DNA of 64,000 nucleotides, taken from the NCBI GenBank assembly GCA_028279245.1, contig JANQOE010000112.1, forward strand, positions 1 through 64,000, given 5' to 3'. The position numbers and the translations under genes are program-made. Positions within the stretch are counted from its first letter, which is position 1; every line of letters begins with the position of its first letter. The notes under the pieces are model-generated. The model made no database searches. It was not told where the DNA came from and saw nothing but the letters and a program-made list of their open reading frames with translations. Of the stretch, positions 1 through 64,000 are shown one piece after another. The stretch is from Alphaproteobacteria bacterium. GTDB taxonomy: Bacteria; Pseudomonadota; Alphaproteobacteria; UBA6615.

Positions 1-1432
1 CTTCGGCCGGCGCGCTCTCCTCTCGAACGATGGCCGCCAAGTACTCGGTCGCCAGAGGATGACCCTGCGCCGCAGCCCGCCGATGCCAATCCGCAGCGAT
101 CCGCGCGTCTCGTGCGACGCCACGTCCTTCGGCATACATGATGCCCAGATTGAATTGCGCCGAAGCAAGCCCACGCTCCGCCGCTGCCTCAAACAACGCG
201 ACCGCCCGAGCATAGTCTTGCTCGACAAACAGCCCCTTCTCGAACATCGCGCCCAGATTACTCTGCGCCTCAGGAACACCCTGGGCCGCCAGTTGCTCCC
301 AAATCTCCACCGCGCGCGCGAAGTTGCCAGCGGCATAGGCGTCTAAGGCTTCAACAAAAGCCAGTTGCGTATCAACGACCTCTTCTTGAGCCGGTGCAGG
401 AACTGGCTCCACCTCGTCATCAACCGGCGTAGCCGCAACGACCTTTGCTTGCTCGTCTGCGGCAACGGGAGTGGTCACTGCAGCTGTTTCAGCAACAACA
501 GGCGCCGGAGTCACAGCTGCAACTTGCCGTCTTGGATTCGGAACCGGCCCAACGAACTGCGGCAACTCCGCCGAAAGCATCGGCAACGCAGGCTTCGGCA
601 CCGGGACGGGAATCGAACCGGAGGCGTCAGCACCAGGCAAGAGTGATGACGCCACCTGCCGCTCAATGGCCGGCTCGACGGGCTCAACCGGTGGGATCTC
701 CCTTACTGTCGGAGCCGCCTCAGCGACAGCCGGCGCCTCGGCCACAGCAGGTGCCGGTGCAGGGGCGGGTGGCTGAACAGGTCGTGGTGCATCCAAAGAG
801 TTAACCGCACCGCGAGAGCTGAGCGCGATGTCTGGCCTGCTGGAACTGAGCTGAAACGCAGCTTCTTCGCTGCCCTGGGCAGCCGCGGCCTCGTACCAGC
901 TACGTGCAACAGCTGCGTTCGCCTCGACACCGACGCCGTCGCGGTACCGTTCCGCCAACTCGACTTGAGCCGACATGACCCCGGCTGTCCCCGCCGCTTC
1001 TAACCACCGAATCGACTCGGCGGGATCCGTTTCCCGATAGAAGTCGACCAACGCTAACAGCGCATTAGCCTGACCCTGCGCCGCCGCTGCTTCGAACCAG
1101 CCGAGAGCCGTCGCTTCATTCCGGAAGGGTGCGTCGTCGACCAGATACAGCTTGCCCAGTTCGTATTGCGCACTTGCGTTGCCGGCATCTGCGGCACGAG
1201 CAAACCACTCCAGCGCCTCCGTCAGGTCACGCCGAACCCCGCGCCCATCCCGGTACATCACCGCCAGGTTTCGCTGCGCGGCTATATTCCCTTCATCGGC
1301 AAGCGGCAACCACTCGTCCAGTGCAGCTTGGTAGTCGCCGCGAACATATGCCGCAAACCCCGAACTGTAGTCGGCTTGCGCAGACCCGAGTACCAAGCCA
1401 AGGAAGCCGACTGAAGCAATGATGAGTCTCAT
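1..1432 (-). CDS. Secreted Sel1-repeat protein, 3' end cut off by the window edge
   Basis: This gene is missing from the ORF track because it runs off the left edge; I read the frame by eye and found no stop for about 477 codons. The start MRLIIASVGFLGLVLG...AQA looks like a Sec signal peptide. Sel1-like alpha/alpha repeats follow, with motifs such as 'AAQRNLAVMYRDGRGV' and 'SAQFNLGIMYAEGRGV'. A Pro/Ala/Val-rich linker lies in the middle and a second group of repeats near the cut end. Sel1 proteins are usually periplasmic scaffolds or regulators, and ExoR of Sinorhizobium and AlgK of Pseudomonas are polysaccharide-linked examples. The gene is divergent from the exopolysaccharide operon, so a structural or regulatory role in that system is an inference. 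The C-terminus is not visible. Confidence 0.85.
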   Translation of the reverse strand, partial: MRLIIASVGFLGLVLGSAQADYSSGFAAYVRGDYQAALDEWLPLADEGNIAAQRNLAVMYRDGRGVRRDLTEALEWFARAADAGNASAQYELGKLYLVDDAPFRNEATALGWFEAAAAQGQANALLALVDFYRETDPAESIRWLEAAGTAGVMSAQVELAERYRDGVGVEANAAVARSWYEAAAAQGSEEAAFQLSSSRPDIALSSRGAVNSLDAPRPVQPPAPAPAPAVAEAPAVAEAAPTVREIPPVEPVEPAIERQVASSLLPGADASGSIPVPVPKPALPMLSAELPQFVGPVPNPRRQVAAVTPAPVVAETAAVTTPVAADEQAKVVAATPVDDEVEPVPAPAQEEVVDTQLAFVEALDAYAAGNFARAVEIWEQLAAQGVPEAQSNLGAMFEKGLFVEQDYARAVALFEAAAERGLASAQFNLGIMYAEGRGVARDARIAADWHRRAAAQGHPLATEYLAAIVREESAPAE

Positions 1433-1783
1433 AAGAACTACTATGAATCGTGTTGGTCCGCGATCAAGGCTGTCGAATAGCGTAACAACCAACCTCTCAT
1501 ACGACCTAAAAACCTCCCTCGCGAAAAAACTATTGGATAGGCAATCAGCCCATTGGGGTAGTCATTGGGAGGCATACCCCTTAACTATTGCGCTCACCTG
1601 CCCCGATCAGATGCATGTAGTTTTCCGCAGGCAAAACGCTGGTATCTGCTACGCAGCAAAGAGACAGTACACCTTCGCGTCGTAGTCGGCACTGGGTATT
1701 GCATGTTAACCTTAATTTTCGCTACGACGCTCCAGCAAGACAAGCAGAGCGTCAGGTGTTTGGACAAAAGGGGTAAAGAGATA
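1433..1783. promoter_or_regulatory. Divergent intergenic region upstream of the EPS operon, with inverted repeats
   Basis: About 350 bases lie between the Sel1 gene and the export lipoprotein. I see no convincing small gene. A perfect 9-base inverted repeat, GCGTCGTAG (1677-1685) and CTACGACGC (1722-1730), brackets an AT-richer stretch containing GTTAACCTTAATTTTC. A shorter GGGGTA/TACCCC pair lies at 1555-1580, next to two CATTGGG(G/A) words. These could be operators or a leader structure of the EPS operon. No sigma-factor promoter can be assigned with confidence. Confidence 0.4.
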
Positions 1784-2368
1784 ATGCACAAACGGCTGGC
1801 ATGGATCCCATTGCTATTTGCTACGCTCTTTGTCATAGCCGCTTGCGTCCCACAGGAGGGCTCTTTGATCGTCGATGCGCCGGTGACAGGGCCAGCGCTT
1901 GACGAAAACTACCTTCTGGGACCGGGTGATGCTCTGAACCTTGTGGTATTCAACCAACCGGAACTGTCAGGCGAACACCTCGTCGACGAGGCGGGTAAGA
2001 TTTCGGTGCCGTTGATCGGCCCAGTACCCGCGGCGAACCGAACGACTGAGCAGGTTCGGCAAGAGATACGAGATCGGTTTCTTGACGATCTACTAAAAGA
2101 TCCAAAGGTAACGCTATCGATCACGAGATACCGCCCGTTCTTCATTGTCGGTGGTGTCAGGACGCCAGGCGCTTATGAATACCAAACAGGCCTGACAGTT
2201 CTTCACGCAATTGCACTGGCCGGTGGCCACAGTGAGCTCGCGCTCCGCACGGTCCAGCCGGAAATCCTTCGCGCCTCCGGACCTCAACCGGTTGGCGTCA
2301 ACGTATACACCCCAGTTCTCCCCGGCGACATTGTCGAAATCCCGGAGCGACGCCGACCGGTCAACTAG
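1784..2368 (+). CDS. Outer-membrane polysaccharide export lipoprotein (Wza/GumB/ExoF class)
   Basis: The protein has 194 residues if it starts at the ATG preceded by 'ggggtaaagag'. The track's earlier start at 1565 has no support. The N-terminus is a lipoprotein signal ending in a lipobox-like 'VIAAC', so the mature protein should be lipidated at that Cys. 'YLLGPGDALNLVVFNQPEL' is the hallmark of the Poly_export domain, and 'FFIVGGVRTPGAY' begins an SLBB domain. The length matches short GumB-like exporters rather than full Wza. It would form the outer-membrane exit of the Wzx/Wzy pathway. The co-polymerase gene follows 54 bases downstream. Confidence 0.9.
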   Translation: MHKRLAWIPLLFATLFVIAACVPQEGSLIVDAPVTGPALDENYLLGPGDALNLVVFNQPELSGEHLVDEAGKISVPLIGPVPAANRTTEQVRQEIRDRFLDDLLKDPKVTLSITRYRPFFIVGGVRTPGAYEYQTGLTVLHAIALAGGHSELALRTVQPEILRASGPQPVGVNVYTPVLPGDIVEIPERRRPVN

Positions 2369-2422
2369 TTCAGCACCTAATCGATTTGGAACGTCTCGCA
2401 TTATAGATCGACTGGATAGAGT

Positions 2423-4693
2423 ATGCCTGTTTTACAATACAAAAACGCTGACTCGGGCACTGCCGACCGCACACCACCAGCATCGATGCCCGCCCCACGC
2501 GTAAGCTTCGAGGCCGCTGGCGGCCTGCAACTCCGCGACCTCGTCCTAATGATCAGGCGGCGGGGCATAGTCCTGCTCGCCGCCGTATTCACCATTACAG
2601 CAGTGTCCGCGATCCTCGCCGCCAAGCTGCCGTCCCGCTACACGGCAAGCGCAACCGTGCTGATGTCAGGTCAATCCAACACCGTCGTCGACATCGACTC
2701 TGTCGCCGTCGGCACAGAAGTTCGGCGCGATGTGGATGAGACTCTGAATAGCGAGATGCAAGTCCTGCGCTCGCGGGGACTCGCCGAACGTGTTGTCGAA
2801 CAGACCGGCCTTGCGAACCTGCCGGAATTCAACGCGACGCTGCGGGAGCGGTCGCAACTCGGCAAGATCAGGTCTTGGGTCACCGGCATCTTCGCCGCTG
2901 ACTCGGCAAACGCCAACGCCGTCTCACCGGAACTGAGGTCTGAGCAGGTTCGCAACTCTGTCGTGAGCCGATATCTGAATGCACTCAGCATCACACCGCG
3001 CGCCAACTCGCTGGTGATCGCACTTCGTTTCGAATCATCAGATCCGGTTATTGCGGCAAACGCCGTCAACACACTCGCCGACCAGTACATCGCGCTCCAG
3101 GTTGAGCAGAAAGCGCAAGTCACAACAGACGCGCAGGCATGGTTGGCCGGAAGGCTTGAGAACGTCCGGACAGAGGTCGAAGCGGCCGAGCGTGCCGTGG
3201 AAACCTACCGTTCCGAGAACGATCTCATCCAGGTTGGATCGGAGACGGTCGTCGCCCAGCAGGTAGCGGAACTGAATTCCCAGCTTGTATTGGCGCGAGC
3301 GGACCTTGCCGAACAGGAATCCCGCTTTGCCGAGTTGGATCGCCTGGCACAAAGCAGCGATGCAGGGTCTTCAAACAATGCACTGGACTCAGCAGTGATC
3401 CAGAACCTCCGCGCGCAGGAAGCGGAGATTGCCCGCCAGGAAGCGGAACTTGCCTCGCAGTACGGCCCGCGCCACCCGCTGCTCATCAATACGCGGGCAG
3501 AGTTGGCTGAGATCCGCGGCCGTATACAGGGCGAGCTCGGCCTGTTGGTATCCAATCAGCGTAATGAGCTTCAGGTCGCCCGTGCTCGGGTTGCCGCGCT
3601 CGATACTGACCTCCGACGCCTGCAGGGCCAGGCTTCGGACGCCAATCAGTCCCAGGTCAGGCTGCGTGAGCTGGAACGTGAGGCCGAGTCCGCTCGCCAA
3701 TTGTTCCAAACATTCCTGAACCGATACAAGGAAATCGAGGACCAGGAAGGGCTGCAAACGCCGGACGCCCGCATCATTTCTTACGCCGCGGTTCCGAATA
3801 ACCCTTCAAGCCCGAATCGTCAGTTGATCGTTGCGGTCGCATTCTTGATGTCAACGATTGTCGGACTGCTGCTGGTGTTCGCTGTGGAGCATTTCGACCG
3901 CGGTTTCCGGAGTTCCGACCAGATCGATGCCGAGATGGGTGTCCCCTCACTCGGACTTGTTCCAGGGCTGGAACGGGCTGACCTTAAGCGCGGTCCGGCT
4001 GAATCGTTTGTTCTCTCTAACCCGACCTCAGCCTTCGCCGAATCCTTCCGCACCTTGCGGACGAATCTGCACCTTGCGGATAGGCAGACGCCACCAAAGG
4101 TCATTCTCTTCACCTCGGCACTCCCGGGAGAGGGCAAAACGACGTCAGCCGTCTCGTTGGCACGGCTTGCCGCGGCGATGGGCGAAAGCGTGCTCCTCAT
4201 CGATGCGGACAATCGCCGGCCCCGTGCGCACGATGCTTTGGGTCTGAGCAAAGAGCCGGGCATCGTCGAGTACCTCGAAGATCAAGCGAGCCTCTGGGAC
4301 ATCATCCAGTCCGATACAGAGTCTCCGCTCCACTTCGTCTCGGCTGGCCGCCCGATCACGAACAGCATAGAGCTGTGGCGTTCGGACCAACTCAAATACT
4401 TCCTCTCCCAGCTACAGAGTCGCTACGACCTCATTATCATCGACTCCTCGCCAGTCCTTGCCGTAGCCGACGCGCGAATCCTATCGTCTGTGGCCGACGC
4501 GACAGTATTCGTTACCAAATGGCGCGACACAAAGCGCGAAGCGGCGATCCACGGCGTGCAACAGACGCTGGAGGCAGGCGCAAATCTAGCGGGCGTACTT
4601 CTCACCCAGGTGAACGTCCGAGAGCACGCGCGATATGGGTTCAGCGACTCTGGATACTACCAGTCCTACTACACCGGCTACGCCGACAGCTGA
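2423..4693 (+). CDS. Polysaccharide co-polymerase with BY-kinase domain (Wzc/ExoP-like)
   Basis: The protein has 756 residues. A Wzz-type inner-membrane domain starts near residue 35, and the first membrane segment is 'GIVLLAAVFTITAVSAILAA'. A long coiled-coil periplasmic region full of E/Q/R/A follows, then a second membrane segment near 470-490. The cytoplasmic C-terminus is a bacterial tyrosine kinase. Walker A is 'SALPGEGKTT' near 565, Walker A' is 'LLIDADNRRP', and Walker B is 'LIIIDSSP' near 672. The tail has a tyrosine cluster ('YGFSDSGYYQSYYTGY') that would be autophosphorylated. It should control chain length and couple Wzy polymerisation to export. Gene order directly after the exporter is classical. 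Confidence 0.95.
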   Translation: MPVLQYKNADSGTADRTPPASMPAPRVSFEAAGGLQLRDLVLMIRRRGIVLLAAVFTITAVSAILAAKLPSRYTASATVLMSGQSNTVVDIDSVAVGTEVRRDVDETLNSEMQVLRSRGLAERVVEQTGLANLPEFNATLRERSQLGKIRSWVTGIFAADSANANAVSPELRSEQVRNSVVSRYLNALSITPRANSLVIALRFESSDPVIAANAVNTLADQYIALQVEQKAQVTTDAQAWLAGRLENVRTEVEAAERAVETYRSENDLIQVGSETVVAQQVAELNSQLVLARADLAEQESRFAELDRLAQSSDAGSSNNALDSAVIQNLRAQEAEIARQEAELASQYGPRHPLLINTRAELAEIRGRIQGELGLLVSNQRNELQVARARVAALDTDLRRLQGQASDANQSQVRLRELEREAESARQLFQTFLNRYKEIEDQEGLQTPDARIISYAAVPNNPSSPNRQLIVAVAFLMSTIVGLLLVFAVEHFDRGFRSSDQIDAEMGVPSLGLVPGLERADLKRGPAESFVLSNPTSAFAESFRTLRTNLHLADRQTPPKVILFTSALPGEGKTTSAVSLARLAAAMGESVLLIDADNRRPRAHDALGLSKEPGIVEYLEDQASLWDIIQSDTESPLHFVSAGRPITNSIELWRSDQLKYFLSQLQSRYDLIIIDSSPVLAVADARILSSVADATVFVTKWRDTKREAAIHGVQQTLEAGANLAGVLLTQVNVREHARYGFSDSGYYQSYYTGYADS

Positions 4694-4725
4694 GCTGACC
4701 GGATTATTTGAACGGTGATGACATT

Positions 4726-5484
4726 ATGCAGAACACAGTACCGTCCTATTTTGGACTGAAGATCTATACCGATACGCAGAAATCAGCGATTTCCACTATT
4801 CAACAAAACATCGAAACGAAGACCCCAACTTTTATCGCCTGCCTCAATGTCTACAAGATGTCCTATGCATTTCGTATGCCAGGCTTCTCGAAGATCTTGA
4901 GTAAGGCAAACATGCTGATAACTGACGGTGTAAGTGTCTTGTTGACAGCCCGTCTTCTCGGCTGCCCAGTCAAAGAGCGCATTACCGGTGTTCAACTCTT
5001 TTGCGATCTGCTGGAGGTCGCCCACCAGCACCGCTACCGCATCTTCTTCCTCGGCAGCCAGGAGGCGGTTCTCCAGAAGGTGCTAGACAAGATCAGGGCA
5101 GAGTACCCGAACTTGATTGTCGCCGGATACCAGAACGGCTTTTTCGAGGATGAAGCGGCAATAGCAGACAGGATTCGCGAGAGCAACTCCGACATCCTTT
5201 TTGTCGCGATGGGTTCGCCCAAGCAAGAACTGTTTATGGAGCAGTACGCGGATCGCCTTGGTGTACCTATTCGAATGGGTGTCGGCGGATCATTCGACGT
5301 CTTCAGCGGCCTGACCCCTCGCGCGCCCCTTCTTTCACAGAAGCTTGGCCTAGAGTGGCTCTATCGGTGTGTTGTTGAGCCCAAGAAATACTTACGCCGC
5401 TATTCACAAACGATACCGATTTTTCTTTATGAATTCACCAAGCATTATCTGTCGTTCGGGCGATCGCGACGAAGCACTTCATAG
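4726..5484 (+). CDS. WecG/TagA/CpsF family glycosyltransferase (GT26)
   Basis: The family motifs are clear: 'TDGVSVLLTARLLG' (usually TDGxG), 'RIFFLGSQEAV', 'DILFVAMGSPKQE' and 'GVGGSFDVFSGL'. The family transfers N-acetylmannosaminuronic acid, ManNAc or related sugars to an undecaprenyl-linked acceptor at the inner membrane. Making the second linkage of the repeat unit would fit the WecB and 6-dehydrogenase genes downstream. I prefer the ATG at 4726 with 'ggtga' upstream over the TTG at 4708; the gene has 252 residues from there. Its 3' end overlaps the next ORF by about 55 bases. Confidence 0.9.
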   Translation: MQNTVPSYFGLKIYTDTQKSAISTIQQNIETKTPTFIACLNVYKMSYAFRMPGFSKILSKANMLITDGVSVLLTARLLGCPVKERITGVQLFCDLLEVAHQHRYRIFFLGSQEAVLQKVLDKIRAEYPNLIVAGYQNGFFEDEAAIADRIRESNSDILFVAMGSPKQELFMEQYADRLGVPIRMGVGGSFDVFSGLTPRAPLLSQKLGLEWLYRCVVEPKKYLRRYSQTIPIFLYEFTKHYLSFGRSRRSTS

Positions 5485-6682
5485 TCTGGGCAGCACAGCC
5501 ATAGCCATCAGTCCGAACAAGGCTGACCTCCACGGCATCTACCACGCCCTCGAGGTACGGCTGCGCGCGGCAGACTACAAGGGCTGGGACCCATTCGACG
5601 GCCTCAACAGCCAAGTATTCAATGCGCTGGGCATGAATCGCAGTGCCCTGTTGAGGCTCATCTGGATCCAGCTATTCAAACGTTCGCCAGTAAACTTCCG
5701 TCGACTGGCGGCTGTCCCGCCCACCCAGAACCCCAAAGCCATCGCACTCATGTCGATGGCATACGCGAAAATGGGGGACACCAGCCGCCAGCGTGAGCTG
5801 ATCCAACGCCTACTTGCGACCCAGCTCCCAAGCGGTGGATGGGGCTATCCGTTCGATTGGCAGGCCCGCGCCTTCTATGTTCCGACTGGTACGCCCAACG
5901 TCATTTGCACGGCCTATGCCGTTCAGGCTCTCTGTGAACATACGCGTGCGACTGGAGCCGACCATCGGGATCCAATCGGCCGCGCCGCCGACTTTATCGC
6001 AGCCCAACTTGTGCGCCGGAACGACGGACAAGCATACATCGCCTACATCCCCACCACGGACGCCCTTGTTCACAACGCTAGTTTGTGGGGCGCCTACGTA
6101 CTTGCAGCAGCCATTGGCCTCAGCGCTAGCCACGAACGCTCCCTAGTTCAAGAAGTCGTCCGGAACTCGACATCCGCGCAAGGAAAGGACGGCTCTTGGG
6201 TGTATGGGAACAGGTCTCATCACCAGTTCGTCGACAGCTTTCACACTGGGTTCAATCTCCACGCCCTGAGACTGATAGACGGTCTGATTCCCGAGCTGGA
6301 ACTAGCGGGGCCAATCGACAAGGGTCTGGAATACTACGTGGCGAATTTCTTCGAAGAGGATGGCAGGCCCAAGTACTACAACAGCTCTGCCTGGCCAGCT
6401 GACTGCCACTGTACCGCCCAAGCTTGCGTGACCCTACTTCACGAAACATCGCCCATGGCGCATCGTGAACTCGCGACCAAGGTCCTATTCTGGACAATCA
6501 AGAACATGTGGAGATCGAACCAGGGCTATTTCAGATATCAGCGCCATCGTTTCTACACAAACAGCATCGACTATATCCGGTGGACGCAAGCTTGGATGTT
6601 CTTGGCCATTGCCCACAGTCTCACCAGTTCTAATGAGCCTGACAGCCCCGGAATCCACGTTGGTCATCTCCCGAAAGAATAG
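5429..6682 (+). CDS. Alpha/alpha-toroid (prenyltransferase/squalene-cyclase-like fold) protein of the EPS locus
   Basis: The protein has about 417 residues from the ATG at 5429. It shows toroid-type repeat signatures: 'LPSGGWGYPFDWQAR', 'TAYAVQAL', 'GKDGSWVYGN' and 'SFHTGFNLHALRL'. This Gly-Trp and HTGF pattern resembles terpenoid-cyclase-like alpha/alpha toroids, but I see no DxDD or DCTAE motif of true cyclases. Such proteins turn up in polysaccharide clusters without a proven reaction. A polymer-modifying or lyase/epimerase-like role is possible. The start overlaps the wecG-like gene and has no good ribosome site, so the true start is uncertain. Confidence 0.75.
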   Translation: MNSPSIICRSGDRDEALHSLGSTAIAISPNKADLHGIYHALEVRLRAADYKGWDPFDGLNSQVFNALGMNRSALLRLIWIQLFKRSPVNFRRLAAVPPTQNPKAIALMSMAYAKMGDTSRQRELIQRLLATQLPSGGWGYPFDWQARAFYVPTGTPNVICTAYAVQALCEHTRATGADHRDPIGRAADFIAAQLVRRNDGQAYIAYIPTTDALVHNASLWGAYVLAAAIGLSASHERSLVQEVVRNSTSAQGKDGSWVYGNRSHHQFVDSFHTGFNLHALRLIDGLIPELELAGPIDKGLEYYVANFFEEDGRPKYYNSSAWPADCHCTAQACVTLLHETSPMAHRELATKVLFWTIKNMWRSNQGYFRYQRHRFYTNSIDYIRWTQAWMFLAIAHSLTSSNEPDSPGIHVGHLPKE

Positions 6683-6761
6683 CCAAACCAAAGAAACGCA
6701 TACTACCTCGGCGCCGTGGAACGGCGCTTTGTTTCACCTTATTTAGTGTTACCACGCTGAG

Positions 6762-8312
6762 GTGAAGTTGTATCCGCAAAAGCGCCCGGATAGCCAACCG
6801 AAACAATCGATCGACCGGAGCCAACGAGTGTTGACGACCAACGCGCAAGACGCTGCGACATTCACAAGTGCCGGCCAATCACGATCGGCTCGATTGCCCG
6901 TATCCCGTGTAGTTTTCCTCGACTTCGTGCGGCTTGCAGATATCCTCGCCGTCTCGCTAGGCGCCGTTGCTGCCTACGTGATTTATGTGGTCGGTATTCA
7001 GGAAGCCGCACTGAGGATTTGGGAACCGGAATTCAGTGCAGCCACGCTTGTCGGTATCTTTGTTGCGGTTGTCAGCCTAAACCTCTCCGGCACCTATCGA
7101 TTTGACCGGCTGGGAAGTCTCCCGTTCCAAGTCTCCCGCGCGTCGATTGCTTGGGCGATTGCATTGGCAATCCTGCTGTTGCTGGCATTCATGACGAAGA
7201 CCTCGGCGCTTTTCTCACGCGGTTGGTTCGTTGTGTGGTTTGCCACCACCTCTGGGCTCATCTTCGTCGTCCGCTATGCCGCCTATCAGCGGGTGCAGCA
7301 GTGGCAACGGGAAGGACGCCTACAAACGACAGTCGCCATTGTCGGCAGCGGCGAGGAGGGAGCACGCCTCGTTCGAAGTCTCCGGGCGATGCCAACCGAT
7401 GACATCCGCATATCAGGCATTTATGACGACCGTGAAAGCCGTCGGCCAACCGCCATTGACGGCATCCCGGTTCTCGGCACCGTGAGCGAATTGATTGAGG
7501 CGGGTAAAGACGACTCAATCGACCGAATCCTAATTGCGTTGCCACTCGCCGCAGAGCAGCGCATCAAACACATCTCGCACAGTCTTCAGCAACTGCCGAC
7601 TGATATTGAACTCAGCCTCGATGTCGCTGGCCGCGGTTTCTTGCATTCTGGACTGGTGCAGGTAGGTACCGCACCCGCACTACGACTAGTGCGGAAGCCG
7701 CTGTCAGACTGGCATGCGGTACTCAAAGCAGTCGAAGACAAGGCAGTTTCGGCGCTCATCCTCGTCACGATTATGCCTGTCCTCGCCGCCATCGCCACAG
7801 CAATCAAGCTGGACAGTCCGGGGCCTGTCCTATTCCGGCAGCGACGTTTCGGCTTCAATAATCGAGAAATCGTCGTCTACAAGTTCCGGACCATGTTCCA
7901 AGATCTTGGCGACCCGTCAGGTGCGAAGCAGACCGTTCGGAACGACCCACGCGTTACGCGGGTCGGTCGCTTCCTCCGCCGCTCGAACCTCGACGAGCTG
8001 CCTCAATTCATAAACGTACTGCAGGGACGGCTGTCGGTCGTTGGCCCCCGCCCACACGCACTTACCATGCGCGCCGCGGACAAACTCTATCATGAAGCGG
8101 TCGACGACTACGCGGTGCGCCACCGCGTCAAACCAGGCATCACCGGGTGGGCGCAGGTCAATGGCCTACGCGGTGAAACCGACACGATGGAGAAGGCAAC
8201 GAACCGCGTCCGGTACGACCTCTACTACATCGACAATTGGTCATTGTTCTTCGACATCAAGATTATCTTTTTGACTGTGCTCCGCGGGTTCCGCGACCCG
8301 AACGCCTACTAG
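6762..8312 (+). CDS. Undecaprenyl-phosphate sugar phosphotransferase (WcaJ-like), initiating transferase
   Basis: The protein has 516 residues. Four to five N-terminal membrane segments (about residues 45-180) precede a CoA-binding-like region ('VAIVGSGEEGARLV'). The C-terminal bacterial sugar transferase domain carries 'RQRRFGFNNREIVVYKFRTM', 'SNLDELPQFINVLQG', 'SVVGPRPHA' and 'VKPGITGWAQVNGLRG'. The enzyme moves a hexose-1-phosphate (glucose or galactose in the family) from its UDP form to undecaprenyl phosphate. This starts the repeat unit on the cytoplasmic face. The track start is a GTG. Another GTG near 6828, preceded by GGAG, is also possible. Confidence 0.93.
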   Translation: MKLYPQKRPDSQPKQSIDRSQRVLTTNAQDAATFTSAGQSRSARLPVSRVVFLDFVRLADILAVSLGAVAAYVIYVVGIQEAALRIWEPEFSAATLVGIFVAVVSLNLSGTYRFDRLGSLPFQVSRASIAWAIALAILLLLAFMTKTSALFSRGWFVVWFATTSGLIFVVRYAAYQRVQQWQREGRLQTTVAIVGSGEEGARLVRSLRAMPTDDIRISGIYDDRESRRPTAIDGIPVLGTVSELIEAGKDDSIDRILIALPLAAEQRIKHISHSLQQLPTDIELSLDVAGRGFLHSGLVQVGTAPALRLVRKPLSDWHAVLKAVEDKAVSALILVTIMPVLAAIATAIKLDSPGPVLFRQRRFGFNNREIVVYKFRTMFQDLGDPSGAKQTVRNDPRVTRVGRFLRRSNLDELPQFINVLQGRLSVVGPRPHALTMRAADKLYHEAVDDYAVRHRVKPGITGWAQVNGLRGETDTMEKATNRVRYDLYYIDNWSLFFDIKIIFLTVLRGFRDPNAY

Positions 8313-8323
8313 GTGTCAGTCCG

Positions 8324-9862
8324 ATGCAAGACGGAGCAGGGCCAGTCGCGCACCACAACCTAACGGCCGTCTCCATATTCGGCGCAGCGACGATGATCGC
8401 CGGTTCGGGCGGGCGGCTGGTACTGCAGTTCTTGATGCTGGCCATCCTCGCGCGAATATTGACACCAGCAGACTTTGGCCTGGTGGGCGCAACAACAGTG
8501 GTGATGGGGATTGGTGAGATTCTCGTTACAATTGGCTTTGGCGCTGCCCTGGTTCAGCGTCCCGATCTGACAGAGCAGCACATTCGAACGGCTTTCTCCG
8601 TAACGATTGTTCTTGGCATCGCGCTGACCACGCTGACAATTCTGATGTCAGATGAGATTGCCGGGCTGTTTCGCATCCCCGAGTTGTCAGACCTGGTCAA
8701 GCTCGGCGCATTCATGCTCTTGATAAAGAGCAGTGCTGTTGTCGCCGAGGCGTTGTTGTTCCGGAAGAGACGGTTCAAGGCATTAGCCCTGGTTCTATTC
8801 ATCTCCAATTTCATCGGCTTGGTAATAGTAGGATTACCACTCGCGCTGGCAGGTTTTGGCGCTTGGTCTCTGGTTGCCGCGACCATAACAACAGCAGCCG
8901 TCACGGCCGGCGCACAACTCTGGATGGCCGGCCATCCGAAGAAACCGATGTTTGACAGGAAAGCAGCCGGGCAACTGATGCGGTACGGTGGCGGCCAATC
9001 GCTATCTGCAGTGTTCAACAGCGTCTCCCGTCAGGTCGATAACCTTGTTGTGGGCCGGGTCCTCGGAGCAGAGGCACTCGGTTTGTATGGCCGCGCCTAT
9101 CAAATCATGTCGCTTCCCGGGATTCTCATCGGAGACGCAATCCAGTCGGTCTTTTTCCCGGTGTTTTCGAACGTACAGACCAACAACCGGCGACTGTCGC
9201 GCGGCTATAGAACCGCCCTCGCCGCCATCGCAATCGGCGTCGCGCCGGCATCGGTTCTCCTTGCTATCCTCGCCCCGGAACTGATTCTGCTTGTCTTGGG
9301 ACCAGGATGGGAGGGCATCGTCACCCCCCTTCAGATATTGGCGGCTGCGATGGTTTTTCGTGTTGGCCAGAAGGTTGGCGACGCAATTGTCAAAGCAAAG
9401 GCGGCAGTGTATCGGCGTGCTTTCCTTGTTGGCATGTTTGCTCTGTCGGTCTTCCTCTTCTCCTGGGCCGGAACGCCATGGGGTCTCACCGGCGTTGCGA
9501 TCGGTGTCCTAGTTGCCATCGTCGCCTATTACGTCTCCATGAGCGTTTTCGCGGCGCGCCTGACCGAGACATCGATCCTCGATCTCATTGCAACTCACCG
9601 CGGGGGAGCGGCGATCGCAGCGGTGGTTGGAGCTATCGCTTTGCCAGCCGCCTATTACCTGCGGACCATTGACGCCGCTCCTATCACGATTGTCATCGGC
9701 ACAACTCTAGCGGCCTTTGTCTTCGTTTCCTTGGTGGTTCGAACCGCTCCCAGGACGGTTCTCGGTAGCGACGGCCTACAAGCTTCGGCACAGATCTTCG
9801 ATACGGCCCCGCAACTGCATCGAATTCAGCAGTTTCTGTTGCCCGTCACCAAACTGGGTTAG
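8324..9862 (+). CDS. Wzx-type oligosaccharide flippase (MOP/PST superfamily)
   Basis: The protein has 512 residues from the ATG at 8324, eleven bases after the previous stop; the upstream part of the track ORF overlaps wcaJ and is rejected. It is strongly hydrophobic with about 12 membrane segments. The N-terminus ('AATMIAGSGGRLVLQFLMLAILARILTPADFGLVG') is typical of WzxC/RfbX-like transporters. It should flip the undecaprenyl-linked repeat unit across the inner membrane for polymerisation by the Wzy-like protein at 12.3-13.6 kb. Confidence 0.92.
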   Translation: MQDGAGPVAHHNLTAVSIFGAATMIAGSGGRLVLQFLMLAILARILTPADFGLVGATTVVMGIGEILVTIGFGAALVQRPDLTEQHIRTAFSVTIVLGIALTTLTILMSDEIAGLFRIPELSDLVKLGAFMLLIKSSAVVAEALLFRKRRFKALALVLFISNFIGLVIVGLPLALAGFGAWSLVAATITTAAVTAGAQLWMAGHPKKPMFDRKAAGQLMRYGGGQSLSAVFNSVSRQVDNLVVGRVLGAEALGLYGRAYQIMSLPGILIGDAIQSVFFPVFSNVQTNNRRLSRGYRTALAAIAIGVAPASVLLAILAPELILLVLGPGWEGIVTPLQILAAAMVFRVGQKVGDAIVKAKAAVYRRAFLVGMFALSVFLFSWAGTPWGLTGVAIGVLVAIVAYYVSMSVFAARLTETSILDLIATHRGGAAIAAVVGAIALPAAYYLRTIDAAPITIVIGTTLAAFVFVSLVVRTAPRTVLGSDGLQASAQIFDTAPQLHRIQQFLLPVTKLG

Positions 9863-9893
9863 GACGTCGTGAGAGTGGAATAGTGGAGCAGAC

Positions 9894-10913
9894 ATGAAGC
9901 CCCAACTCGTCTTCCTACTCTATGTGAACCGTTCCGGGTCAACCTTCCTGGCGTCTCAGGTTGCCAGATACGATGGTATGGCCGTCTCTGTAGAGAGTTC
10001 CTTCCTCTGCAGTTTGCTAGCACGAGGCATATCCGTCGTTCGAAACCAAACCGAACTGAAATCAGCAATTGACGTCGTCTATGATGATCCGAGTTTTCAG
10101 AACTGGGAGATCGACAAGAGCGAGTTGCTGAACGACCTGGTCGCACGGCCGCTACCCATGACGGTCGAGACCTTGCTTCGAGCCATTCTTGACCACTACC
10201 CGTCCACCGACGGCAACATCAACGCATGGCTCCTGAAGATTCCAGCCCTGTCTCACTACGTGCCAACGGTACGCTCGGCGATCCCAGGCGCGAAGTTCAT
10301 TCATGTTGTTCGGGACCCGAGAGCAGTTATCAGTTCTCAGGCGCGCTCGAGATCCTCGAACACTGGCATGGCAATGTCTATCAATCCCGCCACCTCGGCC
10401 GCGCGGTGGAGGAAGCTGGTTCGCACATTGCACGGTCAGCACGGTCCGGACTTTCTCGAGGTTCGGTACGAGGACCTCGTCACAGAGTACGACCGAACAA
10501 TTCAGACAGTCATCGACTTCATTGGCGGCTCAGGATTGCCACCGAAGCTTGGAAATGCCGGCGACGTCGGCTCTTACTATGGCAAGATACCGGCGGCGCA
10601 GCGGCACCTGCACGCAAATGTAGCCAAAGGCAGGCCCATGCCGAAGCGCATCGATGGCTGGCGGACCGAGCTCGAACCCACCGACATTCATATTGTGCAG
10701 AACAGTCTAAGGCCAGAGATGAGCCGGCTTGGCTACGAGGCCATCGCTATCCCGGATCGGCACCGGACACTGCGCCGCACATTCCTACGCCGACTCCAAA
10801 ATCAGCTCCGGTCACTGGTAGCCGCCCCTCGTAGGTATCTACGGTATGCCTCCGACCCCAGGGTCCTGAAGACCAAGCTTGCAACTAAGTTGTTTGAGCT
10901 GAAGCACTCATAA
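9894..10913 (+). CDS. Sulfotransferase family protein (PAPS-dependent)
   Basis: The protein has 339 residues. The 5'-phosphosulfate loop appears as 'YVNRSGSTFLASQ' near residue 11. The 3'-phosphate site appears as 'FIHVVRDPRAVISSQ' near residue 140, where RDPRAV is a standard PAPS sulfotransferase signature. 'LEVRYEDLV' is a further family motif. It is soluble, with no signal peptide or membrane anchor visible, so it would act in the cytoplasm on a lipid-linked or nucleotide-linked sugar before flipping. The position between wzx and a glycosyltransferase, with cysD/cysNC about 11 kb downstream, indicates polysaccharide sulfation. The exact acceptor is unknown. Confidence 0.88.
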   Translation: MKPQLVFLLYVNRSGSTFLASQVARYDGMAVSVESSFLCSLLARGISVVRNQTELKSAIDVVYDDPSFQNWEIDKSELLNDLVARPLPMTVETLLRAILDHYPSTDGNINAWLLKIPALSHYVPTVRSAIPGAKFIHVVRDPRAVISSQARSRSSNTGMAMSINPATSAARWRKLVRTLHGQHGPDFLEVRYEDLVTEYDRTIQTVIDFIGGSGLPPKLGNAGDVGSYYGKIPAAQRHLHANVAKGRPMPKRIDGWRTELEPTDIHIVQNSLRPEMSRLGYEAIAIPDRHRTLRRTFLRRLQNQLRSLVAAPRRYLRYASDPRVLKTKLATKLFELKHS

Positions 10914-11021
10914 CGAGTGGAAAAAAGGTAAAAATATACCATAAGGTATCAAAAATTAACGAGTACGTCTGACACACTCGTCCCGGACACGTCGGCTAAG
11001 GCACCAGCCATAAAGAGAATA

Positions 11022-12263
11022 TTGACCGACCTCGCTTATATGGCCCGAAACACAGGAACAAGAGCAGCGCATATGCCCCGCAGTGCAGCAAATCCGACTC
11101 AAGTCATGCTTGTAACCAGCCCCCTCGCGAATGGTGGAGGCGTTGCGGTTTTTAGTGAGCTTCTTCTGTCCAAACTATCAGGTGGCTTCGATGTCCATCA
11201 TGTGGAGGTCGGTGCGCGGAACACATTTGGTGCAACACCAGTCAGACCGGGTGCGTCCAGGACAATTGCGCGGCTGGTCCAAGACTTCTTCAAGCTCGTT
11301 TACACGCACCATAGGCACAAGTGCCAAGTCGTCCACATCAATCCGTCGCTGCAGACCAAGTCGCTTCTACGGGATGGATTCTTTCTACTCTACCTTCGCC
11401 TTATCGGGTTCCGTCGCGTAGTCGTATTCTATCGCGGTTGGTCGCCGCAACTTGCCGACCGAATACTATCGAACCCGCGCCTGACCCGCCTCTTTCGCCT
11501 CGCCTTCGGCTGGGTAGCATGCTCGATAGTTCTATCAGGTACGTTCAGAGACAGGCTGGAGGAGATGGGGCTTGGACGTTCGAACATCGTGCTGGGTTCA
11601 ACCATGTTCGACGGTTCGGTCCTAGAAACCGGCCAGAGCCAAGCTCGGCAGCAAAAGACCCAAGCCATGGAAGTGCTCTTCATGTCCCGGGTCGAACGGA
11701 ACAAGGGCGTCTTTGAGCTCATTGATGCCATAGGCGCTCTCATAGCCGAAAACCGAGCTGTTCATCTAACGGTTGCCGGTGATGGCACGGCACTCAGCGA
11801 CGCGAAGGAATATGCGCAGAAGAAGCATCTTTCAGAACATATCTCGTTCCTCGGCTATGTGCGCTCGCCATCCGAGAAGGCAGAGTTGATGCACAGCGCA
11901 CAGGTGTTTTGTCTGCCGACATCACACGATGAAGGCTTGCCGGTGTCTCTGATGGAAGCGATGGGCGCAGGCTTGGCGGTCATCAGTACCCGCGTCGGCG
12001 GGATTCCCGAGGCGCTAGGCGAGCATGGCGGACTACTTCTATCCAACCCAGTAGATGCAGCTCATCTCACTTCCGCAATCAGAACACTTCTCGATGATCC
12101 GGCTTCGCGCGAATCAATGCAGACCAACAACCGCAAGAGAGCCTGGCAACGATACGAAGCGACGGCCGTGGCGAAACGGATCGAGGCCATCTATCAAGCT
12201 GTCGCGCGGGACGATTTCCATAGCGAAGCCATTGAGTCTGTGGAAGCCCTACCACAGGCCTAG
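11022..12263 (+). CDS. GT4-family glycosyltransferase
   Basis: The N-terminal GT-B domain starts with 'MLVTSPLANGGGVAVFSELL'. The C-terminal donor domain includes 'VLFMSRVERNKGVFELIDAI' and 'DEGLPVSLMEAMGAGLAVIS', which carries the E-x7-E-type motif near residue 305. GT4 enzymes are retaining and cytoplasmic, and build the repeat unit from NDP-sugars. The track start is a TTG with 'aaagag' four bases upstream. In-frame ATGs at 11040 and 11073 are alternatives. The preceding 108-base gap is AT-rich with a small ATACC-ATAA-GGTAT hairpin. The gene converges with the Wzy-like gene 21 bases downstream. Confidence 0.9.
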   Translation: MTDLAYMARNTGTRAAHMPRSAANPTQVMLVTSPLANGGGVAVFSELLLSKLSGGFDVHHVEVGARNTFGATPVRPGASRTIARLVQDFFKLVYTHHRHKCQVVHINPSLQTKSLLRDGFFLLYLRLIGFRRVVVFYRGWSPQLADRILSNPRLTRLFRLAFGWVACSIVLSGTFRDRLEEMGLGRSNIVLGSTMFDGSVLETGQSQARQQKTQAMEVLFMSRVERNKGVFELIDAIGALIAENRAVHLTVAGDGTALSDAKEYAQKKHLSEHISFLGYVRSPSEKAELMHSAQVFCLPTSHDEGLPVSLMEAMGAGLAVISTRVGGIPEALGEHGGLLLSNPVDAAHLTSAIRTLLDDPASRESMQTNNRKRAWQRYEATAVAKRIEAIYQAVARDDFHSEAIESVEALPQA

Positions 12264-12284
12264 ACTTATGGCGCGCTCAGTCCC

Positions 12285-13583
12285 CTAAGGACGCCCAGCG
12301 GCGAAACGAAGACCGCCCCGCAGTCGGGATGGAATTGACTGCAAGTGCGGGCTGAATTGCACGCGCTGCACCATCATTCCGACGGCAAGCCAGAACAGCA
12401 TATATGCCATGGCCCGATGCATAATGCCGCTGCCAACCAGAGATCCGGCCAGCATCGCCGCCAAGAACGGCAGATAGGGGCGTCCAAGCACCGCCAGCGG
12501 TGCCAGGATGATCGCGTGAAGCACGATCGTCCCCACGACGCCAGCCTCAAGCATGTAGGTCAGAATCAAGTTGTGCGAGTGGGTGAGTTTGGGCCAGGTC
12601 GGACTGCTATAGTTGTCTGTCGCTATGCCCTCGCCAATCAAAAGCTGGGTAGCATTTCGATTCTGCAGGCGATCAATTCGGTCAATCCATGTACCAACGC
12701 GGCCCGTCCCGGCTGAAGACGCCTCGTAGGCAGCCGCACCCCTATCCTCCAAGCCACGGCTTTCTTTTTCTATGATCAGGGCACCAACAATGCCTACAAA
12801 AACCAAGCCGGCAATAAACCTGGTGCCCCAAGAGACACGCTTATACATCAGTGTATGCACACCGAAGTAGGCAACCAACGCCAGTTGCACCTGGCTCGAC
12901 CAGTATCCAACGATCAAGACAACGCCCGCCGCGACAAAGCCCCAGCCCAATGTCTTCGGGATCTGACGGCCAAGCAACGCCTGGTGCGTAATAAGGACGC
13001 AAGCAAGTATGATGTAACTGCTCGCATGCGCGTTCTTTTCGTCACCGCCGTGAAACGGCGCGAAGCGCGACAAATCAGAACCGGAGCCATGAAAGTAGGA
13101 GGGCTGGAGGGCTGCCCAAACCACGGCAAACGCTATCGAGGCACAGGCACCAAATGCGAGGAATCTAGATGGCAGTTTGTCGGCAAAACCGATGAACAAC
13201 AACGCAGCGAGGACTGGCGCTAGCCGCCGCAACGCGATCTCAGCCTGAAACGGGTTCCCGAGAACAGCATGAGATATCAGCCAGACGCTGACCAGGAGTA
13301 TTATCAGCCCGAATACTCTGATCCGCCAAAGATCTATCCGAAACAGAAGGCTGGCAATCCCAAGCAAACCCTGCCCAAGGAACAGCGTACCAATGATGAC
13401 CAGGCGCACTTCATCTGGAAGTAGGTTGAAGGACACCGCATAGACGAAATCGAGAATCGCGAACACGGCAATGATCCACACAAGAGGATCGGCCCAACTA
13501 ACCGTTGGGCCATAATCCGCAACACGCTGGCGGCTATGTCCGGCCGTCGCCATGGTCGAGAATTCCTGTCGGGCTACGCGCAT
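12285..13583 (-). CDS. O-antigen ligase/Wzy-like polysaccharide polymerase
   Basis: The protein has 432 residues with about ten to eleven membrane helices. The large periplasmic loop of the Wzy_C family contains 'SGTGRVGTWIDRIDRL' and 'THSHNLILTYMLEAGVVG', where the GR and H-N residues match the family pattern. It should polymerise flipped repeat units at the periplasmic face. The family also contains lipid A-core O-antigen ligases, but a co-polymerase and exporter in the same locus favour the polymerase role. A start at 13553, with AGGA upstream, is as plausible as 13583. Confidence 0.85.
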   Translation of the reverse strand: MRVARQEFSTMATAGHSRQRVADYGPTVSWADPLVWIIAVFAILDFVYAVSFNLLPDEVRLVIIGTLFLGQGLLGIASLLFRIDLWRIRVFGLIILLVSVWLISHAVLGNPFQAEIALRRLAPVLAALLFIGFADKLPSRFLAFGACASIAFAVVWAALQPSYFHGSGSDLSRFAPFHGGDEKNAHASSYIILACVLITHQALLGRQIPKTLGWGFVAAGVVLIVGYWSSQVQLALVAYFGVHTLMYKRVSWGTRFIAGLVFVGIVGALIIEKESRGLEDRGAAAYEASSAGTGRVGTWIDRIDRLQNRNATQLLIGEGIATDNYSSPTWPKLTHSHNLILTYMLEAGVVGTIVLHAIILAPLAVLGRPYLPFLAAMLAGSLVGSGIMHRAMAYMLFWLAVGMMVQRVQFSPHLQSIPSRLRGGLRFAAGRP

Positions 13584-13711
13584 GGGGTCCCAATTCCGGC
13601 CTCAGACGAAACTTCTGAGTAGGCTAGACGGTTAAGTCTGTAAATCCCTGGTCCAGAGGTATTACAAATCAACGCTCGGCTATCCAGAAAGAGGTAGACA
13701 GCACACCAGTA

Positions 13712-14596
13712 TCAGCGGCCGCCCTCGCTCTCACCGTTGGCCAAGTCGAGCACATATTGGCCGTAGTCGCTCTTGGCGAGCCGCTCTCCATTCTTCCTCA
13801 GCTGCTCAAGATCGATGAAACCCATTCGGTACGCAATCTCCTCCACACAGGATATCCGCCAGTTCTGGCGTGTTTGTAAGATGCGCACATACTCAGCCGC
13901 CTCGTGCAGAGAATCGAACGTACCGCCATCCAACCAGGCGATACCGCGTCCCAACTGCTCGACGGTCAACAGGCCCTTCTCCAGATACCAACGGTTAACG
14001 TCGGTAATCTCGACCTCGCCGCGGGCGGAAGGCGCCAAATCAGCGGCAACGTCGCACACTTGGTGATCGTAGAAGTACAACCCGATGACCGCCCATGGGG
14101 ACTTCGGAGCTGTTGGCTTCTCCTCCAAGCTGATGGCCCTCTTGTCCGGACCGATTTCGACGATCCCGAAGCGCTCCGGATCGTGCACTTCATAACCGAA
14201 GACAACCGCGCCTTCCTTGATGGCGGAGGCGCGCTGAAGCATCTCGGGCAAACTATGCCCGTACAAAATGTTGTCGCCGAGAACGAGCGCACAAGCTTCG
14301 CCATTGACGAACGAGCGCCCAACCCTGAAAGCATCAGCAATCCCAGCCGGTCGCTCCTGAACAGCGTACTCGAAATGCAGCCCGAGACTTGATCCGTCTC
14401 CCAGCAATGCTTCGAACTTCGGCGTATCGCGCGGCGTTGAGATAACTAGAATTTCGCGAATACCGGCCAGCATGAGCAGCGACAAGGGGTAGTAGACCAT
14501 CGGCTTGTCGTAGACCGGCAGTAACTGTTTGCTAACCACGTTCGTAACGGGGTGAAGCCGGGTATTCGCGCCGCCGGCAAGGATTATGCCCTTCAT
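13712..14596 (-). CDS. rfbA: Glucose-1-phosphate thymidylyltransferase
   Basis: The protein has 294 residues, the usual length for RmlA. It begins 'MKGIILAGGANTRLHPVTN' and continues 'SKQLLPVYDKPMVYYPLS'. The usual loop is GG(S/x)GTRL; here it reads GGANTRL, a small deviation. 'VLGDNILYG' and 'EEKPTAPKSPWAVIGLYFYD' are also diagnostic. It makes dTDP-glucose from dTTP and glucose-1-phosphate, the first step to dTDP-L-rhamnose and related sugars. rfbC is nearby but rfbB and rfbD are not in the window. Confidence 0.95.
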   Translation of the reverse strand: MKGIILAGGANTRLHPVTNVVSKQLLPVYDKPMVYYPLSLLMLAGIREILVISTPRDTPKFEALLGDGSSLGLHFEYAVQERPAGIADAFRVGRSFVNGEACALVLGDNILYGHSLPEMLQRASAIKEGAVVFGYEVHDPERFGIVEIGPDKRAISLEEKPTAPKSPWAVIGLYFYDHQVCDVAADLAPSARGEVEITDVNRWYLEKGLLTVEQLGRGIAWLDGGTFDSLHEAAEYVRILQTRQNWRISCVEEIAYRMGFIDLEQLRKNGERLAKSDYGQYVLDLANGESEGGR

Positions 14597-14660
14597 GGTC
14601 TTTCGCCTCCTATGGTCCGATGATCGTAGGCGCGAGGCCCTGCAGCATAGTTAACAGGCA

Positions 14661-15827
14661 TTATGCGGACGCCACCGCAACCTGATGACCTGACGCATGC
14701 CTTCCTGCATCCAGCAGTTGTCGCGTGTGTTCCGCTATGGCCAAGGAAGCCGTCAGACCCGGCGATTCGATACCAAAATGGTTAACCAACCCAGCGACCC
14801 CATGCTGGTCGTAGCCTTGGATAACGAAATCCGCCACAGCTGTTCCCGGCCCATGGATCTTGGGCCTCACGCCGGCATAGTCCGGCACCAGCGCACCATC
14901 AGGCAGGCCGGGCCAGTACCGCCGGATGGCCTCGTAGAAGGCGTCACCCCGTTCCTCCGAGACATCGTAATTCGGCTCATCGAGCCACTCGACATCCGGC
15001 CCGAACTTCGCTCGCCCGATGAGGTCCAGCGTCAGGTGAGTTCCCAGGCCCCCCGGAACCGGTACGGGATAAACCAGATGCCGGAACGGACTGCGGCCCG
15101 AAAGCGAGAAGTAGTTGCCCTTGGCATAGTAGGGTTTCGGGACAAAGCTGTCGGGCAAACCATGAAGGTTACTTGCCAGTCGGCACGCGCCCAATCCCGC
15201 TGCGTTAACCACTTCGCGGCAAAGGAATTCCGCCTCCTCGGCCCCGCCAATGGTTAACACGATCCCTTCCGGCACGATCTCGCCCCGTAGTACCGGGCTG
15301 CGGAAGGCAATTGACGCCCCGTGAGCCTCTGCATCGCCCTCCAGAGCCAACCCAAAGGCGTGGCTATCGATTATCCCTGTCGACGGCGAGAACAGCGCTC
15401 CAGTCACGTCTAACGCCGGCTCCATATCCCGGAGTTCGACCTCGTCGACCCAGCGCAGATCATCGACACCATTCGCCGAGGCCCTCTGACGAATGCCATC
15501 GAGCGCGGCCAGTTCACTTCCGTCAGTTGCGACGATCAGCTTTCCGAGCCGTCGGAACGGCACCGCAAAGTCGTTGCAAAAGGCATACAACTTTTGTTTG
15601 CCCTCCACGCACAATCGCGCCTTTAGACTACCTTTTGGGTAGTAGATACCGGCATGAATGACTTCGGAGTTGCGGGAGCTCACACCGGAGTTGATCGTAT
15701 CTTGCCCCTCCACGACGACCACCTCTCGCCCGGATCGAGCCAACTCTCGACCAACTGCGAGGCCAACCACGCCGGCGCCGACAACGACGGTCTCCACCTG
15801 CTCCACTTTAGAGTCGCCAGCCCCCAC
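14661..15827 (-). CDS. FAD-dependent oxidoreductase (L-2-hydroxyglutarate dehydrogenase LhgO-like)
   Basis: The protein has 388 residues. The N-terminal FAD dinucleotide motif is 'VVVGAGVVGLAVGRELA'. 'SSRNSEVIHAGIYYPKGSLKA', 'VVNAAGLGA' and 'GVRPKIHGPG' are typical of the DAO/LhgO group. The family oxidises L-2-hydroxyglutarate or similar 2-hydroxy acids and passes electrons to the membrane quinone pool. It lies between rfbA and rfbC, where rfbB or rfbD would normally sit, so it may have been recruited to a sugar-oxidation step or may be a passenger. The start is a GTG without a strong ribosome site. Confidence 0.85.
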   Translation of the reverse strand: MGAGDSKVEQVETVVVGAGVVGLAVGRELARSGREVVVVEGQDTINSGVSSRNSEVIHAGIYYPKGSLKARLCVEGKQKLYAFCNDFAVPFRRLGKLIVATDGSELAALDGIRQRASANGVDDLRWVDEVELRDMEPALDVTGALFSPSTGIIDSHAFGLALEGDAEAHGASIAFRSPVLRGEIVPEGIVLTIGGAEEAEFLCREVVNAAGLGACRLASNLHGLPDSFVPKPYYAKGNYFSLSGRSPFRHLVYPVPVPGGLGTHLTLDLIGRAKFGPDVEWLDEPNYDVSEERGDAFYEAIRRYWPGLPDGALVPDYAGVRPKIHGPGTAVADFVIQGYDQHGVAGLVNHFGIESPGLTASLAIAEHTRQLLDAGRHASGHQVAVASA

Positions 15828-15995
15828 CTACGCCCGTTGAAACGAGGCGTACTCTAGGCCTGATAACAGCCTCATTTGGATCATCCAGTCGGCCATCGCC
15901 AGAAGCTCTTTCGACAATCAAACCCGGTCCGGCCGTCGATACAGCGAGTCGGGAACAAGTAATCCACACCCAAGGCCAGCTAGGGCTAGACCAAA

Positions 15996-16553
15996 TCAGG
16001 AGGTGAATGGACTCCGAAACGTGCGGAACTTTGGTTGCGCCTTATCCTTCGCCGAAAGAATCACCTCACTCCCTGGGATAGGCCAATCAATACCCAGGTC
16101 TGGATCATTCCAAATGAGGCCGCCCGTGTTCTCCGGCGAATAGTGTGCGGTTACCTTGTAGAGGACTTCAGTATCCGGCTCCATTGTGACGAACCCATGA
16201 GCGAACCCGGCCGGCACCAGGATCTGATTGAATTCATCCGCACTCAATTCAGCAACGACATGCTGACCGTAACTGGGCGACCCCATACGGAGGTCAACTG
16301 CAACATCAAGAACGCGGCCGCGGGATACACGGAGCAGTTTGTGTTCCGCGTACGGCGGCTTCTGGAAGTGCAGCCCTCTAAGCGTCCCGCGTTTCGAGCT
16401 GAACACGTGGTTATCTTGCACAAAATCAAGCTCAATGCCGCACTCGGCAAGCACTCTCTGATTGTAGGTCTCCGAGTAGAAGCCCCGCTCATCACTGAAT
16501 CTGCGCGGCCGAAGAATCTTAACATCGGGAATCTGAAGTTCTTGCAGATCCAT
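15996..16553 (-). CDS. rfbC: dTDP-4-dehydrorhamnose 3,5-epimerase
   Basis: The protein has 185 residues, a normal RmlC length. 'RFSDERGFYSETYNQ', 'QDNHVFSSKRGTLRGLHFQ', 'RVLDVAVDLR' and 'GFAHGFVTMEPDTEVLYK' cover the conserved cupin core, with the catalytic His in GLHFQ. It epimerises C3 and C5 of dTDP-4-keto-6-deoxyglucose. It is the first gene of a minus-strand set leading to the FAD oxidoreductase and rfbA, separated by a 168-base gap in which I see no gene. Confidence 0.95.
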   Translation of the reverse strand: MDLQELQIPDVKILRPRRFSDERGFYSETYNQRVLAECGIELDFVQDNHVFSSKRGTLRGLHFQKPPYAEHKLLRVSRGRVLDVAVDLRMGSPSYGQHVVAELSADEFNQILVPAGFAHGFVTMEPDTEVLYKVTAHYSPENTGGLIWNDPDLGIDWPIPGSEVILSAKDKAQPKFRTFRSPFTS

Positions 16554-16644
16554 ATATTGGACTTTCCCACAAGGAGTTAGCAGGCACCTTGGTCTGGCCA
16601 GACTCTGCCCTCACCACCAGTACCTGGGGCGTGTCAAATGGAAT

Positions 16645-16683
16645 AATCGAGGTTTCTGTCCGGAAGAGGCCGGTACCTCGATT
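16645..16683. promoter_or_regulatory. Perfect 9-base inverted repeat between rfbC and the EF-hand gene
   Basis: AATCGAGGT (16645-16653) and ACCTCGATT (16675-16683) are exact reverse complements. Inside them a CCGG/CCGG pair can extend the stem. It lies in the divergent region between rfbC (minus) and the EF-hand gene (plus), about 90 bases from rfbC and 140 from the EF-hand start. It could be an operator or a leader hairpin. It has no T-tract, so it is not a classical terminator. Confidence 0.45.
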
Positions 16684-16821
16684 TCACTAATCCAGTCTGA
16701 CACTTGCATCCACAAAAGTGCGATGAACGACCTCACTGAGGTAGTGCAGAATGCCAAACTCAGCCGATCGATCCTGCGGCACAATAGCTCTGATAGTCAA
16801 ACTATGATTTTGGAGCCCAGG

Positions 16822-17433
16822 ATGAAGCGAGGATTACTGTTCGCATTACCTCTGGCGATTTCTTTGACCGGATTTGCCGGTGTCGCATTTGGCGAGACCA
16901 ACTTCCCCCAGCTCGTCAGCGGCAATGGCAGCGAGCGGTTATGCTCGCTGAGACCAGCTAAGAAGTGCGTCGATCATATTTGGAAAGTGGTTGACCGGAA
17001 CGGCGACGACTTGCTGTCGCCAGAAGAAATCGACGATTTCGCCTCCCACGTTCGTCGCTGGTACGAAAGCTCGGATCGAGAGCTAGCCGATCTCACCACC
17101 GCGCGGATCGCACATCTATCGTTCAATGTGGTCGGCGCCAAGCGGATCGTCCGCAGTTACGACATGGACGGTGACGGCATGTTGAACATGGCGGAGGCAA
17201 CAGCCGACATGACCGACTTTGAGACGGAGGAGCGGCCACTCGCTGCCCTTCTGCTCGATCCCGATGCCATGGACCACGAGGCACTGGCTGACCGCTTCGG
17301 CATCATGGGCGCCAAGCTCGTCAACCTCGCGCAGAGCGTCGGTTCGAGCCTGATTGGCAATGGCGACGTTGAGGTAGCCGGCGCACTCGCCGACGAAGCT
17401 CGTGCGAGCGATCAGCTGAGTGAAGCTAACTAG
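16822..17433 (+). CDS. Periplasmic EF-hand calcium-binding protein
   Basis: The start at 16822 is chosen because GGAG lies six bases upstream and a clean signal peptide follows (MKRGLLFALPLAISLTGFAGVAFG). The protein then has 203 residues. Two EF-hand loops are visible: 'DRNGDDLLSPEE' and 'DMDGDGMLNMAE', both with the D-x-[DN]-x-D spacing and terminal Glu. The rest has no motif I recognise. A secreted calcium sensor or binder in an acidic EPS locus could bind or respond to the Ca2+ that cross-links anionic polymers; that is inference. The gene stands alone, convergent with the 6-dehydrogenase gene. Confidence 0.8.
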   Translation: MKRGLLFALPLAISLTGFAGVAFGETNFPQLVSGNGSERLCSLRPAKKCVDHIWKVVDRNGDDLLSPEEIDDFASHVRRWYESSDRELADLTTARIAHLSFNVVGAKRIVRSYDMDGDGMLNMAEATADMTDFETEERPLAALLLDPDAMDHEALADRFGIMGAKLVNLAQSVGSSLIGNGDVEVAGALADEARASDQLSEAN

Positions 17434-17445
17434 CCAACTGTTGGC

Positions 17446-17472
17446 GGAGAGGCTGTCAACGGACAGCCCTCC
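17446..17472. terminator. Terminator-like hairpin after the EF-hand gene
   Basis: GGAG-A-GGCTGTC pairs with GACAGCC-CTCC around an AACG loop, giving 11 base pairs with one bulged A. It starts 12 bases after the EF-hand stop codon. No T-run follows, so it is either a Rho-independent terminator of poor form or an RNA-stabilising 3' hairpin. The rest of the gap up to 17717 shows nothing else I can support. Confidence 0.5.
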
Positions 17473-17717
17473 GTCACACATCTGTTGAATAACTCTCGGG
17501 AGCAAGAGCAAAGCGCTCCATCGAGCAGCCTGTCCAACAGCCAGAGCGCCCAAGCTCTGTACGCTCAACGAAATCACCTAACATAACCAACCGGCCACGT
17601 TGTTGAGGGGCGTCGCCCTTCGTCCATTATCCCGTGTAGCAAGACAAGCTGAACCAAGACGACTGCGCCCTGATTCCTTGGCTCTGCCGGCGCTAACGCA
17701 GACAGAACCCGGCCAAG

Positions 17718-19061
17718 TCAGGCACGCACGACTGTGGGACCGTTTGGCACTGTATTCCTCGTATCGACCACCAGCGGCATCGCCGCGACCAGCGCTTCGT
17801 AGTCGACATCGCTATGATCGGTGCAGATCAGCGCGGCATCGAAGTCGCCTGAGGACACATCCTGCCAACTAACGCTTCGCCGTCCTTCCAATGCCGGGTG
17901 CTCTCGTGTCTTTGGTATCACGGGAACAAACGGATCATAGTATTCGACCTTGGCGCCTCGAGCCTCGATCAACTCCGTTAGCCGGAAAGCCGGACTCTCT
18001 CGTTCGTCAGCCACATCGGGCTTGTAGGAAAAGCCGACCAGCAGAATGCGAGTTCCCTTTAGTCCCTTACCAAAGCGGTCGTTCATCGCCTCAGCCAACT
18101 GGCCAACCACATACTGCGGCATCGCCGAGTTGATTTCGCCGGCCAACTCGATGAAACGAGTCTGAATACCGTATTCTCGCGCCTTCCAGGTCAGGTAGAA
18201 CGGATCGATCGGAATGCAGTGCCCCCCAAGCCCGGGGCCGGGGTAGAAGGCCATAAACCCAAACGGCTTCGTCTTCGCGGCCTCGATGACCTCCCAGACG
18301 TTAATACCCATCTGCGAGTAGATCACCTTCAGCTCATTGACGAGCGCGATGTTGACCGACCGAAAGATGTTCTCGGTAAGCTTCACCGCCTCCGCCGTCG
18401 CTGCCGAGGAAACCGGCACTGTCCGCGTCACGATCTGGTCGTAAAGGGCGCATGCCAGTTCGGTAGCCTCCGGCCCATCACCGCCGACGACCTTCGGAAT
18501 CGTTCCGGTGCTGAACCGTGGGTTCCCTGGATCCTCTCGCTCGGGCGAAAAGGCAACGAAAACGTCTTCACCCGACTTACAGCCACCAGACTCAATCACC
18601 GGTCTGAACTCTTCCAGCGTGGTCCCGGGATAGGTCGTCGATTCCAGAACGATCAGTTGGCCCGCGCGGACGTGTGGCGCGATCGACCGTCCCGTGCCCA
18701 GGACGTAACTCAAGTCCGGCTCACGATGTTTGGTTAACGGGGTCGGGACACAGACGACGATCGCGTCCGCCTTGCCCACCTCGCCAAAATCTAAAGTAGC
18801 GATAAATTGGTTATTATCAATTAAAGATTGAATTGTGCGGCTGTCGATATGGCGGATGTACGATTCACCGCGGTTCAGCTGCTCAACCTTTGCGGGGTCC
18901 ACATCTACGCCGACAATCTTGAATCCAGCGGCACCAAACTCCCGCACTAAAGGCAAGCCTACATAACCAAGGCCAATTACGGCTACAGTCGCCTCTCGCC
19001 GCAGAAATAGGCCCTTGAGCGCGTCACTCTTCGACACAGGAAATCCCCTCTGCTCCGCCAT
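17718..19061 (-). CDS. Nucleotide-sugar 6-dehydrogenase (UDP-N-acetylhexosamine type, WbpA/WecC-like)
   Basis: The protein has 447 residues. The NAD-binding motif is 'VAVIGLGYVGLPLVREFG'. 'VCVPTPLTKHREPDLSYV', 'ESTTYPGTT' and the catalytic-Cys segment 'GPGLGGHCIPIDPFYLTW' define the UDP-GlcNAc/UDP-ManNAc 6-dehydrogenase branch rather than UDP-glucose dehydrogenase. It oxidises C6 to the carboxylate in two NAD-dependent steps, giving UDP-GlcNAcA or UDP-ManNAcA. The neighbouring WecB makes the ManNAc option attractive. Substrate cannot be fixed from sequence alone. Confidence 0.88.
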   Translation of the reverse strand: MAEQRGFPVSKSDALKGLFLRREATVAVIGLGYVGLPLVREFGAAGFKIVGVDVDPAKVEQLNRGESYIRHIDSRTIQSLIDNNQFIATLDFGEVGKADAIVVCVPTPLTKHREPDLSYVLGTGRSIAPHVRAGQLIVLESTTYPGTTLEEFRPVIESGGCKSGEDVFVAFSPEREDPGNPRFSTGTIPKVVGGDGPEATELACALYDQIVTRTVPVSSAATAEAVKLTENIFRSVNIALVNELKVIYSQMGINVWEVIEAAKTKPFGFMAFYPGPGLGGHCIPIDPFYLTWKAREYGIQTRFIELAGEINSAMPQYVVGQLAEAMNDRFGKGLKGTRILLVGFSYKPDVADERESPAFRLTELIEARGAKVEYYDPFVPVIPKTREHPALEGRRSVSWQDVSSGDFDAALICTDHSDVDYEALVAAMPLVVDTRNTVPNGPTVVRA

Positions 19062-19218
19062 TCAGAACCGCGCTTCTATACAGTGAATCCGGCGACATTC
19101 TGCACTTTCTTTCGGCCTATACCGAATTCATCCGCCCATGCCGGCAACCTCCAAGCTAGCATGTCCGAGGTTTGTCGAGGCGCCAGCACAACTGCGTGCT
19201 CAATTCATGGAGAATGGA

Positions 19219-20349
19219 ATGACTTCGGTCTCAAAGAGCACCCTCAAAGTGCATCTGATCGCCGCCGCACGCCCAAACTTTATGAAGGTTGCGCCGGCCT
19301 ATCACGCCCTGACGCGTCAATCATGGTGCGAGCCGCTTCTCGTTCATACCGGCCAGCACTACGACGCCAAGATGTCAGACACCTTCCTCCAGGAACTAGG
19401 GCTTCCACAGCCTCACTTTCATCTCGGCATCGGCAGCGGCACGCACGCGGAGCAGACCGGTGGGGTCATGGTGGCGTACGAGAAGGTCTGCTTAGACCAG
19501 CGGCCGGACTGGGTGATTGTCGTCGGTGATGTCAACTCCACGCTCGCCTGCACCCTGACAGCGAAGAAGCTGCACCTGCCCGTTGCTCATCTGGAGGCAG
19601 GATTGCGCAGCAACGATCGCACCATGCCGGAAGAGATCAATCGCTTGGCAACCGACGCCATCGCAGACCTGCTCTGGACGCCATCACCGGATGCAGACGA
19701 GAACTTGCTGGGCGAAGGTGTTCCGGCGGCAAAAATAGATCGCATCGGCAACATCATGATCGACTCTTTCGAGATGATGCGCCCCCGCATTGAAGCATCT
19801 TCTTCCGCGGAGAAGTTCGGTGTCCGCGCCAACAACTACGCTGTCGTGACGCTGCACCGCCCGGCCAATGTCGACAACGCCGAAACGTTGGGGCGACTGG
19901 TTGACACCCTGTGCAAGACGGCCAAGGACTTGCCCATCGTCTTTGCGGTCCATCCGCGCACTCGCAGCCGGCTGGAGCAAACCGGACTTATGGCCCGGCT
20001 CACCATGGCGCCGGACCTGCACCTGACCGAACCGCTCGGCTATGTAGAGTTCATGTCCCTGGTTCGGGAAAGCCGGTTGGTTCTGACCGACTCTGGCGGC
20101 ATCCAGGAAGAGACGACCTATCTGGGCATCCCCTGTCTAACCCTCCGCGACACGACGGAACGTCCGATCACCATCACCCACGGCACCAACAAGCTGGTTA
20201 CGCCGGACAGTGTCGACCGCCACATACAAGTAGTCCTGGCCGGCCAGTGGCGTACCGGTAACAAGCCCGACCGCTGGGATGGACAGACTGCCGAACGTCT
20301 GGCGGACAGCCTGTACAGAGTGTCATTGGCATGTGCAGAGGCCGCGTGA
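19219..20349 (+). CDS. wecB: UDP-N-acetylglucosamine 2-epimerase (non-hydrolysing)
   Basis: From the ATG at 19219 (GGAG six bases upstream) the protein has 376 residues, the normal WecB length. The track start at 19138 adds an unlikely tail. Motifs include 'AAARPNFMKVAPAYHAL', 'HTGQHYDAKMSD', 'VVGDVNSTLACTL', 'HLEAGLRSNDRTMPEEINR', 'HRPANVDN' and 'LTDSGGIQEETTYLG'. It interconverts UDP-GlcNAc and UDP-ManNAc in the cytoplasm. It is divergent from the 6-dehydrogenase gene, and the two together can give UDP-ManNAcA. Confidence 0.95.
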   Translation: MTSVSKSTLKVHLIAAARPNFMKVAPAYHALTRQSWCEPLLVHTGQHYDAKMSDTFLQELGLPQPHFHLGIGSGTHAEQTGGVMVAYEKVCLDQRPDWVIVVGDVNSTLACTLTAKKLHLPVAHLEAGLRSNDRTMPEEINRLATDAIADLLWTPSPDADENLLGEGVPAAKIDRIGNIMIDSFEMMRPRIEASSSAEKFGVRANNYAVVTLHRPANVDNAETLGRLVDTLCKTAKDLPIVFAVHPRTRSRLEQTGLMARLTMAPDLHLTEPLGYVEFMSLVRESRLVLTDSGGIQEETTYLGIPCLTLRDTTERPITITHGTNKLVTPDSVDRHIQVVLAGQWRTGNKPDRWDGQTAERLADSLYRVSLACAEAA

Positions 20350-20571
20350 GCAACCGGCAGCTGGCTGAATGGAACGGACAATGGGGCACCGCTCCATTAA
20401 TCCCGGAAGGAACCCACACGCGCCAAGATCGCCAATATTACTTCCGATATAGCGGATCACATGACTCTCATGCGAACGATAGTAAGGGCCTTGATCTGAC
20501 AAGCATCGAACGCTAATCCCACGCCGCAGATCGCCCCAGCGGCGCGCCAGCGGAAACTTGAAAGTCACGAA

Positions 20572-21555
20572 ATGGTTGTTCTCGTTACCGGAGTTGCCGG
20601 TTTCATCGGCATGCACCTGGCCCTAGCCCTTGGGGAGCAGGGCCGCGAGATCGTCGGAGTAGATAATCTGAACGACTACTACGACCCGTCTCTGAAACGT
20701 GCCCGCCTGGCCAAGCTTGCCGAAATCGAAGGGTTCTCTTTTGTCGAAGGAGATATCGCAGACCAAGCGACCTTCGGTGAGATCAAAAACAAGCACCCCC
20801 AAATCGGACAAATTGTGCACCTCGCCGCTCAAGCCGGCGTTCGATACAGTCTGGAGAGCCCGCGCTCATACATCCGGGCGAATATCGATGGTCACCTCAA
20901 TATCTTGGAATTCGCCCGCGAACTGGGCGGCGGGCTCAACCACCTTGTCTATGCGAGCTCCTCCTCAGTCTACGGCGGGAACAAGAAGCAACCCTTCTCA
21001 ATAGAAGACCGGGTTGATCGACCGGTATCGCTTTATGCCGCCACCAAGCGCGCTGACGAACTCATGAGCTACACTTACGGCCATTTGTTCGACGTTCGCT
21101 CGACGGGCCTCCGGTTTTTCACGGTCTACGGGCCCTGGGGACGCCCAGACATGGCGGCCTATATCTTCACCCGAAAGATGTTCGCCGGCGAGGTACTGGA
21201 CGTTTACAATCACGGTGAGTCACGGCGGGATTTCACCTATATCGATGACATTGTTTCGGGGGTCCTCGCGGTCCTCGACCGGCCGCCGCCCCGCGATCCG
21301 GACGGCGTGCCACACCGAGTTTACAACCTCGGCAACAACCGCACGGAACGGCTCAAGGATTTCATCGGTGAAATTGAGGCCGCCACCGGTCGTGAAGCGA
21401 AACTGCGGCTATTGCCGTTGCAGCCAGGAGACGTACCTGAGACCTATGCCGATATCGACGCAAGTAAGCGGGATCTTGGTTACGAACCTGCTACTACTAT
21501 CAAAGAGGGCATACCACGCTTTGTCGACTGGTATCGGTCCTATCACAAAGTCTAG
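20572..21555 (+). CDS. UDP-glucuronate 4-epimerase-like NAD-dependent epimerase
   Basis: The protein has 327 residues and is an extended SDR. 'VLVTGVAGFIGMHLALAL' is the NAD site, 'NLNDYYDPSLKRARLA' is characteristic of UDP-glucuronate 4-epimerases (LspL/CapI type), and the catalytic set is 'SSSSVYGG' with 'YAATKRADE'. The family converts UDP-GlcA to UDP-GalA, giving an acidic building block. No UDP-glucose dehydrogenase is seen in the window, so either its substrate is made elsewhere or it acts on the product of the 6-dehydrogenase nearby. A 222-base gap upstream contains no gene I can support. Confidence 0.88.
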   Translation: MVVLVTGVAGFIGMHLALALGEQGREIVGVDNLNDYYDPSLKRARLAKLAEIEGFSFVEGDIADQATFGEIKNKHPQIGQIVHLAAQAGVRYSLESPRSYIRANIDGHLNILEFARELGGGLNHLVYASSSSVYGGNKKQPFSIEDRVDRPVSLYAATKRADELMSYTYGHLFDVRSTGLRFFTVYGPWGRPDMAAYIFTRKMFAGEVLDVYNHGESRRDFTYIDDIVSGVLAVLDRPPPRDPDGVPHRVYNLGNNRTERLKDFIGEIEAATGREAKLRLLPLQPGDVPETYADIDASKRDLGYEPATTIKEGIPRFVDWYRSYHKV

Positions 21556-21633
21556 CATCCGCTCCGTCGCAAGCGGCAACCCGTTTGCTCGTCGCAATAC
21601 CAACGCCTTAACGACGGAGCCTAGAGCCGAAAC

Positions 21634-22446
21634 ATGGAGCCAAGTGTGCGCCAATCCCATCTAGATCAGCTCGAGGCCGAGAGCATCTACATCTTCCGTG
21701 AGATGTTCGCGCAGATCGAGAAACCGGCGATGCTGTGGTCGCTCGGCAAGGACTCCAACGTCATGCTGTGGCTGGCGCGGAAGGCCTTTTTTGGGCACGT
21801 CCCGTTCCCGCTGGTCCATGTCGACACCGGCAAGAAGTTCCCGGAGATGTACGCGTTCCGCGAGAAGTATGAGAAAGAGTGGAACCTGAACCTGATCCGC
21901 GGCGGCTGCCCCCCGGTCGAAGATATCGACGACTCCCTGCCGCCAGCCGCCCGCTCGGCCGCCCGCAAGACCGAGGGCCTCAAGTGGATCCTGGCTGAGC
22001 ACCAGTTCACCGGTGTCGTCGCCGGCATTCGCCGCGACGAGCAGGCAATCCGTGCCAAAGAGCGGGTTTTCAGCCCGCGCAGCGATTCCGGCGAGTGGTC
22101 ATTCAAGGACCAGCCGCCGGAGCTTTGGGATCATTACAAGACCGAGTTCCCGCCGGGCACCCACGTTCGCATCCATCCACTCCTGCAGTGGACCGAGATC
22201 GATATCTGGCGCTACATCCAGCGTGAGAACATCCCGGTCGTTGATCTGTATTTTGCCAAGGACGGTCTGCGCTACCGCTCACTCGGCGATCAGGACATCA
22301 CCAACCCGGTCCCCAGCACCGCGAGCACCATCGCCGAGATCATCGAGGAGCTCGAACACACCTCGGTCTCTGAGCGGGCCGGCCGTGCCATGGATCACGA
22401 AGCTGAAGACGCCTTCGAACGTCTCCGTACAGATGGGTACATGTAG
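21634..22446 (+). CDS. cysD: Sulfate adenylyltransferase subunit 2
   Basis: The protein has 270 residues. '[20 protein letters not shown]' is the PP-loop-type pyrophosphatase motif of CysD. '[16 protein letters not shown]', '[19 protein letters not shown]' and '[14 protein letters not shown]' are family signatures. With CysN it makes adenosine 5'-phosphosulfate from ATP and sulfate. Its stop overlaps the cysNC GTG start by one base, so the two are translationally coupled. No cysH, cysI or cysJ is adjacent, which favours a role in sulfation over sulfur assimilation. Confidence 0.96.
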
Positions 22447-24353
22447 TGACTCAGAACGTCGTTGAACTGAAGCCGACTTCTCAGCCTGCGCCGACGGGCC
22501 AGCGCGAAGTCCTCCGCATTGTCATCGTTGGCCATGTTGACCATGGCAAATCGACGCTGATCGGACGCCTCCTTTACGACACGAACTCGATACCGCCCGA
22601 GAAGGTGAAGGCCCTCGAAGAGGTCTCGAAGAAGCGTGGCAAGGGCATCGAGTGGGCCTATCTGCTCGACGCCCTACAGGCTGAGCGCGACCAGGGCATC
22701 ACCATCGATGTGTCCCATATCTGGTTCAAAAGCCCCCAGCGCGACTACGTCATCATCGACGCCCCGGGCCACAAGGAATTCATCACCAATATGGTCAGCG
22801 GCGCCGCCAGCGCCGACGGCGCCTTATTGGTGGTCGACGCCAACGAGGGTGTGCGCGAACAGACCCGCCGCCACGGCTATCTGCTGCAGATGCTCGGCAT
22901 CGACCAGGTCACGGTCGTCATCAACAAGATGGACCAGGTGGACTACGCGGAAGACCGATTCTACGTCCTGGAACGCGAGGTCACGCAATACCTGCGCGAG
23001 ATCGGCATCACCCCCCGTTTCATCCTGCCAATCTCCGCCTACGTCGGCTCCAACGTCGCCAAGACGTCGGATCAGATGGAGTGGCATCACGGCCCGACCC
23101 TGCTGTCGGCCCTCGACAAGATGGAGGTGCGCCCCTCGGCAGAGCACCTGCCGCTCCGCGTGCCGCTACAGGACATCTACAAATTCGACGACCGCCGCAT
23201 CTTCGCCGCCCGCATCGAAAGCGGTGTCCTCCGCGTCGGCGATGAACTGGTGTTCTCGCCCTCCAACAAGACCTCACGCGTCAAGACAATCGAGGCCTGG
23301 AGCAGCCCAGTCGAACCCGTCGTGGCCCGCGCCGGCCAAACGGTCGGTTTCACACTGGAGGAGCAGATCTTCGTCGAACGCGGCGAAGTCGCCAGCCATG
23401 CGGCCGACGCGCCATTCGAGTCCAACGTCTTCAAGGCCCACCTGTTCTGGCTCGGCCGCGAACCGCTGAAGGTCGGCAAGCGCTACCGGATGAAACTGGC
23501 CACCGCCCGCCATGACATCGTGATCGAACAGGTGGACCGGCTGGTCGACACCGACACCCTACAATCCCAGCAGGGCGAAAGTGTCGCCCGACACGGCATC
23601 GCCGATGTCGTCGTCCGTTCCCGCTCGATGGTTGCCTTGGACGAGTACCGCGCGCTGCCGAAACTCGGCCGCTTCGTCCTGCTGGATGGCTACGACGTCG
23701 TTGGTGGCGGCCTGATCAGTACCGAAGGCTACCCGGACCAGCGCGACGCCACGACCATACGGTCGACCAATATCACCCACGTCGACCTGCGCGTCACCGG
23801 CGCCATGCGGTCGGCGCAGAACGGCCACCGCGGCGGCGTCCTCTGGTTCACCGGACTATCCGGCGCCGGCAAATCGACCCTGGCGGTCGAACTAGAACGT
23901 CGCCTCCACCAGCGCGGCTACCATGTCTACGTGCTCGATGGCGACAATGTGCGCGAAGGCCTCAACGCCAACCTCGGCTTCTCGCCGGAAGACCGGGCGG
24001 AGAACATCCGCCGCGTCGGTGAGGTCGCCGGCCTATTCGCCGATGCTGGCCTGATCGTCATAACGGCCTTCATCTCCCCCTACCGGGCCGACCGGGACCG
24101 CGCCCGCGACGCCGCTAGGGACGCCTTCCACGAGATCTACATCAAGTCAGACTTGGCGACCTGCGAACAGCGCGATCCAAAGGGTCTGTACGAACGCGCC
24201 CGGCGTGGCGAGATCAAGGAGTTCACGGGCATTTCCGCACCCTATGAAGAGCCGGAAACGCCGGAACTCGTCGTTGATACGTCAGTCGCGGACGAAGACG
24301 CCTGCATGCAGCAGCTGATGAGCTTCGTCGAGGGGCGGTTCCGCCAAGCCTAG
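22446..24353 (+). CDS. cysNC: Bifunctional sulfate adenylyltransferase subunit 1 / adenylylsulfate kinase (CysN-CysC, NodQ type)
   Basis: The protein has 635 residues from a GTG that overlaps the cysD stop. The N-terminal GTPase has '[10 protein letters not shown]', 'DAPGHKEF' and 'NKMDQVDY'. EF-Tu-like beta-barrel domains follow to about residue 440. The C-terminal APS kinase starts near 460 with Walker A '[11 protein letters not shown]' and has '[17 protein letters not shown]' and '[13 protein letters not shown]'. The pair makes PAPS. Sinorhizobium NodPQ is the known precedent for a CysD/CysNC pair dedicated to sulfating a glycan. Confidence 0.97.
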
Positions 24354-25702
24354 TTGGTCGGTTCGGCGCACTCGGGACTGTAGGTCAGCAGGCCCCAGCC
24401 GTAGACACTATCCTTGCCGGGCGCCCCAAGGTCCCGCACGGAGAGGCTGAGGTTGTCCCGCAACGCCGCTGGGCTGCGCTCCGTTCCGGTGGCCATCTGC
24501 ATCGCCACAGCGGCGGTCAGGAACGGCACGGCAAATGACGTGCCGCTTTGGAAGCGTCCGCCATCGGTCGTCGCGGTCCACAAGCTCACCCCAGGCGCCG
24601 CAAAGTCGATGTAGTCGCCTCGATTGGCATGGGCATAAGCCCGCAGCTCCGGATCTACCGCCGTCACCGCCAAGACATCAGGATGCGCCGCCGGATGGGC
24701 CGGCCGCGCCTCGGCGCCGCCATTCCCCGCCGCCGCAGTAATCACGATGTCCTTGGCCATCGCCTTCTCCAGCGCCACCGACAGAATGTCGTTCCTGCCT
24801 GTCTCCAGACTGAGATTGAGCACATCGACCCTGGACCGGATCATCCAGTCGAAGGCACCGACCAGTGCAAACACGTTGCCCAGCGCCTGTCCAGTTTGTG
24901 TCTCTTCGAAGATATTGGCTGCAAACAGTCGGGCCCCAGGCAACAGCCCGTCAAACGCCGGACTTGAATTGCCGATCAGCAAGCCCGCGATAGCCGTCCC
25001 GTGATCCCGCCGCGCCGGCATCTTCTCCTCTGGCAGAAACGACCGCTGAACCAGCCGGTTCGAGGTAATGGCGTTATCCGGATTGTGCACACCTGTATCG
25101 ATCATGCCGATCGAAATCCCCTGACCACAGAGCCGCGCCCCCCGCGGCCAGCCAACGGTACCTAAGGCGTCCCACCCCCGAACATCGGCTGCCAGGTGAA
25201 CGAACCCGTTCAGGTCGGCAATTGCCGACGGGAAAACTGTTCGGAAGGTCAACAGCGCGTCCGGTGCGGGCAGGGCGGCCGGCGTACGCAGGCGATAAAC
25301 CGTGAGATCCAGGTTCGCCAGTTCCGCTCGTTGCAGGACCGGGAACCCAAGGCCGCGCACCCGCCCGGCAAAGTCCGGTGCGTCGCTCACCGCCAGGATC
25401 TCCCCGGGCACGTGGTCGTCCACGGGCCCCGCGGCTGGGCTCACCGGCGCCAGCGGCTGCGTCGGCTCGGCCTCCAGCAACGCCGGCTCGTTGGAGCGAC
25501 CGCTGAACTCGCGCTTGATACGCCCGATGACCCGGCCTTCCTCATCATATTGCAGAATTGTACCGGTGGATTTGGCCGGCGCGGCAGTACCCGGTGCAAC
25601 CGAAGCAATGGCACCGGTCAGCAGGATCGCCGCCCAGAGAGCGCTTCGCTTCGACGGACCAGATGGCCAGAATTGCTTGGTTTGAGGAGACTTCGTCGAC
25701 AT
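24350..25702 (-). CDS. Subtilisin-like serine protease (S8), exported
   Basis: The protein has 450 residues. A long N-terminus with a hydrophobic stretch ('[18 protein letters not shown]') looks like a signal peptide with an extended n-region. The catalytic triad is visible: Asp in 'GMIDTGVHN', His in '[10 protein letters not shown]' and Ser in 'SGTSFAVPF'. The region before the Asp may be a propeptide. It probably acts in the periplasm or outside. Its stop codon overlaps the cysNC stop in a shared CTAG. It is the last gene of the minus-strand run containing the MEP genes, 57 bases after ispDF. Confidence 0.9.
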
Positions 25703-25759
25703 CCGCTCTCCCGTCCAACCCGACGGAATCTGCGGCCACCGGAACTAACGAAACGTAAA

Positions 25760-26923
25760 CTACGGCAAGTTGTCTCGGCCAAATGAAAGGGTAGCGACGG
25801 CCTGCGCGGCGATCCCCTCCTTTCGGCCGGCAAAGCCCAAATGGTCGGTGGTGGTTGCCTTGACGCTGACCCGGCCCAAGTCGACCCCCAGGATGTCGGC
25901 AATGCATTGGCGCATTGCCGGCACCGCCGGCGACACCCGGGGCACCTGGCAAATCAGCGTGACATCCACATGGACCAAGCGCGCGCCGGCCTCTGCCGCC
26001 AGATCGGCGGCGTGGCGCAGGAACACCGACGAATCCCGTCCCCGCAACTGGTCGTCCGAGGATGGGAAATGTGTCCCGATATCCCCTGCCCCAAACGCCC
26101 CCAAGATCGCGTCGGTCAACGCGTGCAACCCGACATCCGCGTCCGAATGGCCGGCCAGACCGTGATCATGGGGGACGTCGACGCCGCATAGCCGAACCGT
26201 CGTACCGGGTCCGAACTTATGCACGTCGAACCCCGACCCGACCCGCATTTCCTCTTGGCCGCCAAGCATCCGCTCCGCCTGTTTCAGGTCATTCATCGTT
26301 GTGATCTTGAGGTTATCGGGATCGCCCGGCACCAACGCGACCGGCACGCCGGAATGCTCGGCGACTGCCGCATCGTCCGTCAACTGCAGATCCGCCGCGG
26401 CCTCATGCGCCTGCATTATCGTCTCATACCGGAAGCCCTGCGGGGTCTGCGCGGACCAAACGGTCCGGCGGTCCATCGTCCGCCCAACCAACCGCCCATC
26501 GTCCGAAACCTTGATCGTATCCGTCGCCGGACAAGCAGCAACCGATGCATCGGCGTCGCCCAGCGCGTCGAGCGTACGCCCGATCAGATCGGCTGAAACC
26601 AACGGCCGCGCCGCGTCATGGATCAGCACGTGGCTAACACCCCGCCCCGCCAAGCTCTCTAGGCCCAACCGGCAACTCTCCTGCCGCGATTGCCCACCGG
26701 TGACAGGCGGCAACAGATCCATCCCGTCGACAGCTTCGGCATAGGCCGCAGCGTGAGTTTCATGAATAACCGCGCGCACCAGACTGATGCGGGGATGCCC
26801 GACGAACGCCGCGAGACTGCGCCGCAACACCGGCTGTCCTGCTAGCATCTCATATTGCTTGGGGCGCGCGCCCCCGAACCGTTCGCCGACCCCTGCCGCG
26901 ACGATCAGCGTCGCGGTGACCAC
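25760..26923 (-). CDS. ispDF: Bifunctional IspD/IspF (MEP cytidylyltransferase / MECDP synthase)
   Basis: The protein has 387 residues. N-terminal IspD shows 'VAAGVGERFGGARPKQYEML' and 'HDAARPLVSADLI'. C-terminal IspF begins near 228 with 'RVGSGFDVHKFGPG' and continues 'LAGHSDADVGLHALTDAILG' with the zinc ligands. IspD makes CDP-methylerythritol and IspF closes the cyclic diphosphate. The fusion is common in alphaproteobacteria. The GTG start follows the dxs TGA with no gap, so coupling is likely. Confidence 0.96.
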   Translation of the reverse strand: MVTATLIVAAGVGERFGGARPKQYEMLAGQPVLRRSLAAFVGHPRISLVRAVIHETHAAAYAEAVDGMDLLPPVTGGQSRQESCRLGLESLAGRGVSHVLIHDAARPLVSADLIGRTLDALGDADASVAACPATDTIKVSDDGRLVGRTMDRRTVWSAQTPQGFRYETIMQAHEAAADLQLTDDAAVAEHSGVPVALVPGDPDNLKITTMNDLKQAERMLGGQEEMRVGSGFDVHKFGPGTTVRLCGVDVPHDHGLAGHSDADVGLHALTDAILGAFGAGDIGTHFPSSDDQLRGRDSSVFLRHAADLAAEAGARLVHVDVTLICQVPRVSPAVPAMRQCIADILGVDLGRVSVKATTTDHLGFAGRKEGIAAQAVATLSFGRDNLP

Positions 26924-28840
26924 TCAGGCCCGCGATTTGGCCGGCAACGTGTCCTTGCCGACAGCGGCCAATGCCGCCCCCATGATATGCTCGGCATCGA
27001 GTTCCGCCTGCGCGTACATCGCCGCCGGCGCGTCCTGGTCGATAAACCGATCCGGCAGCATCATCGGTCGAACCCGCAGCCCATCACAGAGATCGTTCCG
27101 CGCCAGGAAGTCGATAACCTGGGTCGCAAACCCGCCGATCGCCCCCTCTTCCACGATCAGCAGCACTTCATGCTCACGTGCCAAGCGCCCCACCAGATCC
27201 TCATCGAGCGGCTTGGCAAATCGCGCATCGGCGACCGTGCTCGTGAAACCGTGCGCCGCCAGTTCGTCGGCGGCCTTGAGGCACTCCGCCAACCGTCCGC
27301 CGAAGGACAGCATCGCAATCGAAGACCCTTCCCGCAGCACCCGGCCACGCCCGATCTCGAGCGGCTCGCCGCGCGTCGGCATTTCAACACCGACACCCTC
27401 GCCCCGCGGATAACGGAAGGCGGAGGGGCGGTCATCGATCGCCGCCGCCGTCGCCACCATGTGCCGTAGCTCGGCTTCGTCGGCCGCCGCCATCACCACA
27501 AACCCAGGCAGGCAGGCCAGGTATGTCGTGTCATACGCACCGGCATGCGTCGGCCCATCCGCACCCACGAGCCCGGCGCGGTCTATCGCAAAACGTACGG
27601 GCAGCCGCTGGATCGCCACATCGTGCACGACCTGGTCGTAGGCACGCTGCAGAAACGTCGAGTAGATCGCCGCGAACGGCTTGTAACCCTCGCTCGCCAT
27701 GCCCGCGGCGAATGTCACACCGTGCTGCTCCGCGATTCCGACATCGAAGCACCGATCCGGGAAACGGGCACCGAACTTGTCGAGCCCCGTCCCGGCCGGC
27801 ATCGCCGCCGTGACGGCAACGATGCGGTCATCCTCTTCAGCCTGCTGGATCAGGCTGTCCGCGAACACGGAAGTGTAGGAAGGCGTATTCCCCTTCTTCT
27901 TCACCTGGGTCCCGGTGATGACGTCGAACTTCGACACCCCGTGATACTTGTCCGCCGACTCTTCCGCCGGTTGGTAGCCCTTGCCCTTCTGCGTCACGAT
28001 GTGAATCAGGAACGGGCCCGGCCCTTCCGCGTCCCTGACGTTCTTCAACACCGGCAACAGGTGGTCGAGGTTATGTCCATCAATCGGCCCGACATAGTAG
28101 AAGCCAAGTTCCTCGAACAGAGTTCCGCCGCCGGCCACAAAGCCCCGCGTGAACTCTTCCGCCTGCGCCGCGGCTCGCTCCACCCGCTTCGGCAACACCC
28201 TGGCAACCTGCTTCGCGGCATGCCGGAACGACCGGTACATGTCGGATGAAATGAGCCGTGACAAGTAGGCGCTCATGGCCCCGACCGGCGGCGCGATCGA
28301 CATGTCGTTGTCGTTCAGGATCACGATCAGCCGGCTATCCCGCGAACCGGCGTTATTCATGGCCTCGTAGGCCATGCCAGCGCTCATCGCACCGTCGCCG
28401 ATCACCGCGATCACGTTGTTGTCTTTTCCGGACAGCCGGCTCGCCACCTCCATCCCCAAACCGGCGGAGATGGACGTGGAGCTGTGTGCAGCCCCAAACG
28501 GATCGTACACACTCTCCGAACGTTTGGTGAAGCCCGACAGCCCACCGCCCTGCCGCAGCGTCCGAATCCGGTCACGCCGGCCGGTCAGGATCTTGTGCGG
28601 ATAGGCCTGGTGGCCGACATCCCAGATCAACCGGTCCGTCGGCGTCTCAAAAACGTAGTGCAAGGCAACGGTCAGTTCGACCACGCCCAGCCCGGCGCCA
28701 AGATGGCCACCGGTCCCTGAAACCGCGCTGACGGTTTCGGTCCGCAACTCATCGGCCAGCTGCCGAAGTTCCTCTTCTTCCAAGTCTCGGAGATCAGTTG
28801 GAACGCTGACCCGGTCCAGCAACGGTGTCTTAGAACTCAT
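26924..28840 (-). CDS. dxs: 1-deoxy-D-xylulose-5-phosphate synthase
   Basis: The protein has 638 residues, normal for Dxs. '[17 protein letters not shown]' and '[20 protein letters not shown]' form the thiamine diphosphate region. '[14 protein letters not shown]', '[15 protein letters not shown]' and 'RYPRGEGVG' complete the transketolase-like core. It condenses pyruvate and glyceraldehyde-3-phosphate as the entry step of the MEP pathway. It sits between ispE (8 bases upstream) and ispDF, making four pathway activities in one run. Confidence 0.97.
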
Positions 28841-28848
28841 GGCCTACC

Positions 28849-29775
28849 TTATCTGCCCTGGGGCCGACGAACGCCACCCTCTTCAGCCGGAGCGACTTGC
28901 CGCTCAAAAGGACCGTGGGATCTTAGCGATGTTGGCATAAACCACCAACCATTATGGGTAATCTCCTCCGCCGCGCGCTGCGCGGCCCCTTCGTCATCGA
29001 ATAAGCCAAAGCACGTAGCGCCACTCCCGCTCATCCCGGCGTATCGACAACCCGGCAGATCAGCCAATCGCTCCACAATCACCCCAATCTCCGGACAGAT
29101 CGAAACGGCCGACCCAAGCAGGTCGTTCCCACCCGCTCTGAGAAGATCGGCCAAGCCGCGCAGTCCGCCGATCCGATCCGGGCAGCCAAGCGGACGACTA
29201 AATCCACCGCTGCGCGCTCCGAACACGTCCGGCGTGGCAATCATGACACCCGGATTGACCAATAGCAGCCCTGCCTCGGGCAGAGTCGGCACCCCGCGCA
29301 CCTTCTCGCCAACCCCCGTCATCACCGCCGGCCGACCGAACAGACAAACCGGTACATCCGCACCAAGCCGCGACCCAATAGACGCCAGGTCCACCTGCGA
29401 TCGATCGACACTCCACAAATCGCACAAGCCAAGCAGGGTAGCCGCTGCATCGGCCGACCCTCCGCCCAGGCCGGCAGCCACTGGAATATCTTTTGTGATG
29501 TGGATACGGACTGCGGGCTTTTCACCTAGTTCAGCGGCAAGATGCCGCGCCGCCTTGGCCACCAAGTTGTCTTCTGGGTCGGTCAGCGCATCGGCAAACG
29601 GGCCATCGACCGTGACCTTAAGCGTGTCCGCGGGCTCCATCCGCAGAACGTCATGAAAGCCAGCAAAGGCGACCAGCGACTCCAACTCGTGATAGCCGTC
29701 ATCCCGCCGGCCCGTCACCCGCAGATAGAGGTTCAGTTTCGCCGGCGCTTCCAGAACAATTGGTTTAGCCAACAA
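28849..29775 (-). CDS. ispE: 4-diphosphocytidyl-2-C-methyl-D-erythritol kinase
   Basis: The protein has 308 residues. 'APAKLNLYLRVTGRRDDGYHELES' is the classical IspE N-terminus and 'PVAAGLGGGSADAAATL' is the GHMP kinase ATP loop. It phosphorylates the product of IspD for IspF. The start lies two bases after the Gfo/Idh stop, so it seems to be co-transcribed with an upstream catabolic set, an unusual partner. Confidence 0.95.
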   Translation of the reverse strand: MLAKPIVLEAPAKLNLYLRVTGRRDDGYHELESLVAFAGFHDVLRMEPADTLKVTVDGPFADALTDPEDNLVAKAARHLAAELGEKPAVRIHITKDIPVAAGLGGGSADAAATLLGLCDLWSVDRSQVDLASIGSRLGADVPVCLFGRPAVMTGVGEKVRGVPTLPEAGLLLVNPGVMIATPDVFGARSGGFSRPLGCPDRIGGLRGLADLLRAGGNDLLGSAVSICPEIGVIVERLADLPGCRYAGMSGSGATCFGLFDDEGAAQRAAEEITHNGWWFMPTSLRSHGPFERQVAPAEEGGVRRPQGR

Positions 29776-29777
29776 AC

Positions 29778-30800
29778 TCAGTCGGCCAGCCGGACCACAT
29801 CGCCGGTGCGTGCTGAGTCGTATGCCGCCTCGACCAACGCCATTGTTCGCAGATTGTCGGCGCCACTCGGCGACGGTGCCTCACTGTTGCGCAGGCAGTC
29901 AGCCCAGTGTTGCTGCGTATTAAACACGCTTTCCTGCACCATGTGCCAAGGCGGCGATGCCCAATCCAACAGGCGCGGACCGACCTCGGTGGTTTCGGTC
30001 CCACCCGGCCAATGCACAGTCAGCTTAAAGGCCGGATCGAGACGAATGGACCCGGTTGGACCATCGATCTCGATCAGTGTTTCGGGGAAGTAATCCGGGT
30101 CACGCCGCGCGGCATAGGAGCAGTCGACGACACTGGTAGCGCCGCCAACATGCTTCAACAGCATCGTCGCGCTGTCCTCGCCGCGGATACCCTGGCGGGT
30201 TCGGGAAACCTGGGCGACGAGGCTCTCGACCTCCCCGAGCAGGAATCGGGACACGTCTAGCAGGTGAATGCCCAAATCGAGGATGATGAGGCGCTCGACC
30301 TCCGCGAGGTACGGTTGATTGGCGAACACGTCGAAACCAGTCCGCCAGGAAATGCGAGCGAAAAAAGGGTCGCCGATCCGCCCGCTGTCGAGCGCTGCCC
30401 TGACCGCCAGCATAGGAGTTTGCCAGCGGAAGTTCTCATGCACCATCAGCGGCAACCGTGCCTCGGCAAACGTCGAAACGATCGCCCTGGCCTCGTCAAT
30501 CGTCGGCGCAAACGGCTTCTGGCAGATCACCGGAACCCCAAGTCTTGCACAGAGTTCCGCCAAAGCCCGGTGTGTCTCCATGGTCGTCGCAATATCGACG
30601 AAGTCGAGATCGGTTTGCGCCAACATCGCTTCGGCGTCATTGAAACGTTCGGAGATGCCGAACCGGTCGCCAGCTTCCTTCAGCCGGCTGTCGTCCCGGT
30701 CGCAGACGGCAACAATGTCGGCCCCGTCAACATCTCCCCAGGCATGCAGGTGGTTCTGCGCAAAGAAACCGCAACCGATGAGTCCGCCGCGCAGTGCCAT
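29778..30800 (-). CDS. Gfo/Idh/MocA family oxidoreductase
   Basis: The protein has 340 residues. The Rossmann N-terminus 'GLIGCGFFAQNHLHAWGD' is followed by 'DIATTMETHRALAELCARLG' and 'VICQKPFAPT', the equivalent of the EKP motif with Gln in place of Glu. The C-terminal beta-sheet domain is present at normal length. Members oxidise sugars, inositol or their derivatives with NAD(P). Three bases separate it from the SDR gene upstream. The substrate is unknown, but the neighbours suggest sugar or sugar-acid breakdown. Confidence 0.88.
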   Translation of the reverse strand: MALRGGLIGCGFFAQNHLHAWGDVDGADIVAVCDRDDSRLKEAGDRFGISERFNDAEAMLAQTDLDFVDIATTMETHRALAELCARLGVPVICQKPFAPTIDEARAIVSTFAEARLPLMVHENFRWQTPMLAVRAALDSGRIGDPFFARISWRTGFDVFANQPYLAEVERLIILDLGIHLLDVSRFLLGEVESLVAQVSRTRQGIRGEDSATMLLKHVGGATSVVDCSYAARRDPDYFPETLIEIDGPTGSIRLDPAFKLTVHWPGGTETTEVGPRLLDWASPPWHMVQESVFNTQQHWADCLRNSEAPSPSGADNLRTMALVEAAYDSARTGDVVRLAD

Positions 30801-30803
30801 CCG

Positions 30804-31550
30804 CTAGCGCCCGCCAGAGACGGTCAGGACATGCCCGGTCACGTATCGCGCCGCATCCGACATCAGCCAGATCACCGCCTCGGCAATCTCCTCGGCGGTC
30901 CCAGTGCGCCCCATGGGCACGGTCGGGCCGATGCGCGCCAGTCGGTCCGGGTCTTCCGCGGACCGGTTCATGTCCGTGTCGATCAGTCCGGGTCGTACCG
31001 CGTTCACCCGGATCCCCTCTTTACCGAGCTCGCGGCCCAGGCCAAGCGTGAACGCGTCAATGGCGCCTTTCGAGGCGGCGTAGTGCACCCGTTCCCCACC
31101 GGCGCCCATCACTGCCGCCACCGACGAGATGTTAACGATCGAACCGCCCTGCCCGCCCGAGCTCAGCGACATGCGATTGATGGCTTCGCGCGCGCAGTAG
31201 AAAGGCCCGTACACATTGGTCTCGAAAACCCGTTGCAGCGTCACTGTATCCAGCGACCGCACTTCCGCCTTCCCACCGGTAATCCCGGCGTTGTTTACCA
31301 GCGCCGTAATTGGACCAAGCGCCTTGGTCACCTTGGCGAACAACTCGGCGACCTGTGCCTCGTCCGACACTGTGGCCTGCACGGCCACGGCATGCTGACC
31401 GGCCTTCTCCACCTCCGCCACCACGGACGCGGCGGCGGCAGCGTCCTTGTTGTAGTTGACCCCGACGGAATAGCCGCCACGTGCGGCCAACCGGGCAACC
31501 GCCGCGCCTATGCCCCGGCTGCCGCCGGTGATCAAAACGACCTTCTGCAT
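30804..31550 (-). CDS. SDR family NAD(P)-dependent oxidoreductase
   Basis: The protein has 248 residues and is a classical short-chain dehydrogenase. It has the 'TGGSRGIGAAVARLA' cofactor loop, 'VNNAG' and the catalytic 'YAASKGAIDAFT' (YxxxK) with the preceding Ser in 'NISSVAAV'. 'VRPGLIDTDM' follows. Cofactor preference and substrate are not clear. It lies in the tight minus-strand run between the 2-hydroxyacid dehydrogenase and the Gfo/Idh gene. Confidence 0.9.
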   Translation of the reverse strand: MQKVVLITGGSRGIGAAVARLAARGGYSVGVNYNKDAAAAASVVAEVEKAGQHAVAVQATVSDEAQVAELFAKVTKALGPITALVNNAGITGGKAEVRSLDTVTLQRVFETNVYGPFYCAREAINRMSLSSGGQGGSIVNISSVAAVMGAGGERVHYAASKGAIDAFTLGLGRELGKEGIRVNAVRPGLIDTDMNRSAEDPDRLARIGPTVPMGRTGTAEEIAEAVIWLMSDAARYVTGHVLTVSGGR

Positions 31551-31593
31551 GCGTCTCCTCTTCGCCGAAACCTAGGGTATCGCCGTCGCCGGG

Positions 31594-32646
31594 CTACCGG
31601 CCGGCGAACGCCTCTTTGTAACTTGCGAGCTTGGCCTGCCAAGCCGAGTTATCGGTAATGCCCCGGTTCACGATACCGGTCGGTACGCGACCCTCGACCA
31701 CGGCCAACACCGCCTTCACATCCGCGGCGCCAATGCCACCGAAGCACTGGTTGGTCCAGCACAGCGAATGCGGCGCGCAGATAACGTTGTCCAGCTTGAA
31801 GATCGGATCGTCCGCGCTGGATGGCTCGTCCTGAAACACGTCGAGCCCTGCCCCGGCGATCCGCCCCTCTTGCAACACCTTGGTCAGCGCCGGCTGATCG
31901 ACAATCGGTCCGCGCGCCGTGTTGATGAAGTAGGCTGTCGGCTTCATCAGGGCGAGCCGTTCGGCGTTGACGAGTCCGCGGGTCTGCTCGGTCAGCGGAC
32001 AGTTGATCGTCACCACGTCCGCCTCGCGAAACACGTCGTCCACGTCGACCAAGCGGATGCCGAGGTCGCGCGCCACCACGGGGTCAGCATAAGGATCATG
32101 CGCGACGAAGTTCATGTCGAAGACCTTCGCCAGGCGGAACATCTCCGCGCCGATGTTACCGATGCCGATCGACCCAAGGGTCTGCCCGACCAGGCCAACA
32201 CCCATATAGTCGCTTCGTTGCGCCCAACCCTCGGGACCCTGCCGCGTGATCGCATCCTTCTTCATCAGCTTGCCGGTCAGTGCCAGCATGAAGGTGATGA
32301 TCGCCACGGCGACCGGCCGCCGCACGCCGTCGGGGGTGATCACCACGGCAATCCCGTTGTCGTCGCACGCACCGACATCGACGTTGTCGTAACCAACGCC
32401 AAACCGCGCGACCATGGAGAGCCGTCCATCACCGGGAACGCTCTCGCGCTTGAACTGTGCCCCCAACAGGATCAGCGCATCGAAACCATCAAGCGCCCCT
32501 GCCGTCACCATATTGTCGGTGACCGGCACAAAGCTGTGCGCAATCGCCGGATGGTCCTCCAACGGACCGAGATCGAAATCGGGATACGCCATCGATCCAT
32601 CGGGCCGCTGGAAATCGCCGCTTATCGCGACCTTGAACTTGTCCAT
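31594..32646 (-). CDS. D-isomer-specific 2-hydroxyacid dehydrogenase (phosphoglycerate/hydroxypyruvate reductase-like)
   Basis: I choose the ATG at 32646 because GGGAGG lies six bases upstream and the protein then begins MDKFKVAISGDF; the track's longer start is spurious. The protein has 350 residues. The NAD motif is 'GQTLGSIGIGNIGAEMFRLA'. 'NTARGPIVDQPAL' and 'GLDVFQDEP' carry the family Arg/Glu, and 'APHSLCWTNQ' carries the catalytic His. It interconverts a 2-keto acid and a D-2-hydroxy acid. The aldolase just upstream would release such a keto acid. Confidence 0.92.
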   Translation of the reverse strand: MDKFKVAISGDFQRPDGSMAYPDFDLGPLEDHPAIAHSFVPVTDNMVTAGALDGFDALILLGAQFKRESVPGDGRLSMVARFGVGYDNVDVGACDDNGIAVVITPDGVRRPVAVAIITFMLALTGKLMKKDAITRQGPEGWAQRSDYMGVGLVGQTLGSIGIGNIGAEMFRLAKVFDMNFVAHDPYADPVVARDLGIRLVDVDDVFREADVVTINCPLTEQTRGLVNAERLALMKPTAYFINTARGPIVDQPALTKVLQEGRIAGAGLDVFQDEPSSADDPIFKLDNVICAPHSLCWTNQCFGGIGAADVKAVLAVVEGRVPTGIVNRGITDNSAWQAKLASYKEAFAGR

Positions 32647-32657
32647 GACTAACCTCC

Positions 32658-33428
32658 CTACGACCCGGTCAATTCCCGGATCTTGGCAACGCCGGCTGTC
32701 ATCGCGGCCTGATAGGCCCAGACATCGCCTGAGTACATGATCAGGTCGAAACCGGCTTCGTACAGGTCGCGGCCTTCTTCCGGCGTCGCCGCCAACCGTC
32801 CCAGTTTCTTGTTGTTCGCCTTGCCGGCACTGATGATCCGGTCGACCGCCGCCTTGAAGTCCGGGTGATCGAACTGTGCGTTGATGCCCATAGAGCACGT
32901 CAGGTCGAAGTGACCAATCAACAGGCCGTCGACAGCGTCCATCGCGGCGATGCGCTCGACGTCAGCAAGCCCGGCAGCGGTCTCAATCAACGCGATGAAC
33001 ACCGTATCGTTGTTGGCCTGCGCGAGTTTCTCCGCAGGCGGCCCGGGCTTGTAACCGTCATGCGCGATACCCAAGGCAACGCCGCGCCCGCCCGCCGGCG
33101 GGTACTTCATGAAACCGGCAACCCGCTCGGCCTCGGCTGCCGTCATCATCGGCGGCACGACCCCCTGCGCCCCAACGTCGAGCGCCCGGGAGATATCGTG
33201 GTAGGAACGGGACGGCGGCCGAACGATACTCGCAATGCCGGCGGCATGCAGATGCGCCAGCGTCGCCTTCACCGTTTCGAACGAAAAACCGCTGTGTTCC
33301 ATGTCGAGGAACACGAACTCGACCCCTGTGGGCGCGAGGATCTGCCCGATCCCCGATGTCACGAATTCCCCCAGGTAGGTCCCCAGCCGCAAGCCCGGGC
33401 CGGAAACGACCTCCCGCATTGTCGTCAT
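32658..33428 (-). CDS. HpcH/HpaI-type class II aldolase
   Basis: The protein has 256 residues with a very strong ribosome site (GGGGGAGGAG). 'FVFLDMEHSGFSFETV' contains the catalytic His, 'FIALIETAAGLADVERI' the metal-binding Glu, and 'LLIGHFDLTCSMG' the metal-binding Asp. Members cleave 2-keto-3-deoxy sugar acids or 4-hydroxy-2-ketoheptanedioate to pyruvate and an aldehyde. The context with dehydrogenases suggests a sugar-acid pathway. It is 11 bases from the hydroxyacid dehydrogenase. Confidence 0.9.
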   Translation of the reverse strand: MTTMREVVSGPGLRLGTYLGEFVTSGIGQILAPTGVEFVFLDMEHSGFSFETVKATLAHLHAAGIASIVRPPSRSYHDISRALDVGAQGVVPPMMTAAEAERVAGFMKYPPAGGRGVALGIAHDGYKPGPPAEKLAQANNDTVFIALIETAAGLADVERIAAMDAVDGLLIGHFDLTCSMGINAQFDHPDFKAAVDRIISAGKANNKKLGRLAATPEEGRDLYEAGFDLIMYSGDVWAYQAAMTAGVAKIRELTGS

Positions 33429-33452
33429 GTCTCCTCCCCCTGACCCCCGATG

Positions 33453-33755
33453 TCAGCCGATATGCGTCAGGTTATACTGTTCGATGCGCTTATCCTCGAC
33501 CATCGCCGCGGTAGCCGCATCGAAGGCCTTGAAGTGCGCAGTCTGCAAATGAGCCTGGAAAGCGTCGGCACTATCGTAGATTTCGTACAGGACAACAACA
33601 TCCGCATCGCCATCCCGCGGAACTGCCACATCAAACCGGCTACATCCGGGCTCGTCTCGAACGGATGTTGTCGCATTCTGGCTCACCAGTTCGAGAAACC
33701 GGTCCCGCGTACCTGGCCGCAGCCGAAAAACCACCCAAATCACAAAGCCTGACAA
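33453..33755 (-). CDS. Antibiotic biosynthesis monooxygenase (ABM) domain protein
   Basis: The protein has 100 residues and is a single dimeric alpha/beta-barrel ABM domain. Motifs are 'FVIWVVFRLRPGTRDRFLEL', 'EPGCSRFDVAVP' and 'YEIYDSADAFQAHLQT', the usual 'W..aF..H' region. The start is a TTG supported by GGGAGGA six bases upstream. Members are quinone-forming oxygenases or, like LsrG, small-molecule isomerases. It seems to be the first gene of the minus-strand run and is divergent from the EamA transporter. Confidence 0.88.
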   Translation of the reverse strand: MSGFVIWVVFRLRPGTRDRFLELVSQNATTSVRDEPGCSRFDVAVPRDGDADVVVLYEIYDSADAFQAHLQTAHFKAFDAATAAMVEDKRIEQYNLTHIG

Positions 33756-33823
33756 GGCGCTCCTCCCATCGTTCCTTTGGGCCGCATGCTATAAACACCA
33801 ACCTCCAATCACAACGGCACCCC

Positions 33824-34753
33824 GTGACCAGCACGCCCCAAGATCAGCCGGAGACGGCCAACACCTCCCCGGCGGAAGCGACCCTGCCGCCTTTGGGCAT
33901 CGCACTGCTGGTCGGCCTCACCCTGGGCTGGGGACTGACTTGGCCGATCATGAAGATAGGGGTCACCGCCATCCCGCCGGTCACCTTTCGCGCGTTCACC
34001 ACGCCCCTGGCCGCGCTGGCCATGATCCTCATCATGATGGGCTTCCGAGTGCCCCTGCGGCTGCCGATTGGCCGCTGGGGGCCCCTAGCGCTCGGCTCCC
34101 TCCTAAACATGGTGGCTTGGTTCATTCTGATGTCGATCGGCGTCCTGCTGATCGATTCCGGCGAAGCCGCCATCCTTGCCTACACCATGCCCCTGTGGGC
34201 CGCCATTCTCGGCGCCCTAATCCTGAAGGAGCGGCTGAACGCCAAACGAGCCGCGGCTCTTGGCGCCGGACTTGCCGGAATTCTGTTGCTGGCCACCGAC
34301 CAGGTCGCCGCCGTACGGGCGTCCCCGCTCGGTGCTGCGGTAATGCTGGGCGCCGCAATGACATGGGCCGCCGGCACCATCCTGCAGAAACGTGTGCAGT
34401 GGAACATGCCGATCCTGGCGGTGACGACGTGGCAGCTCATCATCGCAACGCCGCCCATGATCCTGGCCGGCCTCATTCTCCGGCCCAGCGAGCCGATCGT
34501 CTTCAGCGGCGCGGCCGTCTTCTCCATTATCTGGGTTGTCCTGGTCGCTCACGCCTACTGCTTCACGGCCTGGTTCAAGATCATCAGCATGGTGCCCGCA
34601 ACGGTTTCGGCCCTCAGCGTCCTGGTCATACCGGCGGTCGGCGTCATCAGCGGGGCGCTGATCCTCGGGGAAACGGTGAGTTGGCGCGAGTGGGTCGCGC
34701 TCGCTTTTGTATCGAGCGCCGTCGCCCTAACCCTGACCGGCGCCCGCCGCTAG
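33824..34753 (+). CDS. EamA/DMT family transporter
   Basis: From a GTG at 33824 the protein has 309 residues with ten hydrophobic segments in two EamA repeats: 'LGIALLVGLTLGWGLTWPIMK' in the first half and 'AAVMLGAAMTWAAGTILQKR' in the second. DMT exporters move metabolites, amino acids or small drugs, and the substrate is not predictable. The track's longer start overlaps the divergent ABM gene's promoter and is rejected. The ribosome site for the GTG is weak. Confidence 0.85.
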   Translation: MTSTPQDQPETANTSPAEATLPPLGIALLVGLTLGWGLTWPIMKIGVTAIPPVTFRAFTTPLAALAMILIMMGFRVPLRLPIGRWGPLALGSLLNMVAWFILMSIGVLLIDSGEAAILAYTMPLWAAILGALILKERLNAKRAAALGAGLAGILLLATDQVAAVRASPLGAAVMLGAAMTWAAGTILQKRVQWNMPILAVTTWQLIIATPPMILAGLILRPSEPIVFSGAAVFSIIWVVLVAHAYCFTAWFKIISMVPATVSALSVLVIPAVGVISGALILGETVSWREWVALAFVSSAVALTLTGARR

Positions 34754-34755
34754 CC

Positions 34756-35025
34756 TCAGGCCGTTTCCGCCAGCACCTTGGTTGAGGTCAGGACGAGATC
34801 AACGGTCGGGATCTGCCGCATCGCGTCCGCCACACAGCCAGCTTCGAACTCGGTCAGCGCGGCGATTTCCAGGTCCACATGTTGCCGGGCGAGATGCCCG
34901 ACATGGCTATGCACGCGGTCGGGCACGAGCCCACGCTTGGCAAACAGCTCCAGCACCCGCGGCAGCGTGCCCGGGTCGGCGTGGGCTTGAACGAAAAAAC
35001 AGGTGGTGGGGTTAGGCGAGGTCAT
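34756..35025 (-). CDS. Small ACT-like domain protein
   Basis: From the ATG at 35025 the protein has 89 residues. 'FFVQAHADPGTLPRVLELFAKRGLVPDRVHSHVG' fits the first half of an ACT fold (beta strand, DPG-x-L-x-R helix, beta strand). ACT domains bind amino acids or other small effectors. It is convergent with the EamA gene, two bases apart, which may mean the transported compound and the sensed compound are related; that is speculative. The track start 15 codons upstream is possible but less likely. Confidence 0.65.
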   Translation of the reverse strand: MTSPNPTTCFFVQAHADPGTLPRVLELFAKRGLVPDRVHSHVGHLARQHVDLEIAALTEFEAGCVADAMRQIPTVDLVLTSTKVLAETA

Positions 35026-35171
35026 CGGATACAGGCTCCAAACGGGAGGTGAACGGACAGGCGAAAACATCCGGGCGCCCCATGGACACCCGGCCCCTAA
35101 TTCGTCCGTTCAGGGCCTGTATCTGCAACATCGTCTGACAACGCTACAGCACCGCGCCTGGGCGGTCCAGC

Positions 35172-36827
35172 CTACTCCGCCAGCAACTCACGAAGCGCCG
35201 CCATCGCCGGGTCACGGCCCGCCAGGTAATCCTTTGAGGATATGGCCGCCGGGAGCGCCATCGGAATGAACGGCCGCCGGTCGCCAGGCTGGGAATCCTG
35301 CCAGTAGTTCGAGGATATGCTGATCCGGATGCCAGAGTAGGGAAGCTCAACCGATGTCGTTTCACCAGTGAAATTGGGCCGTGAGCTTGAAGGCTCGCCT
35401 ACGAACACAGCGTCCGTCATCTGCTCCAGCCGATTGATGAAGTTCTGCGCCGCCGAGAAGGTCCGCTGCCCTGTGATCACGAACAGCTGGTGATCCCGCG
35501 CCTGTTCCTCATGCCAGACCGCCAACCGCACCAACGGCCGAACCAGGAAGTTGTTCCCACCGCCATTGTGCCGAACATCCAGGATCAGACTGCTGAAGCC
35601 CTGGTCCCGCAGCACATCCTTCAGCTCAGCCGCATAGTCGGCGATCGACTGGTCCGCCTTGTCCCGCACCCGATTGAATTGCACATAGAGCGCATCCAGG
35701 TCCGGCAGCGGTTCGTGCCAATAGTTGTCCCCCGGCGCACGCAGCCAAAGCGGCACTGTCTCGGCACCGGGAAGCGCCGACAGACCTCGCGGTGCATCGA
35801 ACTGCGCCGGAACAAGCTCAACCTGCTCCGCGCCCAACTCATCTGTCAGCGTCAACAGCACCGGCGCGCCGGCATCGGCGTAGCCCATCGCCTGCAGGAT
35901 GGAGGGATAGCGCATGAGTAGAACCCCGACGGCCGCCAGGCCAAAGTCGTTGTCCCGGCTAACGTAGTCCCGCAGATCTTCGTGCAGCTGATCGAGTGGC
36001 CGGCCCCCGACAGCGGTCACCCGTTTGCCAACCAGACTCGGATCGCCGGCAGCCGTAACAATGATCGCGTCATCGAACCAATAGAACGCCACCGGCAGGG
36101 TCTCAAACGCCACCTTCTCCGTCGGGATCGGGATCAGCGAGCTATGCCCATCGCCCAGGCCGACCATGATCGCTTGCAGCGCTACCGCAATCTGCTCATC
36201 CGTCAGTTCGTTGATCCTGCCTTTGAGCGTCTCGACCGCCTGCTCGATCTCGGCCGAATGCGCAGCCCTATCGGGCGCGGCATGCAGCCGCCGCGCCTCG
36301 TCCAGGAACAGGTCGAGATCGGAGGTCCAGCCCGTTTCCCGCGTCGTCGCATCCGCTGGCAATAGTCCCGCAATGTCCCGAAACCGCGGATCGTCCATCA
36401 GTGTCTCGAACGCCGGCTCAGCCTTAATTGTCGCTTGATCTTCGTACCCGGCGGCCAGCGCCCGCTGCAGCCAACCAAGCGCACCATCCGTCTCACCGAT
36501 AGCCGCCAACTCCCGGGCAATCTCGTACGCCGCCCCTGGTTCATTGCCGAAACCTTGGGCCAGCGCCTCCGCCGCAAGCGTCAACGCCCCCGGGTCGCCG
36601 GTCTCGAACAACGCCAGCGCCAGCAACAACCGTAGATCACCGTCCGCCGGATTGGCTTCCGCCAAACGCCCGTACAGCGCCGCCGCCTTATCGGCCTCGC
36701 CCTCCGCAAAGCGTTGATCGGCCTGTTGCCGGAGCTTGTAGTACTGCACCGGCGTCAACGGCTCCGCCGACGCGATTGTGGCCACGCCGACCAGCGCCAG
36801 CAGTCCGAGACCCAGTGTTTTCAGCAT
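35172..36827 (-). CDS. Exported TPR-containing S41-like (tail-specific) protease
   Basis: From the ATG at 36827 (GAGAGGAG five bases upstream) the protein has 551 residues and begins with a signal peptide (MLKTLGLGLLALVGVATIASA). An N-terminal TPR-like block follows ('QADQRFAEGEADKAAALYGRLA'). The C-terminal half is S41-like: 'SLILDVRHNGGGNNFLVRPL' and 'ITGQRTFSAAQNFINRL', the latter with the probable catalytic Ser. A clear PDZ domain is not seen. It probably processes or degrades periplasmic proteins. Confidence 0.82.
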   Translation of the reverse strand: MLKTLGLGLLALVGVATIASAEPLTPVQYYKLRQQADQRFAEGEADKAAALYGRLAEANPADGDLRLLLALALFETGDPGALTLAAEALAQGFGNEPGAAYEIARELAAIGETDGALGWLQRALAAGYEDQATIKAEPAFETLMDDPRFRDIAGLLPADATTRETGWTSDLDLFLDEARRLHAAPDRAAHSAEIEQAVETLKGRINELTDEQIAVALQAIMVGLGDGHSSLIPIPTEKVAFETLPVAFYWFDDAIIVTAAGDPSLVGKRVTAVGGRPLDQLHEDLRDYVSRDNDFGLAAVGVLLMRYPSILQAMGYADAGAPVLLTLTDELGAEQVELVPAQFDAPRGLSALPGAETVPLWLRAPGDNYWHEPLPDLDALYVQFNRVRDKADQSIADYAAELKDVLRDQGFSSLILDVRHNGGGNNFLVRPLVRLAVWHEEQARDHQLFVITGQRTFSAAQNFINRLEQMTDAVFVGEPSSSRPNFTGETTSVELPYSGIRISISSNYWQDSQPGDRRPFIPMALPAAISSKDYLAGRDPAMAALRELLAE

Positions 36828-36972
36828 GGCGGCTCCTCTCATGCGTCCATCAAACCAACGAGACGGTCCGCACTTAGAGCCCAGTCCGCCAGGCCGGGCA
36901 ACTCCCGCAAAGATGGAGAGGAATTTGCAGCTATTGCCCGCCCCCGCCGTTACCAAGGCGGGCGAACCGGTT

Positions 36973-38595
36973 CTATCGCTGCTGCAGGCGCCACCGGGCG
37001 ATTGTGTCGGCGATCAAGGCCCGCGTATCCGCCTCGGACCGCCACGCGTCCGAGAACGCAGCGGAACTACTGCGCGGCTGGTATTGCGATGCGAGTTCGT
37101 TGAACCGCAACCGCATCGGCACGCTGACCCCCTCGCCAACCACCACCGCGTCCCGCGTCCGCAGTGAGGCAAGCGCCCCGAGAAAGCCCTTGGCGCTCTC
37201 CGGCAACGCGCGGCTGACGAAGTCCTGGTCCTGATCGTTGCTCATCCGCAGCGCAAACAGCGTGTTGCACTGGGAGAGGATACTGCTCGACAGCTCCGAC
37301 GGCCGTTGGCTCACCAGGCACAGGGAAACCCCGTACTTGCGGCCTTCCTTGGCGATCTGCGAGATCACCCGGCGGGTCGGGTTGAAGCCAAGGCTCTCGT
37401 CGCTCGGCACGTAGCGCTGCGCCTCCTCGCACACCAGCAGCACCGGCGTCGCGTTGTCCCGCGCGCTCCAGACCGCGAAGTCGAAGATCATCCGGCACAA
37501 CACCGACACCACCACATCGACGATTTCCGACGGCACACCGGACAAGTCGACCACCGTCAGCGGCTTCCCGTCGACCGGGATACGCAGGATCCGCGCCAGG
37601 ATGTCCGCCAGATTGTCCCGCACCACCAGACCGGAGAACATGAACCCATAGCGCCGGTCCGCCTTCAGCGACTCGATCCGCGCCTTCAGCCGCAGATACG
37701 GCACCGAATTCTCCGGCTTATCGAGCTGCCCCATCGCCTCGTCGAGGATCCGCATCAGGTCGCCCAGCCGATACGGCACCGGCGTATCAACCGTAATGTG
37801 CTCGACCGAAGCGCCATCCCCGGCAAACTTGATCTTCGCGGCGACGATCGCCTCTTTCAGGATCGCTGCCTGGGTCACCGTGTCGGCACCACGGTCACCG
37901 ATCAGCACCTGCACGACCTCTTCGAAGTTCAGCAGCCAATAGGGCAGTTGCAGATCCTCGGGGCTCACCCCCTCCGCCCGGTCGGCAAAGGCCTGCGAAT
38001 ACTCGTTATGGGGATCGAGCAGAACGATGTGGCCGCTTGGATGTTCGGCCAGGATTGCGCGCAGGATCAGCGCGAGCGCGCATGACTTGCCGACGCCGGT
38101 GGTTCCCAGCACCGCGAAATGCTTGCCCAACAATTCGTCGGTAATCAGATAGGCCGGCACCTGATCGTCTTGAAATAGCGCGCCCACACAAACATTCGTC
38201 TCCGACGGCCGCGCATAGACCTGCGCCAAGTCGCTGCGCACGGCGAGATGGATCGGCGCGCCGAGCGTCGGATAGTCGGAAACACCGCGCTGGAAACTCA
38301 AGGTCTCGCTCTCGATGCCCGCCCCGACAGCCTCGCCCAATAACTCAATCTCGACGAACTGCTTTTCGCCGTCGCCCCGATCAAGCACGGGATCATCGAC
38401 GCCCAACGCGCTCACAACACCAAACAGCACCGACCGGGGCGTGGCGATCTTCAGCAATCCACCGATTCGCACCGTGCTGTTCGCCGAGTCGCTTGCGCTG
38501 ATATCGAGCAACCCCCGGGCTGTCGATCCTGAGATGGAAACCACGCGTCCCACGCGAACCGCTTGATCCACTGAGATATTCTGACCATCCGGCAT
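36973..38595 (-). CDS. HerA/VirB4-like ATPase (DUF87)
   Basis: The protein has 540 residues. An N-terminal beta-barrel-like domain (to about 140) precedes the RecA-like ATPase: Walker A 'VLGTTGVGKS' at about 162-171, 'HIVLLDPHNEY', Walker B region 'PVLLVCEEAQRYVP', and a sensor-like 'LCLVSQRPSELSS'. HerA helicases pair with the nuclease NurA in DNA end resection or act in defence systems. No NurA or other nuclease lies next to it here, so it looks like an orphan. The 288-base gap upstream holds a small GTTCCG/CGGAAC inverted repeat (38652-38670) and no gene. Confidence 0.88.
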   Translation of the reverse strand: MPDGQNISVDQAVRVGRVVSISGSTARGLLDISASDSANSTVRIGGLLKIATPRSVLFGVVSALGVDDPVLDRGDGEKQFVEIELLGEAVGAGIESETLSFQRGVSDYPTLGAPIHLAVRSDLAQVYARPSETNVCVGALFQDDQVPAYLITDELLGKHFAVLGTTGVGKSCALALILRAILAEHPSGHIVLLDPHNEYSQAFADRAEGVSPEDLQLPYWLLNFEEVVQVLIGDRGADTVTQAAILKEAIVAAKIKFAGDGASVEHITVDTPVPYRLGDLMRILDEAMGQLDKPENSVPYLRLKARIESLKADRRYGFMFSGLVVRDNLADILARILRIPVDGKPLTVVDLSGVPSEIVDVVVSVLCRMIFDFAVWSARDNATPVLLVCEEAQRYVPSDESLGFNPTRRVISQIAKEGRKYGVSLCLVSQRPSELSSSILSQCNTLFALRMSNDQDQDFVSRALPESAKGFLGALASLRTRDAVVVGEGVSVPMRLRFNELASQYQPRSSSAAFSDAWRSEADTRALIADTIARWRLQQR

Positions 38596-38883
38596 AGCGA
38601 ACCCAATGAGATGAGGGGCGACGCCTTGGTCAGTAAATCAAAATGCTTTCAGTTCCGTTTGTTGCGGAACAGTCATTACGTCGAATAACACATTGATTTT
38701 GCATGGAGTTCGTGGGATTCGCTCGAAAACCAGCGAAAAACAACGCTCTAGCAATGGCTTAAGGAACACCTTCCAACCAAGAAGCCAAGCAGTCCGGGAA
38801 TCTCACGGCAAAACCGCACCCAAGTCATAAGACCAGCCAACCGATCCTCGAAAAGCGCTACCGGCCCCCATCCACCAGCCCTT

Positions 38884-40569
38884 ATGTTCCGTCTCGTGGA
38901 TAGCGAGATGCTCGATTTTCCAGAGTCGGTCGCCGGCACCAACCTATTCGACGTGGACGCCAATCTGCGGGCTCTGCTGGCGCGCCGGTCCCCCGACATG
39001 CTCGCGAAACATGGGGAGCGCCTGTCCGATTTCGGCGCTTGGGTCGGCGGAGCCCTCGATGAGCAAGCCACCTATACCGACCGCTACGCCCCACCCCAAT
39101 TGGAAACCCACGGCACTGACAGCCGTCCCCTCGGCCGCGTGGTGCTCAACCCGCTCTATCAACAGGCCCATGCCGAAGCATACGAACGCGGCGTCATCGG
39201 TCTCGCCTTCACCGGGCGCGCCCCCCACCTGCTGTCCTTCACGATGGGCTACCTCCTGTCCCAGACCGACATCTCCATCCACTGCCCCGTCACCATGACC
39301 GGCGCCGTCGCCTACGTGCTGGACCGGCTCGCGCCCAGTGCCGTGCGCGACGTGTATCTGCCGGAGCTGATCCGCATGGACGGCAAGGCTCTAAGCGGCG
39401 GCACCTGGGCAACCGAGCACCATGGCGGTTCCGACGTCGGCGCCACCACGACCGAAGCCCGCCCGGACGGCGACGCCTGGCGCCTGAATGGCTTGAAGTG
39501 GTTCACCAGCAACGCCGGTTCCGGCATCGCGGTCGCCACCGCGCGCCCCACCGGCGCCCCAAGCGGCAGCAAGGGACTGGGACTCTATCTGATCCCGGAC
39601 CGCCTGCCGAACGGCAAGAGCAATGCTCACTGGGTCCGGCGGCTCAAAGACAAACTCGGCACCCGCGGCCTGGCGACCGGCGAGATCGAACTGAACGGCA
39701 CCTGGGCGCTCGAAATCGCCCCCCCGCCCCATGGTCTGAAAGCCATGATGGAGGCGTTGGAGTACAGCCGCATCCACAACGCCGTCGCCGCCTGCGGCGC
39801 CCATCGCCGTGCCTTCCTGGAGACGATGTGCTGGGCTACCCACCGCCAGGCGTTCGGCGGCCCCATTGCTGACTTCCCGATGGTGCGCGATCTGGCCCTG
39901 GACACGCTGGCGGATCTGGAGGCCGGCATGGCCCTCGCCTTCGAAGCCGCCGCCACTTTCGACCAGGCGCTTGATGACGATGAAGCGCGCCCGTGGCTGC
40001 GCCTGACCACCGCCCTCGCCAAGTATCTCACTGCTGAATACGTCAACCAGGCGACGACCCGCGCCGTCGAAACAGTTGGCGGCAACGGCTACACCGAGGA
40101 ATGGCCAACCGCCCGCCTGCTCCGCGATGCACTTGTCTTGTCGGTGTGGGAGGGCCCGGCCAACATCCAGGCTCTCGAACTCCTCCGCATGGTCGCCGGC
40201 AAGGTGCCGGGCAACCAGCTTTTCGTGGCCCGCATCCGCGAGACGCTAGGCCGGCTGCCGCCGGAACTCGACGGCGCGGCCCAAACCCTCAGGCGCACCC
40301 TCGAAGACTGTGAGAACACCTTCGCCCATCTCCGCCAGGCACCGGCCGAGGGACCGCTGCATGCGCGCCGCCTGCTCGACACCATGGCGCGTCTGCTCAG
40401 CGCATGTCTGCTAATCGATGAAGCCGCCACCGACATGGATCGCCGCAAAGCGCTGATCGCCGCCAGATACGTCAACAATCGGCTTGCCGGTCGGCAGAGT
40501 GTTGTCGCCTATGACCCGCTGCAAGACAGGTTTCCGGCGGCCGTGATGTACCAGCCGATTCCTGCCTAG
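38884..40569 (+). CDS. AidB-like acyl-CoA dehydrogenase family protein
   Basis: The protein has 561 residues. 'CPVTMTGAVAYVLDRL', 'EHHGGSDVGATTTEAR', 'LKWFTSNAGSG', 'RLKDKLGTRGLATGEIEL' and 'GGNGYTEEWPTARLLRD' line up with Escherichia coli AidB by memory, including the AidB-specific N-terminal region. AidB binds FAD and DNA and is part of the adaptive response to alkylation, but many homologues are ordinary flavin dehydrogenases. No alkylation-repair gene (ada, alkA, alkB) is adjacent. The stop overlaps that of the convergent PhyH gene. Confidence 0.88.
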   Translation: MFRLVDSEMLDFPESVAGTNLFDVDANLRALLARRSPDMLAKHGERLSDFGAWVGGALDEQATYTDRYAPPQLETHGTDSRPLGRVVLNPLYQQAHAEAYERGVIGLAFTGRAPHLLSFTMGYLLSQTDISIHCPVTMTGAVAYVLDRLAPSAVRDVYLPELIRMDGKALSGGTWATEHHGGSDVGATTTEARPDGDAWRLNGLKWFTSNAGSGIAVATARPTGAPSGSKGLGLYLIPDRLPNGKSNAHWVRRLKDKLGTRGLATGEIELNGTWALEIAPPPHGLKAMMEALEYSRIHNAVAACGAHRRAFLETMCWATHRQAFGGPIADFPMVRDLALDTLADLEAGMALAFEAAATFDQALDDDEARPWLRLTTALAKYLTAEYVNQATTRAVETVGGNGYTEEWPTARLLRDALVLSVWEGPANIQALELLRMVAGKVPGNQLFVARIRETLGRLPPELDGAAQTLRRTLEDCENTFAHLRQAPAEGPLHARRLLDTMARLLSACLLIDEAATDMDRRKALIAARYVNNRLAGRQSVVAYDPLQDRFPAAVMYQPIPA

Positions 40570-41360
40570 GCGGCTACCGGCGCATCGGCCAAGCTATCGA
40601 GACAGTCGTCATCCAAGGGTTGGATCGCGGAGAAATCGCGGTGAGCGACCCATTCGGGACGTTTGAACAGGCGAATGTGATTGTCCACATGGCAAAGCGA
40701 CAAGTAGACGATCGTTCGTCCGAACGGCGAGATGTTCGGCGGACTCGCGTGCACGATCAGCGATGAGAACACCAACATGCTGCCGGCAGGACCGGTCGGC
40801 GCGACACAACCGCCGCGTTCCGCCAGCCGTGTCACGGTCTCCCGATCGAGCGTCCACAGCGGATAGCTGGTGGTCTCAAGATCATGCCCGGCGTCCAGCA
40901 CACCGTGCTTGTGGCTGCCGGGGATCAGCAGCAAGGGCCCGTTCGCCGCAGTGACCTCGTCCAGGAAGACGGCGATATTCATCGCGCGCGGCTCCGGCAT
41001 CCCATCGTCGCGGTGCCATGTCCCGAAGTCCTGATGCCACTGCCAGACATCGCCATCAAAGGCGGCCTTCGCGTTCACCTTGAACTGATGCATGTAAACC
41101 GGTCCATCGACCAGTCGCATGACTGGCTCAATCAAACGCGGATGCGCACCCAGGCGGCGAAAGCCCTCGTTGTAGGTGTGCGCCGCAAACGCGGTCCGCG
41201 CCACGCCGGAACTCTCGCGCCAGACCTCCGGTCTTTCGAGCCCATAGACCACGTCGGCCTCGCGCCGCAGCACGGCGGCTTCACGCGGCGTGAACCGACC
41301 CGGAAAGAAGAGAAAGCCATCCCGATGGAATGTATCCAATTCGGCCGATGTAAGAGTCAT
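40566..41360 (-). CDS. Phytanoyl-CoA dioxygenase (PhyH) family protein
   Basis: The protein has 264 residues. 'ELDTFHRDGFLFFPGRFTP' is the usual PhyH N-terminus. The Fe(II) ligands appear as His-x-Asp in 'WQWHQDFGTW' and the distal His in 'LIVHASPPN', with the 2-oxoglutarate Arg expected a little downstream ('FGRTIVYLS'). It hydroxylates an unidentified substrate using O2 and 2-oxoglutarate. It overlaps the AidB-like gene by 4 bases (shared CTAG). Confidence 0.9.
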   Translation of the reverse strand: MTLTSAELDTFHRDGFLFFPGRFTPREAAVLRREADVVYGLERPEVWRESSGVARTAFAAHTYNEGFRRLGAHPRLIEPVMRLVDGPVYMHQFKVNAKAAFDGDVWQWHQDFGTWHRDDGMPEPRAMNIAVFLDEVTAANGPLLLIPGSHKHGVLDAGHDLETTSYPLWTLDRETVTRLAERGGCVAPTGPAGSMLVFSSLIVHASPPNISPFGRTIVYLSLCHVDNHIRLFKRPEWVAHRDFSAIQPLDDDCLDSLADAPVAA

Positions 41361-41585
41361 GACTGCCTCGTCATTGCCGGCACAATCAGACTAGCACTGC
41401 ATAAGTAGTAACTGACGTTCCAGCGGAGAGAAACCTCTCGCCTACTACAGGCGCAGTGGGCGCGCCGTCTCTCTCCCACGAGCTCGCAGCGGACATAGTC
41501 TTTCTTGCCAAATTGATCGGCGCCGGACGAACTGGCATCATGCTTGGCAAACGGCAAGAGAAGACCGTGGTGGGGAGGCACAGCG

Positions 41586-42596
41586 ATGACCGACACAACT
41601 TTGGGCGTGAGGAACAAGCTCGGCGACTGGCGCCCGCCCTACACCCTTGAGGTCCCGGCGCCGATTGCCTGGCCGCCGAAGCCGCGCGCTGTGCTACGCT
41701 GGTTCTTCGGCTTCCCCGGATACCTCTGGCCGTGGAACGCCGCCTACCTCGCGATTGCCACGTTCACCTGGTTCTTCCTCACCCCTTCCCTCGCCAGCAT
41801 GCAAAGCTTCGAGTTGTGGTGGGTCGCCCTCGTCTACGGCCGCAATCTCGGCTTGGCGGTGCTCATCTACGGCGCCTGGCACCTGTATCTCTACATCTTC
41901 AGGATGCAAGGCGACGACTTCAAATACACGACCCGGCGCCAGGACAAACACAACAAGATCTTCACCTTCAACAACCAGGTCCACGACAACATGTTCTGGA
42001 CCCTCGGCAGCGGCGTGGCGCTGTGGACCGCCTACGAAGTCGTCACCCTATGGGCCTACGCCAACGGCCTATTGCCCTTCATCAATTGGGAAACCAACCC
42101 CGTCTGGTTCGTCGTCTTGCTGGTGCTGATCCCGGCATTCCGCGACATCCACTTCTACCTGCTGCATCGCCTGCTGCACTGGCGGCCGTTGTACGAGTAC
42201 GCGCACAAGCTGCACCATCGGAACGTCAATCCCGGCCCATGGTCCGGCATCTCGATGCACCCGTTCGAGCATTTCCTCTATTTCTCGGGCGTGATCCTGC
42301 ATTGGGTTGTGGCATCCCACCCGATCCATGCCTTGTTCCACCTGCAACATGCCGCCCTCTCGCCACCCCAAGGCCACACCGGCTTTGAGAGCGTGTCCTA
42401 CAAGGGCAAAAGCATCTCGGTCGGCACCTACGGCCACTACCTCCACCACAAGTATTTCGAGTGCAACTACAGCGGCGACGGCTTCCCGGTGTTCGACATT
42501 CTGTTTGGGACCTGGCACGACGGCTCGGACGAAGCCCATGCCCGCATGAACAAGCGGCTTCAGGAGCGCCAATGGGCCAAGCGTGCGGCCACCTGA
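41586..42596 (+). CDS. Fatty acid hydroxylase / sterol desaturase family membrane protein
   Basis: From the ATG at 41586 (GGGGAGG seven bases upstream) the protein has 336 residues. The di-iron histidine motifs are 'HRLLHW', 'HKLHHRNVNP', 'HPFEHFLYF' and 'HHKYFECN', within four or so hydrophobic segments. Members hydroxylate or desaturate lipids in the membrane. The PhyH oxygenase gene lies divergently next to it, so both could act on lipids or their breakdown products. The 225-base upstream gap shows no other gene. Confidence 0.9.
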   Translation: MTDTTLGVRNKLGDWRPPYTLEVPAPIAWPPKPRAVLRWFFGFPGYLWPWNAAYLAIATFTWFFLTPSLASMQSFELWWVALVYGRNLGLAVLIYGAWHLYLYIFRMQGDDFKYTTRRQDKHNKIFTFNNQVHDNMFWTLGSGVALWTAYEVVTLWAYANGLLPFINWETNPVWFVVLLVLIPAFRDIHFYLLHRLLHWRPLYEYAHKLHHRNVNPGPWSGISMHPFEHFLYFSGVILHWVVASHPIHALFHLQHAALSPPQGHTGFESVSYKGKSISVGTYGHYLHHKYFECNYSGDGFPVFDILFGTWHDGSDEAHARMNKRLQERQWAKRAAT

Positions 42597-42718
42597 CCGC
42601 TCCTGCTGGGAGACAGCCGCCGGGTCCCTTCATTGACGGCGCCGACGTGCTAGGCTAGCCACCGACAACTCGATAAGACCCAGTCCAACAAGCAACAAAC
42701 TAAGTGTGGAGGAAGTTT

Positions 42719-43759
42719 ATGCGACATATTTCGCTTGTCAGCCTGACGGCCGGTGCGGCTTTGCTGGCATCGGGGGCGGCATTCGCCCAGACGATCACCC
42801 CGAAGCCCGGCGAATCGGCCGACCTCGTGCTGCTGCCCAAGTTCCTCGGCATTCTCCCTTTCGATCAAGCCAATCAAGGTGCGCAGGAGGCCCACGCCGA
42901 ACTGCAGAATCCGGGTGAGCTGCTGTATGTCGGTCCGACCCCCGAAAACAGCGTCGCCGGTCAGATTGAGATCGTGACCACCGCAGCCACCCAAGGCCAG
43001 GCGGGCGTCATGCTGTCCAACAACTCCGGCGACCAGATCGTCCCGGCTGCCAAGGCCGCCATGGAGGCCGGCGTCAAGATGGTCACCTGGGATTCACCGA
43101 TCCCGTCGGCCGAAGGCGAAGTCCTGTTCGTCGCCCAAGTCGACTTCAACGACATCGGCGTGGTCATGGCCGACATGGCCCACAGCATCCTCGGTGGCGA
43201 AGGCAAGTTTGCGGTCCTCTCGGCAACACCGGATGCCGCGAACCAGAACGCCTGGATCGCTGCGATGGAAACCGCGTTGCAGGACAGCAAGTACGCCAAT
43301 ATCGAGCTGCTCGACACCGTCTACGGCGACGACCAGTCGGAGCTTAGCTACAATCGTGCGCTGGCGTTGGTCGACAAGTACCCGGACATGGAACTGATCA
43401 TGGCCCCGACCTCGGTCGGCATTCAGGCCGCCGCCAAGGCCATGCAGGACGAAGGCCTGTGCGACACGGTGAAGATCAGCGGCCTCGGCGTTCCGGCCGA
43501 GATGGTGTCCTACACTCTGAACGGCTGCGCCCCTGAGTTCGCGCTCTGGGACTTCGTCGACCTCGGCTACCTCACCTACTACACGACCTACCTGATCGCC
43601 ACGGGGCAGATGCAGGGCGAGGTTGGTGAGACCTTCGAAGCCGGCCGCATGGGCACCTACACCATCGAGAAGGATCCGACCCGCGACGCCGGCAACCGCG
43701 TCCTGATGGGTCCGTTCACGGTCTACACGAAGGACAACGTCGAGGCCGCCGCGCAATAG
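42719..43759 (+). CDS. Sugar ABC transporter substrate-binding protein (rhamnose RhaS-like, CUT2)
   Basis: The ATG at 42719 follows GGAGGA by about five bases, giving 346 residues with a signal peptide ([24 protein letters not shown]). It is a periplasmic type I binding protein with '[16 protein letters not shown]', '[16 protein letters not shown]' and '[25 protein letters not shown]', resembling rhamnose and AI-2 (LsrB) binding proteins. It is the first gene of a complete CUT2 transporter. The substrate is not proven. Confidence 0.9.
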
Positions 43760-43785
43760 CGGCATCGCTTCGGCGACTACCTACC

Positions 43786-43833
43786 GGCGGATTGCCGGAT
43801 CGCGTGCAACAAGACCGCGACCGGCAATCCGCC
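43786..43833 (+). terminator. Strong intercistronic stem-loop between binding-protein and ATPase genes
   Basis: GGCGGATTGCCGG (43786-43798) and CCGGCAATCCGCC (43821-43833) are perfect complements over 13 bases. An inner TCGCG/CGCGA stem adds five more pairs around an 11-base loop. A short T-rich run follows (GCTTCTTT). In transporter operons such hairpins stop most transcripts or protect the upstream mRNA, so that the binding protein is made in excess over the membrane parts. Whether it terminates or only stabilises is not decided here. Confidence 0.75.
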
Positions 43834-43862
43834 GCTTCTTTAGCGGGGGACAAGATCAGCAC

Positions 43863-45371
43863 ATGAAGACGCCGGTCATGGAAATGAAGAGTGTTTCCAA
43901 ACACTTCGCCATGACCGCGGCGCTCAGCAAGGTATCCTTAGCGCTCTACCCCGGTGAGGTGCACGCGCTCGTCGGCGAAAACGGCGCCGGCAAGTCGACC
44001 CTTATCAAGATCATGACCGGCATCCACCGCGCCACCGAGGGCGAAATCCTGCTCGATGGCGACCCGGTCACGATCCAGAACACCCAGCAGGCGCAAGCCC
44101 TCGGCGTCGCCGCCATCTACCAGGAACCGATGGTGTTCCCCGACCTCGACGTCGCCGAGAACATCTTCATCAGCCACCGCGACCTCGGCCCGTTCGTCAA
44201 ATGGCGGGACATGTACGACAACGCCCGCGACATCATCCGCACGCTCGGCGTGACCCTGGATGTCGACATCCCAGCCAGCGGCCTCACCCTGGCGGAACAA
44301 CAGACCGTCGAGATCGCCCGCGCCATTTCGCTGAAGGTCCGCGTCCTCATCATGGACGAACCCACCGCGTCCCTCTCGGCCCACGAAGTCACGCAACTAA
44401 TGAACGTGGTGCGCACCCTGCGGGAGCAAGGTGTGGCCATCCTCTACATCAGCCACCGCCTGGAAGAGGTTTTTGAGATCGCCGACCGCGTCACCGTGCT
44501 CCGCGACGGCCAGCACATCTCCACCAACCCGATCGCCGACGTGACCAGCGACGGCTTGATCCGCGACATGGTCGGGCGCGAAATCGACGACTTCTTCGGC
44601 AAACGAACCAAGCGCACCCGTCAGGACGTGCTGCTTTCCGTCCGTGGCCTGACCAAAGAGAACGTCTTCACCGACATCAACTTCGACATCCACCGCGGCG
44701 AAGTCCTATGCTTCGCCGGCCTGATCGGCGCAAGGCGCACCGATGTCGGCCTCGCCCTGTTCGGTATCGAGCCCGCCGACAGAGGCGAGGTCTCCTTCGA
44801 AGGCCAGCCCGTCGAGATCACCACGCCCGAACAAGCCATTGCGTTGGGCATCGCCTACTCGTCAGAGGATAGGCGCAAACTCGGCCTGGCGATGAGCATG
44901 TCGATCACCGCCAACGCGTCCCTGCCGACCCTGCGCAAATACTTGTCCGGTCTCGGCCTGATCCACCGCAGCGACGAAAGCGCCATGGCCGAGTCCTACC
45001 GGCAGAAGCTCAACATCCGCACGCCGTCGATCCACACCACGGTCGGCACCCTCTCCGGCGGTAACCAGCAGAAGGTGATGTTGAGCAAGTGGCTTAACGT
45101 CAAGCCGAAACTGCTCATCTTCGACGAACCGACCCGCGGCATCGACGTCGGCGCCAAGGCCGAAGTCCACCAGATCGTCAACGAACTCGCCGCGGAGGGC
45201 GTGGCGGTCATCGTCATTTCATCGGACCTGCCCGAGGTTCTGGCCATGGCCGACCGCATCCTCGTCATGCGCGAAGGCCAGCAAATGGGGATCTTCGATG
45301 CGGAGGACGCCACCCAAGAGAACATCATGAGCCTCGCCACCGGCCAAACCACCCTCGCCGCCGCTGGCTGA
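43863..45371 (+). CDS. Sugar ABC transporter ATP-binding protein, double ABC cassette (RhaT/MglA-like)
   Basis: The protein has 502 residues. The first cassette has Walker A '[10 protein letters not shown]', an atypical signature '[15 protein letters not shown]' and Walker B '[10 protein letters not shown]'. The second has a degenerate Walker A region ('[10 protein letters not shown]'), a good signature '[15 protein letters not shown]' and '[13 protein letters not shown]'. This asymmetry is normal for CUT2 ATPases. It drives uptake through the two permeases that follow. Confidence 0.95.
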
Positions 45372-45375
45372 CCCG

Positions 45376-46422
45376 ATGGATATCAGCAAACTCCACCCCC
45401 AGCTGCTGCGCGTCCTGGCCCTGCTGTTCGTCCTAGTCCTCGTCGTGCTGTTCTTCAGCGTCGTCGTCGACAACTACCTCAACGCGCGCCTGTTCAACCG
45501 CGTCTCCACCAGCGTCGCGATCATCGCCATGATCGCCGTCGGCCAGACCCTGGTGGTTCTGACCCGCAACATCGACCTGTCCGTCGGCTCGATCGTCGGT
45601 TTCACCGCCTATTTCGTCGGCCAACTGCTTGCCGACCATGGCGATCTGCACCCGCTGCTAGCCGTGCTCGCTGCCGTCGGCGTGGGCGGCGTGCTCGGCG
45701 CATTCAACGGCGTCCTTGTCGCCTACGGCCGCGTCCCGGCAATCATCGTCACCCTCGGCACCCTCGCTTTGTTCCGCACCATGCTGGTCGAGTATGCCGA
45801 CGCCGGATCGATCACTACGATCATGCTACCCCCCTGGCTCCTCGAGTTGCCGCGCACCAACATCTTCAGCATCGGCCGCCTCGACTTCCGCCTGACCGTC
45901 GGCATTGCCCTGGTCGTTGTCCTAATCTTCCACCTGATGCTGACCCGCCTGCGTTTCGGCCGACGCCTCTACGCCGTCGGCTCCAACCCGGAAGCCGCAG
46001 TCGTTGCCGGCATTCCGTCCCAGCATGTGGTCTTCTTTGCCTTCGTCCTGTGCGGCGCCCTGGCCGGCCTCGCAGGGTTCATGTTCCTCGCCAAGTTCGG
46101 CAACATCACCGTCGTCGCCGGCTTGGGTCTGGAACTCAGATCCGTCGCCGCGGTCGTGGTCGGCGGCGTCAACATCTTCGGCGGGTCCGGCACCATCTTC
46201 GGTGTGCTGCTCGGCGCGGTCCTGGTCGACCTGATCGACAACAGCCTGATCCGTTGGGCCGCCATCAGTGAGTTCTGGCGCGACGCCCTGTTGGGCATGC
46301 TGATCCTGCTGGCGGTCGCCACCGACACGGTCGTCCTCCGCCAGCTCAACCGCCTCCGCCGCCATCGCGCGACCAAACTAACGGACCAGTCGACGGAACC
46401 CGCTGCGGAGAGCCGCCAATGA
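45376..46422 (+). CDS. Sugar ABC transporter permease (RhaP-like)
   Basis: The protein has 348 residues with about nine membrane segments. The CUT2 permease signature is '[21 protein letters not shown]' and the conserved loop is '[18 protein letters not shown]'. It starts four bases after the ATPase stop. Its stop overlaps the start of the second permease (ATGA). Confidence 0.95.
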
Positions 46423-47402
46423 ACCTCGTCCGCGCCGCTGCCGCCAAGCTCCGCAGTTGGGAGGGCTTTCTCCTTCTCATTCTGATCATCACCGTCATCG
46501 GCAACGCCATTCAATCGCCGGTCTTTCTGACCGTCGGCAATCAGATCAACCTGTTCCAGCTCTCGATCGAAAAGATCATCGTCGCCCTGATGATGACCCT
46601 CATCATCATCAATGCGGAGATCGACCTGTCGGTCGCCTCAATGATGGGCCTGTCGGCCTGTGCCTTCGGCTGGCTATTCCTGCACGGCATCCCGGTGCCC
46701 CTGGCGATGATCGCCGCCATTCTGGTCGGCACCCTCGGCGGCGCGTTCAACGCATTCTGGATCACCCGGGTCGGGATCCCATCCCTGGTGGTGACCCTGG
46801 CGATGCTGATCGGCTTCCGCGGCCTGGCGCGCGTGCTGGTCGAGGACCGCGGGATCACCGGCTTCCCGGAATGGTTCGACGCCATGGGCCAACAGCCGAT
46901 CATCGGCCCATTCCCCCTGGCCCTACTGATCTTCTTCGCGCTGCTGATCCTGCTGATCGTCGTGCTGCACTTCTCCGCATTCGGCCGCTACGTCTATGTC
47001 ATCGGCAACAACGCCCAGATGGCGCGCTACTCCGGTGTCGATATCCTGCGGGTGAAGTCGATACTCTTCATCGCCTCGGGCACGGTCGCCGCCCTCGCCG
47101 GACTGCTATTCGCCGCCCGCGTCGGCGCGGTCCGCGGCGATGTCGCCCTCGGTTTCGAGCTCGACATCATCACCATCGTCCTGCTCGGCGGCGTCAGCAT
47201 CTTCGGCGGGTCGGGCTCGATCTTCGGGGTCCTGTTGTCGATCCTGATCGTGCTCAACCTGCGCAACGGCATGGCCCTCGCCAATATCACCGGCCATTTG
47301 CAGACCGGTGTCATCGGCTCGCTGCTCATTTTGTCGGTACTCATCCCGAACATCCGCCAGCGGATTCGGGACGCATTGGAGCGCTATCAGGCGGCTCGCT
47401 AG
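46419..47402 (+). CDS. Second sugar ABC transporter permease (RhaQ-like)
   Basis: The protein has 327 residues with about nine membrane segments. '[21 protein letters not shown]' and '[18 protein letters not shown]' match the CUT2 permease family. Two different permeases forming a heterodimer is typical of the rhamnose and AI-2 systems. No sugar kinase, mutarotase or regulator follows. The next gene (spoVR) is convergent, 11 bases away. Confidence 0.95.
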
Positions 47403-47413
47403 CCACCACGCAC

Positions 47414-48958
47414 CTACATCTTGGCGGTGCTGACCTCGTAGACCTTCTTGTCGGAGCCGCGGTCGATCCCGGCCATGGTCACGTCGTAGCCCCATAGCAC
47501 TTTGATGTGCTTCATCACCTCGTCGCGGGTCGCGGAATCGAGCCGAATACCGTCGCGCATGGTGTGCTGCAATCGCAGCCGCCGGTCGCCGCGCAGATCC
47601 ACATCGCCGACCTGTATATCCGGCTCCACCATGCTCAGGTCATAGGTCTGCGCCAATGAGTTGCGCAGGTCCTCATAGCCCCGTTCATTGTGGATTGCCG
47701 TCACTGTGTAGTGGGAGTCATCCTCCCGGTCGGTCAGGCTGAACAGCTTGAGCTGCCGCATCATGTGCGGGCTGAGATATTGCCGGATGAAGGACTCGTC
47801 GCGGTAGTTGGCCCACGCATCCTTCAGCACCTCGCGCCAATCGCCGGTACCGGCAATCTCCGGGAACCAATCCTTGTCCTCGTCGGTCGGCTCCGTGGAG
47901 ATCCGCTTGATATCGTCCATCATCCCGAAGCCCAAGGCGTACGGATTGACGCCGCTGAAGCGCCGGTCATCGTAGCCCGGCTGGAACACGACGTTCGAGT
48001 GGCTATGCAGGATCTCCAGCAGCGCGCCCTCGGTTAGCAAACCGCGGTCATACAAGGTGTTGACGATGTAGTGGTGCACGAACGTCGCGCAGCCTTCGTT
48101 CATCACCTTGGTCTGCTTCTGCGCATAGAAGTATTGCGAGATATTGCGCACGATCCGCAGGATTTCCCGCTGCCAGGGTTCCAGCGTCGGGCTGTTCTTT
48201 TCCAGGAAGTACAGCAGGTTCTCTTCCGGCAGCTTCAGCTTGCGCCGCCGCTCCGTCGCCGCCTCCTCGGCCTCCGACGGCTCTTCCTTGTCCGGCCGTT
48301 TCGGCAGCGTCCGCCAGAGATCGCTGAAGGTCCGGTCCTCATATTCCTGCCGGTCCCGTTCCCGCTCGATCTGATCGCGCAGGCTCAGCTTCGGCGGCCG
48401 GCGGTACCGGAACACGCCGTAGTCCATGATAGCATGCGCGGAGTCGAGCACCTCTTCGACGGCTGCGTGGCCGTGCTTGTCCTCGCATTGAGAGACGTAG
48501 CTCTTGGCGAACTGTAGATAGTCAAGGATGCCCTCGGCGTCCGTCCATTGCCGGAACACGTTGTTATTCTTGAAGAAATGATTGTGGCCGAACGCGGCGT
48601 GGGCCATGACGAGCGTCTGCATCGCCATGGTGTTGTCTTCAAGATTGTAGCTGATGCAGGGATTCGAATTGATGACAATCTCGTAGGCGAGACCGGTGTA
48701 ACCCTTGCTGTACATGCGCTCTTCGCGCACGAAATGCTTGCCGAACGACCAGTGCTTGTACATCAACGGCAGGCCCACCGACGCATATGCGTCGAGCATC
48801 TGCTCGGACGAGATGATCTCGATCTGGTTCGGGTAGATGTCGAGCCCCAGATCCTCGAACGCCACCTCCTGGATAGCGTCGTACGCCCGCTGCATCGTAG
48901 CGAAGTCCCACTCGCTGCCTTCGAACAGCGGTTTCTCCTTCTTTTTGCGTGCGGCCAT
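47414..48958 (-). CDS. SpoVR family protein (YcgB-like)
   Basis: The protein has 514 residues. 'YPNQIEIISSEQMLDAYASVG', 'YKHWSFGKHF', 'YEIVINSNPCISY' and 'VFQPGYDDRRFSGVNPYALG' are strongly conserved in SpoVR/YcgB. The biochemical role is unknown. In Bacillus it affects the spore cortex, and in non-sporulating bacteria it is tied to stress and stationary phase. It is the third gene of the prkA-yeaH-spoVR operon, with a 6-base gap. Confidence 0.95.
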   Translation of the reverse strand: MAARKKKEKPLFEGSEWDFATMQRAYDAIQEVAFEDLGLDIYPNQIEIISSEQMLDAYASVGLPLMYKHWSFGKHFVREERMYSKGYTGLAYEIVINSNPCISYNLEDNTMAMQTLVMAHAAFGHNHFFKNNNVFRQWTDAEGILDYLQFAKSYVSQCEDKHGHAAVEEVLDSAHAIMDYGVFRYRRPPKLSLRDQIERERDRQEYEDRTFSDLWRTLPKRPDKEEPSEAEEAATERRRKLKLPEENLLYFLEKNSPTLEPWQREILRIVRNISQYFYAQKQTKVMNEGCATFVHHYIVNTLYDRGLLTEGALLEILHSHSNVVFQPGYDDRRFSGVNPYALGFGMMDDIKRISTEPTDEDKDWFPEIAGTGDWREVLKDAWANYRDESFIRQYLSPHMMRQLKLFSLTDREDDSHYTVTAIHNERGYEDLRNSLAQTYDLSMVEPDIQVGDVDLRGDRRLRLQHTMRDGIRLDSATRDEVMKHIKVLWGYDVTMAGIDRGSDKKVYEVSTAKM

Positions 48959-48964
48959 GCCGGG

Positions 48965-50272
48965 CTAGCTCGGCTGCTTGGCGAACAGTTCGCGGAACAC
49001 CGGATAGATGTCGGCGGGCGTCGCGATGCGTTTCATAGCGAAGTTCTTCCAGTCGGCGGCCACGGCGCGGTAGCAGCGCCACAGCGCGGCGCCTTCCTCG
49101 GAGTTGCGGAACAACTCCATCTCCCGCTCGTCGAGGATCTCCACATAAGCGTAGTACTGGCACATCGGCATCAGCTCTTGGCTTAGAAGCGCCGTGCACT
49201 TCTCGGCATCGCCGGCGAAGTTGTCGCCGTCCGAGGCCTGCGCCGCATAGATGTTCCACTCACCCGGTGAATACCGGTCCTTGACGATGCTCAGCATCTC
49301 GCGCAAGGCCGTGCTGACCACCGTGCCGCCAGTCTCCCGGCTGTAGAAGAAGGTCTCTTCGTCGACTTCCTGCGCCTGGTGCGTGTGGCGAATGAACACC
49401 ACCTCGATCCGTTCGTAGCGCCGCTTCAGGAACAGATGCAGCAGCACGAAGAACCGCTTCGCCAGGTCCTTCTCCCGCTCACCCATCGATCCGGAAACGT
49501 CCATCAGACAGAACATCACCGCCTTGGTCGACGGCTCCGGCTTCTGCACGAACTGGTTGTAGCGGATGTCCAGCGGATCGATGTACGGCACGCCCTTTTG
49601 CCGCCGTTTCAGCTCTTCCAGTTCGGCGTGTAGAGCCGCCAGCTTTTCCCGTTCGTCCGAGGTCGGCGAGCTCTTGTTCTCCAGCGCGAAGATCTGGCGC
49701 TCGACCTCCATCACATCATCGCTGCGCGGCCGCTTCAGCGCCAACCGGCGCCCCATGGCCATCCGCATGGTCCGGATCACGTTGATGTTGGTCGGTGTGC
49801 CGGTCGTGCCGATACCGGCCCGCTGCGGTTTGATGTTTTCCAGTTCCTTGAGCGTGGTCTTCACCAACTCCGGCAGCTCAAGGTCCTCAAAGAACAGATC
49901 CAGGAACTCGTCCCGCGACAGCGCGAATTCGAACTCGTCCGTGCCTTCGCCCTGGTCGGAGCCCTTCTTGCCCCGCCCTTCCCCGCCGCCCTTCGGCGGC
50001 TTCGGCAGACGGTCGCCGGCATCGAACTCTTTGTTGCCGGGAAAGATGCGGTCGCGATCGCCGCCGGTCGGCGAGAGCCGAAACCGCGGCTCGGCGATGC
50101 CCTTGGTCGGGATGCTGATGGTCTCGCCGCTCAGCGTGTCGGAGACGTTGCGGTTCTTTAGCGCCTTGTTGACCGCCTCTTTGATCTGCGCGCGGGCCCG
50201 CCGCAAAAACCGCTGCCGGTTCCCGAGGCTCTTGTCCTTCGGATTGAGCCGGCGATCGATGAAATAGGGCAT
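48965..50272 (-). CDS. yeaH: YeaH/YhbH family VWA-like protein (DUF444)
   Basis: The protein has 435 residues. The N-terminus 'FIDRRLNPKDKSLGNRQRFL' and the middle Gly-rich segment are family hallmarks. A von Willebrand A-like domain has the MIDAS start 'DVSGSMGEREKDLAKRF', followed by 'FIRHTHQAQEVDEETFF'. YeaH acts with the YeaG/PrkA kinase in the nitrogen-starvation and general stress response of Escherichia coli. It lies 22 bases after prkA. Confidence 0.95.
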   Translation of the reverse strand: MPYFIDRRLNPKDKSLGNRQRFLRRARAQIKEAVNKALKNRNVSDTLSGETISIPTKGIAEPRFRLSPTGGDRDRIFPGNKEFDAGDRLPKPPKGGGEGRGKKGSDQGEGTDEFEFALSRDEFLDLFFEDLELPELVKTTLKELENIKPQRAGIGTTGTPTNINVIRTMRMAMGRRLALKRPRSDDVMEVERQIFALENKSSPTSDEREKLAALHAELEELKRRQKGVPYIDPLDIRYNQFVQKPEPSTKAVMFCLMDVSGSMGEREKDLAKRFFVLLHLFLKRRYERIEVVFIRHTHQAQEVDEETFFYSRETGGTVVSTALREMLSIVKDRYSPGEWNIYAAQASDGDNFAGDAEKCTALLSQELMPMCQYYAYVEILDEREMELFRNSEEGAALWRCYRAVAADWKNFAMKRIATPADIYPVFRELFAKQPS

Positions 50273-50294
50273 AGCCCCCCGCGCACAGTTTGCG

Positions 50295-52229
50295 TTATCC
50301 GGCCTTGTCCACCCGCATGTACCACTCGACCAACCGGCGCACCTGCCGTTCGGTATAGCCGCGCTCGGTCATCCGCTGCACGAACTCCTTGTGCTGCTTA
50401 TCCGTGGCGCTGTCCTTCTTCGAACCAAAGCTGATGATCGGCAATAACTCTTCGACCTGGCTGAACATCCGCTTCTCAATGACGTCACGCAACTTTTCGT
50501 AGCTCGTCCAGCTCGGGTTCTTGCCGCCATGCTTGGCGCGGGCGCGCAGGGCAAACTTGACGACCTCGTTGCGGAAGTCCTTCGGATTGGCGATCCCCGC
50601 CGGCTTCTCGATCTTTGACAGCTCGGCATCCAGGATTTCCCGATTGAAGATCTGGCCCGTATCGGGATCCTTGTAATCCTGTTCTTCGATCCACGCATCC
50701 GCGTAGGTGATGTAACGGTCGAACAGGTTCTGGCCATACTCGGTATAGGATTCCAGATAGGCCTTTTGGATCTCGTGGCCGATGAACTCGGCATAGCGGC
50801 CGGACAGATCGGACTTCACGAACTCCAGATAGTTCTTCTCCAACTCGTCCTGGAACTGCTCGCGTTTGATCGACTGCTCCAGCACATACATCATATGCAC
50901 CGGATCGGCGGCGACCTCTTCGTTGTCGTAGTTGAAGGTCTCCGACAGCACCTTGAAGGCGAATCGCGTGCTCACGCCGTTCATGCCCTCATCGACCCCC
51001 GCGGCCTCGCGATACTCCTGCACCGACTTAGCCTTCGGATCCGTGTCCTTAAGGTTTTGGCCGTCATACACCCGCATTTTTGAATACAGGCTGGAATTCT
51101 CGTGCTCCAGCAACCGGGTGAGCACGCAGAACTGCGCCAGTAGCGACAACGTCTCCGGCGCGCACTTGGCTTCTCCCAGCTCGCTGGAATGCAGCAGCTT
51201 GTCGTAGATGTGCCGCTCTTCCGTGACCCGCAGGCAATACGGCACCTTGATCACACTGATCCGGTCGAGGAACGCTTCGTTGTTGCGGTTGTTCTTGAAC
51301 TGCTGCCACTCCGCTTCGTTGGAGTGGGCCAGCACCACGCCCTGGAACGGGAAGGCGCCGAAATTCTCGGTACCGACATAGTTCCCTTCCTGCGTCGCGG
51401 TCAGCAACGGATGCAACACCTTGATCGGCGCCTTGAACATCTCGACGAATTCGAGCAGCCCCTGGGTCGTGCGGTTCAGACCGCCGCTGTAGCTGTAGGA
51501 GTCCGGATCGTCCTGGCTGAAATGCTCCAGCTTGCGAATGTCGACCTTGCCGACCAGCGCAGAGACGTCCTGGTTGTTTTCGTCGCCCGGTTCCGTCTTG
51601 GCGATCGCGATTTGACGGATCTTCGACGGCTGCAGCCGCACCACCGAGAACTTCGAGATGTCGCCGTCATACTCGTCCAGGCGTTTGACCGCCCACGGCG
51701 ACATCAAACCGGACAGCCGGCGCTTCGCCACGCCATACTTGTCTTCCAGCAGATCACCCATGCGGTCCGGGTTGAACAGCACCAGCGGTGACTCGAACAG
51801 CGGGCTGATCTGATCGCCGGCTGCCAGCACATAGATCGGATGGGTTTCCATCAGCGCCTTGAGCCGTTCCGCGAGGGACGACTTGCCGCCGCCGACCGGC
51901 CCGAGCAGATAAAGGATCTGCTTCTTCTCTTCGAGGCCCTGCGCCGCGTAGTTGAAGTAGCCGACGATCCGCTCGACCGTGTCTTCCATGCCGAAGAAGT
52001 CTTTGAAAGCCGGGTACCGCTTGATGGTGCGGTTCATAAAGATCCGGCTCAACCGCTGATCGCTGCTGGTATCGATCACTTCGGGTTCGCCGATGGCAGC
52101 AACCATCCGCTCCGCCGCGCTCGCATACAGCATTGAATCGTCGCGGCAGCTCAACAGGTAGTCCTGCACGGACATGCGCTCCTGCTTTTCCTGCCGGTAG
52201 TGTTCGGAAAAGATGTCGAATACGTCCAT
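50295..52229 (-). CDS. prkA: PrkA family serine protein kinase (YeaG)
   Basis: The protein has 644 residues, the usual length. An AAA+ domain has Walker A 'LLGPVGGGKSSLAERLKAL', 'YVLAAGDQISPLFESPLVLF' and 'GLLEFVEMFKAPIKVLHPLL'. The C-terminal kinase-like domain follows. GGGAG lies seven bases upstream of the start. The kinase works with YeaH and probably SpoVR in starvation and stress responses. It is the first gene of the operon. Confidence 0.96.
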   Translation of the reverse strand: MDVFDIFSEHYRQEKQERMSVQDYLLSCRDDSMLYASAAERMVAAIGEPEVIDTSSDQRLSRIFMNRTIKRYPAFKDFFGMEDTVERIVGYFNYAAQGLEEKKQILYLLGPVGGGKSSLAERLKALMETHPIYVLAAGDQISPLFESPLVLFNPDRMGDLLEDKYGVAKRRLSGLMSPWAVKRLDEYDGDISKFSVVRLQPSKIRQIAIAKTEPGDENNQDVSALVGKVDIRKLEHFSQDDPDSYSYSGGLNRTTQGLLEFVEMFKAPIKVLHPLLTATQEGNYVGTENFGAFPFQGVVLAHSNEAEWQQFKNNRNNEAFLDRISVIKVPYCLRVTEERHIYDKLLHSSELGEAKCAPETLSLLAQFCVLTRLLEHENSSLYSKMRVYDGQNLKDTDPKAKSVQEYREAAGVDEGMNGVSTRFAFKVLSETFNYDNEEVAADPVHMMYVLEQSIKREQFQDELEKNYLEFVKSDLSGRYAEFIGHEIQKAYLESYTEYGQNLFDRYITYADAWIEEQDYKDPDTGQIFNREILDAELSKIEKPAGIANPKDFRNEVVKFALRARAKHGGKNPSWTSYEKLRDVIEKRMFSQVEELLPIISFGSKKDSATDKQHKEFVQRMTERGYTERQVRRLVEWYMRVDKAG

Positions 52230-52646
52230 GGACTAGCTCCCGTTGGACACGGAACGGTGTGAGAAGGAACGAAAGACCGGAAGGCGTCGGATGCTCAACC
52301 CGCCGAGACGATGTGACGCGCTCGTCGAAGAGAGAGCGGCGGCAGCGCGTCGGGCGCCCGCAAAGACTGCGTTCGATGTGTTGCCGGCGGTTCTGCCGAC
52401 AATCAAGGCAAGCATGTAACGACTCGCTGCTTGTCCGGCCATAACCGAAAATTAACCACGAAAGCTGAACAATTAATTAATGTGAATCGCATCGATGACA
52501 ATCTTTGAATGTTATGGAACGACTTGCGAATACCAAGCGTTGTCTTGTTTTCTCGATGCAGTTCACAATATCGAATCGAATTGGTGCCAGTGTGCAAACT
52601 TCGATAGCCACTATCGCGCTGTCCCCCACTGAGGAGCGTCACAGTC
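52230..52646. other. Divergent intergenic region between prkA and the thiolase gene
   Basis: These 417 bases contain no gene I can support. The half near 52440-52600 is clearly AT-richer than its surroundings (for example AATTAATTAATGTG) and probably holds both promoters. GAGGAG ten bases before 52647 is the ribosome site of the thiolase. I could not assign sigma-54 or other promoter boxes with confidence. Confidence 0.5.
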
Positions 52647-53789
52647 ATGCATAAAAAGGTCGTGATCGCCGGTTACGCGCGCTCTCCCTTTCATTTCGCC
52701 CACAAAGGAGAGCTGAAACGCGTCCGTGCTGACGAACTTGCTGCACAGACGGTACGCGGTCTTCTTGACAGTACGTGTGTAGATGCACGTGACATCGAAG
52801 ATTTGATCGTCGGCTGCGCGTTTCCGGAGGGCGAACAAGGACTTAACGTCGCACGCCTCATCGGCTTCCTTTCTGATCTCCCACTTAGCGTAGCCGGCAT
52901 GACGATCAACCGGTTTTGCGGTTCGTCGATGCAGTCCGTGCACGTCGCCGCCGGCGCCATCCAGATGAATGCCGGAGAAGCGTTTTTGTGCGCAGGTGTC
53001 GAATCGATGTCGCGTGTGCCGATGTCGGGTTTCAATCCCCTGCCGCACCCAGGCCTCACCGAACGCATGCCGCATGCCTACATTTCGATGGGAGAAACCG
53101 CCGAAAATGTGGCAAAGAAATACGGCCTGTCCCGTGAGCGCATGGACCAGATGGCCGTCGACAGTCACAGAAAGGCGGCCGCCGCGCGCGATCAAGGCAA
53201 ACTTGGGGACGAAATCGTCACAATTCGCGACGGCAACCATGTCATCGATGCCGATGGCTGCATTCGTGACGACACCTCCGCGGACGCGCTGGCGGGTTTG
53301 AAGCCGGCTTTTAAGACCGACGGCACCGTCACCGCGGGCACATCCTCGCCCCTAACCGACGGCGCCGCCGCCGTGCTGGTGACAAGCGAAGACTATGCCA
53401 AAGCCAACGGCCTGAAGCCGCTGGCCCGCATCCGCGGTGTCGCCGTTGCCGGTTGCGCCCCGGAAATCATGGGCATCGGCCCGGTCGCCGCGTCGTAGAA
53501 GGCGATGGAGCGCGCCGGCGTGTCGATCCAGCACATCGGCGTGATTGAACTGAATGAGGCATTCGCTGCCCAAGCCTTGGCCTGCATCGACGATTTGCAG
53601 ATCGACGAGTCCAAGGTGAACCTCGACGGCGGCGCCATGGCCCTCGGTCATCCCCTCGGCGCCACCGGCGCCCGCATTACCGGCAAGGCCGCGTCCCTGA
53701 TGCAACGCGAGAAGAAAGAACTCGCCCTCGCCACCCAGTGCATCGGCGGCGGTCAGGGCATCGCCACCGTGCTGGAAGCCGTCGCATGA
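52647..53789 (+). pseudogene. fadA: Acetyl-CoA acyltransferase (thiolase) gene interrupted by an in-frame TAG
   Basis: The reading frame runs from MHKKVVIAGYARSPF to a TAG at 53496-53498 and then continues in the same frame to the stop at 53787-53789. Together this is 380 codons plus stop, close to a normal thiolase. The first part holds the acyl-accepting Cys ('NRFCGSSMQ', residue 91). The second holds '[12 protein letters not shown]', the His in '[10 protein letters not shown]' and the Cys in 'CIGGGQG'. The stop replaces one codon in 'GPVAAS*KAMERAG', where homologues read on. It is either a true nonsense mutation, a sequencing error or a suppressed amber codon. A truncated product would lack both C-terminal catalytic residues. 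The 3' end overlaps the next gene (ATGA). Confidence 0.88.
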
Positions 53790-56125
53790 GCAAGCCTGCC
53801 ATCAATCGCGTCGCGGTGATCGGCGCGGGCGTGATGGGCAGCGGCATCGCCGCGCACATCGCCAACGCCGGCGCACGCGTCATGTTGCTCGACATCGTTC
53901 CTGGCGGTGCGAGCGACCGCAATCAGGTCGCCGCCGGCGCCGTCGCCCGCATGCTGAAGGCCGACCCCGCGCCGTTTATGAGCAAGACCGCCGCCAAACG
54001 CATCACCGCCGGCAACATCGAAGACGACCTCGACAAACTCGCCGAATGCGACTGGATCGTCGAAGCGGTCATCGAACGCCTCGACATCAAGCAGGACCTC
54101 TATAAGAAGATCGACGCCGTGCGCCGCAAAGGCAGCATCGTCTCTTCCAACACCTCGACGCTACCCCTGGCCAAACTCGTCGACGGCCTACCCAAGAGCT
54201 TCGCCCAAGACTTCCTCATCACACACTTCTTCAACCCGCCACGCTATATGCGCTTGCTGGAGGTCGTCACCGGCCAGCAGACCCGTACCGCCGCCCGCGA
54301 CACCATCGTCGCCTTCGCCGACGAACAGCTCGGCAAGGGCATCGTCCACTGCAACGACACGCCCGGCTTTGTCGCCAACCGCATCGGCACCTTCTGGCTG
54401 CAATGCGCCGTCATCGAAGCCCTCGACCGCGGTCTCAGCGTCGAGGAAGCCGACGCGGTCATGAGCCGCCCCATCGGCGTCCCCAAGACCGGCGTGTTCG
54501 CACTCATCGACCTGGTCGGCCTCGACCTGATGCCCCACGTCGACAAGAACCTGGCAGACAACCTGCCCCAATCCGACGCCTACCAGGCGATCCGGCGCGA
54601 GGTCCCGCAGATCAAGGAGATGATCGCCAGCGGCTACACCGGCCGCAAAGGCAAGGGCGGCTTCTACCGCCTCAACAAGGACGGCGGCAAACGCGTAAAG
54701 GAAGCGCGCAACATGCAAACGGGCGACTACGCCCCGGCGCAACGCGTCCACCTGGAAAGCCTCGCCGCCTCCAAAGCCAACGGCCTGCTCGCCCTCGTCG
54801 AACATCAGGACAAGGGCGGCCAGTACGCCTGGGCCGTGCTGTCGAAGACCCTCGCCTACGCCGCGTCACTGGTGCCGGAGATCGCCGCCGACATTCACGC
54901 CGTCGATCGCGCCATGCAGCTCGGCTACAACTGGAAATACGGCCCGTTCCAACTGATCGACCGCATCGGCGCCAAAGCCTTCGCTGACAAGCTCGCCGCC
55001 GACAACCAGCCGATCCCGACGCTGCTCGAAAAGGCCGCGGCCGCTGACGGCTTCTACCGCACCCATGACGGCGCGCTGCAATTCATCGCCTCCGACGACA
55101 GCTATCAGGACATCGCCCGCCCCGAAGGCGTTACCCTGCTCGCCGACATCCAGCGCCGCAGCCAACCCCTGGCAAAAAACGGCTCCGCCCGCCTCTGGGA
55201 CATTGGCGACGGCGTCGTCTGCCTGGAAGTCCGCACCAAGCTGAACACCATCGACCCCGACGTCCTGGCGATGATGCAGAAGGCGCTGAAGATCGTGCCC
55301 AAAGAGCACAAGGCGCTGGTCATCTATAATGAAGGCGACCATTTCTCCGCCGGCGCCAATCTCGGCCTCGCCCTGTTCGCCGCCAACACCGCCCTATGGC
55401 CGATGATCGAAGACATGGTTGGCCAGGGCCAGAAAGCCTACAAGGCGCTCAAATACGCGCCCTTCCCGGTCGTCGCCGCACCGTCAGGCCTCGCCCTCGG
55501 CGGCGGCTGCGAGATCCTGCTCGCCAGCGACGCCGTGCAAGCCCACGCCGAAAGCTATGTCGGCCTGGTCGAAGCCGGCGTCGGTGTCGTCCCCGGCTGG
55601 GGCGGCTGTAAGGAGCTGCTCGCCCGCCACGCCGCCGACCCATCGAAACCAAAGGGCCCGATGCCCCCGGTCGCCGCGGCGTTCGAGACCATCGGCACGG
55701 CCAAGGTCGCCAAGTCCGCTTTCGAAGCCCGCGAGCTCGGCTTCCTGCGCAAATCCGACGGCATCACCTTCAACCGCGAACGCCTGTTGGCCGACGCCAA
55801 GGCCAAGGCCCTCGAACTCGCCGCCGACTACACCCCGCCCGAGCCGCCCGAGTTCACCCTCCCCGGCAAGTCCGGCAAGGCGGCCCTCGGCCTCGCCATC
55901 CACGACTTCAAGCTCAAAGGCCTCGTCACCCCCCACGACGAAGTCGTCGTCGACGCCCTCGCCGACGTCCTCACCGGCGGCCCCGGTGCCGATGTCACCG
56001 AACCGGTCTCCGAGGACGACCTGCTGAAGCTGGAACACGACGCCTTCATGCGCCTGGTCAAAACCGACGCCACCCTGGCCCGCATGGAACACACCCTCGT
56101 AACCGGCAAACCACTGCGGAACTAG
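53786..56125 (+). CDS. 3-hydroxyacyl-CoA dehydrogenase / enoyl-CoA hydratase fusion (FadN-like)
   Basis: From the ATG at 53786 the protein has 779 residues. The N-terminal dehydrogenase has '[20 protein letters not shown]', '[15 protein letters not shown]' and '[12 protein letters not shown]'. The hydratase/isomerase domain lies C-terminal, from about 470: '[10 protein letters not shown]', '[12 protein letters not shown]' and '[13 protein letters not shown]', with the catalytic Glu. This domain order is that of Bacillus FadN, the reverse of FadB. It catalyses the middle steps of beta-oxidation, with the thiolase just upstream. Confidence 0.94.
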
Positions 56126-56143
56126 GCCCGTGCGCACCGCTCC

Positions 56144-56220
56144 TGGATCCCGGGTCAAGCCCGGGATGACAATCAAAGAACTGTCATCCCGGCCGCAGCG
56201 CAGCGGAGAGCCGGGATCCA
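56144..56220. repeat. Compound palindromic intergenic repeat
   Basis: TGGATCCCGG (56144-56153) pairs with CCGGGATCCA (56211-56220), and CCGGGATGACA (56161-56171) pairs with TGTCATCCCGG (56182-56192). TCCCGGG-TCAAG-CCCGGGA forms a further internal hairpin. Sequences of this type ('ccgggtcaagcccgggatgac') are widely scattered between alphaproteobacterial genes. It lies between the FadN-like and acyl-CoA dehydrogenase genes. Confidence 0.8.
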
Positions 56221-56247
56221 CGCATCAACCGCCTCAAACCCCTCCCC

Positions 56248-56272
56248 TCATGCTGAGCTTGTCGAAGCATGA
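56248..56272. repeat. Second palindromic repeat (TCATGCT...AGCATGA)
   Basis: TCATGCT-GAGCTTGTCGA-AGCATGA is a 7-base inverted repeat around a loop that reads gagcttgtcga. The word 'gagcttgtcgaagcatgag' is a common dispersed repeat in alphaproteobacteria. It sits 28 bases after the first repeat and 46 bases before the next gene. Confidence 0.7.
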
Positions 56273-56318
56273 GCATCGCTCCGCCCGCGCCCCCTACGCG
56301 CCAAAAGGAAGCTGACGA

Positions 56319-58112
56319 ATGGTCACCTACACCGCCCCCCTTGAGGACATCCGCTTCCTCCTCACCGAGCTGTTCGACTATGAGAACACCGTCGCCACCC
56401 TCCCCGGCTACGAGGAAGCGACCCAGGACATGGTCGACGCCATCCTCGAGGAAGGCGCCAAGTTCTGCCAAAACGAACTCCTCCCCCTCAACCTCTCCGG
56501 CGACGCCGAAGGCTGCATTCTCGAAAACGGCGTCGTCCGCACCCCAAAGGGCTTCAAGGAGGCCTACAACGCCTTCACCGAAGCCGGCTGGTCCGGCCTC
56601 GCCTGCGATCCGGAATATGGCGGTCAGGGTCTGCCCCGCACCCTGAACTTCATCCTGCAGGAGATGATCTGCTCGACCAATCTCAGCTTCGGCACCTATC
56701 CGGGCCTGACCCAGGGCGTGTATGACGCCCTCATCAGCCACGGCGACGACGCCCAAAAACAGACCTACTTGCCGAAACTCACCGACGGCACCTGGTCCGG
56801 CACCATGTGTTTGACGGAACCCCATTGCGGCACCGACCTCGGCCTCATCAAAACCCGCGCCGTCCCGGACCCGGCAGACCCCAACAAATACAAAGTCACC
56901 GGCACCAAAATCTTCATCTCCGGCGGCGAGCAGGACCTGACGGAGAACATCATCCACCTCGTCCTGGCGAAACTGCCCGACGCCCCGCCCGGCAGCCGCG
57001 GCATCTCCCTGTTCCTGGTGCCCAAGTTCCTGGTGAAGCCCGACGGCACCCTGGGCCCGCGCAACGGCGTCGCCATCGGCTCGCTGGAGCACAAGATGGG
57101 CATCAAGGCCTCCGCCACCTGCGTCATGAACTTCGACGATGCCGAGGGCTATCTGGTCGGCGAGCCCCACAAGGGCATGCGCTACATGTTCACGATGATG
57201 AACTCGGAGCGGCTCAGCGTCGGCATTCAGGGCCTCGGCCTGGGCGAAACCGCCTATCAGTCGGCCGTCCAATACGCCAAGGAGCGTCTGCAGGGCCGCA
57301 GCCTCGCCGGCCCCAAACACCCGGACAAGCCGGCCGACCCCATCATCGTCCACCCCGACATCCGCAAGAACCTGATGAAGATGCGGGTGTTGTTGGAGGC
57401 CTCCCGCGCCCTCGGCATTTGGGTCGGCATGTCCCTCGACGTGTCGGAGAAGCACCCCGACCCGCAAGTCCGTCAGGAGGCGGAAGACTTCGTCGCCCTG
57501 ATGACACCGATCATCAAGGCGTACTTCACCGACATGGGCTTCGACGTCACCAACATCGGCATGCAGGTTTATGGCGGCCATGGCTACATCCACGAACACG
57601 GCATGGAGCAGCTCGTCCGCGACGCCCGCATCGCCCAGTTGTATGAAGGCGCCAACGGCATCCAGGCCCTCGACCTCGTCGGCCGCAAACTCGGCGCCCA
57701 TGTCGGCCGCTACCTGCGCCGCTTCTTCCACCCGGTGATGGCCTTCATCGAGGAACACCAGGAAGACGCCGACCTGGCCGAATTCGTCCTGCCATTGGCG
57801 AAGGTCTTCAGCCGCCTGCAACAGGCGACGGCCTGGATCGCCCAGAAAGGCCTCGCCGACCCCGAAGAAGCCGGCGCCGCCGCCAGCGATTATCTCCGCC
57901 TGTTCGCTCTCACCGCCCTCGCCTACATCTGGGTCCGCATGGTGAAGGAGAGCGGCAAGAAGCTAAACGGCGAACAGCCCGTGTTCTACCGCGCGAAGGT
58001 CGACAGCGCCCGCTTCTTCATGACCCGCATCCTCCCGGAAAGCTCGTCGCTGTTCGCCAGCATCATGGCGGGCAAGGCATCAACGATGGCGCTGGACGAG
58101 ACAGCGTTTTAG
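56319..58112 (+). CDS. Acyl-CoA dehydrogenase with extended C-terminal domain
   Basis: The protein has 597 residues. The flavin and substrate region includes 'CLTEPHCGTDLGLIKTRAV', 'VTGTKIFISGGEQDL' and 'GIKASATCVMNFDDAEGYLVG'. 'QVYGGHGYIHEHGMEQLVRDARI' and 'LYEGANGIQALDL' close the dehydrogenase part near 465. The remaining C-terminal helical domain is typical of the roughly 600-residue FadE/DmdC-type group. It should catalyse the first oxidation of a fatty acyl-CoA and pass electrons to ETF. Context with thiolase and FadN-like genes fits beta-oxidation. Confidence 0.93.
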   Translation: MVTYTAPLEDIRFLLTELFDYENTVATLPGYEEATQDMVDAILEEGAKFCQNELLPLNLSGDAEGCILENGVVRTPKGFKEAYNAFTEAGWSGLACDPEYGGQGLPRTLNFILQEMICSTNLSFGTYPGLTQGVYDALISHGDDAQKQTYLPKLTDGTWSGTMCLTEPHCGTDLGLIKTRAVPDPADPNKYKVTGTKIFISGGEQDLTENIIHLVLAKLPDAPPGSRGISLFLVPKFLVKPDGTLGPRNGVAIGSLEHKMGIKASATCVMNFDDAEGYLVGEPHKGMRYMFTMMNSERLSVGIQGLGLGETAYQSAVQYAKERLQGRSLAGPKHPDKPADPIIVHPDIRKNLMKMRVLLEASRALGIWVGMSLDVSEKHPDPQVRQEAEDFVALMTPIIKAYFTDMGFDVTNIGMQVYGGHGYIHEHGMEQLVRDARIAQLYEGANGIQALDLVGRKLGAHVGRYLRRFFHPVMAFIEEHQEDADLAEFVLPLAKVFSRLQQATAWIAQKGLADPEEAGAAASDYLRLFALTALAYIWVRMVKESGKKLNGEQPVFYRAKVDSARFFMTRILPESSSLFASIMAGKASTMALDETAF

Positions 58113-58161
58113 AGTGCAACCCGTATAGATAGCACACAGTCACTCGGCCCCCTTTACACGA

Positions 58162-58179
58162 GTACCCCTTTTGAGGTAC
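58162..58179. promoter_or_regulatory. Small inverted repeat upstream of the restriction-modification genes
   Basis: GTACC (58162-58166) and GGTAC (58175-58179) flank CCTTTTGA. It lies in the 158-base gap before vsr, near a weak TTTACA/TATGTT promoter-like pair. It may be an operator for the vsr-methyltransferase genes. No separate controller (C) protein gene is visible. Confidence 0.3.
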
Positions 58180-58270
58180 GTTCGCGCTATGTTCTCAGCG
58201 GGGCGATGAGTGATGCGAATCGAACAAGCGAAGTATTGTGCTGGCGCTGGAGGAAGTCTCAACATGCGCC

Positions 58271-58684
58271 ATGGCCGATACCCTGAGCCCGAAGGAACGC
58301 AGCGAACGGATGAGTCGCGTTCGGGGTACCAACACCAAGCCCGAGATGACAGTCCGTCGGCTAGTTCACGGGATGGGATATCGGTATCGGCTTCACCGAC
58401 GCGACCTTCCCGGAAAGCCAGACCTGGTGTTTCCGGCTCGCAAGAAGGCAATCCTGGTACACGGATGCTACTGGCACAGACATCCGGATCCGGCATGCCC
58501 ATTTGCTCGGCTGCCGAAGTCCCGCCTGGATTTCTGGCTACCGAAACTCGAAGGCAACCGACGGCGGGACCTACTCAATCAAACAAGGCTCGAGGAACTC
58601 GGTTGGCACACGATGGTCATCTGGGAATGTCAGCTGAAAGACAAAGAAAGGCTAGCGGATCGCATCAAGGCGTTTCTCGATTAG
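58271..58684 (+). CDS. vsr: Very short patch repair endonuclease
   Basis: The protein has 137 residues from the ATG at 58271, chosen because Vsr proteins start with an 'MADTLSPKERSERMSRVRG'-like segment. 'GKPDLVFPARKKAILVHGCYWHRHPD' (split here as 'GKPDLVFP' and 'VHGCYWHRHPD') contains the catalytic Asp and His residues. 'FWLPKLEGNRRRD' is also conserved. Vsr nicks T:G mismatches made by deamination of 5-methylcytosine. It accompanies C5-methyltransferases, here overlapping the next gene by 58 bases as in dcm-vsr pairs. Confidence 0.93.
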   Translation: MADTLSPKERSERMSRVRGTNTKPEMTVRRLVHGMGYRYRLHRRDLPGKPDLVFPARKKAILVHGCYWHRHPDPACPFARLPKSRLDFWLPKLEGNRRRDLLNQTRLEELGWHTMVIWECQLKDKERLADRIKAFLD

Positions 58685-59871
58685 TCCGGTCAGTCGAGCT
58701 ATTCGTCGGAGCCGGCGGTTTAGGCATCGGCGCATGCCGAGCGGGCTGTGTGCCGATGGCGGTCGTGGACTGGAACAAGTGGGCCTGCGATACAATCCGT
58801 CGAAACGCCGAACGGGGACTCGCCCCATTCAGCCACTGGCCCCTGTTTCAAGAGGACGTTAGGGGGTTCAATTACGATTACGTCAGTGGCCCAATTGATA
58901 TCGTAACAGGTGGCCCACCGTGCCAGCCGTTCTCGCTGGGTGGAAAACATGCAAGTCATCTCGACGAACGAGACATGTTCCCAGAAGCAATACGAGCGGT
59001 CCGTGAGTTGCAGCCGAGGGCCTTCGTATTTGAGAACGTCAAAGGGTTGGCACGCAGTTCATTTGCCACTTATCATAAGTACGTCTGTCTTCAGCTTCGG
59101 TACCCACAGCTCACAAGAAGAACGGATGAGGCCTGGCAAGATCATCTTGCTCGCCTGGAGAATCATCGAGAACATGGCAAAGAGACAGGTTTGGAGTATC
59201 GCCTCCGTTCAGCTGTCTTGAACGCCGCCAACTTCGGCGTCCCACAAAAGAGAGAACGAATCTTCTTCGTAGGCTTCCGCACCGACACAGGCATTGCGCC
59301 AAAGCCAATCGGGGAAACTCACTCACGAGACGCGCTGGCCTGGAGCCAATGGCGTTCCAGTGAGTATTGGGACCTGTACGAGGTTAGCAGTCGCGATCGG
59401 CCCACCGACGATCGAGCAAGAGCACGTGCGCTTCGGCTTACTGACAAGCCACAAGAACGCCCCTGGCGCACGGTTAGAGAAGCTGTTCTGGGACTACCTG
59501 ACCCCGAGCGATCCCCTTTCGCCGCAAAAGCATTCCACGACCATCGTTTTCAGCCCGGCGCTCGGTCGTATCCCGGACATACGGGAAGCCCGTTGGATGA
59601 ACCGGCGAAGACCCTCAAAGCTGGAGTACACGGCGTACCTGGAGGAGAAAACATGTTGCGCCGCCCTGACGGTTCGGTACGCTATTTCACGATTCGCGAG
59701 AGTGCGCGTCTCCAGACGTTTCCGGACGAGATGGTATTCGATGGCAGCTGGACCGAGATAATGCGACAGCTCGGAAACGCGGTTCCGGCGCACCTAGCCG
59801 ATGTTGTTGTTGGACACACGATCAACGAGCTCTGCGCGGCACACGTTTCCCCTCAGCCAAAAGCTGCCTAA
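58627..59871 (+). CDS. DNA (cytosine-5)-methyltransferase, type II
   Basis: The start is set at the in-frame ATG 58627, giving 414 residues; the longer track ORF overlaps vsr in another frame and is rejected. C5-MTase motifs run in order: I 'SVELFVGAGGLGIG', IV 'GGPPCQPFS' (catalytic Cys near residue 99), VI 'FENVKGLA', VIII 'QKRERIFFVG' and X 'GNAVPAHLA'. The target-recognition region lies between VIII and IX. The gene converges with an Eco29kI-like endonuclease gene, 16 bases away. The target site is not proven. Confidence 0.94.
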   Translation: MSAERQRKASGSHQGVSRLVRSVELFVGAGGLGIGACRAGCVPMAVVDWNKWACDTIRRNAERGLAPFSHWPLFQEDVRGFNYDYVSGPIDIVTGGPPCQPFSLGGKHASHLDERDMFPEAIRAVRELQPRAFVFENVKGLARSSFATYHKYVCLQLRYPQLTRRTDEAWQDHLARLENHREHGKETGLEYRLRSAVLNAANFGVPQKRERIFFVGFRTDTGIAPKPIGETHSRDALAWSQWRSSEYWDLYEVSSRDRPTDDRARARALRLTDKPQERPWRTVREAVLGLPDPERSPFAAKAFHDHRFQPGARSYPGHTGSPLDEPAKTLKAGVHGVPGGENMLRRPDGSVRYFTIRESARLQTFPDEMVFDGSWTEIMRQLGNAVPAHLADVVVGHTINELCAAHVSPQPKAA

Positions 59872-59887
59872 GGAACGATCCCGAGAG

Positions 59888-60574
59888 TCAGACAAAGCGC
59901 ATGACACGACGAAACATCTTTTGAAGCTTAGGATCTTCAGGCTCATTTTGGAGTTCCGAAACCCGGTCCAAGATTAGTCGCTCAGCTTCGGCCGCTCGCC
60001 TGCTTGAACCAGCCGGACGCCCGCCCCTTCCCGGATGAAGGGAATCCCAGAGCGCAGGCTCACCAGCCATACGATTTCTTCCGACAGGGTTACTCCCAAG
60101 ACTCATTCCATTCCAAGGAGGTCGAAACACCCGGATCATCACTGATTCAGCAAGGGATATATATGCATCGTTGAGAACGAGATACCTACACCTGAAGTCG
60201 GAGAGCACCAGGTTGGCGGCCTGCTCAATTGACGAGGCGTGCTTTCGAATTCTCTGAAGCAGCTTCCGCTTACCACTCACCTTGGGGCTAAATCCCTGTT
60301 TCGAGCTCTCCCCTGCTGCCTTACCGATATAGACCGGGTACTTGCAATGTCCCCCATCAAGCGACACGAGCGATTGATAGGCCGGATGTCCACCCAAGTA
60401 GTACAACGCGTACACCCCCGCGCCCGGAAACGCTGAGGTCGGAGGCACCTGATGGATGCTCTGTTCCAACAGTTCCACCGCAAGAGTCACACCTACGTTC
60501 TCAACCGCAAGTGGGTCAAACGCCTCATCATCTTCACCGCGGGGTCGCGAAGCGAGCTCCGACCTTTTCACCAT
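59888..60574 (-). CDS. Eco29kI-like GIY-YIG type II restriction endonuclease
   Basis: The protein has 228 residues from the ATG at 60574. A GTG just before it is an alternative. The GIY-YIG motif reads 'GVYALYYLG' ... 'YPVYIGKA', with Tyr55 and Tyr82 27 residues apart. 'RIRKH' gives Arg108 and His112, 'LAESVMIRVF' gives Glu143 and 'PPWNG' gives Asn155. From memory, these spacings match the active-site set of Eco29kI, which cuts CCGCGG. With the convergent C5-methyltransferase and vsr this makes a complete restriction-modification cassette. The exact cognate site here is an inference. Confidence 0.82.
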   Translation of the reverse strand: MVKRSELASRPRGEDDEAFDPLAVENVGVTLAVELLEQSIHQVPPTSAFPGAGVYALYYLGGHPAYQSLVSLDGGHCKYPVYIGKAAGESSKQGFSPKVSGKRKLLQRIRKHASSIEQAANLVLSDFRCRYLVLNDAYISLAESVMIRVFRPPWNGMSLGSNPVGRNRMAGEPALWDSLHPGRGGRPAGSSRRAAEAERLILDRVSELQNEPEDPKLQKMFRRVMRFV

Positions 60575-60685
60575 CACCGGTCTCTAATGCCAACCAAACG
60601 AGACAATGCTCTGCTAGAAGAACGGATTGCGCAACTAACAATTGTACCGCCAAAGCCACCCATCTCCCACGTTGGATTGATGCCC

Positions 60686-61050
60686 ATGCAAAACCCCGAC
60701 ACCCACTTCATGCAGCAAGCCATCGCCCAGGCCCACAAGAGTGCCGGCGAGGGCGGCGTGCCGGTCGGTGCGTGCCTCGCCCATGACGGCGCCATCATCG
60801 CCGTCGGTCATAAGTCTCTCACCGACCCAAGGTGTCGGTGGTCTCCCATCGACCCGAAGGTGTCGAGGAGGACGGCTGCCTCCGCCAGGCCGGGTTGTTC
60901 GGCCGCTGGGCGGAGACCACGCTCTACACGACCCTCAGCCCCTGCATGATGTGTGCGGGCACCATCGTCCAGTTCCGCATCCCCCGCGTCGTCATCGGCG
61001 ACGCCACCAACTTGGGCGGCAAGGAAGGAACAGATCACAACTATAAGTAG
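60686..61050 (+). pseudogene. Broken cytosine deaminase (FCY1/CodA-like zinc deaminase fold), copy 1
   Basis: The first part reads MQNPDTHFMQQAIAQAHKSAGEGGVPVGACLAHDGAIIAVGH in one frame. The second part, in another frame, contains 'ETTLYTTLSPCMMCAGTIV', the PCxxC zinc motif. The stretch between them, where homologues carry the H[AG]E motif with the proton-shuttling Glu and one zinc ligand, is replaced by two REP-like hairpins that also shift the frame. The C-terminus is also short. The product cannot be an active deaminase. The start lies divergently next to the restriction enzyme gene. Confidence 0.82.
60820..60866. repeat. Two REP-like hairpins inside deaminase remnant 1
   Basis: CACCGAC-CCAAGGT-GTCGGTG (60820-60840) and TCGAC-CCGAAGGT-GTCGA (60849-60866) share an AGGT-type loop and different complementary stems. 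A hairpin of the same design (CTCGTGGAC-CCAAGGT-GTCCACGAG) lies at 62399-62423 within a larger palindromic element. Confidence 0.7.
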
Positions 61051-61053
61051 CGA

Positions 61054-61152
61054 GTTATACGCACAATTTGTTACAAAGCGTATAACCAGACATAAAACAT
61101 TGAAACCAAAACGAAAGACAGGTTATACATCTCATCTCTATACAAGCGTATA
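61054..61152. promoter_or_regulatory. Two equally spaced GTTATAC/GCGTATA dyads upstream of the nucleotidyltransferase
   Basis: GTTATACGC (61054-61062) and GCGTATAAC (61078-61086) are a perfect 9-base inverted repeat. A second, weaker dyad has GTTATAC at 61122-61128 and GCGTATA at 61146-61152. In both, the half-sites start exactly 24 bases apart, and the dyads are 68 bases apart. The second dyad ends five bases before the ATG, where a ribosome site would be. This looks like a duplicated operator. The region is markedly AT-rich. Confidence 0.65.
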
Positions 61153-61157
61153 TCAAC

Positions 61158-62165
61158 ATGCCAGCCACAAAGCCAGCCAAGCTGCCCCTTGCCATCAGCA
61201 CGCTTTACGCCGAGTTGCTTGATCTCAGCGAAGATGACTATCTGCTCGGTTATGCTGCGGGCAGCTACGTCTCCAAGAACATAAAGGGAAAGGCGTACTG
61301 GTATTACCAGCAAACCGTCGGCAAAGAACGGCAGCAGAAATACCTCGGGCCCGAGACACCGGAACTGCTTGACGAGATCAAAAGTCGCAAAAGCAAACAA
61401 ATGGACCGACGCAAAGAGTTAAGCCGGCGAAAGGAGATCTGTCAGGCACTCACCGCCGGCGCCCGCATCCGCATGGATTCGACAACCGCAAGAATTCTGA
61501 AGGCACTCGCCGAGGCCGGTGCCTACGCGGCCGGCGCGGTCCTCATCGGCAGTCATGCCTACGGGATCTACCCTGCCATGCTCGGCCGCAAGTTTTCCGC
61601 CGCCAACCTTAGAACAGGAGATGTCGATTTCGCCGCCATCCACATCGCCGTCAGTGAACCGGTTTCCTTTGCCGAGGTCATCACGACGGCCGAAAAGAAC
61701 ATGCTGCTGGTGCCGCCGGCCCCGCACGCCAAGATCTCGACCAAGCTGAAGATGCGCGGCGCGGATTATCGGATCGAACTACTCACCCCCGCCCACGGCA
61801 ACCAGAAGAAACCCATCGTCCTGAACAACCTGAAGTTTGGCGCGCAGCCGCTGCCATATCTCGATTTTCTGATCGAAGACCCGGTTGATGCCGTTGCACC
61901 CGTCGACGTGGGGATCAGAGTCAAGGTCCCGGCGCCTGAGAAATACGCGCTGCACAAGCTAATCGTCGCGCAAGCGCGCGAGACAAGCCAATTCGCCAAG
62001 CGCGAGAAAGATCTCGCACAAGCAATGGAGCTTCTGTCTATTCTTCAAACGGATCTTCCTGCGGAACTCTCGCAGGCATGGGACAACCTCGTCGACCGCG
62101 GCCCAGACTATTCAGCAAAGGCAATAACATCTCTCGACCAACTAGGCATTGCCCCGCCGACCTGA
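61158..62165 (+). CDS. GSU2403-type nucleotidyltransferase-fold protein
   Basis: The protein has 335 residues. The N-terminal 90 or so residues contain 'YWYYQQTVGKERQQKYLGPE', as in the GSU2403 family. A nucleotidyltransferase core follows: 'VLIGSHAYGIYPAMLG' then 'RTGDVDFAAIHIA', giving the GS...DxD metal site. The later part ('PAPEKYALHKLIVAQARE') resembles that of other MNT-fold proteins such as AbiEii. Its substrate is unknown and no partner gene is visible. No good ribosome site is seen. The gene is flanked by two deaminase remnants. Confidence 0.75.
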   Translation: MPATKPAKLPLAISTLYAELLDLSEDDYLLGYAAGSYVSKNIKGKAYWYYQQTVGKERQQKYLGPETPELLDEIKSRKSKQMDRRKELSRRKEICQALTAGARIRMDSTTARILKALAEAGAYAAGAVLIGSHAYGIYPAMLGRKFSAANLRTGDVDFAAIHIAVSEPVSFAEVITTAEKNMLLVPPAPHAKISTKLKMRGADYRIELLTPAHGNQKKPIVLNNLKFGAQPLPYLDFLIEDPVDAVAPVDVGIRVKVPAPEKYALHKLIVAQARETSQFAKREKDLAQAMELLSILQTDLPAELSQAWDNLVDRGPDYSAKAITSLDQLGIAPPT

Positions 62166-62186
62166 CGCCTTCGGAAGTCACCGTAT

Positions 62187-62320
62187 ATGCAAAACACCGA
62201 CACCCACTTCATGCAGCAGGCCATCCCCAGGCCAAAAAGAGCGCCGGGGAGGGCGGCGTTCCGGTCGGTGCATGCCTCGCCCATGACGGCGCCGTCATCG
62301 CCGTCGGTCATAAGTCTCTC
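62187..62320 (+). pseudogene. Cytosine deaminase remnant, copy 2 (5' end only)
   Basis: This stretch matches 60686-60820 with about ten differences by eye over 134-135 bases, including a one-base deletion near 'gccatccccagg' that breaks the frame. It ends at the same junction as copy 1 (GGTCATAAGTCTCTC) and runs into a related hairpin, GCGGAC-CTGAGGT-GTTCGC (62321-62339). No deaminase 3' part follows. Confidence 0.8.
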
Positions 62321-62384
62321 GCGGACCTGAGGTGTTCGCCCGGATGCTGGAACGGCGACATCGGCCTCTAGCCCCGCCCCTCCT

Positions 62385-62519
62385 CGTCATTGCGGTCTCT
62401 CGTGGACCCAAGGTGTCCACGAGGACAGGCGGCAATCCATCCCTGATCGTCAACGCAAGCGCAAACCGCGCCGTCGAGAGCTGGATCGCCACGGCGCGCT
62501 AGCGCACCTCGCGATGACG
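62385..62519. repeat. Composite REP-pair (BIME-like) element
   Basis: The ends CGTCATTGCG (62385-62394) and CGCGATGACG (62510-62519) are inverted with one mismatch. GGCAATCCAT (62431-62440) and CTGGATCGCC (62481-62490) are also roughly inverted. Inside the left unit is the perfect hairpin CTCGTGGAC-CCAAGGT-GTCCACGAG (62399-62423), and inside the right unit the palindrome GCGCTAGCGC (62496-62505). Two head-to-head palindromic units are the design of REP pairs. The remainder of the gap from 62166 to 62714 holds the deaminase remnant and about 195 bases (62520-62714) in which I see nothing supportable. Confidence 0.72.
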
Positions 62520-62714
62520 CCCTAAGAACACATCGCCAATGTCTGTGTCAGAACAGGGTCCCTTTGTATGGGGTCTTTCTTTGCTTTCTGTCTGGCTCCA
62601 TCAGCCGGCAAGACATAGAATTGATATCAGTCAAATCGCCAGCGACGCGCCCGGATCACACTTCCGCATCAGAAATGATCTGGGGAGGGCTCCTCGCGGG
62701 CATCACGAAACGAC

Positions 62715-63035
62715 ATGGCCACCAAATCCCTAAACCGGTTCTGGCGTCGGCTTAGCGATTCATTGATCACCCAAGTGCCGGACGACATCGCATTGTGCGA
62801 GTACGACTGCCGGAAACGGCAGTGCAAGACTGGCGAGTGGTCGACATGCGAACGCCGGCTGAAGCTGCTGCAAAAAAGCCTCGGAGGACACCAGCAACCA
62901 AAGTACCTAGCCGAGCGTTACCCCGGCGCGATCATCAACCGCTGCGGCCTGTTACATCCGCCCTGGCGGCGCAAATCTGTCCTCGGCCAGCTTCACCCCC
63001 GCGTCGGTCAGCCGCTTGCGCAGGCTTTCGTCTAG
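62715..63035 (+). CDS. Small Cys-rich hypothetical protein (possibly truncated or misread at its 3' end)
   Basis: The ORF has 106 residues. The N-terminal 60 look protein-like: 'MATKSLNRFWRRLSDSLITQ' followed by 'CEYDCRKRQCKTGEW' and 'CERRL', with four Cys residues that could bind metal. The last part overlaps the end of the minus-strand PhyH gene by 84 bases and reads like a shadow, so the original gene may have lost its 3' end. I do not recognise a function, and the ribosome site is weak. Confidence 0.4.
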   Translation: MATKSLNRFWRRLSDSLITQVPDDIALCEYDCRKRQCKTGEWSTCERRLKLLQKSLGGHQQPKYLAERYPGAIINRCGLLHPPWRRKSVLGQLHPRVGQPLAQAFV

Positions 63036-63800
63036 CCGCCAGCGTGACCCGCCAGTCAACTCTAGCGCCCGGTCCATGTTCCGCGCGGCGAACGTAATGG
63101 TATGCGCATCGTCCCGGCCGATTGTGAAGAACACGGCGAGTCGCATCGGTCCCGGCCGGCTTTGCCGCAACAGCGAATAGATCGAATGCCCAGTCTGGCC
63201 GAACGGCGCGCAACCACGCCATACGGCTCGGCTGGCGAGCGAGGCCTCCCGGCCCGCGTGCTGCGTCCGCACATCGAAAATGGCGACGTCCCCCAGCCGC
63301 GTGGTCAGGTCGACCGTCTGCCGCGCCGCAGCATCCAGGTGCGACCCGGGGCGCACCGACAAGCCCGATCCGTCCGAACCATGGTCCTGTAAGTAGATCC
63401 CCAACTTGTAAACCCGCGGTGCATGCAACGGCGCATCCCCAAAGTAGCCGCCACCGGCCCGCCCGCCCGTGTCGTCGTGCCAGCCGGACGTCGTGTTGAG
63501 ATGAACATCACAATGGCTGGTGAACACCGGCACCCCATCGGCGACCGCTCGCCGGCAGATCGCGACAATGCTCGGATGGTGGAACAACGGGGCCAGCGTC
63601 GGGATCTCCACAGCTGCATTCGGCTGTGACTTGCCACCGAACCGCCGGATGCCGTTCCGGCGAAAGTGGCTCAGAAGTGTGGACCGCAACGCCCTAAGCC
63701 GCTCGGGCTCGAGCGCATGGCGAACAACCGCAAACCCCTCGACATGCAGTTGTTCCCCAAGGCGGTCCTTGGCGGCCGCCAAATGAGAACCCTGTGTCAT
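62952..63800 (-). CDS. Phytanoyl-CoA dioxygenase (PhyH) family protein
   Basis: The protein has 282 residues. 'LHVEGFAVVRHALEPERLRAL' is the usual N-terminal PhyH pattern. The iron site is 'SGWHDDTGG' (His-x-Asp) with the distal His in 'TQHAGREAS', and 'LSVRPGSHLDA' is a strongly conserved PhyH segment. It is a non-haem iron/2-oxoglutarate oxygenase with unknown substrate. It is not closely similar by eye to the PhyH protein at 40.6-41.4 kb. Confidence 0.85.
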   Translation of the reverse strand: MTQGSHLAAAKDRLGEQLHVEGFAVVRHALEPERLRALRSTLLSHFRRNGIRRFGGKSQPNAAVEIPTLAPLFHHPSIVAICRRAVADGVPVFTSHCDVHLNTTSGWHDDTGGRAGGGYFGDAPLHAPRVYKLGIYLQDHGSDGSGLSVRPGSHLDAAARQTVDLTTRLGDVAIFDVRTQHAGREASLASRAVWRGCAPFGQTGHSIYSLLRQSRPGPMRLAVFFTIGRDDAHTITFAARNMDRALELTGGSRWRLDESLRKRLTDAGVKLAEDRFAPPGRM

Positions 63801-64000
63801 CGGACACTTATGTCTAAGCGCACAAATCCACTTGGAACAGGACGCACTCGAATAGGAACAGCACTTTCGAGTTAGAGGCCCCTACCGTCCGACTCCTTTT
63901 CGGCCCACGCGCATCAGTTCGTGTCTATCGACTCTGTGGCCGCTGCGTACCATCGGGCCCCGTAGGCTCGGCCGAACGCCCTACGCCGCCAACTCCACCG
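63801..64000. other. Right-edge intergenic region
   Basis: No gene can be supported in these 200 bases. A minus-strand gene could end at 63981 (TAG preceded by codons for Val-Glu-Leu-Ala-Ala), but only 17 coding bases would be visible. Confidence 0.3.

Follow-up and report, generated by a model that had tools for sequence, protein, structure and literature searches.

Deaminase gene remnants bracket an orphan nucleotidyltransferase gene: a possible insertion with long target duplication

Insertion accompanied by a long duplication of the target has been described for restriction-modification genes, where it was seen by comparison of strains (Nobusato et al. 2000, Gene 259:99-108; via PMC3031569 and PMC1643837). 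According to these accounts, no transposase is involved, the direct target copies are long and variable in length, and one side restores the target gene. AbiE and Rv2827c represent another type of system, in which a nucleotidyltransferase gene is placed under tandem inverted repeats that are bound by a separate antitoxin (PMC7319586). Two further points of reference are the yeast cytosine deaminase FCY1 and the palindromic elements found in coding genes, as in Rickettsia.

Here, we describe a stretch of 64,000 nucleotides from an alphaproteobacterium (referred to as the window), in which an orphan nucleotidyltransferase (NT) gene is enclosed by two remnants of a deaminase gene. As far as the restriction-modification cases are covered by the above sources, this locus shares with them the missing transposase, the long direct copies and the one side that restores the target gene. 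It differs in that the gene concerned is an orphan nucleotidyltransferase and in that no empty site was found for comparison. Our best explanation, in which we place middling confidence, is that a probably self-regulated single-gene unit that spreads in this way inserted into an FCY1-like deaminase gene, probably already broken by a hairpin, and thereby duplicated a long piece of its target.

Deaminase remnants on both sides of the nucleotidyltransferase gene

The features of the locus are as follows:

60686-60813, plus strand: copy 1, 5' part of the deaminase comprising codons 1-43 (MQNPDTHF...AVGHK), aligned with positions 7-50 of a profile of 22 intact deaminases; PF00383
60814-60876, plus strand: copy 1, pair of tandem hairpin units replacing the catalytic HGE segment; the same hairpin family occurs elsewhere in the genome
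60877-61026, plus strand: copy 1, deaminase middle (CLRQAG...PCMMC...GGKE), frame-shifted and with its 3' end cut; identified by the deaminase profile and the intact relative L064
61027-62186, plus strand: bracketed unit, consisting of the putative operator region, the NT gene and 21 nt past the NT stop; its limits are the points at which deaminase similarity ends and restarts
61054-61086, no strand: distal dyad GTTATACGC-N15-GCGTATAAC, perfect
61122-61153, no strand: proximal dyad with the same half-site and 25-nt spacing, less perfect; boxes at -36/-11 from the NT start
61158-62165, plus strand: intact NT gene of the GSU2403 family, 335 aa; PF12281 (E=7e-49)
62187-62313, plus strand: copy 2, 5' part of the deaminase, one base deleted as compared with position 60725 of copy 1; profile and copy alignment
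62314-62338, plus strand: degenerate hairpin unit of copy 2; copy alignment
62339-62371, plus strand: copy 2, final deaminase codons PGCWNGDIGL*, aligned with NPDIWNGDIGL* of L064
62385-62520, no strand: larger REP-like repeat with the same hairpin at 62395-62426, beginning ~14 nt past the copy 2 stop

As originally predicted, the two copies are in direct orientation around the NT gene and about 1.5 kb apart: they occupy 60686-60835 and 62187-62335/6 on the same strand, with a start spacing of 1500-1501 nt. They had been judged by eye to be ~135 bases long and ~93% identical; the copies are real, but this identity is slightly high. The first 42 nt are 93% identical and the following 110 nt 90%; a single BLAST match spanning 150 nt has an identity of 90.7%, and its E value of ~1e-53 excludes chance. 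The ATG marks the precise onset of similarity, and the 10 nt before it match at only 2/10 positions. As the genome is a draft of 137 contigs, the second copy could in principle reflect an assembly chimera of two strains. However, the longest exact run common to both copies is ~26 nt, making k-mer misassembly of one copy unlikely, and the entire block resides inside one 67-kb contig; we consider this explanation highly improbable.

The remnants comprise more than the deaminase 5' ends as which they had initially been taken. Copy 1 resumes behind its hairpins at 60877-61026, and copy 2 carries C-terminal codons at 62339-62371. An intact deaminase, which was to be sought in relatives, was indeed found by searching genome_contigs, albeit in a distant organism (L064, MAG HKST-UBA101; best segment 65% identical). 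The middle of copy 1 is 85% identical to L064 at the amino acid level over 53 residues, and the match stops at 61026. The best solved relatives of L064 are yeast cytosine deaminase structures (E ~1e-25), which links the remnants to the FCY1 type; in contrast to these enzymes, the copies in the window have lost the catalytic HGE, and PCMMC is retained in copy 1 only, where it is frame-shifted. Both copies are pseudogenes. In 1.49 Mb read in six frames, copy 2 has the sole C-terminus of the type W[NHY][GED]DI..stop, and a search for a further copy of the remnant deaminase in this genome found none. Since copy 1 lacks the gene end that is present in copy 2, as seen in the L064 and profile alignments and in the C-terminus scan, the copies are complementary halves of one gene around 61027-62186, i.e. 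5' part plus middle, NT gene, and 5' part plus 3' end. For both, the break coincides with an edge of the NT unit.

Within the 5' parts, the copies also break at the same base and then enter a hairpin, as had been noted before: the junction GGTCATAA, followed directly by GTCTCTC, is common to both, and beyond it similarity extends through the first hairpin half to ~60835/62336. The hairpin pattern GTCTCTCNNNGACCCNNGGTGTCNNNGAGGAC has four occurrences in this genome at up to three mismatches, versus none in 288 further genomes of the class. Elsewhere in the genome, it forms part of larger REP-like repeats. In having a small hairpin both within a protein-coding gene and within intergenic repeats, the locus resembles REP-like palindromic repeats and the palindromic elements of Rickettsia coding genes, but differs in that the hairpin here destroys the gene and was found in this genome and in 0/288 others. 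REP-like repeats of this family (CGTCATTGCGAGG...CTGGATTGCCACGG...) are present at ~15 places in the genome in addition to 62385-62520, with the inner hairpin swapped between copies.

Because the hairpin interrupts the two copies at an identical base, its entry prior to the duplication, as already proposed, is favoured as the simplest order of events. Some caution is warranted by the 5' parts, which differ by nine substitutions in 129 coding nt (3/0/6 at codon positions 1/2/3) and a one-base deletion. Six of nine changes at third positions and none at second positions hint, weakly with n=9, at coding constraint on the 5' parts, which an ancestor already broken by a hairpin does not predict. 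This observation bears on the main rival of an insertion with long target duplication, namely that two full-length tandem deaminase paralogs decayed and that the NT gene subsequently entered the space between them, at the expense of the first paralog's 3' end and of all spacer sequence preceding the second paralog's start codon. The divergence of 9% with its excess at third positions suggests that coding constraint formerly acted on the two 5' parts, and ordinary duplication and replacement would suffice as a mechanism. However, to account for a hairpin at the same base, this scenario needs descent from a broken ancestor, gene conversion or two site-specific entries; the genome has no other copy of the deaminase; and NT homologs at other loci are likewise bracketed with other genes (see below). 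Decayed tandem paralogs are accordingly a tentative alternative that we regard as rather unlikely.

According to the insertion model, the starting point would be a yeast-FCY1-like cytosine deaminase gene, in which the lineage-specific hairpin repeat had probably caused a break at codon 44 beforehand. A 1.16-kb cassette composed of the paired operator and the GSU2403-family NT gene would have entered this gene, and the target would have been duplicated over an interval that begins at the start codon of the deaminase and ends shortly past the GGKE codons, giving the order left flank, target copy, NT cassette, target copy, rest of gene. The left copy would thereby have lost its 3' end, whereas the right copy would have kept the 3' end of the gene. 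The presence of the 3' end in copy 2 but not in copy 1 is explained in this model by a single step, namely insertion with target duplication. Indeed, a long direct target repeat (150 nt, 91%) is present on both sides of the gene, and the flanks joined through one repeat copy yield an uninterrupted target gene, with only the internal middle absent from the right side. The latter speaks against the model in so far as an extra deletion is needed, which may have occurred later beside the hairpin of copy 2; the third-position bias, hinting that the copies diverged as coding genes, is a second point against it.

The bracketed unit and its paired upstream dyads

The NT gene is the only gene of the 1.16-kb bracketed unit. 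Its product belongs to PF12281 with a score of 167 bits (cut-off 26), and G131, D155 and D157, corresponding to the catalytic G-S/T...DxD motif, are invariant in 29 homologs. PADLOC and NCBIfam provided no name for the protein. Its structure was modelled with a pLDDT of 89, and a fold search of the PDB gave no match at E<=0.001, with weak nucleotidyltransferase matches only. Residues 1-102 (61158-61464) are conserved, lie outside the Pfam domain and are modelled as a helix, a three-stranded sheet and a long helix, with the signature YWYxQ...RYxGP. This part, which has no PDB match, is a candidate for DNA binding.

NT homologs were detected in 27/385 genomes of the class, including the genome of the window, and on 439 plasmids, and scans with the NT protein revealed no close relatives in genome_contigs, viral_contigs or phages. 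No transposase or terminal inverted repeats, as expected for an IS or composite transposon, were found at the ends of the bracketed unit, nor were short target-site duplications. When multiple copies of the unit were sought, as suggested along with the original prediction, no further copy was recovered from this genome.

Upstream of the NT gene, the half-site GTTATACG is present at -104/-79 and -36/-11 from the start, both pairs being 25 nt apart. The perfect dyad has no other occurrence in this genome. Under a strict definition (two dyads, same half-site, equal spacing), two tandem dyads of identical geometry precede the NT gene in 19/29 homologs, and such pairs were absent from the controls (0/29 in-gene windows, 0/29 downstream windows and 0/290 shuffles). 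The half-site varies by clade, taking the forms GTTATACGC, TTATACTCA, ACCCTACA, TACCACAC and TTCAACAA. Most likely, the NT protein binds the two tandem dyads upstream of its own gene, and self-regulation with co-varying specificity is the simplest reading of these sequence patterns. The homologs concerned are drawn from L198-L222 and L013-L015.

This organization is reminiscent of AbiE/Rv2827c-type toxin-antitoxin operons, which likewise have an NT-fold gene and tandem inverted repeats within ~130 nt of its start (PMC7319586). AbiE toxins, however, are DUF1814 proteins accompanied by a separate repeat-binding antitoxin (PMC7319586), whereas here Pfam returned PF12281 only, PADLOC returned nothing, and no conserved neighbour gene, such as an AbiEi-like antitoxin, was present among 34 NT loci; binding of the dyads is putative.

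Brackets around other homologs

Similar brackets surround NT homologs at other loci. In L201, the end of an oxygenase-like upstream gene (...YHELIDDHIEANTGAVFED), stop included, is repeated over 133 nt (86%) from ~3 nt past the NT stop. L208 shows a 57-nt repeat (91%) of an alcohol dehydrogenase gene end (...GKIVARF), again with its stop, that begins directly at the NT stop. On L224, a viral contig, the NT gene is flanked by two fragments of a phage portal gene (253 nt, 81%), which contain the same small palindromic insert; this case weighs less, as the region has other tandem copies. At least two and probably three unrelated NT relatives are bracketed by duplicated neighbour DNA in the manner of the window. 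Direct repeats at L202, L205 and L192 were not counted as brackets, being REP-like, weak or distant. The putative phage contigs L224, L225 and L227 (IMG/VR) have an NT gene between two portal-gene fragments with the small palindromic insert, and one contig carries two copies of this locus ~7.7 kb apart.

Close brackets were found at 3-4/55 NT loci including the window, as compared to 4/703 control ORFs (Fisher p 0.010 and 0.0014), a rate ~10 times that of the controls that rests on few cases. Without the window, which was the starting point, the count is 2-3/54 and suggestive only. Further controls gave 1/67 for deaminase loci and 0/250 for random windows, and a test at the protein level yielded 4/54 NT loci versus 8/681 controls. 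No close direct repeats were found at 21 plasmid NT loci. The window, L201 and L208 resemble one another in their junctions: on the left, the junction is separated from the outer side of the distal dyad by ~25-28 nt, and on the right, it follows the NT stop by 0-21 nt; given these similar positions, the NT unit has fairly constant ends.

These junctions also bear on the idea that template switching or deletion at REP-like hairpins produced a segmental tandem duplication, whose joint captured the NT gene by chance and without any contribution of an NT property. Palindromes are hot spots of deletion and rearrangement, hairpins lie within both copies and right after copy 2, and the bracket copies of L224 share one and the same palindromic insert. 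Hairpins of this kind are, however, absent from the brackets of L201 and L208, where the junctions adjoin the NT unit just as they do in the window, leaving a by-product of hairpins an unlikely origin.

The original prediction had regarded the arrangement as the possible footprint of a mobile unit or of a recombination-built cargo site. It does look like a mobility footprint, because homologous NT genes elsewhere are bracketed in the same way, but the flanks are complementary remnants rather than twin stubs and no transposase was found. Returning to insertion with long target duplication, the NT cassette would be an orphan, probably self-regulated gene that spreads as a single-gene unit, leaving long and variable target duplications. 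What is new in this respect is that NT homologs located at unrelated sites have direct copies of the ends of adjacent genes on both sides (133, 57 and probably 253 nt), which suggests that a single NT gene spreads by an unusual, duplication-making insertion. More speculatively, and in our view rather improbably, GSU2403-family NTs could be one-gene selfish elements that each bind their own clade-specific dyad pair near the left end of their cassette and spread without a transposase, leaving long target duplications, as the stand-alone counterpart of AbiE-like toxin-antitoxin genes.

The NT cassette leaves a common footprint at several unrelated sites and has a fairly constant left end by a co-varying operator; it offers a small system for testing the mechanism by which transposase-less genes move with long target duplication. 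A literature search by accession retrieved no paper on PF12281, and this uncharacterised family gains a concrete hypothesis, namely self-regulation via paired dyads.

Genomic setting

A restriction-modification set (Vsr, C5 methylase and Eco29kI-like endonuclease) is located directly upstream of the deaminase remnants. The fatty-acid (fad) genes at 52.6-58.1 kb have the same order in the genome G024, from which the restriction-modification/deaminase/NT block is missing, indicating that this block is accessory. An empty site, the finding of which had been suggested as a check, did not emerge; the genus was represented by this genome alone, and the synteny with G024 provides no base-level empty site. 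For L208, ~1.4 Mb of a genome of the same genus (G300) were read; the OsmC gene to the right of L208 is present, the upstream neighbour differs, and the region is not syntenic.

Between the REP-like repeat and an opposite-strand PhyH-family gene, a small ORF (CEYDCRKRQCKTGEWSTCERR) without PADLOC or NCBIfam match occupies 62715-63035. At 58210-60577, the Vsr endonuclease frame overlaps the upstream end of the C5-methylase frame and is followed by the convergent Eco29kI-like restriction endonuclease gene.
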